Below are positions 1-30,679 of a DNA stretch of 30,679 nucleotides, one piece after another. Numbering within the stretch: position 1 is the stretch's first letter; the number at the start of each line of letters is the position of its first letter. The DNA is from a virus. The notes beneath the pieces were generated by a model. The model ran no database searches. It was not told the origin of the DNA and saw nothing but the letters and a program-made list of their open reading frames with translations. The DNA lies in IMG/VR virus record IMGVR_UViG_3300044970_000043, positions 1 to 30,679 of that record; one strand, given 5' to 3'. The position numbers and the translations under genes were made by a program.

Positions 1-108
1 ACTCAACGAACTCAAGCTATTTCGGTACTAGATTCTGCCGAGGATGTAAGAAAAGCCGTACCGTTACTCAGTTCAAAGATAGCAACGTATGCAGGATTTG
101 CACCTTAA
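1..108 (+). CDS. C-terminal end of an unidentified protein (5' truncated by window edge)
   Basis: Frame 1 is open from the first base and closes with TAA at 106-108, giving 35 residues that end in ...KIATYAGFAP. The reading is helical and alanine/valine rich in the middle (VRKAVPLLSSK). There is no start in the window, so this is read as the tail of a gene beginning upstream. The residues are too few for a family assignment. It has the same strand as all genes that follow, which supports it being the preceding member of the replication region. Confidence 0.55.
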   Translation, partial: TQRTQAISVLDSAEDVRKAVPLLSSKIATYAGFAP

Positions 109-238
109 GAGGCGTTAAGGTATAGTTCAAAGGGAATGGCTAGGGAATGCAACCCGAAAAGACGATTTCTCACCGTCCTGCCTGACCCACCTATTTGTGA
201 GATTGCCGAGGCTAACGACCTCACGAGAAAGGCAAAGT
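109..238 (+). other. Leader between the partial gene and the first complete gene
   Basis: About 130 bases with no convincing gene. AGAAAGG at 225-231 lies 7 bases before the ATG at 239 and serves as the ribosome binding site of the next gene. I see no tRNA fold, no strong terminator hairpin and no good sigma70 promoter pair here. Confidence 0.4.
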
Positions 239-880
239 ATGCATTACTACCAATTCAACATTGGCGATTACGCCAGTCATACCCGTCACCTTACTGCAAT
301 TGAAGATATAGCCTATCGTAGGCTTCTTGATATTTACTATCTCCATGAACGTCCGTTGAACTCCGGTTCAGCATCAGTTGCTCGTCAGATCAATATGCGC
401 GAGTATGAAACTGAGGTTAAATCTATTTTAGATGAGTTTTTTACGTTAACTGATGATGGTTGGATTAACGTCAGAGCAGACAAAGAAATAGCTCATTACA
501 GAGGGAAAATTGAGCAAGCGTCTAGGGCTGGTAAAGCATCTGCTGAACGTCGGTCTAACGTCCGTTCAACGGATGTGCAACTAACCAATAACCATAAACC
601 AATAACCAATAACCAAGAATATATTGATCGATTTGATATTTTCTGGAAGCAATATCCTCGTAAGGTAGCAAAGCCTAATGCCTTAAAGGCTTGGCTAAAG
701 ATTAAGCCTGATGATGTTGTCTTAAAGAAAATGTTAGACGCAATCAATCATCAACAGCTTTCCAGTAAAGAAATTCAATTTGTTCCTCATCCAGCGACAT
801 GGCTTAATGCAAAGCGTTGGGAAGACGAAATAACAGCACCTACAACTAACGTTATGAATATGGGAAGGCGCATACTATGA
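239..880 (+). CDS. DUF1376 / replication protein O-like initiator
   Basis: 213 residues from ATG 239. A GTG at 197 would add 14 residues, but the internal ATG has the AGAAAGG site and begins with the usual family opening (MHYYQFNIGDY...). Residues 1-90 match the DUF1376 pattern, with the core IAYRRLLDIYYLHERPL. The C-terminal part contains FWKQYPRKVAKPNALKAW and HPATWLNAKRWEDE, which recur at the end of phage replication O/DnaT-like proteins. The probable role is origin recognition or helicase loading at phage replication start. It overlaps the next gene in an ATGA junction (877-880), suggesting coupled translation with the zinc-finger primase-like protein and, two genes on, the helicase. DUF1376 itself has no proven biochemistry, so the role is inferred from the C-terminal motif and the context. 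Confidence 0.75.
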   Translation: MHYYQFNIGDYASHTRHLTAIEDIAYRRLLDIYYLHERPLNSGSASVARQINMREYETEVKSILDEFFTLTDDGWINVRADKEIAHYRGKIEQASRAGKASAERRSNVRSTDVQLTNNHKPITNNQEYIDRFDIFWKQYPRKVAKPNALKAWLKIKPDDVVLKKMLDAINHQQLSSKEIQFVPHPATWLNAKRWEDEITAPTTNVMNMGRRIL

Positions 881-1305
881 TCGGAAATCTACTCAATCGC
901 CTAGAGAAAGTTAAAGGCTCCAAAGGTCGGTGGACTGCTTGCTGTCCTGCTCACGCTGATCGTAGTCCTAGCCTAGCAATAACCCACCTTGACGATGGTC
1001 GCATTCTGCTCAAGTGTTTTGGCGGTTGCAGTGCTTACGAGATAGTTGCTGCTGTCGGAATGGACATTGGTGACCTGTTTCCTAAAGAGAACAAACTAGG
1101 GTACTCAATTGACAATCAACGACAAAAACCTGAGCGCAGACCATTTTATGCGACAGACCTGCTCCGAATAATCCATTTTGAGGCACTTATTACGTCCATA
1201 GCGGCGTTTGATTTAGCGGAAGGTAGGCAGGTATCAGACACCGATAGAAAACGGCTTAAAACGGCTTTTGAGAGAATTAACGAAGCAGCTAATTATATTA
1301 ATTGA
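877..1305 (+). CDS. CHC2 zinc-finger primase-like protein (no TOPRIM domain)
   Basis: 142 residues. The N-terminal half carries a primase-type CHC2 zinc ribbon: Cys23-x2-His26 in CCPAHADRSPSLAI, then Cys47 and Cys51 in LLKCFGGCS. This module reads the template in bacterial and phage primases. After about residue 72 the chain becomes a charged helical tail, and I see no TOPRIM acidic motifs, so it cannot be a complete primase alone. It sits between the initiator and helicase genes, consistent with a replisome accessory or half of a split primase whose catalytic part lies outside the window. ATGA overlap with the upstream gene. Confidence 0.75.
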   Translation: MIGNLLNRLEKVKGSKGRWTACCPAHADRSPSLAITHLDDGRILLKCFGGCSAYEIVAAVGMDIGDLFPKENKLGYSIDNQRQKPERRPFYATDLLRIIHFEALITSIAAFDLAEGRQVSDTDRKRLKTAFERINEAANYIN

Positions 1306-1312
1306 GGGCAAT

Positions 1313-1507
1313 ATGAAAGCATTTCCAACAGAAATATCATTTCCACCGGGCTATCGTAAAGCAAATTATGACGAAGGTATGGACTTACGAGATTACTTTG
1401 CCGCTAAAGCAATGCAGACGATTTTGTCTGATGGTCTTGACCCAAAAGATACTGCGGCATTTGCTTACGAATATGCTGACGCGATGATGAAGGCGAGAGA
1501 AAAATGA
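1313..1507 (+). CDS. Small conserved phage protein, unknown function
   Basis: 64 residues from ATG 1313, preceded by GAGGG at 1304-1308. An upstream ATG at 1268 in the same frame would overlap the previous gene and lacks a site. The sequence contains GMDLRDYFAAKAMQ followed by an acidic helix and AFAYEYADAMMKAREK; the LRDYFAA-AMQ pattern is one I recognise from many small phage proteins between primase and helicase genes. There are no membrane segments or metal ligands. It ends by overlapping the helicase start (ATGA at 1504-1507). Function unknown; position suggests a replication accessory. Confidence 0.65.
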   Translation: MKAFPTEISFPPGYRKANYDEGMDLRDYFAAKAMQTILSDGLDPKDTAAFAYEYADAMMKAREK

Positions 1508-2505
1508 GCCTTGAAGATCGAGCAATAGATTTAGACGAGGCCAGAAAAGCCAGAATCCTAAAGTCCGATGTTATTGATGTAGAGAAGTATCTACACGCTA
1601 ACGACATAACCATTAAAGTTAAACGGGCTACGGAATGGTCGGAGGTTATCAAGAAAAGCTATCTAAATAGTAAAACTGATACAAAAATTGTATTGCCTTG
1701 GCCTAAGACGCATTCTAGTTTTGCGTTTAGGGATGGTGAGGTTACTGTCTACGCTGGTGGTAACGGTGGTGGTAAGTCGCTGATTACAGGCCAGATTGCG
1801 CTGAACCTGATTCGCCAAGGTCAGAAAGTCTGCATAGCCAGCTTTGAGATGAAGCCTGAGAAAACCTTAGAGCGTATGGTTAGGCAGTTCTCTGGTGAGT
1901 ACATAGATAACCCGTTAAGTAATGACCGTGAGAAATATATCAACAACCTTTTTGTCAGATTCGATACCTATGTTTCTGACAAATTGTTTCTTTACGATCA
2001 ACAGGGAACTACATCAACTGACAAAGTTATTGCTATGGCAAGGTATTGCGCTACGGAACTAGGGATTAAGCATATCTTTATCGACAGCTTAATGAAGTGC
2101 GTTAAAGGTGAGGATGACTTCAATGGTCAGAAGAACTTTATTGACGAGCTAACAGCACTGGCTAGGGATCACAATGTACACATCCACTTAGTTCACCATA
2201 TCCGCAAGTTGGTCAATGAGGAGCAACAGCCGAATAAGAACGATTTGAAGGGTTCTGGATCTATCTCGGATCAGGTAGACAATGTGTTCTTAATGTGGCG
2301 AAATAAGAAGAAAGAGAACATGAGGAACCGAGGCGAACAGATAGACGAGACACAGCCAGATGCTTACCTAATGTGTGAGAAGCAGAGGAATGGTGAGGCT
2401 CAGGAGTGGTATGGTCTTTATTACCATAGTAACAGCCAGCAATTTATAGAGAAGGTTGGCGCTATGCCTATGGACTTTGATAATAAAGGGCGATTTAGTG
2501 GATGA
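1504..2505 (+). CDS. DnaB/RecA-fold replicative helicase (ATPase domain)
   Basis: 333 residues. Residues about 65-300 form a DnaB C-terminal-like RecA core: Walker A GGNGGGKS at 85-92, the family's catalytic-glutamate segment SFEMKPE at 113-119, Walker B IFID at 191-194, a HIHLVHHIRK strand at 227-236, and GSGSISDQVDNVFLMWRNK from 250, matching helicase motif 4. The DnaB N-terminal domain is absent; about 60 residues of unrelated sequence replace it, as in T7 gp4-type and other phage helicases that work with a separate primase. It is predicted to be a hexameric 5'-3' helicase at the phage fork, partnering with the CHC2 protein two genes upstream. Start ATG overlaps the upstream stop. Confidence 0.85.
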   Translation: MSLEDRAIDLDEARKARILKSDVIDVEKYLHANDITIKVKRATEWSEVIKKSYLNSKTDTKIVLPWPKTHSSFAFRDGEVTVYAGGNGGGKSLITGQIALNLIRQGQKVCIASFEMKPEKTLERMVRQFSGEYIDNPLSNDREKYINNLFVRFDTYVSDKLFLYDQQGTTSTDKVIAMARYCATELGIKHIFIDSLMKCVKGEDDFNGQKNFIDELTALARDHNVHIHLVHHIRKLVNEEQQPNKNDLKGSGSISDQVDNVFLMWRNKKKENMRNRGEQIDETQPDAYLMCEKQRNGEAQEWYGLYYHSNSQQFIEKVGAMPMDFDNKGRFSG

Positions 2506-2698
2506 ATCTGAGCAACACAGACACCGTTGTGAAGTCTGGCAAGTGTTACGTTGGAGAACAGAAGACAGGAATAAGGCTATTGAATACCTAGCTAGGGTTA
2601 GAAAAGCTAGGGGTGATGTAGTAGCAGATAAACTAGCCAATGATTGCAAAGAACAGTGGGCTAAAGGAAACAGAGGGCTAAAGGGAGATTGGCGTTGA
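2498..2698 (+). CDS. Small basic phage protein with GNRGLKGDWR ending
   Basis: 66 residues from GTG 2498, chosen because AAAGGG at 2485-2490 is well spaced and it overlaps the helicase stop by 8 bases; the ATG at 2456 would bury 42 more bases in the helicase gene. The protein has HRHRCEVWQVLRW near the start, a basic helix (YLARVRKARGD) and the ending DCKEQWAKGNRGLKGDWR. This layout recurs in small uncharacterised proteins of proteobacterial phages (I believe the DUF7696 group, not verified). High Arg/Lys content suggests nucleic-acid or protein contact. Function unknown. Confidence 0.65.
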   Translation: MDESEQHRHRCEVWQVLRWRTEDRNKAIEYLARVRKARGDVVADKLANDCKEQWAKGNRGLKGDWR

Positions 2699-2979
2699 GA
2701 GCTTACCGAGTAGATGGAAACCAGAAAGCTATTGTTGCTGCACTGCGAGAAGAAGGGTTTATCGTCCAGCATCTTCATAAGGTAGGGGAAGGCTGTCCAG
2801 ACTTGCTTATAGGTCATAGTCATAACGGCAAGCGTTATAACGTCCTGCTAGAGCTTAAAGACGAAGATGGCAAGCTAACGGCACAGCAGGTTATCTGGCA
2901 CGCAGGATGGCGAGGTCAGGTAGCGGTGGTTAATAACGCAAAGGACGCAATTACTGCGGTTTACGATGCCTGTAAATAA
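2695..2979 (+). CDS. VRR-NUC (PD-(D/E)XK) nuclease
   Basis: 94 residues from TTG 2695. AAGGGAG at 2681-2687 is 7 bases upstream and the start overlaps the upstream stop as TTGA; an in-frame TTG at 2689 is too close to that site. The nuclease core is visible: CPDLLIG with Asp36, then LLELKDEDGK with Glu53 and Lys55, then TAQQ with the conserved glutamine region. This is the minimal VRR-NUC fold found stand-alone in phages, where structure-specific nuclease activity on branched DNA is expected. The likely role is recombination or resolution of replication intermediates before packaging. The length is typical of the stand-alone family. Confidence 0.85.
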   Translation: MRAYRVDGNQKAIVAALREEGFIVQHLHKVGEGCPDLLIGHSHNGKRYNVLLELKDEDGKLTAQQVIWHAGWRGQVAVVNNAKDAITAVYDACK

Positions 2980-3391
2980 GAAGCCAAGAAAGCCTAGAAA
3001 GTACATACCAAAGACGCTACCACTAACTATCAGGCATAACGCAGAGTCAGAGACAGCCTTACAACTAGCGCCTCATTCTGAGCTAATGAAGCTAAGAGAA
3101 GGCTATGGGGATGAAAGCAGTTGGCACACGATAGTTGCTAGGCTCAATATCGGGTTAGTGGCTGCTAACGCTATTGGCAAGGAAGATCAGGCTAAACAGA
3201 TCAGGATAGGGCTAGATGCCATGCTAAAGGTACAGACTAGGTGCGATAGAACTGGAAAATGGGGCTTATCTGGCAGTGATTTAAGGGAAGTAGGTGACGG
3301 GCTAGTGCTTACTGATAACTTACAGCTATCGTTGACAAGAAAGCAATTTGCTCAAGCCATTGATTATGTTTACCAACACGCAGCTAAATAA
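2966..3391 (+). CDS. Conserved phage protein, unknown function
   Basis: 141 residues, ATG 2966 overlapping the nuclease end by 14 bases. The N-terminus is strongly basic (NKKPRKPRKYIPK), then an all-helical body with HTIVARLNIGLVAANAIG and a conserved-looking segment DRTGKWGLSGSDLREVGDGL. There are no cysteines in pairs and no membrane segment. It is the last gene before the promoter-like spacer, so it probably closes the replication transcript. I recognise the TGKWGLSG...L..L type from other phage genomes but not its function; a regulatory role is possible from position only. Confidence 0.6.
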   Translation: MPVNKKPRKPRKYIPKTLPLTIRHNAESETALQLAPHSELMKLREGYGDESSWHTIVARLNIGLVAANAIGKEDQAKQIRIGLDAMLKVQTRCDRTGKWGLSGSDLREVGDGLVLTDNLQLSLTRKQFAQAIDYVYQHAAK

Positions 3392-3394
3392 AAG

Positions 3395-3418
3395 CTATCG
3401 GTAAATAGTAACTGATAG
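3395..3418 (+). terminator. Imperfect hairpin at the end of the replication block
   Basis: CTATCGGT (3395-3402) pairs with ACTGATAG (3411-3418) through 8 positions including one G-U, with an 8-base loop. No T-run follows, so it may be a weak or Rho-assisted terminator, or, as DNA, a dyad operator for the promoter candidate just downstream. Confidence 0.35.
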
Positions 3419-3429
3419 AAATATTTATG

Positions 3430-3455
3430 TTGCGCTTGCAGAATACATCTATAAT
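3430..3455 (+). promoter_or_regulatory. Candidate sigma70 promoter upstream of the small-gene block
   Basis: A consensus -10 TATAAT sits at 3450-3455. The best -35 candidates are imperfect: TTGCGC at 3430-3435 (14-base spacer) or TTATGT at 3425-3430 (19-base spacer). It lies in the only spacer over 100 bases inside the gene array, 45 bases before the ATG at 3500. The perfect -10 plus location support a promoter; the poor -35 spacing suggests weak basal use or activation. Confidence 0.45.
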
Positions 3456-3499
3456 TACTACATCAACGCAGCACAATATCAATCAACTAGGAGCTGAAA

Positions 3500-3691
3500 A
3501 TGGAAAAGAAACACGAAGCAGCAGTCGGCGCAGTCAAGATCGGTCGTAGCGGTACTAAGTTTCATCCAGCAAGAATTGACGAACACTACGGCTTAATGAT
3601 TACTTGTTCTTGCCCCGGAACTCAACAGGGTGGCGCATATCACGGCTCTCAGTTCTTTAAAAATATGCCAGCAAATTGCAGAGCAAAATAA
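3500..3691 (+). CDS. Small protein, unknown function
   Basis: 63 residues with TAGGAGC (AGGAG at 3490-3494) as a good ribosome binding site. The chain reads as basic and glycine-rich: GAVKIGRSGTKFHPARIDEHYG, then ITCSCPGTQQGG and NMPANCRAK, with three cysteines (two as CSC). It is the first gene after the promoter-like spacer and is followed by a stable hairpin at 3699-3716, so it may be expressed as its own short early message. I do not recognise the family. It could be a small host-takeover protein by position, but that is speculation. Confidence 0.6.
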   Translation: MEKKHEAAVGAVKIGRSGTKFHPARIDEHYGLMITCSCPGTQQGGAYHGSQFFKNMPANCRAK

Positions 3692-3698
3692 ACTAAAT

Positions 3699-3716
3699 AG
3701 CCGGGGAAACCCGGCT
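3699..3716 (+). terminator. GAAA-tetraloop hairpin between two genes
   Basis: AGCCGGG (3699-3705), loop GAAA, CCCGGCT (3710-3716): a perfect 7-bp stem, five of the pairs G-C, closed by a stable GNRA loop. Only TT follows, so it is not a textbook intrinsic terminator. It stands 7 bases before the ATG of the next gene, where a Shine-Dalgarno would be expected. It may partly terminate, stabilise the upstream message, or control translation of the downstream gene. Confidence 0.5.
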
Positions 3717-3723
3717 TAACTAT

Positions 3724-4053
3724 ATGAAAACAATAAATCCCCACGAAGCCATTGACTACATGATTCGGCATTCTGCTGAATATGCTCAGGCTAAGGCTCA
3801 GGTTACGTACCTAGAGGAATTCCGTAAGAGCAAGAAAGCCATGCTATTTGCAGGAGCCATTGGGAATACTATTGCAGATAAAGACAATTTTGCGTACAGT
3901 CATCCAGAGTATCTAGCGGTACTGGATGGCCTTAAAGAAGCCGTAGAGAAGGCAGAAACACTTAGGTGGATGTTGGTAGCAGCACAGGCCAGAATCGATG
4001 TCTACAGGACTCAAGAAGCATCAAATAGACATATAGATAGAGCAACCCAATAA
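3724..4053 (+). CDS. Conserved phage protein, unknown function (helical)
   Basis: 109 residues, almost wholly alpha-helical: AEYAQAKAQVTYLEEFRKSKKAML, FAYSHPEYLAVLDGLKEAVEKAE, LRWMLVAAQARIDVYRTQEASNR. The pattern YLEEFRKSKKA...HPEY...L-GLKEAVE...RWLLVAAQARIEVWR is one I recognise as widespread in tailed phages of proteobacteria near HNH genes, without assigned function. It likely forms a coiled-coil or helical bundle. No Shine-Dalgarno lies between the tetraloop hairpin and ATG 3724, which is unusual against its neighbours. Confidence 0.7.
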   Translation: MKTINPHEAIDYMIRHSAEYAQAKAQVTYLEEFRKSKKAMLFAGAIGNTIADKDNFAYSHPEYLAVLDGLKEAVEKAETLRWMLVAAQARIDVYRTQEASNRHIDRATQ

Positions 4054-4062
4054 GAGGATAAT

Positions 4063-4284
4063 ATGAACGACACAAATATAGTAGATGATAGCAACCTAGC
4101 GCAATGTTGCTTTTGTGGATTTATAGACGATTGGGATGAGATACCTAAAGGTAAATGCTCGTTTACAGAAGATACTCTTACTGAGTGTCCAGAGTGCGGT
4201 GACGTAGACGGATTCGCCGACTATGATCCAACGAACATTGCTCGACAGCAGCGAATTGCCGCTAACCTTGCGAAAGTTGGCTGA
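4063..4284 (+). CDS. Small acidic zinc-ribbon-like protein
   Basis: 73 residues with GAGGAT just upstream (4053-4058). Two cysteine pairs, CCFCG at 15-19 and CPECG at 42-46, are spaced as in a zinc ribbon; the rest is acidic (DDWDEIPKG, DVDGFADYD). Such small zinc proteins in phages often bind nucleic acids or host polymerase, but nothing in the sequence decides this. Its last 62 bases overlap a second short reading frame (4223-4399). Confidence 0.6.
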   Translation: MNDTNIVDDSNLAQCCFCGFIDDWDEIPKGKCSFTEDTLTECPECGDVDGFADYDPTNIARQQRIAANLAKVG

Positions 4285-4399
4285 TTGGGAAATTGAGGCG
4301 TTAGGTATCAAGCACTTCGGTAATCTCTATTACTACTATCCAGACCAGATTAAAGCTCTGGTTCTGGATGTCCATAAGAAATATCAGAGGAATAAATGA
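4223..4399 (+). CDS. Short protein overlapping the zinc-ribbon gene
   Basis: Frame 2 is open from ATG 4223 to TGA 4397-4399 (58 residues); TTG codons at 4268 and 4277 could give 43 or 40 residues with less overlap. The non-overlapping part reads LADWEIEALGIKHFGNLYYY then PDQIKALVLDVHKKYQRNK, which has protein-like composition and fills an otherwise empty 110-base gap in a genome that has almost none. Its stop forms ATGA with the next start (4396). The start is uncertain since no clear Shine-Dalgarno is seen. Function unknown. Confidence 0.55.
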   Translation: MIQRTLLDSSELPLTLRKLADWEIEALGIKHFGNLYYYYPDQIKALVLDVHKKYQRNK

Positions 4400-4662
4400 C
4401 CACTTGCGAACGATGCGGAGAAGTCAACCCGGCTGAGATACATACCTGTACACCAATGCACTGGTCAGATTGCGCTGTACATAGTGAACCTGCTTACCCT
4501 GCTGGCGAGTGTGATTGTGGCGGTGTACAGCCTGAACCGGAGTATCGTGATGTGGTGATTAAGGGTGATCTATGGCGCATTGAATTTCTACCCGATCATG
4601 CTGCAAGCGTAGTGCTTGTGAAAGCGAATTACGAAGACAATCTAAAGCAAAAGAATGCGTAA
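4396..4662 (+). CDS. Small cysteine/histidine-rich protein, probable zinc binder
   Basis: 88 residues; start overlaps the previous stop (ATGA). The N-terminal half contains CERCG at 4-8, then HTC, HWSDC, and CDCGG at 39-43, enough ligands for one or two zinc sites. The second half, YRDVVIKGDLWRIEFLPDHAASVVLVKA, looks like a small beta domain. Together with 4063-4284 it gives two zinc-ribbon candidates in a row directly before an HNH nuclease. Function not recognised. Confidence 0.6.
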   Translation: MTTCERCGEVNPAEIHTCTPMHWSDCAVHSEPAYPAGECDCGGVQPEPEYRDVVIKGDLWRIEFLPDHAASVVLVKANYEDNLKQKNA

Positions 4663-4978
4663 AAAAGAGGCGCAATATCTGTCAAAAGTTGCAGATATAG
4701 GATGTATAATTTGTTACAGGCTTGGCTATATTGGGACTCCAGCAGAGATCCACCATATCAGAGGTATAGGTTTGGGGATGGGTGTCAGGAATTCTAATTA
4801 CGCAACTATCCCACTTTGTCCCGAGCATCATCGAGGGAATACTGGCTATCACGGCATGGGAAGGAAAGCCTTTGAGCGTCGGTACGAGGTTACCGAATTG
4901 CAGTTAGCACAGCAGGTACAGGAGATTCTTAATGAAGAAGACCAAAGCAGCCAAGAAGGTAGCCAAAGTTATGCGTGA
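4655..4978 (+). CDS. Ref-like HNH nuclease (recombination enhancement function family)
   Basis: 107 residues. Layout matches the Ref/DUF968 type: zinc pair Cys17/Cys20 (CIIC), catalytic HH at 33-34 (EIHHIRG), GLGMGVRNSNYATIPLCPEHH with Cys55 and His58/59, then TGYHGMGRKAFERRYEVTE. P1 Ref is a RecA-dependent nuclease that cuts at displacement loops; this short form retains the core. The probable role is recombination or repair during phage replication, alongside the VRR-NUC enzyme. Start overlaps the previous gene by 8 bases; the C-terminal 15 residues overlap the next gene. Confidence 0.8.
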   Translation: MRKKEAQYLSKVADIGCIICYRLGYIGTPAEIHHIRGIGLGMGVRNSNYATIPLCPEHHRGNTGYHGMGRKAFERRYEVTELQLAQQVQEILNEEDQSSQEGSQSYA

Positions 4979-5096
4979 GTACGGCAAAGGCGAACTGCAT
5001 TCTGGCAAAGGTGGCCCAGTGGTCAAGTCTCAGAAGCAAGCCGTAGCTATCGCGCTCAGTGAGGCTGGTGTAGCTAAGAAAAAGGCCAAGAAATGA
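4932..5096 (+). CDS. DUF6496-like small basic protein
   Basis: 54 residues; ATG 4932 is 7 bases after GGAG (4921-4924) and lies inside the Ref-like gene end. Sequence begins MKKTKAAKKVAKVMREYGKG and continues ELHSGKGGPVVKSQKQAVAI to IALSEAGVAKKKAKK. The core VMREY..G.L.SG.GG.V..QKQA.AIALSEAG matches my memory of DUF6496, a small conserved domain in bacteria and phages of unknown role. Very lysine rich at both ends, which suggests nucleic-acid contact. Ends in an ATGA overlap with the next small basic gene. Confidence 0.7.
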   Translation: MKKTKAAKKVAKVMREYGKGELHSGKGGPVVKSQKQAVAIALSEAGVAKKKAKK

Positions 5097-5275
5097 AGCC
5101 GGGTTTGTATGCCAATATTCATGCTAAACGCAAGCGCATAGCTGAGGGTTCAGGCGAGAAAATGAAGAAACCGGGAACCAAGGGCGCTCCTACTAAAGCC
5201 GACTTTAAGCAAGCGGCTAAGACTGCAATGCCTGTTCGTGGTTCCCGTACAGCTAAGAATAAAGCCAAAAAATGA
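5093..5275 (+). CDS. Small basic phage protein (KPGLYANIHAKRKRI type)
   Basis: 60 residues, strongly basic. The core is GLYANIHAKRKRIAEGSGEK, then MKKPGTKGAPTKADFKQAAKTA and an Arg/Lys tail. This exact arrangement recurs in many phage genomes as a conserved protein of unknown function. It is translationally coupled on both sides (ATGA at 5093-5096 and 5272-5275). With its neighbours 4932-5096 and 5699-6007 it forms a set of three small lysine-rich proteins. Confidence 0.7.
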   Translation: MKPGLYANIHAKRKRIAEGSGEKMKKPGTKGAPTKADFKQAAKTAMPVRGSRTAKNKAKK

Positions 5276-5748
5276 AACCTTGTCCTAAAGTCTGTTCAGA
5301 CATCCAGCTCAACCTAGCAAATAGGGATTGGGCTTTTAAGAATGTAGGCTATGGCCCAGCTAACCCAGAGGAACCTGAAGATTTCTGGGATAAACGTGCT
5401 GAGGAATGGGCTACGACTCCAGACAATGCGCAGACAATGCGCTGCGGTAACTGTGCTGCATTTATCCAGACTCCTGAGATGATGGACTGTATTATCAAGG
5501 GTATTCAGGGTGAGGAATCAGACGCTGAGACTTACGCTAACGAGGTGGTTGCCGAGTCAGAATTAGGCTACTGTGAGCTTTTCGAGTTTAAATGCGCTGC
5601 TGATCGTAGCTGTTCTGCATGGTTAGTAGGTGGCCCAATAACTAAAGCTATGACTGAGAAGCAGAAGAATATGCTCAGAATGGCTAAGATGGAGTTAAAT
5701 GAAGAATATGGCGGCAGAATGGACGAAGAAGGCGGGGAAGAATCCTAA
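5272..5748 (+). CDS. Cysteine-rich protein resembling a high-potential iron-sulfur protein
   Basis: 158 residues with eight cysteines: C4, C8, C58, C61, C73, C101, C108, C114. The central set RCGNCAAF (C58-x2-C61), C73, and GYCELFEFKC (C101, C108) recalls the four-cysteine arrangement of high-potential iron-sulfur proteins, whose last ligand sits in G-[YW]-C-x2-[FYW]. The gap between the third and fourth ligand is longer than usual and acidic. No secretion signal is seen, whereas true HiPIPs are usually exported. The end CAADRSCSAWLVGGPIT is shared, as I recall, with many phage hypotheticals. Either an Fe-S or a zinc site is possible; function unknown. Confidence 0.6.
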   Translation: MKPCPKVCSDIQLNLANRDWAFKNVGYGPANPEEPEDFWDKRAEEWATTPDNAQTMRCGNCAAFIQTPEMMDCIIKGIQGEESDAETYANEVVAESELGYCELFEFKCAADRSCSAWLVGGPITKAMTEKQKNMLRMAKMELNEEYGGRMDEEGGEES

Positions 5749-6007
5749 AGGTGGATTGAACGAGAAGGGACGTAAGTCTTACGAGGCAGCTAATCCCGGA
5801 TCTAACCTGAAGGCTCCCGTTAAGTCAGGAGATAATCCTAGAAGGGCTAGTTTCCTAGCTCGTATGGGCAATATGCCGGGTGCTGAGAAGAAGCCTAACG
5901 GTGAGCCTACGCGCCTACTGTTATCCCTGAAGGCATGGGGTGCTAACAGTAAGGCAGATGCTAAGAAGAAAGCAGCAGCTATTTCCGCTAGAAATAAGAA
6001 AAAGTAA
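5699..6007 (+). CDS. DUF6321-like small basic protein
   Basis: 102 residues from ATG 5699 (GGAG at 5691-5694); ATG 5708 is an alternative. Contains GGLNEKGRKSYEAANPGSNLKAP followed by RRASFLARMGNMPG and a polylysine-like tail (DAKKKAAAISARNKKK). The GLNEKGRKSYE..NPGS.LKAP...R..SF.ARM core is the signature I associate with DUF6321 in phages. It overlaps the cysteine-rich gene by 50 bases in another frame. Probably nucleic-acid associated by charge; its real role is unknown. Confidence 0.7.
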   Translation: MKNMAAEWTKKAGKNPKGGLNEKGRKSYEAANPGSNLKAPVKSGDNPRRASFLARMGNMPGAEKKPNGEPTRLLLSLKAWGANSKADAKKKAAAISARNKKK

Positions 6008-6516
6008 TGAAGCATACCTACGGGGTTAAGAACATTCACGTTAGGGAGTGGGGAGAAGGCACTGATGTATTAATCGGTGCTTTTTGTTCTATTGCGGACA
6101 ATGTTGAGATATTCCTTGGTGGTAATCATAGAACAGACTGGGTAACTACTTATCCGTTTGGTCACATCAATAAAGAGGCATTCCCTTGGCATGGCAGAGG
6201 ACATCCAGCGACTAAGGGCAATGTGGTTATTGGGAACGATGTCTGGATAGGATCAGGCGCTACGATATTCTCAGGCGTTACTATTGGCGATGGTGCTGTT
6301 ATATCGGCTAAGTCTGTTGTGGTTAAGGACGTGCCTCCGTACTCGATTGTTGGTGGGAATCCTGCCAAAGTAGTGAAGTTACGGTTTACTGAAGACCAGA
6401 TAGAGAGACTCCTTAAAAATCCTTGGTGGGATCTACCTGAGAGCCGTATCAATGAGTTACTCCCGTTGTTGTGTTCAAGTAACGTAGAGGATTTAATTGC
6501 AGCCATTAACGCTTAA
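6007..6516 (+). CDS. CatB-like hexapeptide-repeat acetyltransferase
   Basis: 169 residues. Left-handed beta-helix hexapeptides are visible at about 73-108 (VVIGNDVWIGSGATIFSGVT, IGDGAVISAKSVV). The xenobiotic acetyltransferase loop GGNHRTDWVTTYPF at 38-51 contains the probable catalytic His41, and PPYSIVGGNPAKVVKLRF then WWD close the domain as in CatB/VatD proteins. It is short at the N-terminus compared with typical CatB enzymes (about 210 residues). In this place it is more likely to acetylate a sugar than to give drug resistance: it is directly followed by a methyltransferase and a glycosyltransferase. Start overlaps the previous stop by one base. Confidence 0.85.
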   Translation: MKHTYGVKNIHVREWGEGTDVLIGAFCSIADNVEIFLGGNHRTDWVTTYPFGHINKEAFPWHGRGHPATKGNVVIGNDVWIGSGATIFSGVTIGDGAVISAKSVVVKDVPPYSIVGGNPAKVVKLRFTEDQIERLLKNPWWDLPESRINELLPLLCSSNVEDLIAAINA

Positions 6517-7027
6517 TTTAGGCTCCGGTAAAGACTGGAGAGAGGATTGTCTAAACTCAGACATACAGGCTAGGGTTAAACCTGATTGGGTATGCGACAT
6601 ATCTAAGGTTCAATGGGGTGAGCTAGTAGAAACCCGATTCGGACAGATCAAGATTAAGCCTGAGATGTTTGAAAAAATCGTCGCAAATGACGTTTTAGAG
6701 CATATTCCTGATTTAATTAGTGCCATGAGGAACTGCCGAGACTTACTTAAAGTCGGTGGTGAGTTCGTTATATCTGTGCCGTATGAGCTAAGTCTAGGTG
6801 CATGGCAAGATCCTACGCACGTACGTGCTTTTAATGAGAATAGCTGGTTGTACTATACCGAGTGGTGCTGGTATTTAGGATGGGAATCTGGCTTTAGGTT
6901 GGCAGAGCTTCAGTTTAAGCTGTCTGAATTAGGATCAGAAATGTCTGAGAAGGGCGCTTCTGATGAGGAAATCCTTAGAACTCCACGAGCTGTAGACTCA
7001 ATGAAGGTGACATTGTGCAAGCTATAG
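6497..7027 (+). CDS. Class I SAM-dependent methyltransferase
   Basis: 176 residues from TTG 6497, which has GAGG at 6487-6490; the gene overlaps the acetyltransferase by 20 bases. Rossmann signs: LNLGSGK at 5-11 (SAM motif I), NDVLEHI at 64-70 (the Methyltransf_11-type post-II motif), LLKVGGEFVISVPYE at 83-97, and DPTHVRAFNENSW at 105-117. The family members with DPTHVR often lie in polysaccharide or phage cargo clusters. Substrate unknown; O-methylation of a sugar is suggested by its neighbours. The short length means few substrate-recognition elements. Confidence 0.8.
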   Translation: MQPLTLNLGSGKDWREDCLNSDIQARVKPDWVCDISKVQWGELVETRFGQIKIKPEMFEKIVANDVLEHIPDLISAMRNCRDLLKVGGEFVISVPYELSLGAWQDPTHVRAFNENSWLYYTEWCWYLGWESGFRLAELQFKLSELGSEMSEKGASDEEILRTPRAVDSMKVTLCKL

Positions 7028-7728
7028 TTATCTGTACGGTAAAGAACCCCGGCGTAACGATATTGCTTGAAAGCATTAGAGTTTATGCGCCTACGATGCC
7101 TGTATATCTATTTGGCAACAGCTTAGAGCTTTGGCATAAGGCTAAGAGTATCCTGCCTAACTTGGTCTGGAGGCCGAATCAGGCTACTAACTTTGGCGAT
7201 GCTTACAATACGGCAATAGATTATGCCTTTGAGCATGGACGTTATAAATCAGTAATTGTCTCTAACGACGATGTTGTTATAACACCTAGTGCCATAGATG
7301 TGATGAAGAATGATTCGGAAATTCTGGAATCAAACGGCGTAAATGTCGGATTCTTGGGAGCCAGATCGGATTATGTGTTACCAGACCAGAACATTAGGTT
7401 TCCAGTAGAGGAAGATGAGCGAGTCGGATTAAAGTGGGAAAGCGAGTTCTACATTAAGCCCACAGGAGTCATAGCACCAATATTTGCTACCATTAGCAAG
7501 AAGGCATGGGACGCGGCTAAGTTCCCTAGCACGAATTGGTATTCCGATAATATAATATGCCATGACCTGCAAAAAGCAGGGTTTGAGCATTTCGTATCAA
7601 GGGCTTATGTTCATCACGCAGGAAGCCAGACAGTAGGAACAGACTTTGAGAAATGCCATGAAGAACCACGAGAGTGGATAAAGGCTAACAGGCCGGACGT
7701 ATACGAGGTGTTTTATGGCAACTCTTGA
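7015..7728 (+). CDS. GT-A-fold glycosyltransferase (family 2-like)
   Basis: 237 residues from GTG 7015, overlapping the methyltransferase by 13 bases. N-terminal strand AIVICTVKNPGVTILLESI starts the nucleotide-sugar domain. NDD at 84-86 (VIVSNDDVVITPSA) fits the DXD metal/sugar-nucleotide motif, a WYSDNIICHDLQKAG segment at about 175-189 fits the acceptor-side acidic motif, and YVHHAGSQT has the late histidines. No membrane segments, so it acts in the cytoplasm. Possible acceptors: phage DNA bases, a virion protein, or host surface polysaccharide precursors. The coupled acetyl- and methyltransferases favour a decorated sugar. Confidence 0.75.
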   Translation: MQAIVICTVKNPGVTILLESIRVYAPTMPVYLFGNSLELWHKAKSILPNLVWRPNQATNFGDAYNTAIDYAFEHGRYKSVIVSNDDVVITPSAIDVMKNDSEILESNGVNVGFLGARSDYVLPDQNIRFPVEEDERVGLKWESEFYIKPTGVIAPIFATISKKAWDAAKFPSTNWYSDNIICHDLQKAGFEHFVSRAYVHHAGSQTVGTDFEKCHEEPREWIKANRPDVYEVFYGNS

Positions 7729-8809
7729 AGAAACGCTAAGGAAGCTAGGGTTAGCAACTGCTAGGGGTGCTCCGCAGTTAGCTACTGGTTTTGTCGATTT
7801 AGCGGCTTTGCCATTTACTATGACTGGGATGTTAAGACCAGAGGAGGCAGTAGGATCAACAGCTTACCTAACGTCTAAAGGTTTGTTGCCACCAGAGCAA
7901 AAAGGTTTACTAGGAGAAACAACAGAGCTTGTTTCTAGTGCGCTTAATCCAGCTTCATTGGCTAAGGGTGGGTTAATGGTAGCAGCTCCAACTGTTTATC
8001 ATGGAACTGCTCATTTATTCCAGCCAACAGCCAAAAATTTACTTGGTGAGTTTAATCCTACAAAAATAGGGACTGGAGAAGGCAACCAAATGTATGCTTA
8101 TGGTCATTATTTGGGTGGTGCAAAAGAAACTGGAAAAAAATATCAAAAAGACATTTCTTCTGATTACTTTTCTACACCTAGTGGTGAATTGTTTTCCCCA
8201 AGAAACTTGCAGCATTTAAATGTTAAAGTATTAGCAAATAGAAATCAAATTGATGAGGCAATTGCTAAAGCAAAAGAAATATCAAGTGGAACATCACCAT
8301 CAGCAGGGTTAGCAAAGCAAGATCTGCAATTGCTAGAGCAAATGAAGCAAAAAGGTGGTTTACAGCCACATCAAGGATATTTATATACAGTTGATCTTCC
8401 TGATTCAAGCGTCAGAAGAATGTTGGATTACGATAAAGAATTAAAGGATCAACCTAAACGCATTAGAAATTTAGCAACAAAGTATGGCGTAGATCTAAAC
8501 GATATTGGATTTGATTTGATTCAGAAGATTGGTAACAATGCCAAAGGTTCTGAGATTATGCGAAACGCAGGAATTCCCGGAGTAAAGTATTTGGATGAGG
8601 GAAGCCGAGGTAACTTTAAAGCTCAAACTACATACAAAGGTCAACCTTACGGTGATGTGATTAGTTTTAAAACAAAAGGTCAGTTAGACGATTACATTGC
8701 AGAAAAAGTCAAAGAAGGTTTTGGAGTTAAAACATTCCCGCAGACAAGCAATTACGTTGTATTCCCAAAGAACGAAGGATTGCTGACCATTAAGAGTCGC
8801 AATCAGTAA
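7715..8809 (+). CDS. ADP-ribosyltransferase-like (polyvalent-protein type) effector candidate
   Basis: 364 residues. The N-terminal 90 residues are alanine/leucine rich (GAPQLATGFVDLAALPF). From 93 a PARP-like motif set appears: VYHGT at 94-98 (His96), IGTGEGNQ at 118-125, and YAYGHYLGGAKETGKKYQ at 127-144 (Tyr132), comparable to the HGT and YGxGxYFA..A..Y signatures of ART/PARP folds. Later GYLYTVDLPD, AGIPGVKYLDEGSRG at 285-299 and NYVVFPKN complete the block as I know it from large phage polyvalent proteins. Here it stands alone, just upstream of the terminase genes. The third catalytic acidic residue is not clear. The DNA is markedly AT-rich against its neighbours. Transfer activity is a hypothesis. 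Confidence 0.6.
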   Translation: MATLEETLRKLGLATARGAPQLATGFVDLAALPFTMTGMLRPEEAVGSTAYLTSKGLLPPEQKGLLGETTELVSSALNPASLAKGGLMVAAPTVYHGTAHLFQPTAKNLLGEFNPTKIGTGEGNQMYAYGHYLGGAKETGKKYQKDISSDYFSTPSGELFSPRNLQHLNVKVLANRNQIDEAIAKAKEISSGTSPSAGLAKQDLQLLEQMKQKGGLQPHQGYLYTVDLPDSSVRRMLDYDKELKDQPKRIRNLATKYGVDLNDIGFDLIQKIGNNAKGSEIMRNAGIPGVKYLDEGSRGNFKAQTTYKGQPYGDVISFKTKGQLDDYIAEKVKEGFGVKTFPQTSNYVVFPKNEGLLTIKSRNQ

Positions 8810-8838
8810 CCGCATGACATCCAAAGGATAATGCAATT

Positions 8839-9138
8839 ATGGAAACAGATAACGATTTTAAAACGCCAGAAATCGGCAAAGGACTAGCAGGGCCGGGTAG
8901 ACCTAAGGGTATGCCTAACAAGGCTACAGGCATCGTAAGAGAGGCTATAGCTAACCTACTAGAGCGCAATGCTCCTAACATGGATAGATGGCTTAATGAG
9001 GTAGCTGATAAGGATCCTCATAAGGCATTGGACATTATCCAGAAGCTATCTGAGTACCATATCCCTAAGCTGGCTAGGACTGAGGTAACAGGACTTGATG
9101 GCGCACCTCAGCAGCACGTGGTTACATGGCAGAAGTAA
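8839..9138 (+). CDS. Terminase small subunit candidate (DUF5681-like)
   Basis: 99 residues; AAAGGA at 8823-8828 precedes ATG 8839 with longish spacing. The segment AGPGRPKGMPNKATG at 17-31 is the glycine/proline/lysine opening of DUF5681-type proteins, and IPKLARTEVTG near the end is typical of small terminase-like proteins. It would bind the phage packaging site and recruit the large subunit. The large-subunit gene starts 13 bases before this gene ends, which is the usual arrangement. Lack of a clear helix-turn-helix keeps the confidence moderate. Confidence 0.7.
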   Translation: METDNDFKTPEIGKGLAGPGRPKGMPNKATGIVREAIANLLERNAPNMDRWLNEVADKDPHKALDIIQKLSEYHIPKLARTEVTGLDGAPQQHVVTWQK

Positions 9139-10385
9139 TCGAGATCCCTTATAAGCCAAGGGAACATCAACTGGCTTTGCATGAGGCGTTAGACAATAAC
9201 CGCTTCGTTGTTGGAGTTATGCACAGGCGGTTCGGCAAGACTGTTGCAGCTATTAACCATATCATCAAACGTGCTATTGAATGCCCATTAGAGGAGCCAA
9301 GGTACGCCTATGTAGCACCAACCTACACACAAGCCAAGCGTATTGCTTTCGATTACTTAGTTAAGTACACAAGGCCATTAGGGGCTAAGGTTAATATTTC
9401 TGAGCTTCGGGTAGATTTCTGGGGACGTAGGATCTCCATTCATGGCGCTGATAATCCGGACTCACTGCGAGGCGGTTACTACGATGGAGTTGTGCTAGAT
9501 GAGGTTGGTGACATGAACCCGAAGGTATGGAACGAGGTTCTTCGTCCTGCTCTGGCTGATCGTCTTGGTTGGGCATTGATGATTGGAACGCCAAAGGGCA
9601 ACAATCATTTTAAAGGATTGCGCGATAGAGCGAGGGAAGCTGAAGATTGGGAGCTAGTTGAGTTCAAAGCCTCTGAAACCAATATTATTCCTGAGAAGGA
9701 ACTGTGGGCTACCCGTAGTGAAATTGGCGAAGACAAGTATTTTCAGGAGTTTGAATGCAGCTTCTCAAGCCCCGTGGAAGGGAGCTATTTTGGGCAGATT
9801 ATTAACGATCTCGAAGCCAAGTCTAGGATCACGACTATTGACCGGGATGATCTTTGCCGGTCTTTTGTTGCTTGGGATCTTGGTATGGGTGACTCTACTT
9901 GTCTATGGGTGGCTCAGTTGGCTGGCAAAGAAGTTAGGCTTATCGACTGCATCGAGAATCACGGAGTCGGTCTGGACTGGTATGTATCATGGCTCAGGGA
10001 AAACAAGTACGAAGGCTTTGCACAGATACTCCCGCACGATGTGGAGGTAAGGGAGCTAGGCACTGGTAAGAGCCGTAAGGAGGTTCTTAACGAGGCTGGC
10101 TTAGAGATAACTGTTGCGCCTAGATTGTCTGTGGCTGACGGCATTCAGGCTGTCAGGCGCTTGCTCCCACGTTGCTGGTTTGACCACAAGACTAAGGATG
10201 GACTAGACGCTATACGCAACTATCGTAGGGAATATAACGAGAAGCAGAAGGTTTTCTACGATAAGCCTTTGCACGACTGGTCTAGCCATTACTCAGATGC
10301 CTTCAGATACCTAGCAATAGGGCTTGACGAGAGCGACAGTTCGTGGTCTTCAGACTTGCCTATTAACGCAAAATGGGTTGTATAA
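9126..10385 (+). CDS. Terminase large subunit (ATPase-nuclease)
   Basis: 419 residues. ATPase: adenine-binding REHQ at 12-15, Walker A HRRFGKT at 33-39, Walker B GVVLDE at 121-126, coupling motif IGTPKG at 153-158. Nuclease: first metal aspartate in VAWDLGMGDS at 248-257, then LPHDVEVRELGTGKS, and a late acidic segment HDWSSHYSDAFRYLA that matches the third RNase H-like motif. It pumps DNA into proheads and cuts concatemers. Length is at the short end of the family but all motifs are present. Start ATG overlaps the small subunit with no strong Shine-Dalgarno, so translation is probably coupled. Confidence 0.95.
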   Translation: MAEVIEIPYKPREHQLALHEALDNNRFVVGVMHRRFGKTVAAINHIIKRAIECPLEEPRYAYVAPTYTQAKRIAFDYLVKYTRPLGAKVNISELRVDFWGRRISIHGADNPDSLRGGYYDGVVLDEVGDMNPKVWNEVLRPALADRLGWALMIGTPKGNNHFKGLRDRAREAEDWELVEFKASETNIIPEKELWATRSEIGEDKYFQEFECSFSSPVEGSYFGQIINDLEAKSRITTIDRDDLCRSFVAWDLGMGDSTCLWVAQLAGKEVRLIDCIENHGVGLDWYVSWLRENKYEGFAQILPHDVEVRELGTGKSRKEVLNEAGLEITVAPRLSVADGIQAVRRLLPRCWFDHKTKDGLDAIRNYRREYNEKQKVFYDKPLHDWSSHYSDAFRYLAIGLDESDSSWSSDLPINAKWVV

Positions 10386-10386
10386 T
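10356..10386 (+). promoter_or_regulatory. Weak promoter candidate before the portal gene
   Basis: TATAAT at 10381-10386 overlaps the terminase stop codon, with TTGCCT at 10356-10361 as a possible -35 (19-base spacer). It lies 27 bases upstream of the portal start. The -10 is perfect but the spacing is long, and such hexamers also occur by chance inside genes here. Confidence 0.25.
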
Positions 10387-10412
10387 AAGCAAAATTCCTG
10401 TAAGGGCTTGCT

Positions 10413-12515
10413 ATGAAGATGGATGAAGGCCAGATCAAAGGCATTATTGAATCCGAGATAGATGACTCTATCGGATACATTGAGACAGAAACCGTTGAGG
10501 AGCGTCGTAAGGCGCTTGATTACTATCTCCGCAATCCGTATGGTAACGAGGTAGAAGGTCGCAGCCAGATCGTCACTGGCGAGGTAGCTGAGGCTATCGA
10601 TGGTGCATTGCCACAACTTATCCGTGTCTTTACGACAACAGAGGATATTGTCTATTTTGAGCCTAAGACTGCTGAAGATGAGGAGTCTGCTAAACAGGCT
10701 ACTGACTACTGCAATTGGGTGTTCTACCGTGAGAACGAAGGTCTACTGATCCTGCATAACTGGTTTAAGGATGCCCTGCTTGAGAAGGTTGGTATCGTTA
10801 AGTCGTATTGGGATGCCAAAGAAGATGTTATTAAAGAGAAATACCAGAGCCTGACTGAAGATGAATTGGTCATGCTGTTGTCTGACGAGTCTCTTACTGT
10901 TGTAAGCCAGAAGGTCGAGATGATCCCTGCTGGTATGGATATGATGGGTATGCCGATAATGGCTCCATCGTATGACGTTACGGTCAAGCGGACAAACAAG
11001 AGTGGTTCTGTACGGATTGAGAACGTACCTCCGGAGGAGTTCCTGATTTCCAAGGCGGCTAGGACAATCGAGGACTCCCCTTTTGTAGCTCATCGCAAGC
11101 TCATGCAGCGGTCAGAATTGATTGCAATGGGCTACGACAAAGACATCGTAAATGAGCTACCTTCTTATGACGATCTAAGTTTCTCTGCCGAGCGTGTTGC
11201 TCGTTTTGATAACGGAGAACAGCCAGATCAGACTCAGTCCCTTGACCATTCTATGCAGACGGTTGAGGTATACGAGTGCTATATACGCATTGACGAGAAT
11301 GATGACGGTATCGCTGAGTTGCGTAGGATTGTTTATTGCGGATCGGAAATACTAGAAGATGAAGACTGCGACTATGTTCCATTCCATAGCATCTGCCCTA
11401 TCCCAATTCCGCACAAGTTCTTCGGTCAGTCTCTGGCAGATAGGACTATGGACATCCAGCTTATCAAGTCCACTATTACTCGTCAGTCTCTCGATAATCT
11501 CTACCTAACGAATAACAATCGGGTTGGCGCTGTTGATGGTCAGGTGAACTTGGATGACCTGCTTAACGCTACTCCCGGCGGTATTGTCCGTCTGAAGAAT
11601 CCTAACGCTCTGGTTCCATTGCAGGTTCAGTCTACCTTTGGTCAGGCTATGCCAATGCTGGAGTACATGGATGCGGTACAGGCCAAGCGTACTGGTGTTA
11701 GTGACGCGCAACAAGGTCTTGATCCAGACATTCTGTCTAACGTAACAGCGGCTGCGGTTGCTGCAATGATGAAGTCTAACTCTGGCAAGCTGGAGTTGAT
11801 TGCCCGTATCTTTGCTGAGACAGGCGTTAAGAGTCTGTTTAGAGGCATTCTGCATCTGTTGGGCAAGTATCAGGATAAGCCTAAGATTGTCCGTATGAGA
11901 GGCAAGTACGTGCAGTTTGATCCTCGTACATGGGCTAATGAGTACGATGTATCCGTTAATGTTGGTCTGGGTTCAGGTGACCGGGATCAGAAGCTAACGA
12001 TGCTTCAGATGGTTCTTGCCAAGCAAGAGCAGATCATCCAGACCTATGGCCCATCTAATCCGCTTGTTTCTGTCGGTCAATACCGTAACACGTTAGCAAA
12101 GTTCATTGAGGCTGCTGGTTTCAAGGATGCTAATGCTTTCATGAACGAGATTACTCCTGAGATGGATGCTCAGTTGTCTCAGCCACAGCCACCAGCGCCA
12201 GATCAACAGGCAGAAGTGGCGCAGTTGTTGGCGCAGGTAGAGCGTGAGAAGACACAGGCTAAGGCGCAGATTGATGCTGCTAAGTTGGATCTTGAGCGTC
12301 AGAACCTAGAGGCTGAATATACTCGTAAGGGTATAGAGATGCAGATGAAGAACCAGAAGGATCAGGCTGACATTCGCATTAAAGAAGCTCAGTTAGCAGT
12401 TCAGCAATTGCAAGCGGTATTGGCAATGGACTTGGCTGATGAAGATAGCCGTAACCGTCAGGCTGAGATTGTCTTGAAGGCTATTAAAGAGCTAGGGAGT
12501 CTGACTGGTGGATAA
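10413..12515 (+). CDS. Portal protein (P22-type, large)
   Basis: 700 residues; AAGGG at 10402-10406 precedes ATG 10413. It matches the P22-like portal class in size and layout: VEGRSQIVTGEVAEAIDGAL near the start, NVPPEEFLISKAA with EDSPFVAHRKLM in the middle, then CPIPIPHKFFGQSLADRTMD and TRQSLDNLYLTNNNRVG for the crown/wing and clip region. The last 110 residues are a glutamine/alanine-rich coiled coil (QAEVAQLLAQVEREKTQAKA...), corresponding to the barrel helix. It forms the dodecameric ring at the capsid vertex through which DNA enters and leaves. It follows terminase directly, as in most tailed phages. Confidence 0.93.
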   Translation: MKMDEGQIKGIIESEIDDSIGYIETETVEERRKALDYYLRNPYGNEVEGRSQIVTGEVAEAIDGALPQLIRVFTTTEDIVYFEPKTAEDEESAKQATDYCNWVFYRENEGLLILHNWFKDALLEKVGIVKSYWDAKEDVIKEKYQSLTEDELVMLLSDESLTVVSQKVEMIPAGMDMMGMPIMAPSYDVTVKRTNKSGSVRIENVPPEEFLISKAARTIEDSPFVAHRKLMQRSELIAMGYDKDIVNELPSYDDLSFSAERVARFDNGEQPDQTQSLDHSMQTVEVYECYIRIDENDDGIAELRRIVYCGSEILEDEDCDYVPFHSICPIPIPHKFFGQSLADRTMDIQLIKSTITRQSLDNLYLTNNNRVGAVDGQVNLDDLLNATPGGIVRLKNPNALVPLQVQSTFGQAMPMLEYMDAVQAKRTGVSDAQQGLDPDILSNVTAAAVAAMMKSNSGKLELIARIFAETGVKSLFRGILHLLGKYQDKPKIVRMRGKYVQFDPRTWANEYDVSVNVGLGSGDRDQKLTMLQMVLAKQEQIIQTYGPSNPLVSVGQYRNTLAKFIEAAGFKDANAFMNEITPEMDAQLSQPQPPAPDQQAEVAQLLAQVEREKTQAKAQIDAAKLDLERQNLEAEYTRKGIEMQMKNQKDQADIRIKEAQLAVQQLQAVLAMDLADEDSRNRQAEIVLKAIKELGSLTGG

Positions 12516-12738
12516 GGCACAGTGGGCGCTTAACCTACTTAGAGAGCCAATGTTCCAAGAGATGATGGAAGATCTCAGAGGAACTGAGCTTAATAAAATC
12601 GTAAGTAGTAACTATGGGGAGATAGAGATCCGTGAAGAAGCTTACGCACGTATTAGAGTACTGGAATCAATTGAAGCTCACATTGAAAGCATGGCTGCTC
12701 AAAAGATGATGGACGAAAAAAGGATTAAGATTTTGTAA
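12508..12738 (+). CDS. Small helical protein between portal and scaffold
   Basis: 76 residues from GTG 12508, overlapping the portal stop by 8 bases; AGGGAG at 12494-12499 is well placed. The chain is charged and helical: EPMFQEMMEDLRGTELNKIV, REEAYARIRVLESIEAHIES, then a lysine-rich end. No cysteine or membrane segment. The position between portal and scaffold suggests a head-assembly helper. The family is one I have seen beside P22-type portals but cannot name. Confidence 0.65.
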   Translation: MDKAQWALNLLREPMFQEMMEDLRGTELNKIVSSNYGEIEIREEAYARIRVLESIEAHIESMAAQKMMDEKRIKIL

Positions 12739-12740
12739 CC

Positions 12741-12765
12741 CGAATCGGGCGGTTCCCGATATAAT
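12741..12765 (+). promoter_or_regulatory. Hairpin with overlapping TATAAT before the scaffold gene
   Basis: ATCGGG (12744-12749) pairs with CCCGAT (12755-12760) across a CGGTT loop; a competing dyad CCGA/TCGG lies immediately before it. TATAAT occupies 12760-12765, but no reasonable -35 is found at 16-19 bases. A weak T-rich tail follows. It may be a partial terminator or an RNA control element for scaffold/capsid output, or a promoter needing an activator. AGGAA at 12768-12772 is the ribosome site of the next gene. Confidence 0.35.
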
Positions 12766-12781
12766 TTAGGAAACAACATAC

Positions 12782-13753
12782 ATGAGCGATACTCCAAACA
12801 CGACTCCTGAGGGAAGTGGAGAGTTGACGGTAGAAGGTGCAGCTAACGCTTTCTTGAGCATGATGAATCGAGAAGATGGCTCCGAACAGGAACAACCAGA
12901 ATCCGCTTCAGAAGCTAACGAAAGCGAGGCCGAATCTGATGAGTCTTATGACGAGTCAGAGGTAGAACAAGAAGATGACGATGGTGAGCAAGAGGAACCT
13001 CAGAAGTATCGTGTCAAAGCCGCTGGCGAAGACAAAGAGGTAACCCTTGATGAGCTTATCAAGTCTTATCAACTTGGCACTGATTACACCAAGAAATCGC
13101 AAGCCGTAGCTGAGGAACGCAAGGCGGTTGAGGCCGAACGTCATGCAGTTCAAGAAGCCAAGGCATTGCGCGATCAATACGCGCAGCAGTTGGGGATCAT
13201 CGAGCAGATGTTGAACCAGCCGCAACAAGCAGAGGATTTGGATTACCTGAAAGAGACTGATCCTATCGGTTATGCCGTAAAGGTCGCAGAATTGTCTCAG
13301 AAGGAAAAGCAGTTAGCACAGGTTCGCGCTCAACGAGAGATGATCTCTCAGCAGCAAGAATATGACAGGCAGCAACAGATGAAGCAAATGATAGCCGCTG
13401 AATCTGAGAAGCTAGTTGCTGTGTTACCTGAGTTTGCTGATCCGTCTAAGGGCGAAGTAATCCGTAAGGACATTCGCACATACGGTAAGCAGATGGGATT
13501 CTCTGATGAAGAACTGGCTAACGTATTTGATTCACGAGCCGTTCTGACGTTATACAAGGCGATGCAGTACGACAAGTTACAGTCTGCAAAGCCGGGGATT
13601 ACTAAGAAGGTTGCAGAAGCTCCGAAGGCTATCAAGCCGGGAGTATCTAAGCCGAAAGATAGTAATTCTGAGGAAATTAGGAAACTAAAGTCACGGGCTA
13701 AATCCACTGGTAGTGTTAGGGATGCAGCTAATGTGTTTGAACGCTTTTTATAA
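12782..13753 (+). CDS. Scaffolding protein candidate
   Basis: 323 residues. Residues 38-75 are extremely acidic (SEANESEAESDESYDESEVE), followed by a long helical, glutamine- and alanine-rich section (KKSQAVAEERKAVEAERHAV, SQKEKQLAQVRAQREMISQQ) and a basic C-terminus with VRDAANVFERFL. This acidic-coil-basic layout and its place directly before the major capsid gene are characteristic of internal scaffolds, where the basic tail binds capsid protein. No fold can be assigned by motif since scaffolds diverge fast. Confidence 0.8.
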   Translation: MSDTPNTTPEGSGELTVEGAANAFLSMMNREDGSEQEQPESASEANESEAESDESYDESEVEQEDDDGEQEEPQKYRVKAAGEDKEVTLDELIKSYQLGTDYTKKSQAVAEERKAVEAERHAVQEAKALRDQYAQQLGIIEQMLNQPQQAEDLDYLKETDPIGYAVKVAELSQKEKQLAQVRAQREMISQQQEYDRQQQMKQMIAAESEKLVAVLPEFADPSKGEVIRKDIRTYGKQMGFSDEELANVFDSRAVLTLYKAMQYDKLQSAKPGITKKVAEAPKAIKPGVSKPKDSNSEEIRKLKSRAKSTGSVRDAANVFERFL

Positions 13754-13764
13754 AGGATTGAATC

Positions 13765-14712
13765 ATGGCAATTTATAACGCCTACGACGCAATCGGTCAG
13801 CGCGAAGATTTGACCGACGTAATCTATGACATCTCGCCTACTGAGACTCCATTCATGTCTTCGATTGGCAAGACCAAAGCTACGGCTGTTTACCACGAGT
13901 GGCAGACCGACAGCCTTGCAGCCGCTACTACCAATAACGCTGCTGTTGAAGGTGCTGATGCTTCGGACGCAACCCTGTCACCTACTACCCGTCTTGGTAA
14001 CTACACCCAGATTCTGCAAAAGACCATCAAAGTCTCTGGCACTCTGGATGCAGTGAACAAAGCTGGTCGTAAGTCGGAAAAGGCTTACCAGTTGGCTAAG
14101 GCTTCGCAAGAGCTGAAGCGCGATCTGGAAACCATCCTGCTGTCGAATCAAGGTCGTTCGGCTGGTTCAAGCAACTCGTCTGCTCGTAAGATGGGTTCGC
14201 TGTTGTCTTGGATCAAGACCAACTCGTCTGTTCAGACTAACGGTGGCGATCCTACGACTATCGGTGTGTCGACTCGTACTGACGGTAATACCCGTACCTT
14301 TACCGAAGCCCTGCTGAAAGAAGTTGTGGCTGAAGTGTTTACTTCGGGTGGTTCGCCTAAGGTTCTGATGGTTGGCCCATCTGGTAAGCAGAAGGTTTCT
14401 AGCTTCACTGGTATCGGCGAGACTCGTTTCAACGTCACAGGTGCAAAGCCTTCGACAATCATTGGCGCTGCTGACATCTACGTGTCGGACTTCGGCAATA
14501 TGTCGGTTGTTCCTAACCGCTTCATGCGTACCCGCGATGCTCTGGTGCTTGATCCTGAGTACGCTGCTCTGGCCTATCTGCGTCCTTTCCAGACTATCGA
14601 GCTTGCAAAAGCCGGTGACTCTGACAAGACACAAGTGCTAGTAGAGGTAACGTTAGAGGTAAAAAATGAGGCTGCACACGGTATCGTTGCTGACTTGAAT
14701 ATGGCGCTGTAA
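13765..14712 (+). CDS. Major capsid protein (SU10/DUF5309 type, HK97 fold)
   Basis: 315 residues. The N-terminus AYDAIGQREDLTDVIYDISPTETPFMSSIGK is the family opening of DUF5309/SU10-like capsid proteins. Further marks: TRLGNYTQILQKTIKVSGT, KRDLETILLSNQ (the long spine-helix region), KVLMVGPSGKQKVSSF, and DPEYAALAYLRPFQTIELAKAGDS near the end. AAAGGA (13753-13758) precedes the ATG. The gene uses more C-ending codons (ttcgg, gactcg, accc) than its neighbours, as expected for the most highly expressed gene. A strong terminator follows directly. Confidence 0.93.
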   Translation: MAIYNAYDAIGQREDLTDVIYDISPTETPFMSSIGKTKATAVYHEWQTDSLAAATTNNAAVEGADASDATLSPTTRLGNYTQILQKTIKVSGTLDAVNKAGRKSEKAYQLAKASQELKRDLETILLSNQGRSAGSSNSSARKMGSLLSWIKTNSSVQTNGGDPTTIGVSTRTDGNTRTFTEALLKEVVAEVFTSGGSPKVLMVGPSGKQKVSSFTGIGETRFNVTGAKPSTIIGAADIYVSDFGNMSVVPNRFMRTRDALVLDPEYAALAYLRPFQTIELAKAGDSDKTQVLVEVTLEVKNEAAHGIVADLNMAL

Positions 14713-14718
14713 AGAACT

Positions 14719-14747
14719 AGCCCCTGACCTTAGGGTTGGGGGCTTTT
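14719..14747 (+). terminator. Intrinsic terminator after the major capsid gene
   Basis: AGCCCCTGACC (14719-14729) pairs with GGTTGGGGCT (14734-14744, with G-U pairs) around a TTAG loop and is followed by TTTT at 14744-14747. It is the only convincing Rho-independent terminator in the window and separates capsid expression from the tail genes. Confidence 0.8.
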
Positions 14748-14759
14748 CTATGAGGATTT

Positions 14760-15056
14760 ATGGACTATAGACAACAAGTTGTACACGCGGACGGTGATGG
14801 CGGTATTATCATCGAGACTAAACAGGATGTTACTGAGATACTTGAGAGTAACAAGCAAATTCTGGAGGCAGACAAGCAAAGAACCGGAAATCTTAATGAA
14901 TTGCACCATGTAGCTCGTATCCCTTTCACGGTCATTGATGACTTGAACAAGAAGGGAATAATGAAGGGCTTTGCAATAGTAGATGATGCGGCTTTTGCGA
15001 GTTGGCTGAATAGTTCCGATAATGCACAATGGAAAGTCTATAGGGGGACAGTATGA
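14760..15056 (+). CDS. Conserved head-region protein, unknown function
   Basis: 98 residues with GAGG at 14752-14755. Reading: early acidic/glycine segment HADGDGGI, then QDVTEILESNKQILEADKQ, HHVARIPFTVIDDLNKKGI, and WLNSSDNAQWKVYRGTV. The pattern QDVT-IL--NK followed by V--IP--V---L and a late LN-S-----VY is one I know from many phages next to capsid genes, with no known role. No membrane or metal motifs. It ends in an ATGA overlap with the glycosyltransferase (15053-15056). Confidence 0.65.
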   Translation: MDYRQQVVHADGDGGIIIETKQDVTEILESNKQILEADKQRTGNLNELHHVARIPFTVIDDLNKKGIMKGFAIVDDAAFASWLNSSDNAQWKVYRGTV

Positions 15057-15733
15057 TCGTAGGTGCTTGTGTACCAGCTAGGGATGAGGTTCATACATCG
15101 TTTGCTTTTGATTTCGCCAAGATGGTCGGCAGGGATTCAAGGCACAGATGCTCCAAAGAAGGTAACGGGTTAAAGCTCTATACGATGGCAGGAACGCTGA
15201 TATTCGATCAGAGAGAGAAGCTAGTAGATGCTGCTCTGGCTGAAGGATGCGATGCGATTCTGTTTATTGACTCTGATATGCGGTTTCCGTCTGACACTAT
15301 TGATATTTTGTTAAGCCGTGATGTGCCGATTGTTGGAGTTAATGCAGTAACAAGACGTAAGCCGACACTACCGACTGCGTTGAATCTAAAGATCGAGAAG
15401 GATGAGAATGGCAAGATTACTCGTCATGCTTGGCATAAGATAGATTCGATGGATAAAGAGGGCATAGAGCCTGTTACAGCGGTTGGTTTTGGTGTTGTGA
15501 TGATCCGTAAGGAAGTCTTTGAGAAGGTTCCTAAGCCTTGGTTTGATGTGGGTTGGGGATCTAAGGGCATCATTGGCGAGGATGTGCATTTCTGCATCAA
15601 AGCCTTGGATGCTGGCATTCAGACTTACGTAGATCATAGTTTATCTAAGCATATTGGTCACATTGGTACGTATGAGTATCGATGGGACGATGTAGAGGAT
15701 GGCGCTATAGAGGCGCACAATAACGGGAAATAG
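15053..15733 (+). CDS. Second GT-A-fold glycosyltransferase, within the head operon
   Basis: 226 residues. Opening MIVGACVPARDEVH, then AILFIDSDMRFPSD with the DXD motif at Asp73-Asp75, PIVGVNAVTRRKP, GFGVVMIRKEVF, IGEDVHFCIKALDAGI at 174-189 (acidic catalytic-type motif) and KHIGHIGTYEY. These are the successive landmarks of family 2-like glycosyltransferases. No membrane segment. Being coupled between a head gene and the head-tail adaptor suggests late expression and perhaps a virion or DNA substrate. It is not a close copy of the enzyme at 7015; only the general fold motifs agree. Confidence 0.8.
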   Translation: MIVGACVPARDEVHTSFAFDFAKMVGRDSRHRCSKEGNGLKLYTMAGTLIFDQREKLVDAALAEGCDAILFIDSDMRFPSDTIDILLSRDVPIVGVNAVTRRKPTLPTALNLKIEKDENGKITRHAWHKIDSMDKEGIEPVTAVGFGVVMIRKEVFEKVPKPWFDVGWGSKGIIGEDVHFCIKALDAGIQTYVDHSLSKHIGHIGTYEYRWDDVEDGAIEAHNNGK

Positions 15734-15735
15734 AC

Positions 15736-16356
15736 ATGGCATTTACGAGCTACAGTGACCTAAAGACTACGATAGCGAACTACCTAGCTCGTAGTGATCT
15801 AACCTCAGTTATCCCTGACTTTATCCGGTTAGCTGAGGAGCGTTTACGTCGTGATCTGAGAACCCGGCAGATGCTGGTCGTTGCTACGGCTGACACTGTT
15901 GCTGGTGACTCTACGGTTGGTCTTCCTACAGACTTCCTAGAGATGCGTGATATTCACCTTAATACGATTCCTATCGCTTCCTTGGCTTACGAGGCTCCTA
16001 ACGCTTTCTACGCTAACACTAGAGCTACCCAAGCTGGTCTGCCTACTACCTATACGGTATTGGCTTCAGAGTTGCAATTCTCACCTATCCCTGATGCTGT
16101 CTACACGGCTCAGATGCTGTATTACGCCAAGCCTCCGCTATTGAGTGATACCAATGCAAGCAATGTATTCTTGGCTAACTTCCCTGATGCGCTGCTTTAT
16201 GGGGCTTTAGGTGAGGCTGAACCGTATCTAATGAATGACGCTAGGTTGCAGGTTTGGGCATCGTTGTATGACCGTTCTATAGCGTCTATTTCTACTGCTG
16301 ACCAGTCAAGTGAGTACAGCGGTCAACCAATGTCTATGTCTTATAACGTGAGGTAA
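15736..16356 (+). CDS. Head-tail adaptor protein
   Basis: 206 residues. N-terminal helices carry SYSDLKTTIANYLARSDLTS, IPDFIRLAEERLRRDLRTRQM, followed by VGLPTDFLEMRDIHL and QFSPIPDAVYTAQMLYYAKPP, then LLYGALGEAEPYLMNDARL. These are the hallmarks of the phage adaptor family whose members (like P22 gp4 in place) extend the portal ring and seal the head. Gene order, after capsid and before tail proteins, fits. Start ATG is 3 bases after the previous stop. Confidence 0.85.
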   Translation: MAFTSYSDLKTTIANYLARSDLTSVIPDFIRLAEERLRRDLRTRQMLVVATADTVAGDSTVGLPTDFLEMRDIHLNTIPIASLAYEAPNAFYANTRATQAGLPTTYTVLASELQFSPIPDAVYTAQMLYYAKPPLLSDTNASNVFLANFPDALLYGALGEAEPYLMNDARLQVWASLYDRSIASISTADQSSEYSGQPMSMSYNVR

Positions 16357-16359
16357 ATC

Positions 16360-16746
16360 ATGGCAGAAATGTCGAATTATCTGGAAAATGCGCTGATTAA
16401 CGCTACTCTCCGTAACACAGCTTTTACAAGCCCGTCAGTCGTTTATCTGGGTTTGTATACATCTGATCCTACTGATGCGGATACTGGTACAGAAGTCTCT
16501 GGCGGCTCTTATGCTCGCCAGTCTATTACTTTTGGCGCTCCGAGTAATGGCGTTAGTACTAACACCGCTGCAATCGAGTTTCCACAGGCCACAGCATCAT
16601 GGGGAACGGTCGGTTGGGTCGGCATTGAGGACGCATTGACCGGAGGAAACCTTCTGTATCACACACCACTAGACGCATCTAAGACGATTGCCTCTGGGGA
16701 TATTTTCCGTGTTGCTATTGGTAGCTTGAGTGTGACTCTGGCATAA
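16360..16746 (+). CDS. Tail fibre-associated structural protein (Gp80-like)
   Basis: 128 residues. MAEMSNYLENALINATLRNT, VYLGLYTSDPTDADTGTEVS, GGSYARQSITFGAPSNGV, WGTVGWVGIEDALTGGNLLY and the ending IFRVAIGSLSVTLA reproduce, in order, a small beta-rich protein common in phage structural operons and labelled tail fibre or Gp80-like. Expected to be a virion component at the tail or its attachment. No processing signals. Confidence 0.8.
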   Translation: MAEMSNYLENALINATLRNTAFTSPSVVYLGLYTSDPTDADTGTEVSGGSYARQSITFGAPSNGVSTNTAAIEFPQATASWGTVGWVGIEDALTGGNLLYHTPLDASKTIASGDIFRVAIGSLSVTLA

Positions 16747-16756
16747 GGGGTAAATA

Positions 16757-17257
16757 ATGCCTCTAGTTGTCAAAGATAGGATTAAAGAATCATCCTCTAC
16801 AGCAGGAACCGGGACGCTGACATTAGCTGGTGCAGCTACTGGTTTCCGTTCGTTTGCTGATATTGGCAACGCTAATACAACTTACTATGCGATTGTTGAT
16901 ACGACTGCTAATACTTGGGAAGTAGGTATTGGCACGTATACATCGTCTGGGACTACGCTTTCACGAGACACGGTTCTTTCAAATTCTTTAGGAACAACTG
17001 CAAAAATTACTTTTGCAGCAAACATTAAAGAAGTATTTGTAACGTACCCATCAGACAAAGCTGTTTATGGCGATGCTACAAATACGGCTTACGAGCCTCA
17101 ATTTGCTGCGTCTAACGGTGTTTATCTAAACTCCAATACGGTAGCAACGTCTTTCACATTTCCAACTAACTACAATGGCATGAGTTCTGGCAATGTCACA
17201 TTAAATACAGGTGTGACGGTAACAGTTCCTACGGGTGCTAGATGGGTAGTTGTTTAA
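16757..17257 (+). CDS. Virion structural protein with fibre-type C-terminal cap
   Basis: 166 residues; AAGGGG (16745-16750) precedes ATG 16757. The body is threonine/alanine-rich beta sequence with VVKDRIKESSSTAGTGTLTL, YYAIVDTTANTWEVGIGTY, TLSRDTVLSNS and KEVFVTYPSDKAVY, typical of phage tail-surface proteins. The last 25 residues (GNVTLNTGVTVTVPTGARWVVV) closely match the end of the fibre protein at 25262-26182, pointing to a shared terminal module. Probable tail or tip component; ligand unknown. Confidence 0.7.
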   Translation: MPLVVKDRIKESSSTAGTGTLTLAGAATGFRSFADIGNANTTYYAIVDTTANTWEVGIGTYTSSGTTLSRDTVLSNSLGTTAKITFAANIKEVFVTYPSDKAVYGDATNTAYEPQFAASNGVYLNSNTVATSFTFPTNYNGMSSGNVTLNTGVTVTVPTGARWVVV

Positions 17258-18028
17258 ATGTTTGGCGTTAGTGCATTTGCTCAAAGCCCGTATGCTTCCT
17301 TAGCTGGAAATACGTTATTTGCAAATGCTAGTGTCAATGCAACAGCAACCTTTACTGCAAATGGTAGAAGGGTTCAGACTGCTGCTGGATCTGTTAATGG
17401 AACCGCTACATTTGCTGCTAATGCAATTCGGGTTCAACGTGGTGCAGCTTCTGTAAATGCAACAGCGACGGTAACTGCTAACGGTAGAAGGGTTCAATCT
17501 GGCGCTGGTTCTGTCAATGCGACAGCAACTTTTACAGCAAATGGTAGGAGAGTTTTATTAGGAAATGCTGCTGTTAATGGAACTGCGACAGTTACAGCAA
17601 ATGGTGGATTAACTCAATTTGGTAATGCTGTTATTAATGCAGCAGCAACTTTTACCGCTAATGGAAGAAGGGTTCAGTCAGGCTCTGGTTCCATTAATGC
17701 AACGGTTACTTTTACTGCTCTTGGCGGTGTTAGATACGATGGTGTTGCATATATTAATTGTGAGGCATTAGTTAATTGTATTCCAAACGCTACATTCTCT
17801 GGTGTTGGGTACGTTAATGCTTTAGCAATATTTAGTGCTAATGGTGGAATTATTGGTGAGGAATGGTCAGACGTTATTCCTGAAGGTACTACATGGACTG
17901 AGCAAATGCCTGAAAGCAATCAGTGGACTGAAGTAACTGCTGGATCGGGTAATTGGGATTTAGTTGCTGCCAATAGCAATACATGGACTCAGGTATCAGA
18001 ATCAACAAATAGTTGGACGAGGCAATAA
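17258..18028 (+). CDS. Repeat-built virion protein (20-residue repeats plus W decads)
   Basis: 256 residues, starting right after the previous stop. After a 24-residue leader come nine repeats of exactly 20 residues (25 to about 200) on the plan SVNATATFTANGRRVQSGAG, the last three degenerate. Residues 201-256 change to a second pattern with Trp at 203, 213, 223, 233, 243 and 253, every tenth residue. No signal peptide or metal motif. The alternating small/beta-branched residues suggest a beta-solenoid or stacked beta-sheet shaft. Being between tail surface proteins and the gp10-like protein, it is most likely a virion spike or filament. No family name is recognised. Confidence 0.75.
   Translation: MFGVSAFAQSPYASLAGNTLFANASVNATATFTANGRRVQTAAGSVNGTATFAANAIRVQRGAASVNATATVTANGRRVQSGAGSVNATATFTANGRRVLLGNAAVNGTATVTANGGLTQFGNAVINAAATFTANGRRVQSGSGSINATVTFTALGGVRYDGVAYINCEALVNCIPNATFSGVGYVNALAIFSANGGIIGEEWSDVIPEGTTWTEQMPESNQWTEVTAGSGNWDLVAANSNTWTQVSESTNSWTRQ
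17330..17857 (+). repeat. In-frame 60-bp tandem repeats
   Basis: Nine consecutive 60-base units encode the 20-residue repeats of the protein above. The tract GTCAATGCAACAGC or close variants recurs at a 60-base pitch. Units 1-6 are the most alike; 7-9 diverge. Synonymous differences between units show the array is not a very recent duplication. Confidence 0.85.
17864..18016 (+). repeat. In-frame 30-bp period (tryptophan decads)
   Basis: TGG codons occur every 30 bases from 17864 to 18014 (six copies), each usually followed by T, S or D plus an acidic or glutamine residue. The period is exactly half that of the preceding array. Confidence 0.8.
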
Positions 18029-19452
18029 TGGCTAAACAAAAGATACTACTTGGTGAATGGTTGCCAGATCAGCCGGGAGTTACTGGGTCAGTTACAGAGG
18101 CTACTAATTGCTATCCTGTTACCAATGGGTATGCCCCGTTTAAAGGTGAAGCAAATTTATCTGATAACGCTGGTGCTGAACTATTGCTGACGTTCGCTGG
18201 TAAGTTTGCAAACGGTGTAACTTTATTTGCTGGATCGAGTTCCAATCTTTACAAGTTTAGTACAGCGGATTTAGATCTTGATGCTTTGACAACAACCGGG
18301 TACTCAAACATTGAGTTTTGGGATGTGACTCAGTTTGGTCAAAAGATGATTGCTGCTAATGGCGCTGATAAGCTCCAATCTTATGATCTTGTCGTAGGCA
18401 CTGCATTTGCTGATTTGGCCGCTGCTGCTCCTGCTGCTAAGTTTGTAACGGTTGTCCGTGACTTTGTTGTGGCTGCTAGTGTTAGTGGCGATGAAAACAA
18501 GGTTTATTGGTCTGATATTAACGATGAGACAGACTGGACTCCCGGTGCTGCATCTCAGTCAGATAGCCAAGTATTGCCAGACGGAGGTAATGTTACTGGC
18601 CTAGCTGGTGGCGAGTTTGGCTTAGTGCTTATGGAACGCGCTATATACCGAATGAGTTATGTCGGCTCTCCGTTCTTTTTCCAGTTTGACGCTATTTCTA
18701 GGTCTTTGGGCTGCATTTCTAACGGGTCTATTGCTCAGTACGGCAACCTAACGTATTTCCTTGCAGACGATGGTTTCTATGTTTGCGACGGCCAGAACCT
18801 AAAGAATATTGGCGAGGAGAAAGTTAATCGCTATTTCTTTGACGTTGCTGCCAAAGGTGATTTGCGGCTAAAGATGTCATCTGCTGTTGATCCTATTCGT
18901 AAGTTGGCTATGTGGTGTACTCCGCTACAGTCAGGTGGTTATGGATTATTTGTTTTTAGCATCCCTTTAAACAAATGGTCTTACATTGAAACCACTGCAA
19001 CATCGATTGCTTCTGTGTTAACTGCGACAACTACGCTTGAAGACTTGGATAATTACTCTGCAAGCCTTGATGCTTTAGCTGTTTCTCTTGACGATCCTCA
19101 ATGGGCTGGTGGTAATTTGCTGCTTGCTGGTACATCTGGTCAAAGAATAATCACATTTGGTAACTCTTTTAAGACTGCGAGCATATCAACGGGTGATATT
19201 GATACTGGTCGGTCTATTATTACTTTAGCAAAGCCAATTGTTGACGGTGGTAGCGGATCTATTGCTGTTTCTAGCCGGGATAATCTTGGTGAGCAAGTGG
19301 AATTTGGCTCAAGTGTGGCTCCTGACGCAGAAAACCGCGTGAGCTTGCGGTCTAACGGTGAATATCATCGACTAAAACTGACTCCTACTGGAACTAGCTG
19401 GAAAACTGCTGTTGGCATGGAGTTTGACATTGTTAAACAGGGTGATCGATGA
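18028..19452 (+). CDS. Tail accessory / packaged-DNA stabilisation protein (P22 gp10-like)
   Basis: 474 residues from ATG 18028, with GAGG at 18019-18022 five bases upstream; a TTG at 18013 would add 5 residues but lacks support. The opening LLGEWLPDQPGVTGSVTEATNCYPV with GYAPFKG is the family signature. Repeated beta blades follow (ITFGN, VYWSDINDETDWTPG, YRMSYVGSPFFFQFD, ISRSLGCISNGSIAQYG, YFLADDGFYVCDGQ), as in the beta-propeller of P22 gp10. It plugs the portal-adaptor channel and holds packaged DNA in. Strong support for a short-tailed phage. Confidence 0.85.
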   Translation: MAKQKILLGEWLPDQPGVTGSVTEATNCYPVTNGYAPFKGEANLSDNAGAELLLTFAGKFANGVTLFAGSSSNLYKFSTADLDLDALTTTGYSNIEFWDVTQFGQKMIAANGADKLQSYDLVVGTAFADLAAAAPAAKFVTVVRDFVVAASVSGDENKVYWSDINDETDWTPGAASQSDSQVLPDGGNVTGLAGGEFGLVLMERAIYRMSYVGSPFFFQFDAISRSLGCISNGSIAQYGNLTYFLADDGFYVCDGQNLKNIGEEKVNRYFFDVAAKGDLRLKMSSAVDPIRKLAMWCTPLQSGGYGLFVFSIPLNKWSYIETTATSIASVLTATTTLEDLDNYSASLDALAVSLDDPQWAGGNLLLAGTSGQRIITFGNSFKTASISTGDIDTGRSIITLAKPIVDGGSGSIAVSSRDNLGEQVEFGSSVAPDAENRVSLRSNGEYHRLKLTPTGTSWKTAVGMEFDIVKQGDR

Positions 19453-20237
19453 CTCAGTTTCGGACATTACCGCCATTTGGTAGCGATGCTCGTGGTGTTT
19501 CTGAGGTCGTTCGTGGGATTATGGACGGAAAGACCAATAATACGGGTCGGATTACGTTAGCCACAGGGAATGCCACGACAACTACCCTCTATGACGAGCG
19601 TATAGGCTTTGACAGCCTGATATTCTTGGTTCCTGTGTCTAATGCTGCTGAGGCTGATTCTACGCCTTACGGAGCGTTTCAGGACACCACAGACCAGACT
19701 GCTGCTAATACCACTACAGCCTATGCAATCACGTTAAATACTACTGATTACAGCAATGGGATTTATGTTTCCAATAGTTCAAGAATAAATGTCCGAAACT
19801 ACGGTATTTACAATCTGCAATTTTCTATTCAGTTCAAGAATACGACTAACGATGCCCAAGATGTAGATATTTGGTTCCGTAAAAACGGTACAAACATTGC
19901 TAATTCTAATAGTCGGTTTTCATTGACAGCAAGAAGGAGTTCCGGTGATCCTAGCCACTTAATTGCCGCACTTAACTTTTTCTTAGAGCTTCAGGCAAAT
20001 GATTACGTTGAAGTTATGTGGCGGGTTACAGATACAGGTGTTTCTATAGAGCATTTTGGTACGAGTACATCTCCTACTCGTCCAGCAGTTCCTAGCGCAA
20101 TTGTTACTATGACTTATGTTGCTCCATCTGCAACCTATAACGTATATGTTTCCTCTCAGCAACAAGGAAGTGCTACTCTTACGCATTGGTCAAATAATAC
20201 GGCAGATAAAACCTATGGTTACATTGTGGTGGGCTAA
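19449..20237 (+). CDS. Tail structural protein, beta-rich
   Basis: 262 residues; ATGA overlap with the gp10-like gene. N-terminus RTLPPFGSDARGVSEVVRGI, GKTNNTGRITLATG, then a jelly-roll-like half: NYGIYNLQFSIQFKNTTNDA, DIWFRKNGTNIANSNS, LELQANDYVEVMWRVTDT, SAIVTMTYV. The second half resembles C1q/TNF-like trimeric knob modules used in phage receptor-binding or tail proteins. Probably a tail-surface component assembled with the neighbouring gp10-like protein. Not recognised more precisely. Confidence 0.7.
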   Translation: MTQFRTLPPFGSDARGVSEVVRGIMDGKTNNTGRITLATGNATTTTLYDERIGFDSLIFLVPVSNAAEADSTPYGAFQDTTDQTAANTTTAYAITLNTTDYSNGIYVSNSSRINVRNYGIYNLQFSIQFKNTTNDAQDVDIWFRKNGTNIANSNSRFSLTARRSSGDPSHLIAALNFFLELQANDYVEVMWRVTDTGVSIEHFGTSTSPTRPAVPSAIVTMTYVAPSATYNVYVSSQQQGSATLTHWSNNTADKTYGYIVVG

Positions 20238-20644
20238 TGGAGTTTAGGTACATACCTGTAGATAAACTTAGGGACTGGTGGCCTAGTATTCGCCCCGGTT
20301 TGGACAAAATCAAAACACGAAGCCCGGAGAATTGGATAGTAGAAGATGTGTACACAGACTGCTTTAATCAAAAAGCAATGCTGTGGGTGGCGTTAGAAAA
20401 CAACCACCTTAAAGGCTTCTTTATCCTGCAACCTATGGGCGAAATTATGCACCTATGGGCTGCTTGGACGTTAGAAAATAATTATCAAATTATGGAATCT
20501 GGATTAAAATACATAAAAGACATCTGCCGTCAAGGTAATGTCAAATATCTAACTTTCTCTAGCCATCGTCAAGGATGGCAGCGTAGGGCGAAGCAGTATG
20601 GTTTCCGTCCTAAACAATGGATTTGCGAGGTGGAGTATGAGTAG
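20237..20644 (+). CDS. GNAT-like acetyltransferase-fold protein in the tail operon
   Basis: 135 residues; its ATG shares a base with the previous stop (TAATG). MEFRYIPVDKLRDWWPSIRP, AMLWVALENNHLKGFFILQ, IMHLWAAWTLENN, and RQGWQRRAKQYGFRPKQWIC follow the order of a GNAT fold, including the late helix-strand pair that normally carries the tyrosine region. The usual Q/RxxGxG/A acetyl-CoA loop is not clear, so catalysis is doubtful. Similar short proteins lie in tail operons of other podoviruses as I recall. Could be structural. Confidence 0.6.
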   Translation: MEFRYIPVDKLRDWWPSIRPGLDKIKTRSPENWIVEDVYTDCFNQKAMLWVALENNHLKGFFILQPMGEIMHLWAAWTLENNYQIMESGLKYIKDICRQGNVKYLTFSSHRQGWQRRAKQYGFRPKQWICEVEYE

Positions 20645-21371
20645 CCGAGGCGGGAATCAAACAAGTACAACGACTACGAGCATTGATCCAGCAATCAAGC
20701 CGTATGTTACTTATGGCTTAGAAGAAGGCAAGCGTCTTTACGAATCAGGTACGCCTAGCTTCTTCCCCGGTCAGACCTATGTTTCTCCGTCTCAGGCTAC
20801 TCAGTCAGCTCTCAATATGGCTCAGGAACGGGCTATGGCGGGTTCTCCGCTGGTTCGTGCTGCACAGCAAGAGCAACTAGCTACGATTCAAGGACGAGGC
20901 GTTAATCCATTCCTAGAGGGTGCTTTGGCTGGCGTTAATCGTCAGGCTGGCAATGTCTTTACTGAGAATGTCCAGAACCTTCAATCTAAGGCTTCCTCGT
21001 TGGGTCGTTATGGCTCTGCTGCTCAAGGTGAGCAAGAAGCTATGGCGCAAGACATATTCGCTCGTGCCTTGGCCGAACAAGGTGGTCAATTGGCTTACGG
21101 ATCGGCTGAGGCTGAACGTGCTAGACAGGTTGCTGCTGGTCAATCTGCTCCTGCAATGGCTGCTGCTGACTACGCTGATATTGATAAGCTGCTGAAAATA
21201 GGTCAAGCCGGTGAAAGTTATTCTTCTGCTGAACTGCAAGACGCAATTAACCGTTTTAACTTTGAGCAGAACTTGCCTCAACAGAAACTTAGTCAATTTG
21301 CTAACTTGTTTAGCAGTGTTCCACAAGGTCAGACAACTGTTCAACAAGCTACGCCGTCGGGAGGTAAATAA
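20637..21371 (+). CDS. Internal virion / ejection-type protein 1
   Basis: 244 residues from ATG 20637, overlapping the previous gene by 8 bases; an ATG at 20598 in frame would overlap by 47. N-terminal low-complexity STTTTTSIDPAIKPYVTYGL, then helical, Ala/Gln/Gly-rich sequence (SQATQSALNMAQERAMAG, AAQGEQEAMAQDIFARALAE) with a glutamine-rich end. The type matches small internal or DNA-ejection proteins of P22- and T7-like phages. It is the first of three successive such genes. No enzyme motif. Confidence 0.65.
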   Translation: MSSRGGNQTSTTTTSIDPAIKPYVTYGLEEGKRLYESGTPSFFPGQTYVSPSQATQSALNMAQERAMAGSPLVRAAQQEQLATIQGRGVNPFLEGALAGVNRQAGNVFTENVQNLQSKASSLGRYGSAAQGEQEAMAQDIFARALAEQGGQLAYGSAEAERARQVAAGQSAPAMAAADYADIDKLLKIGQAGESYSSAELQDAINRFNFEQNLPQQKLSQFANLFSSVPQGQTTVQQATPSGGK

Positions 21372-21982
21372 TGGCTGATCCTATTACTATGGCGGTTGTC
21401 GGTGGCTCTATTGGCGCTATGACAAACAAGAAAGATCCACTTAAAGGCGCTTTGTTAGGTGCTGCTGGTGGTTATGGTGGTAGTGCTTTGATGGGCGCAG
21501 GTGGCTTTGGTGCTGGTGCATCTAGTGGTGTTTTGCCTAGCGCATTGTCTGGATCGACAACAATTAATGCTGCTGCTCCTATGGCTGGTCAGGCATTTGT
21601 AAATCCTGTGGCTACTGCAATGACTACTGGCCCTAGTGGTGCAATTGGCGTTGAGGCTGCTAAAACTGGATTGTTTGCTGGTAGTCCAGTAACTGCTCCG
21701 TTTGTATCTTCTGGCACAAGTACAGGCATGATCCCATCGTCTTTGTATGAGCCTACTTTTATGGATAGAGTTGGCTCTGTTGGTAAATACGCTCAACAGA
21801 ATCCTGTACTGACAAATATGGCTATGCAATCGGCACAACAAGCGTTGCAACAGCCTGAAGCGCAATTTGCTCCTGCTGGACAAGTTAATCGTGGTCAGAT
21901 TCAGGGTGGTGATTACATGAGTCTGCTAAATCCACAGCAAGGGTCAGTAATTAGACCACAACCGATTTCCCTATTAGGGTGA
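21371..21982 (+). CDS. Glycine-rich ejection-type protein 2
   Basis: 203 residues. The first 70 are glycine/alanine rich with membrane-active look: MAVVGGSIGAMTNKKDPLKG, ALLGAAGGYGGSALMGAGGF. The end has repeats of Gln (MAMQSAQQALQQPEAQF) and GQIQGGDYMSLLNPQQGS. Proteins of this composition between tail and fibre genes in podoviruses enter the host envelope during DNA ejection. Start overlaps the previous stop by one base. No catalytic motif. Confidence 0.65.
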   Translation: MADPITMAVVGGSIGAMTNKKDPLKGALLGAAGGYGGSALMGAGGFGAGASSGVLPSALSGSTTINAAAPMAGQAFVNPVATAMTTGPSGAIGVEAAKTGLFAGSPVTAPFVSSGTSTGMIPSSLYEPTFMDRVGSVGKYAQQNPVLTNMAMQSAQQALQQPEAQFAPAGQVNRGQIQGGDYMSLLNPQQGSVIRPQPISLLG

Positions 21983-21985
21983 TAT

Positions 21986-23650
21986 ATGGCACTTTCAGAT
22001 TACATTCCTAATGTCTTTGGTCAAGCGGCTCCTAGCTACTTACAGGGCTTGCTTGGTGCTGAAGAAACTCAGAACTTGCAGAACCGGGCTAATGTTCAAG
22101 GATTGCTAGGTGCTGGTCTTGCACTAGCTCAGGGCATGAGCCGTACTGGCCCTCGTCGTTCTGCTGCTGAGAATATCTTAGGTGCATTGGCTGGTGGCTT
22201 TGGTGCTGCTGGTGGCGCTTATGAGCAGGGCGTTAAGAATTACGTTACACAGCAACAGATTGCACAGACTCAGTTGGCACAACAAGACGCATTACTCAAG
22301 CGTCAACAGACTCAAGCTAAGTTAGATCAAATTAAAGCAATTGAAAAAGAAGATCCAGCGTTGGCTAGACTGCTTTTGATTAACGAAGCAGAGGGTGCTA
22401 AACAACTTGCTTTGAAACAGCAATTATCTGGACTTACTGGCAAGACAGGAGCTGAGACTCCAGAAGCACTAAGAGCGCAAGCACAAAATATTTATGCAAC
22501 AGGTAATGCAGGTCTAAAGCCACTTGCTGACTCTTTAATTGAAAGAGCAGATAGGCTTGAGGTTCAAGGAAGAATTGTTCCACAGTCTGTAACTACACAG
22601 CCACCAGCACAAACCACTATTGCATCAACGCCAGTTATTGATGGTCAAGCATTACCGGGTATGACTGTTACAGCAACTCCCGGCCCTGATGCTCAACTTC
22701 AGCAGCGTAAAAACTTGTTGCTTTCTCAAAATGCAGCGCTTGCAGGTCTTACTTCTAAAGACGCTAGAGAAACAATTAAAACAAATTCTGACGAAATTGC
22801 AAACATTGATAAGCAATTAGACCGTTATTCGGCTTCTGGTTATAACTTTGATGCAATTGAAAAATTAGTTCCTGAGCAGTTTAAAGGCAGAGTACGAAGC
22901 CTTAAGGATGCTGCACAAACTGGAGCCCTGTCATTAGCTGATATTAGAAAAGATATTGCTGATATTGAAAACAAAGCTATTGAATTTGTTACAAAGAAAA
23001 CTGACTTTACGAATCAAGATCGTCGAGTATTCGGCGGTATGTTCCAAAATCCTGATGGCACTCCAAGATCTATTGAAACAGCAACTCCAGTTGAGTTAAT
23101 GCAACTTGAGAATAAGCTGTATTCAATGCGTGTTGCTGAAAAAAGAGCTGGGGCTCCGACAACAAATATAAATATGCCAACTGAGTCAGAGCGTACTGCT
23201 GGATATTTGACAACAAGGCTAAAGAATTCTTTGGGTCAACTTCAAACTGCCGTTGGAGAAACTCCTAGCGCTGCTTCACCTAATTTTAGAGCAGAGGTAG
23301 TTAAATACGTTACGAACTCTAATTATTTGAAAAACTTGGCAAACCCAGAAGCTAGACAAAGAGTTGAAGCTGCTGAACTTGATATATTAGATGCTGCTTT
23401 GACGTTGGCTACTGGTGCTGCATATACAAGAGAGCAGTTGGAGTCTACTAGAGCAACTTATTTCCCTGTATTGGGAGACAAGCCAAAAACTGTTAGGGAT
23501 AAAGCAAACCGTCTTGACCAGTTGTTAAGAGATGCAGCAATGACAAAAGCTGGTCGTTCTGCTCCATCGTTAGATACACCTGCGTTTAGTAATACAGATT
23601 TGCAAAATGCAGTGGATGCAGAGCTAAAGCGTAGAAAGGACAAAAAATAA
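21986..23650 (+). CDS. Ejection-type internal virion protein 3 (coiled coil)
   Basis: 554 residues. Starts with MALSDYIPNVFGQAAPSYLQ, a Gly/Ala stretch (LGALAGGFGAAGGAYEQG), then a Gln-rich coiled coil (TQQQIAQTQLAQQDALLKRQ) and a long helical body with ELDILDAALTLATGAAYTRE near the end and a basic terminus KRRKDKK. The pattern resembles P22 gp20/gp16-like pilot proteins. Codons shift to AT-rich from about 22300 onward. Overlaps the next start by one base (TAATG). Confidence 0.7.
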   Translation: MALSDYIPNVFGQAAPSYLQGLLGAEETQNLQNRANVQGLLGAGLALAQGMSRTGPRRSAAENILGALAGGFGAAGGAYEQGVKNYVTQQQIAQTQLAQQDALLKRQQTQAKLDQIKAIEKEDPALARLLLINEAEGAKQLALKQQLSGLTGKTGAETPEALRAQAQNIYATGNAGLKPLADSLIERADRLEVQGRIVPQSVTTQPPAQTTIASTPVIDGQALPGMTVTATPGPDAQLQQRKNLLLSQNAALAGLTSKDARETIKTNSDEIANIDKQLDRYSASGYNFDAIEKLVPEQFKGRVRSLKDAAQTGALSLADIRKDIADIENKAIEFVTKKTDFTNQDRRVFGGMFQNPDGTPRSIETATPVELMQLENKLYSMRVAEKRAGAPTTNINMPTESERTAGYLTTRLKNSLGQLQTAVGETPSAASPNFRAEVVKYVTNSNYLKNLANPEARQRVEAAELDILDAALTLATGAAYTREQLESTRATYFPVLGDKPKTVRDKANRLDQLLRDAAMTKAGRSAPSLDTPAFSNTDLQNAVDAELKRRKDKK

Positions 23651-25254
23651 TGGATTTGTCCAAAGTATCATCAAAAGACCTTGAGTACATTAAAGCAGGT
23701 CAGATAGATAAAGTATCTACTGCTGGCTTAGAGGAAATTTCTAGGCAAAAAGGTGTTACTGCTGCGCCTAGTGCATCTGTTGTTGCTCCTGTTCCTTATT
23801 CTCCTAGTGCTGAGGTTCTTAGGTCTGCTGGTCAAGGATTGACATTAAGCTTTGCTGATGAGCTAGAAGCTGCTTTACGTACTGGGAAAATTAGCGGTCA
23901 GGAATACGAAACACTTAGAAACCAGTTAAGAGGTCAACAGGCGCAATTTGCTCAAGACCGTCCATTTGTTGCTGGCTCTACCAATATTGCTGGTGCTTTA
24001 ACTGCTCCTGCTGCTGCTATTGCAAAGCCAATTACTCGTGGTGCTGGTATCTTCACTGACATATTGCTTGGCTCTGGTTTAGGCGCATTACAAGGCGCTG
24101 GTGCTACTGAAGGTGATGTTGGTGAAGCCGCTTTGATGGGTGGATTGTTTGGCGGTGGTGGCGCTGGTGTCCTTAGCGGAACTGGTAGATTGTTAGCTCC
24201 TGCTGTACGTCCTGAAGCTGCTGCATTGCGTAAAGAAGGTATCCCATTGACACCGGGTTCTGCTTTTGGTGGTCGTATTCAGCAAATAGAACAGTCGGCT
24301 GAAAGTTTACCTATTGCTGGCAGGATTATTACTGGCGCTCGTGAGAGGCAGTTTGAGAAGTTTAACGAAGCCGCTTATAACCGTGTTCTTAAAAACATTG
24401 ATCCGTCTTTGAAAATCCCTAAAGGATTACAAGGTCGTGAGGCGTACAATTTTGTTGAACAGACTATTCAAGATCAATATAACAATGTTGTTCCTAACCT
24501 TAGGATTGTTTATACAAACAAGGTTCAGTCTGGTTTTGATGCAATTAAAAACCGTTACTCAAAAGGCAAACTATCTGCATCTGATAAAACTCAATTAGAT
24601 GAGTTGGTTGATTCTTACGCAAATGACCTCAGAAATCGTCAAGTAATTACAGGCCAAAGTGTTCAGGGAATAAAACAAGATTTGAGAGAAATGGCTGCTA
24701 CTTACTCAGGTAGTGTAGGCTCTCAGAAGATACTTGGAAATGCTTTCAAAGACCTTGAAGGCTTTTACATGAATGTTCTTAGGAACCAGAACCCGGCTTA
24801 TGCATCAGAGCTTAAAAAGGCTGATTCAGCATTCCGTGACTTTGTAAGAGTCCAGTCTGCTATGACAAAGACTCGTGGCTCAGAGGGTATATTTACTCCA
24901 GCACAACTGGAATCTGCTGTACGTCAAACGGATAAGTCTGCCCGTAAAGGTGCATTTGCTCGTGGTGCAGCTCCAATGCAAGAGTTCTCTGGTACAGCTA
25001 CTTCTGTTCTTGGCACTAAAGTTCCTGATAGCGGCACTGCTGGTCGAGGTATGACTGCGGCTGCTCTTACTGGTGGCTTATCAATGGTTGATCCAAGGAT
25101 GGCTGCATTGTCAGCAATTGGTAGTTTGCCTTACTTTAATATTGGCGAAAAGCTATTATTTGCTCCTCGTCCTGCTGCATTTAGTGAGGCAGTTCAAAGG
25201 GCTAGAGCAGCATCTCCACTTGCTGTGCCCGGACTTTTAGGTTTGACTCAATAG
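23650..25254 (+). CDS. Ejection-type internal virion protein 4
   Basis: 534 residues. N-terminal LEEISRQKGVTAAPSAS, GQGLTLSFADELEAALRTG, a hydrophobic Ala/Gly segment (IFTDILLGSGLGALQGAG, MGGLFGGGGAGVLSGTG) and then a helical C-terminal two-thirds with RQVITGQSVQGIKQDLREMA and KKADSAFRDFVRVQSAMTK. The last part recalls a short repeat domain seen in large phage internal proteins. No transglycosylase Glu motif (no ES-PT) is visible. Likely injected into the envelope with the DNA. Role inferred from composition and gene order. Confidence 0.7.
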   Translation: MDLSKVSSKDLEYIKAGQIDKVSTAGLEEISRQKGVTAAPSASVVAPVPYSPSAEVLRSAGQGLTLSFADELEAALRTGKISGQEYETLRNQLRGQQAQFAQDRPFVAGSTNIAGALTAPAAAIAKPITRGAGIFTDILLGSGLGALQGAGATEGDVGEAALMGGLFGGGGAGVLSGTGRLLAPAVRPEAAALRKEGIPLTPGSAFGGRIQQIEQSAESLPIAGRIITGARERQFEKFNEAAYNRVLKNIDPSLKIPKGLQGREAYNFVEQTIQDQYNNVVPNLRIVYTNKVQSGFDAIKNRYSKGKLSASDKTQLDELVDSYANDLRNRQVITGQSVQGIKQDLREMAATYSGSVGSQKILGNAFKDLEGFYMNVLRNQNPAYASELKKADSAFRDFVRVQSAMTKTRGSEGIFTPAQLESAVRQTDKSARKGAFARGAAPMQEFSGTATSVLGTKVPDSGTAGRGMTAAALTGGLSMVDPRMAALSAIGSLPYFNIGEKLLFAPRPAAFSEAVQRARAASPLAVPGLLGLTQ

Positions 25255-25261
25255 GTGAATC

Positions 25262-26182
25262 ATGGCAAAGAACAAGATTAGCGAATACAGCGCCACTGCT
25301 GCAAATAATACCGACATTGCAGGTATTAACATAGCAGAGGGTTGCGCTCCGTCTGGCATTAATAACGCTATCCGTGAGTTAATGGCGCAACTTAAAGACC
25401 AGCAAGCAGGTACTGATGGCGATAACTTTACCGTAGGCGGTGGGTTTACTTCTGTTGGTGCTGCTGTATTTTCTAGCACTGTGGCTATTGCTGGTAATGC
25501 AACTATTAACGGTGATTCGACTATTGGTAGCGCATCGACTTCAACAGTAACGCTTAATGCTTCTACGGTATCTACTCCTAATGGCGTTAACTTTGACTCA
25601 AATACACTTGTAATTGATGCAACAAATAACCGTATTGGTATAGGTACTGCATCTCCAGCGGTATCTTTGCACGTTAACTCAACCAATGCTATCCGTATTC
25701 CAGTAGGCACTACGGCTCAACGTCCAGACGCTGCCTTTACAGCTTCTATTAGCGGTACAACAATGACTGTTACTGCTGTTGCTTCTGGCGCATTGGCAGT
25801 GGGTCAGACAGTTAACGGAACTGGTGTAACTGCTAATACGACGATAACGGCTTTAGGAACTGGAACCGGCGGGAATGGAACATATACAGTAAGTGCATCC
25901 CAGACGGTAAGTTCTTCTTCCTTAACATCTTCTAGAGTGGGTTATATTCGTTATAATTCTAGCAATAACGAATTTGAAGGTTATAACGGTACGGTATGGG
26001 GTCAGTTAGGTGGCGGTGCTACAGGTGGTGGCAATGACAAAGTATTCGTAGAAAATAGCCAAACTATTACTACTAACTATACAATTACGAGTGGGAAAAG
26101 TGCAATGTCCACTGGTGAGATTACGGTTAATTCTGGCGTAACTGTGACACTTCCTACTGGCTCACGGTGGGTTATTCTCTAA
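25262..26182 (+). CDS. Tail fibre protein with inserted module
   Basis: 306 residues; ATG 25262 is 7 bases past the previous stop. N-terminal domain [33 protein letters not shown] is the attachment head of many phage fibres. A beta shaft follows ([30 protein letters not shown]). [10 protein letters not shown] at about 147-155 is normally joined to [20 protein letters not shown], but here about 68 residues of Ser/Thr/Gly beta sequence ([20 protein letters not shown] to the SSSLTSS end) separate them. The terminal 25 residues ([20 protein letters not shown]) match the end of 16757-17257. Expected receptor-binding role. Confidence 0.8.
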
Positions 26183-26192
26183 GAGGTTTTAT

Positions 26193-26759
26193 ATGGCATC
26201 TTTAGTTCTTGCAGGTGATACCAGCGGCTCGATTACGGTATCTGCTCCTGCTGTCTCTGGTAGCAATACGCAGACGTTGGTAGCTACCACAGGTACGTTA
26301 GCGCCCATTGTATCGGGTACAGCGGTAGCATCTACCAGCGGAACCAGCATTGACTTTACGTCAATACCTAATTGGGTAAAGCGGGTCACGGTAATGTTTA
26401 ATGGGGTGAGTACAAACGGCACATCATTACTGCAATGTCAAATTGGTTCAGGCTCTGTTACAACTTCAGGCTACGCTGGTGGTTACTCCAGAGGTACTAC
26501 GGCAGCATCTGCAACTTCAGGGTTGATTATTCAGGCAGCCCCGGCAGCAGCGTCTACTTATTACGGTTCTGTAGTTTTTTATAACTTAACTGGAAATACT
26601 TGGTTAGGTTCTTCAAACACCATTACAGCAAATAGTGATGCTGCAACATTGGGTAACGCATCTGTTGCCCTTTCCGGCACTCTCGACCGCGTCCGTATCA
26701 CCACAGTCAACGGCACAGATACCTTTGACGCTGGCACTATTAACATTCTCTACGAATAA
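26193..26759 (+). CDS. Fibre/tip protein A (paralogue of the 27637 gene)
   Basis: 188 residues; AAGAGG at 26181-26186 precedes ATG 26193. N-terminus MASLVLAGDTSGSITVSAPA with GSNTQTLVATTGTLAP is a common fibre adaptor. From about 45, SGTSIDFTSIPNWVKRVTVM to TDTFDAGTINILYE is a tip domain shared with the protein at 27637-28173. The middle varies. Probably exposed on the virion and part of an adsorption array. No enzymatic motif. Confidence 0.7.
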   Translation: MASLVLAGDTSGSITVSAPAVSGSNTQTLVATTGTLAPIVSGTAVASTSGTSIDFTSIPNWVKRVTVMFNGVSTNGTSLLQCQIGSGSVTTSGYAGGYSRGTTAASATSGLIIQAAPAAASTYYGSVVFYNLTGNTWLGSSNTITANSDAATLGNASVALSGTLDRVRITTVNGTDTFDAGTINILYE

Positions 26760-26768
26760 GAGGACATC

Positions 26769-27212
26769 ATGGCTGGAACTATCGTAGCAGATACCATTCG
26801 TGCAGACAGTACAAGCACACTGGTGCTAAGAAACGGTGTAGCTAACACGCCGCCAACTATTCAGGACACCAACGGTACGCAAATTGGTACGTTCTGTCGT
26901 GCGTGGGTAAACTTTAACGGTACAGGCACTGTAGCTATTCGTGCATCGTTTAATGTAACGTCGATTACGGATAACGGTACTGCTGACTACACTGTGAACT
27001 TTACTACTGCTATGAGTGATACTAATTACTCTGTTGCAGGTAATTGTATGGCTAATATTGCTCCGGGAAATAATGCTCGCATGATGGTGCTTTATCCAAA
27101 CACAACATATTCAAACACTTTTGCAGTAGGTAGCGTAAGAATCTTAGCTCAAGATTATGCTGGCGGAGTAGGCGCTGATGCACTAGCAATGACTGTAAGT
27201 ATTTTCAGATAA
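26769..27212 (+). CDS. Fibre/tip protein B
   Basis: 147 residues; AAGAGGA (26758-26764) just upstream. MAGTIVADTIRADSTSTLVL, RNGVANTPPTIQDTNGTQIG is an adaptor stretch, then CRAWVNFNGTGTVAIRASFN, VTSITDNGTADYTVNFTTAM, and a terminal strand pair ADALAMTVSIFR. This is a recurrent beta-rich phage tail-tip domain. It belongs to the same surface-exposed set as its neighbours but is not homologous by eye to the A/C pair. Confidence 0.7.
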   Translation: MAGTIVADTIRADSTSTLVLRNGVANTPPTIQDTNGTQIGTFCRAWVNFNGTGTVAIRASFNVTSITDNGTADYTVNFTTAMSDTNYSVAGNCMANIAPGNNARMMVLYPNTTYSNTFAVGSVRILAQDYAGGVGADALAMTVSIFR

Positions 27213-27221
27213 AGGGCAACC

Positions 27222-27425
27222 ATGAAACTAATTATCTACCCTAACGACAACGGCGGCATCTGCATCCTAACGCCTGCGCCTGAGTGCGGTCTGAGCCTAG
27301 AGGAAATTGCTGCTAAAGACGTACCTGCTGGCAAGCCTTACAAGATCATTGATGCGGCTGACGTACCTGCTGACCGTACCTTCCGTAACGCTTGGACGGC
27401 TGACTTTACTGAGGTGACTGAATGA
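27222..27425 (+). CDS. Small protein of the fibre region
   Basis: 67 residues. MKLIIYPNDNGGICILTPAP then a conserved-looking KPYKIIDAADVPADRTFRNAWTADF. Such small proteins with PYKI-D-ADVPTDRTFRNAW occur next to fibre genes in many phages, possibly as assembly chaperones. Coupled to the next gene by ATGA (27422-27425). Confidence 0.65.
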   Translation: MKLIIYPNDNGGICILTPAPECGLSLEEIAAKDVPAGKPYKIIDAADVPADRTFRNAWTADFTEVTE

Positions 27426-27646
27426 TTACGATAGATTTTGACAAGGCCAAGGCCATTACTAAAGACCGGCTACGTGCTGAACGCACACCACTACTAGCTG
27501 CTCAAGATGTGGCATTTCAACGTGCGCTAGAGGCTAATGGTGATACGGCTGCGGTTGTGGCTGAGAAACAGCGTCTGCGTGATATTACTAGCCAAGTAGA
27601 CACTTGCACTACTTTAGATGAACTGAGGGGGTTGTCATGTCAGTAA
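27422..27646 (+). CDS. Small helical protein, possible fibre assembly chaperone
   Basis: 74 residues. FDKAKAITKDRLRAERTPLL, AAQDVAFQRALEANGDTAAV, VAEKQRLRDITSQVD and CTTLDELRGL: the helical pattern with KAK-I--DRLR--R and AAQDVAFQRALE is well known to me from tail-region genes and from the C-terminal parts of tail assembly proteins. It pairs with the 67-residue gene just upstream. It overlaps the next gene by 10 bases; GGGG at 27628-27631 serves that start. Confidence 0.7.
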   Translation: MITIDFDKAKAITKDRLRAERTPLLAAQDVAFQRALEANGDTAAVVAEKQRLRDITSQVDTCTTLDELRGLSCQ

Positions 27647-28173
27647 TTATTAACGGTAGCGCAGGTGTTACTACAAATAGTGGTGCTGTATATGATGGCT
27701 TGCAAAGAGGTACTGCGGTAACTGCTTCTGGTACGTCTGTTGACTTTACTAGCATACCGTCATGGGTTGAGCGAATTACGGTGATGTTTAGCGGTGTCAG
27801 TACGAACAGTATTAACCCTATCCTTGTGCAAATTGGTGATTCTGGCGGTATTGAAACAACAGGCTATGTGTCAGGAAATTCAGCAATTGGCAATCAGGTC
27901 GTAGGATCACTTACAACAACTACAGTCGGCTTCATGGGCACAAGTTCATTTGTTGCTGCTCAGACTTTAAGCGGTGCAATTGTTTTATCAAACGTAAGTG
28001 GAAACATTTGGGTCGCTCAAGGCAGTTTATTTTTAAGCGCAACATCAACCTATGCTGTTGGTGGCACGAAGACACTATCCGGTACACTGACACAACTGCG
28101 CGTCATAGGCAGCACAACAGGTTCGCCTACAGACACCTTTGACGCTGGCTCTATTAACATCATTTATGAGTAA
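27637..28173 (+). CDS. Fibre/tip protein C (paralogue of the 26193 gene)
   Basis: 178 residues. Different N-terminus from A (MSVIINGSAGVTTNSGAVYD), then the same framework: SGTSVDFTSIPSWVERITVM, FSGVSTN, TLSGTLTQLRVI, TDTFDAGSINIIYE. The central sequence (IETTGYVSGNSAIGNQVVGS and onward) is unrelated in detail, as expected for diversified receptor-contact loops. Last of the fibre genes before the lysis cassette. No catalytic residues recognised. Confidence 0.7.
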   Translation: MSVIINGSAGVTTNSGAVYDGLQRGTAVTASGTSVDFTSIPSWVERITVMFSGVSTNSINPILVQIGDSGGIETTGYVSGNSAIGNQVVGSLTTTTVGFMGTSSFVAAQTLSGAIVLSNVSGNIWVAQGSLFLSATSTYAVGGTKTLSGTLTQLRVIGSTTGSPTDTFDAGSINIIYE

Positions 28174-28176
28174 ATC

Positions 28177-28362
28177 ATGGAAAAGATGCCTCTTACTGAT
28201 GACCAGATCGAAGCTATAGCGGAACGTGCTGCTGAAGTAGCCTTCAAGAAAATCTATGAAGAAGTAGGTCGTTCTGTCGTTAAAAAGATATTCTGGATCG
28301 TAGGTGCTGCTGCATTGGGTCTAATGTTCTGGATGGCTGGTAACGGCTCTTTACCTAAGTAG
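28177..28362 (+). CDS. Small single-TM protein at the start of the lysis block
   Basis: 61 residues, 3 bases after the previous stop. DDQIEAIAERAAEVAFKKIY is an amphipathic helix, followed by EEVGRSVVKKIFW and one membrane segment at about 39-55 (IFWIVGAAALGLMFWMAG). It resembles small membrane proteins before lysis genes in several phages, possibly a holin partner. Topology N-in/C-out by positive-inside reasoning. Function unknown. Confidence 0.65.
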   Translation: MEKMPLTDDQIEAIAERAAEVAFKKIYEEVGRSVVKKIFWIVGAAALGLMFWMAGNGSLPK

Positions 28363-28371
28363 GGACAATAA

Positions 28372-29064
28372 ATTGATCCGCTAACTCTCCTAGCTGCTGC
28401 CAATGCTGCTGTTGCGGCTGTAAAGAAAGGATGTCAGCTATACAAGGACATCAAGGGCGCTGCTGGTGAGGTCAAGGACGTACTAGACGATCTAAAGACG
28501 CAGTTTGGGAAAATTCAGAATCCTACTAACGCTCAGAAGATTAAGTATAACGAGGAAGTAGCTAGGGTTCAGGAGATAGGCAAGGCTGATCCTAATGATG
28601 TCTTCATTAAGATTGGTAATGATCTTGGTGTGCTGATGGATGAGTACGACAAGATTGGTAAGGTCTTTATCCAGCAAGAAGCAGAAGCAACACAGGTTTA
28701 TACGGGTGAAGATTCGGTTGGTAAACGGGCGTTAATACGTGTCATCATCCGGTCAAGATTAGATGCGATGTTTGCGGAACTACGCGAAACAATGGTCTAT
28801 AAAGCACCGGCTGAGTTAGGTGACTTGTGGAGCAGATACGAGAAGATGTGGAAGCAGATCGTTATTGAGCAAGATGAGGCTCATAAACGTGAGACTGCAA
28901 AGCTACAGATTGAAGCTGCTAGAAGACGTAGAGCAGCAAGGATAAGGCAAGAATACGCAATATGGTTTGGCGCAATCCTTTTCGTCGTAGTGTGGTTCCT
29001 AGGCGTGCTTCATCTTCTAAGGGAGAGTCTGACGTATCGTTTGCTCTCGTCTTATGTGTACTAG
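28372..29064 (+). CDS. Lysis-region membrane protein with probable ATT start
   Basis: 230 residues if begun at ATT 28372. AGGGA at 28361-28365 is 6 bases upstream, TAA at 28369-28371 closes the frame immediately before, and no ATG, GTG or TTG occurs in frame until 28627. The protein-like start IDPLTLLAAANAAVAAVKKG with YKDIKGAAGEVKDVLDDL is lost if a later start is used. The body is helical; about 196-216 is a single membrane segment (AIWFGAILFVVVWFLGVLHL) preceded by RRRRAARIR. It is positioned among lysis genes; a holin-like or structural membrane role is possible. The last 103 bases overlap the next gene in another frame. Confidence 0.7.
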   Translation: MDPLTLLAAANAAVAAVKKGCQLYKDIKGAAGEVKDVLDDLKTQFGKIQNPTNAQKIKYNEEVARVQEIGKADPNDVFIKIGNDLGVLMDEYDKIGKVFIQQEAEATQVYTGEDSVGKRALIRVIIRSRLDAMFAELRETMVYKAPAELGDLWSRYEKMWKQIVIEQDEAHKRETAKLQIEAARRRRAARIRQEYAIWFGAILFVVVWFLGVLHLLRESLTYRLLSSYVY

Positions 29065-29216
29065 TAATGGCTTTGACGTTTGTCGTTGTACTCCCTGTGC
29101 TTGGGGTGATGTACATGGATCTAAACAATGCTCGTGTGGCTGTAGAGATGGAAATAAGGGCTATCAGGGAACTACGCAAGCAAATTATTAACGAGCGAAT
29201 AAGGGGTGAGCCTTGA
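28962..29216 (+). CDS. Small membrane protein overlapping the previous gene
   Basis: 84 residues. A basic head MVWRNPFRRSVVPRR, one long membrane segment at about 27-51 (SFALVLCVLVMALTFVVVLP), then an amphipathic helix ending IRELRKQIINERIRGEP. About 40% of the gene lies inside the end of the upstream frame, yet the layout NPFRR...DVSFALVL-VLVMAL---VLPVLG-MYMD matches small proteins I know from this position, and its TGA is overlapped by the endolysin start. Candidate holin/antiholin component. Confidence 0.65.
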   Translation: MVWRNPFRRSVVPRRASSSKGESDVSFALVLCVLVMALTFVVVLPVLGVMYMDLNNARVAVEMEIRAIRELRKQIINERIRGEP

Positions 29217-29851
29217 TTACTATGCAGCAATTTACTCAGTTAGTGCCAAACACTAAGTATCCTAAACAGTGGTACGAGGCGCTGTTTGGTAAGCAGACTG
29301 AGCTATCTGGCAAATCATTGGCTGAGGAGTACGAAATCAATACTCCTAAGCGTATTGCTGCATTTATGGCTCAATGTGGTCATGAGTCTGGTGGCTTTGT
29401 CTGGCTGACAGAGAACCTAAACTACAGTGCTGCTGGTCTAATGAAGACCTTTGCTAAATACTTCCCTGACCAAGCCACAGCTAACGCTTACGCTCGTCAA
29501 CCCGACAAGATTGCTAACAAGGTCTACGCTAACCGTATGGGCAATGGCAATGAGGCTAGTGGTGATGGCGCTCGATACAAAGGTCGAGGTCTGATTCAGG
29601 TTACTGGCAAGGATAATTACTTCTGGTTCGCCTCATCTCTTGGAATTACTCCTGAAGAAGCCTCAGAGTATATGCAGACCTTTGAAGGTGCTGCTCAGAG
29701 TGCTTGCTGGTATTGGGAAACAGCTAGCCTAAATAAACTGGCTGATGCTGGTGATATTTTGACTATGACTAAGCGCATTAACGGAGGAACCATTGGACTC
29801 GAAGACCGTAAAAAACATTATGCTCATGCTCTCCATGTGCTTGGTGGCTAG
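29213..29851 (+). CDS. Endolysin, glycoside hydrolase family 19
   Basis: 212 residues from TTG 29213, with AAGGGG about 8 bases upstream and a TTGA overlap with the previous stop; ATG 29222 is the alternative. Catalytic region AQCGHESGGF gives Glu58, with Glu67 in TENLNY as the second acidic residue; then YKGRGLIQVTGKDNY at 122-136 and INGGTIGLEDR near the end, all GH19 landmarks. It cleaves the glycan strands of peptidoglycan. No signal peptide, so release depends on a holin from the same cassette. Confidence 0.92.
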   Translation: MITMQQFTQLVPNTKYPKQWYEALFGKQTELSGKSLAEEYEINTPKRIAAFMAQCGHESGGFVWLTENLNYSAAGLMKTFAKYFPDQATANAYARQPDKIANKVYANRMGNGNEASGDGARYKGRGLIQVTGKDNYFWFASSLGITPEEASEYMQTFEGAAQSACWYWETASLNKLADAGDILTMTKRINGGTIGLEDRKKHYAHALHVLGG

Positions 29852-29987
29852 TGCTTGCGAAGATAGATTTAGGTATCCCTGCCAAGATCCTAAGAACTGG
29901 GAAGCAACTCAATGTAAGCCTCCTATCTGCACTTCAACTGGAACCTGTCCTGAAGATGTAACTCAACCTGAAAAGGCCAAGCCATGA
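29793..29987 (+). CDS. Cysteine-rich lipoprotein nested at the endolysin end (possible o-spanin)
   Basis: 64 residues from TTG 29793, five bases after GGAGG (29783-29787); ATG 29820 is an alternative with no comparable site. Signal LMLSMCLVASAC with lipidation Cys22, then a cysteine-rich mature part (C30, C41, C46, C52) ending PEDVTQPEKAKP. It overlaps the endolysin by 59 bases and the holin by 4. A short outer-membrane lipoprotein in a lysis cassette suggests an Rz1-type o-spanin, but the extra cysteines are atypical and it is far from the Rz gene. Confidence 0.65.
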   Translation: MDSKTVKNIMLMLSMCLVASACEDRFRYPCQDPKNWEATQCKPPICTSTGTCPEDVTQPEKAKP

Positions 29988-30385
29988 TTTTAAAAGCTAC
30001 AGAAGAACAACTTAACGCACTGCTTAAATTTGCCATTGGCATTACGTTCTGTGCAATTCTTGGCATGATGGCTACTCTGTCTATGTACTCGGTTGTGTTT
30101 GTTACTCAGCCTATGTCTGGCATGGCTCCAGCAGACAAGCAGTTCTTCCTATTGCTGTCTGATATGAGTAAGTATATTCTTGGTGCTTTGGCAACATTGA
30201 TTGCTGTTAAAGGTAAGGAAGCACTGCCACAGTTTGTGCCGCCTAACTTGAGTAAGCCAGAGCCAGAGCCTCCTAAGCCAGTAGTAACTACGACGGTTAC
30301 CACTGTACGTACAGAAGAAGCTACGGCTGGTTATGGCGGTAAAGCTGCACCAGTTCAACCACCTCATCCGGAGAGACATGAATGA
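29984..30385 (+). CDS. Holin candidate with two membrane segments
   Basis: 133 residues; ATGA overlap upstream. Two membrane segments at about 13-40 (FAIGITFCAILGMMATLSMY) and 58-78 (SKYILGALATLIAVKG) are joined by a short MSGMAPADKQFF loop. A proline/threonine-rich cytoplasmic tail follows (SKPEPEPPKPVVTTTVTTV). The order amphipathic start, ITFCAILG--A--MY, second segment with small residues is typical of class II holins. It would make the lesions that let the endolysin out. Confidence 0.75.
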   Translation: MILKATEEQLNALLKFAIGITFCAILGMMATLSMYSVVFVTQPMSGMAPADKQFFLLLSDMSKYILGALATLIAVKGKEALPQFVPPNLSKPEPEPPKPVVTTTVTTVRTEEATAGYGGKAAPVQPPHPERHE

Positions 30386-30549
30386 AAAAGTTAATTGCAC
30401 TTATTGCGTTTGTTCCTCTGATCCTGTTTGCTGCTGAAACTAAGAAGGTCTGCAATATGCAGAAGGATCGTAAAGGCAAGGAAGTTAAAGTCTGCAAAGA
30501 TGTAAAGGTTCACAAGAAGCTCGACGGTACTAAGGTTCCTCCAAAGTGA
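30382..30549 (+). CDS. Small secreted basic protein in the lysis cassette
   Basis: 55 residues; ATGA overlap with the holin gene and GGAGAG at 30370-30375. A clean signal peptide (KKLIALIAFVPLILFAA) with probable cleavage after FAA leaves a short lysine-rich mature part with two cysteines (VCNMQKD, KVCKDVKVHKKLDG). It may sit in the periplasm, possibly disulfide-linked. I recognise the type from other phages near spanins but know no function. It ends in GTGA with the next start. Confidence 0.65.
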   Translation: MKKLIALIAFVPLILFAAETKKVCNMQKDRKGKEVKVCKDVKVHKKLDGTKVPPK

Positions 30550-30679
30550 ATCCTTGGTTAATCCTTGGTGTAGTGCTAGCAGTTGGTGCTGCTGGAGGTG
30601 CTGGCCTATACCAAGGGCGTGAACTAGGCATGGCTAAAGTTCAGCAGAAATGGGATAAGGAACGTGCTGCTCAAGAGGC
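30546..30679 (+). CDS. Rz-type inner-membrane spanin, N-terminal part (cut by window edge)
   Basis: 44 residues visible from GTG 30546, overlapping the previous stop (GTGA). N-terminal membrane anchor NPWLILGVVLAVGAAGGAGL, then the start of a coiled coil, GRELGMAKVQQKWDKERAAQ. Anchor plus periplasmic coil, after endolysin and holin, is the i-spanin (Rz) layout, which fuses inner and outer membranes at lysis. The rest, and any embedded Rz1, lies beyond the window. Confidence 0.75.
   Translation, partial: MNPWLILGVVLAVGAAGGAGLYQGRELGMAKVQQKWDKERAAQE

Follow-up and report, generated by a model that had tools for sequence, protein, structure and literature searches.

A predicted small beta-barrel module at a common tail fibre junction recurs in virion proteins of unrelated families

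In one phage tail fibre, a run of sequence common to many fibres, GTTAQRP-GYIRYN, is interrupted by a long insert. Is the interruption real, is the insert a mobile fibre cassette exchanged by recombination, as an initial annotation of the locus had proposed, and what is the inserted segment? The fibre is encoded in a virus record of 30,679 bases (here called the window, meaning the whole stretch of DNA that was analysed). Because the window contains genes for an SU10-type portal (Pfam SU10_portal, 4e-227) and an SU10-type major capsid protein (SU10_MCP, 2e-105), its probable source is a short-tailed phage with a distant resemblance to SU10. The ORF at 25262-26182 is located downstream of these genes, and this position, together with similarity to annotated fibre proteins outside the module, identifies its product as a tail fibre protein as far as sequence can tell. 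Two ORFs downstream of the fibre (26193-26759 and 27637-28173) both match the same C-terminal stretch of phrog_29482 and look like related tail-associated parts. An endolysin-like ORF (29213-29851; phrog_181, 9e-72) is present near the window end. The features of the fibre gene are as follows.

25262-26182, plus strand: tail fibre ORF, 306 amino acids, carrier of the module (PHROG matches and 80 relatives from viral contigs)
25262-25441, plus strand: conserved N-terminal part, residues 1-60 (strong conservation in the alignment of relatives)
25583-25663, plus strand: GIGT block, 27 residues, residues 108-134 (alignment; phrog_1417 match to residues 107-159)
25703-25726, plus strand: upstream half of the junction, VGTTAQRP (sequence, alignment)
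25727-25939, plus strand: inserted module, 71 residues, with a 68-residue profile core at 25727-25930; predicted small beta-barrel (profile, AlphaFold2)
25940-25957, plus strand: downstream half of the junction, GYIRYN (sequence, alignment)
25940-26179, plus strand: C-terminal cap, 80 residues, from GYIRYN to RWVIL (phrog_34255 and phrog_5342; comparison with other fibres)

PHROG matches cover the central, module, and C-terminal parts of the fibre, the last including a match of phrog_5342 (tail fibre) to residues 261-306 (5e-9); the N-terminal part has no PHROG match. Residues 1-60 share 47-71% identity with the N termini of phage proteins annotated as tail fibre, hyaluronidase, tail collar, or hypothetical proteins, and they probably form the end that anchors the fibre to the virion. 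The C-terminal cap is common to fibres with other N-terminal parts. Directly upstream of the junction, the GIGT block constitutes a second variable block, which occurs with the junction module and is missing in the alignment from L017, L019, L021, L022, L060, L066, and L079 (L numbers are our labels for the retrieved loci).

The interruption of the fibre run was confirmed. The insert occupies exactly 25727-25939 (71 codons), where relatives have 4 or 5 residues. The flanks are intact and in frame, as first described: one open frame crosses the 306-residue ORF and continues without interruption from the 12 residues before the insert through its 71 residues into the 17 that follow. A length of about 68 residues had been proposed at 25730-25933; the length agrees with the 68-residue profile core, while the coordinates of that core are shifted to 25727-25930. 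From 423 fibre relatives found, 80 were kept. Five of these carry the module at the same junction, in frame and with 71 or 73 residues (L001 to L005, L002 being identical to L003). Another 18/80 have an empty junction and no module in that ORF, a count that includes copies (e.g., L017/L018 and L022/L023, with the same lengths and scores) and two ORFs that are cut short (L065 and L073). The arrangement TTAQRP-4 residues-GQ[IL]RYN was found in 19 loci, among them L020, which has the module upstream in the same ORF. A junction of 4 to 5 residues combined with an upstream module characterizes 11/80 relatives (L006 to L015 and L020), with a 5-residue link (TTTQRPSTGV[EQ]GYIRYN) in L006 and L008 to L015 and a 4-residue link in L007. 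The junction pattern was not shown by 46/80 relatives. L017 has no module, although its first 78 residues differ from those of the window fibre by one. Because the in-frame module is kept at the same place in L001 to L005 and relatives without it exist, the split is real and not a product of chance. The segment searched alone was found elsewhere in the same protein and in other genes. Homologues thus do not all carry it at the same place with equal divergence; depending on the homologue, it is absent, located elsewhere, or found in a different gene.

The usual state of the junction was assessed in a sample drawn without regard to the module. IMG/VR was scanned with a DNA pattern for R-Y-N-x5-F-E-G-Y-x-G, which gave at least 120 stretches; the 120 listed contain 122 sites. 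A G-T-type run was detected automatically within 30 residues upstream at 113/122 sites and by eye at five more (L363, L410, L442, L466, and L476). Three sites were without such a run (L368, L401, and L458), and one (L167) was split by the same module. With short links at 118/122 sites, the short link appears to be the normal state of this common fibre element, in agreement with the initial description of the junction as canonical. Among the 120 bait loci listed, seven have the module in some ORF, and one of these, L167, has it at the junction. This distribution argues against the explanation that the module is native to the fibre and was lost by the short-link relatives, which we regard as improbable. 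Sister fibres with the same module at a different site, and unrelated genes that contain it, also speak against nativeness.

To what extent is the module a domain in its own right? A profile was built from ten copies and iterated on 361 sequences, most of them fetched for matching the module. It detected at least 580 copies in at least 400 ORFs of 287/361 sequences, the window and its copy L081 included; the ORF count covers ORFs of 50 residues or more and contains repeats due to contig overlap between sets (L082 with L235, L158 with L168, and L014 with L173). Of the 515 near-full-length copies (580 in all), 460 are distinct. There is one copy in 259 ORFs, two in 116, and three to eight in 25, and consecutive copies in one ORF are most often spaced by 4 residues. 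Their identity (median 0.52, n = 180) equals that of random pairs (0.52, 400 draws). Consecutive copies are therefore no more alike than random ones, a result that either uptake from a pool or ancient duplication would predict. The profile search found only one copy in the window, with 100.4 bits against the iterated profile, a score that is not independent because this copy was among the seeds. In several bacterial genome records (L337, L315, L288, L312, and L359), ORFs with four to eight copies were observed, one of them 1,777 residues long.

Once the module was masked, the carriers were divided among at most 97 groups, of which 65 have a single member. Joining a group required ≥60 aligned residues and 60 bits, so that the total is an upper bound, and it takes in fragments. 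One representative each of 83/97 groups was scanned for known families; outside the scan were 6 groups without an ORF of 120 to 1,300 residues and 8 further groups with long ORFs. The two PHROGs that contain the module matched 77 and 71 of the 83 carriers. PHROG families with two or three carriers (25 of 112 listed) included head closure Hc3, tail sheath, minor head protein, baseplate wedge, the phrog_3287 virion protein, and fibre families, and a tail terminator family was among those of the carriers with a PHROG or Pfam match. By Pfam, SU10_adaptor was matched by two carriers, and DUF3383, two phage capsid families, lambda head decoration protein D, a neck terminator, and FG-GAP/ASPIC, among others, by one carrier each. 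Individual scans located the module within a terminator-type protein (L121), a minor head protein (L293), a baseplate protein (L254), and a phrog_3287 protein (L103). The phrog_3287 protein of the window itself (18013-19452) is distantly related to the L103 protein (30% over 108 residues) and lacks the module. In a tail sheath protein from a Paraburkholderia genome record (L283:5515-7335; DUF3383/phrog_205), the module is internal (residues 203-279 of 607); the sheath aligns over DUF3383 positions 2-490 of 493, and the module is inside that stretch. Both the fibre family and this sheath bear out the view that carriers would be complete without the module.

Taken together, these sequence comparisons show that the module has very many carriers unrelated to one another, in different families of virion proteins, and that the junction exists with and without it. 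The module is in this respect a general virion domain, and the part of the initial annotation that restricted it to fibres does not stand. The explanation that we consider probable is that the module, about 67 residues long, is a promiscuous virion domain that folds independently, is set in a fibre turn, has been spread by recombination, and likely makes a weak contact with a surface.

The module was also detected within existing database families. PHROG 21413 (function unknown) and PHROG 38233 (tail fibre protein) both have profiles that contain it; each profile describes a whole protein (595 and 896 positions, respectively), of which the module is one unnamed stretch. At E ≤ 0.001, they were matched by 120/124 and 119/124 module sequences, and the window copy matched them at 9.7e-20 and 1.2e-18. 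Searches of Pfam, NCBIfam, and PDB sequences with the module gave scattered weak matches, none of them credible. No Ig family was among the 10 Pfam families matched by any of the 124 modules at E ≤ 0.1, and of the NCBIfam Ig models, only Ig_like_ice was matched, by 1/124 modules at a noncredible 0.033. A tblastn search of phage and plasmid collections with the module alone and the low-complexity filter on returned no match. We do not read this blank as absence of the module, because the filter was on and the module is found by profile searches and PHROGs. With the full-length fibre as the query, none of the best 40 of 170 records was inside the module alone, for which the low-complexity filter is perhaps responsible. 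No paper containing the core motif strings of the module was found in a full-text search, and none was found on a promiscuous domain combined with sheath, decoration, or barrel.

Evidence for exchange comes from comparing the module with its flanks in close relatives. Outside the module, L001 and L005 have fibre ORFs with 98.8% identity, and inside it the two are 18% different; the counts are 8/672 differing nucleotides in the flanks and 39/213 plus a two-codon indel in the module (Fisher p 2e-18). This difference between module and flanks is about 15-fold; it is 6-fold for L001 and L002 (22/672 in the flanks and 42/213 in the module, p 2e-13), in which silent changes are raised too. A mild difference was found for L002/L005 (p 0.02), and for L002/L004 it runs in the opposite direction, with the modules closer to each other than the flanks are (p 0.03); L001/L004 and L004/L005 have no module-flank difference. 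As the L001 and L005 sequences attest, the module can differ sharply between otherwise nearly identical fibres, and this pair represents a natural swap experiment.

Such a difference might also arise by point mutation, i.e., hypervariation through positive selection or a diversity-generating retroelement, instead of cassette exchange. Consistent with that possibility, the 27 module codons that differ between L001 and L005 include 16 replacements, and no donor module was found for either fibre. However, silent changes are raised as well (11/71 module codons versus 7/224 flank codons), and the two-codon indel likewise argues against hypervariation, which we judge to be very improbable. The L001/L005 module difference, silent codons included, points to recombination, and here the proposal of a cassette holds.

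The exchange did not involve the module alone. Outside the ORF, the DNA of L001 and L005 is 62% alike over 1,500 bases upstream and 54% alike over 600 bases downstream. The corresponding values are 61% upstream and 98% downstream for L001/L002 and 98% upstream and 56% downstream for L002/L005. Because the DNA beyond the L001 and L005 ORFs is mosaic, the event separating them appears not to be limited to the module; judging from these alignments, the tail-gene region is mosaic as a whole, with active recombination that includes the module. The window copy presents a different picture. Compared with L001, L002, L004, and L005, its module is 21-30% different and its flanks are 21-27% different (p 0.25-1.0). 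With module and flanks diverging equally fast, there is no sign of a recent exchange. Nor was a recent DNA transfer of the window module found: excluding L081, L004/L264, and L001, matches longer than 100 bases are 66-78% over 102-191 bases. L091, whose contig is as long as the window, has no 25-mer in common with it. The recombination first proposed for this locus is thus upheld for the L001/L005 module and is not visible as a recent swap in the window copy. The best DNA identity across masked groups, 91% for L166/L203, was not counted as a transfer, a 102-residue ORF piece being involved.

The same turn is occupied in three fibre sets with different N-terminal parts, namely, the window set, the set of L202, L223, L238, L215, L172, L263, and L239, and L167. 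The C-terminal cap is common to all three (56-61% identity to that of the window), as a module native to the fibre might predict. The junction modules of the other two sets, however, rank only 108-287 of 517 in closeness to that of the window, like modules in general, which is a further argument against nativeness. In a cap tree of 46 rows (after dropping ORFs not ending in RW plus 1 to 4 residues, the window copy L081, and caps that repeated another in both sequence and label), three changes of the junction label are required, of which starred branches impose at least two, and module-free fibres are interspersed among the window set. A single junction-module clade, which would suit a native module, withstands the AU test (p 0.117 with all 11 rows included and 0.114 without L167); a single origin of the insertion is thus disfavoured by the cap tree but not rejected. 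Although the tree favours a threefold origin at the junction, we do not claim one given this AU result. Recurrence at the junction would be explained either by repeated insertion or by transfer of a module-plus-cap unit.

AlphaFold2 run on 84 window residues with an alignment of 124 sequences predicted a confident small beta-barrel (mean pLDDT 90; blocks 11-70 at 95-98), with strands at 7-25, 33-35, 43-48, and 56-74. Going by these strand positions, the first and last long strands would reach the junction on either side, as would fit a domain inserted in a turn. The full-length fibre model was poor (mean pLDDT 53.5), and the junction geometry is taken from the module model. By Foldseek, the best PDB match was the 124-residue chain 1 of 8eci, from Arthrobacter phage Bridgette (E = 0.014, 31% identity), with no PDB match at E ≤ 0.001. 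VIA-align gave Z scores of 7.5 for 1xe1 and 6.9 for the 8eci chain (34% identity over 68 residues), values that, being below 8, may mean a common arrangement; translation-factor barrels scored about 5-6.6, a range where common arrangements occur. No Ig domain was among the best 50 rows of either Foldseek or VIA-align, which does not exclude one. In BFVD, a set of predicted viral structures, 17 entries matched at E ≤ 0.001 and shared 29-60% identity with the module. Some of them carry the names HK97 major capsid, P22 gp10-like, or Stf fibre, and two others are collagen-repeat proteins of the giant virus Indivirus. The latter (A0A1V0SCQ2 and A0A1V0SDM6, from Indivirus ILV1) have 49% and 37% identity to the module, and these matches would mean transfer between phages and giant viruses.

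What might the module do? Ten of its columns are nearly invariant and consist of seven glycines, two threonines, and one tyrosine; no conserved polar site is among them, and no catalytic signature was seen in the module. If it is a promiscuous virion domain, the module would have been inserted at the turn that joins the GTTAQRP stretch to the GYIRYN stretch and could be accommodated without disturbing the fibre because its first and last long strands are predicted to abut the insertion point. It would stand off the shaft, in three copies on each fibre should the fibre be trimeric, and could spread when module copies recombine with one another, their ends being conserved. By analogy with the glycan-binding Ig-like domains of phages, it would most likely contact the host surface or other glycans weakly and with low specificity. 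The conservation of glycines, threonines, and a tyrosine fits a structural spacer equally well. A passive spacer or stiffener (for stability, spacing, or protease resistance) that binds nothing is a less likely alternative, which also draws on the presence of the module in neck-type proteins (head closure Hc3 and tail terminator) besides exposed ones. At a turn with adjacent ends, however, the module would add no shaft length, and the replacement of 16/71 module codons between the near-identical L001 and L005 fibres suggests that its surface matters.

Ig-like domains of phages are the standard example of promiscuous virion decoration. Fraser and colleagues reportedly described them as small beta domains on several kinds of virion proteins of unrelated phages. 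The module resembles them in being a small beta domain on several kinds of virion proteins in unrelated phages; it differs in having no credible Pfam or NCBIfam Ig match and in its predicted fold, a small barrel. The EF-Tu domain II-like barrels (1xe1, IF2, eEF1A, and EF-Tu) align over most of the module with Z scores of about 5-7.5, which, below 8, may reflect a common arrangement; they have 8-23% identity to it and no functional tie. In phage Douge, Ig-like domains of MCP and TTP bind cell-wall glycans and are proposed to aid attachment (PMC13033339). The same paper describes dimeric CCPs around the capsid penton of Bridgette; thus, 8eci chain 1 is likely one of them. This chain, the best PDB match to the module, is a short separate chain and not part of a fibre. 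Phage SU10 reaches the surface by means of long and short fibres, and its nozzle takes shape after attachment (PMC9509320). Recent domain shuffling has been documented for phage fibres and other tail proteins (Smug et al. 2023, PMC10684548); the module displays the same domain mosaicism and is not described in the passages of that paper that were consulted.

A promiscuous virion domain is therefore of a known kind, and what is new is this family, which has no credible Pfam or NCBIfam match. A bolder reading, which we offer tentatively and hold to be somewhat less probable than its opposite, is that an unnamed hyper-promiscuous beta-barrel serves viruses as a second general-purpose decoration beside Ig-like domains. 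Such a domain would be traded among the fibres, sheaths, necks, and capsids of phages, would also occur in giant virus proteins and proteins of bacterial genomes, and would have entered the same fibre turn repeatedly, being swapped fast enough to retune adhesion with the rest of the fibre unchanged. If this is true, part of the "hypothetical" sequence in the structural proteins of environmental phages would be a single part common to many proteins, open to expression and testing on its own.
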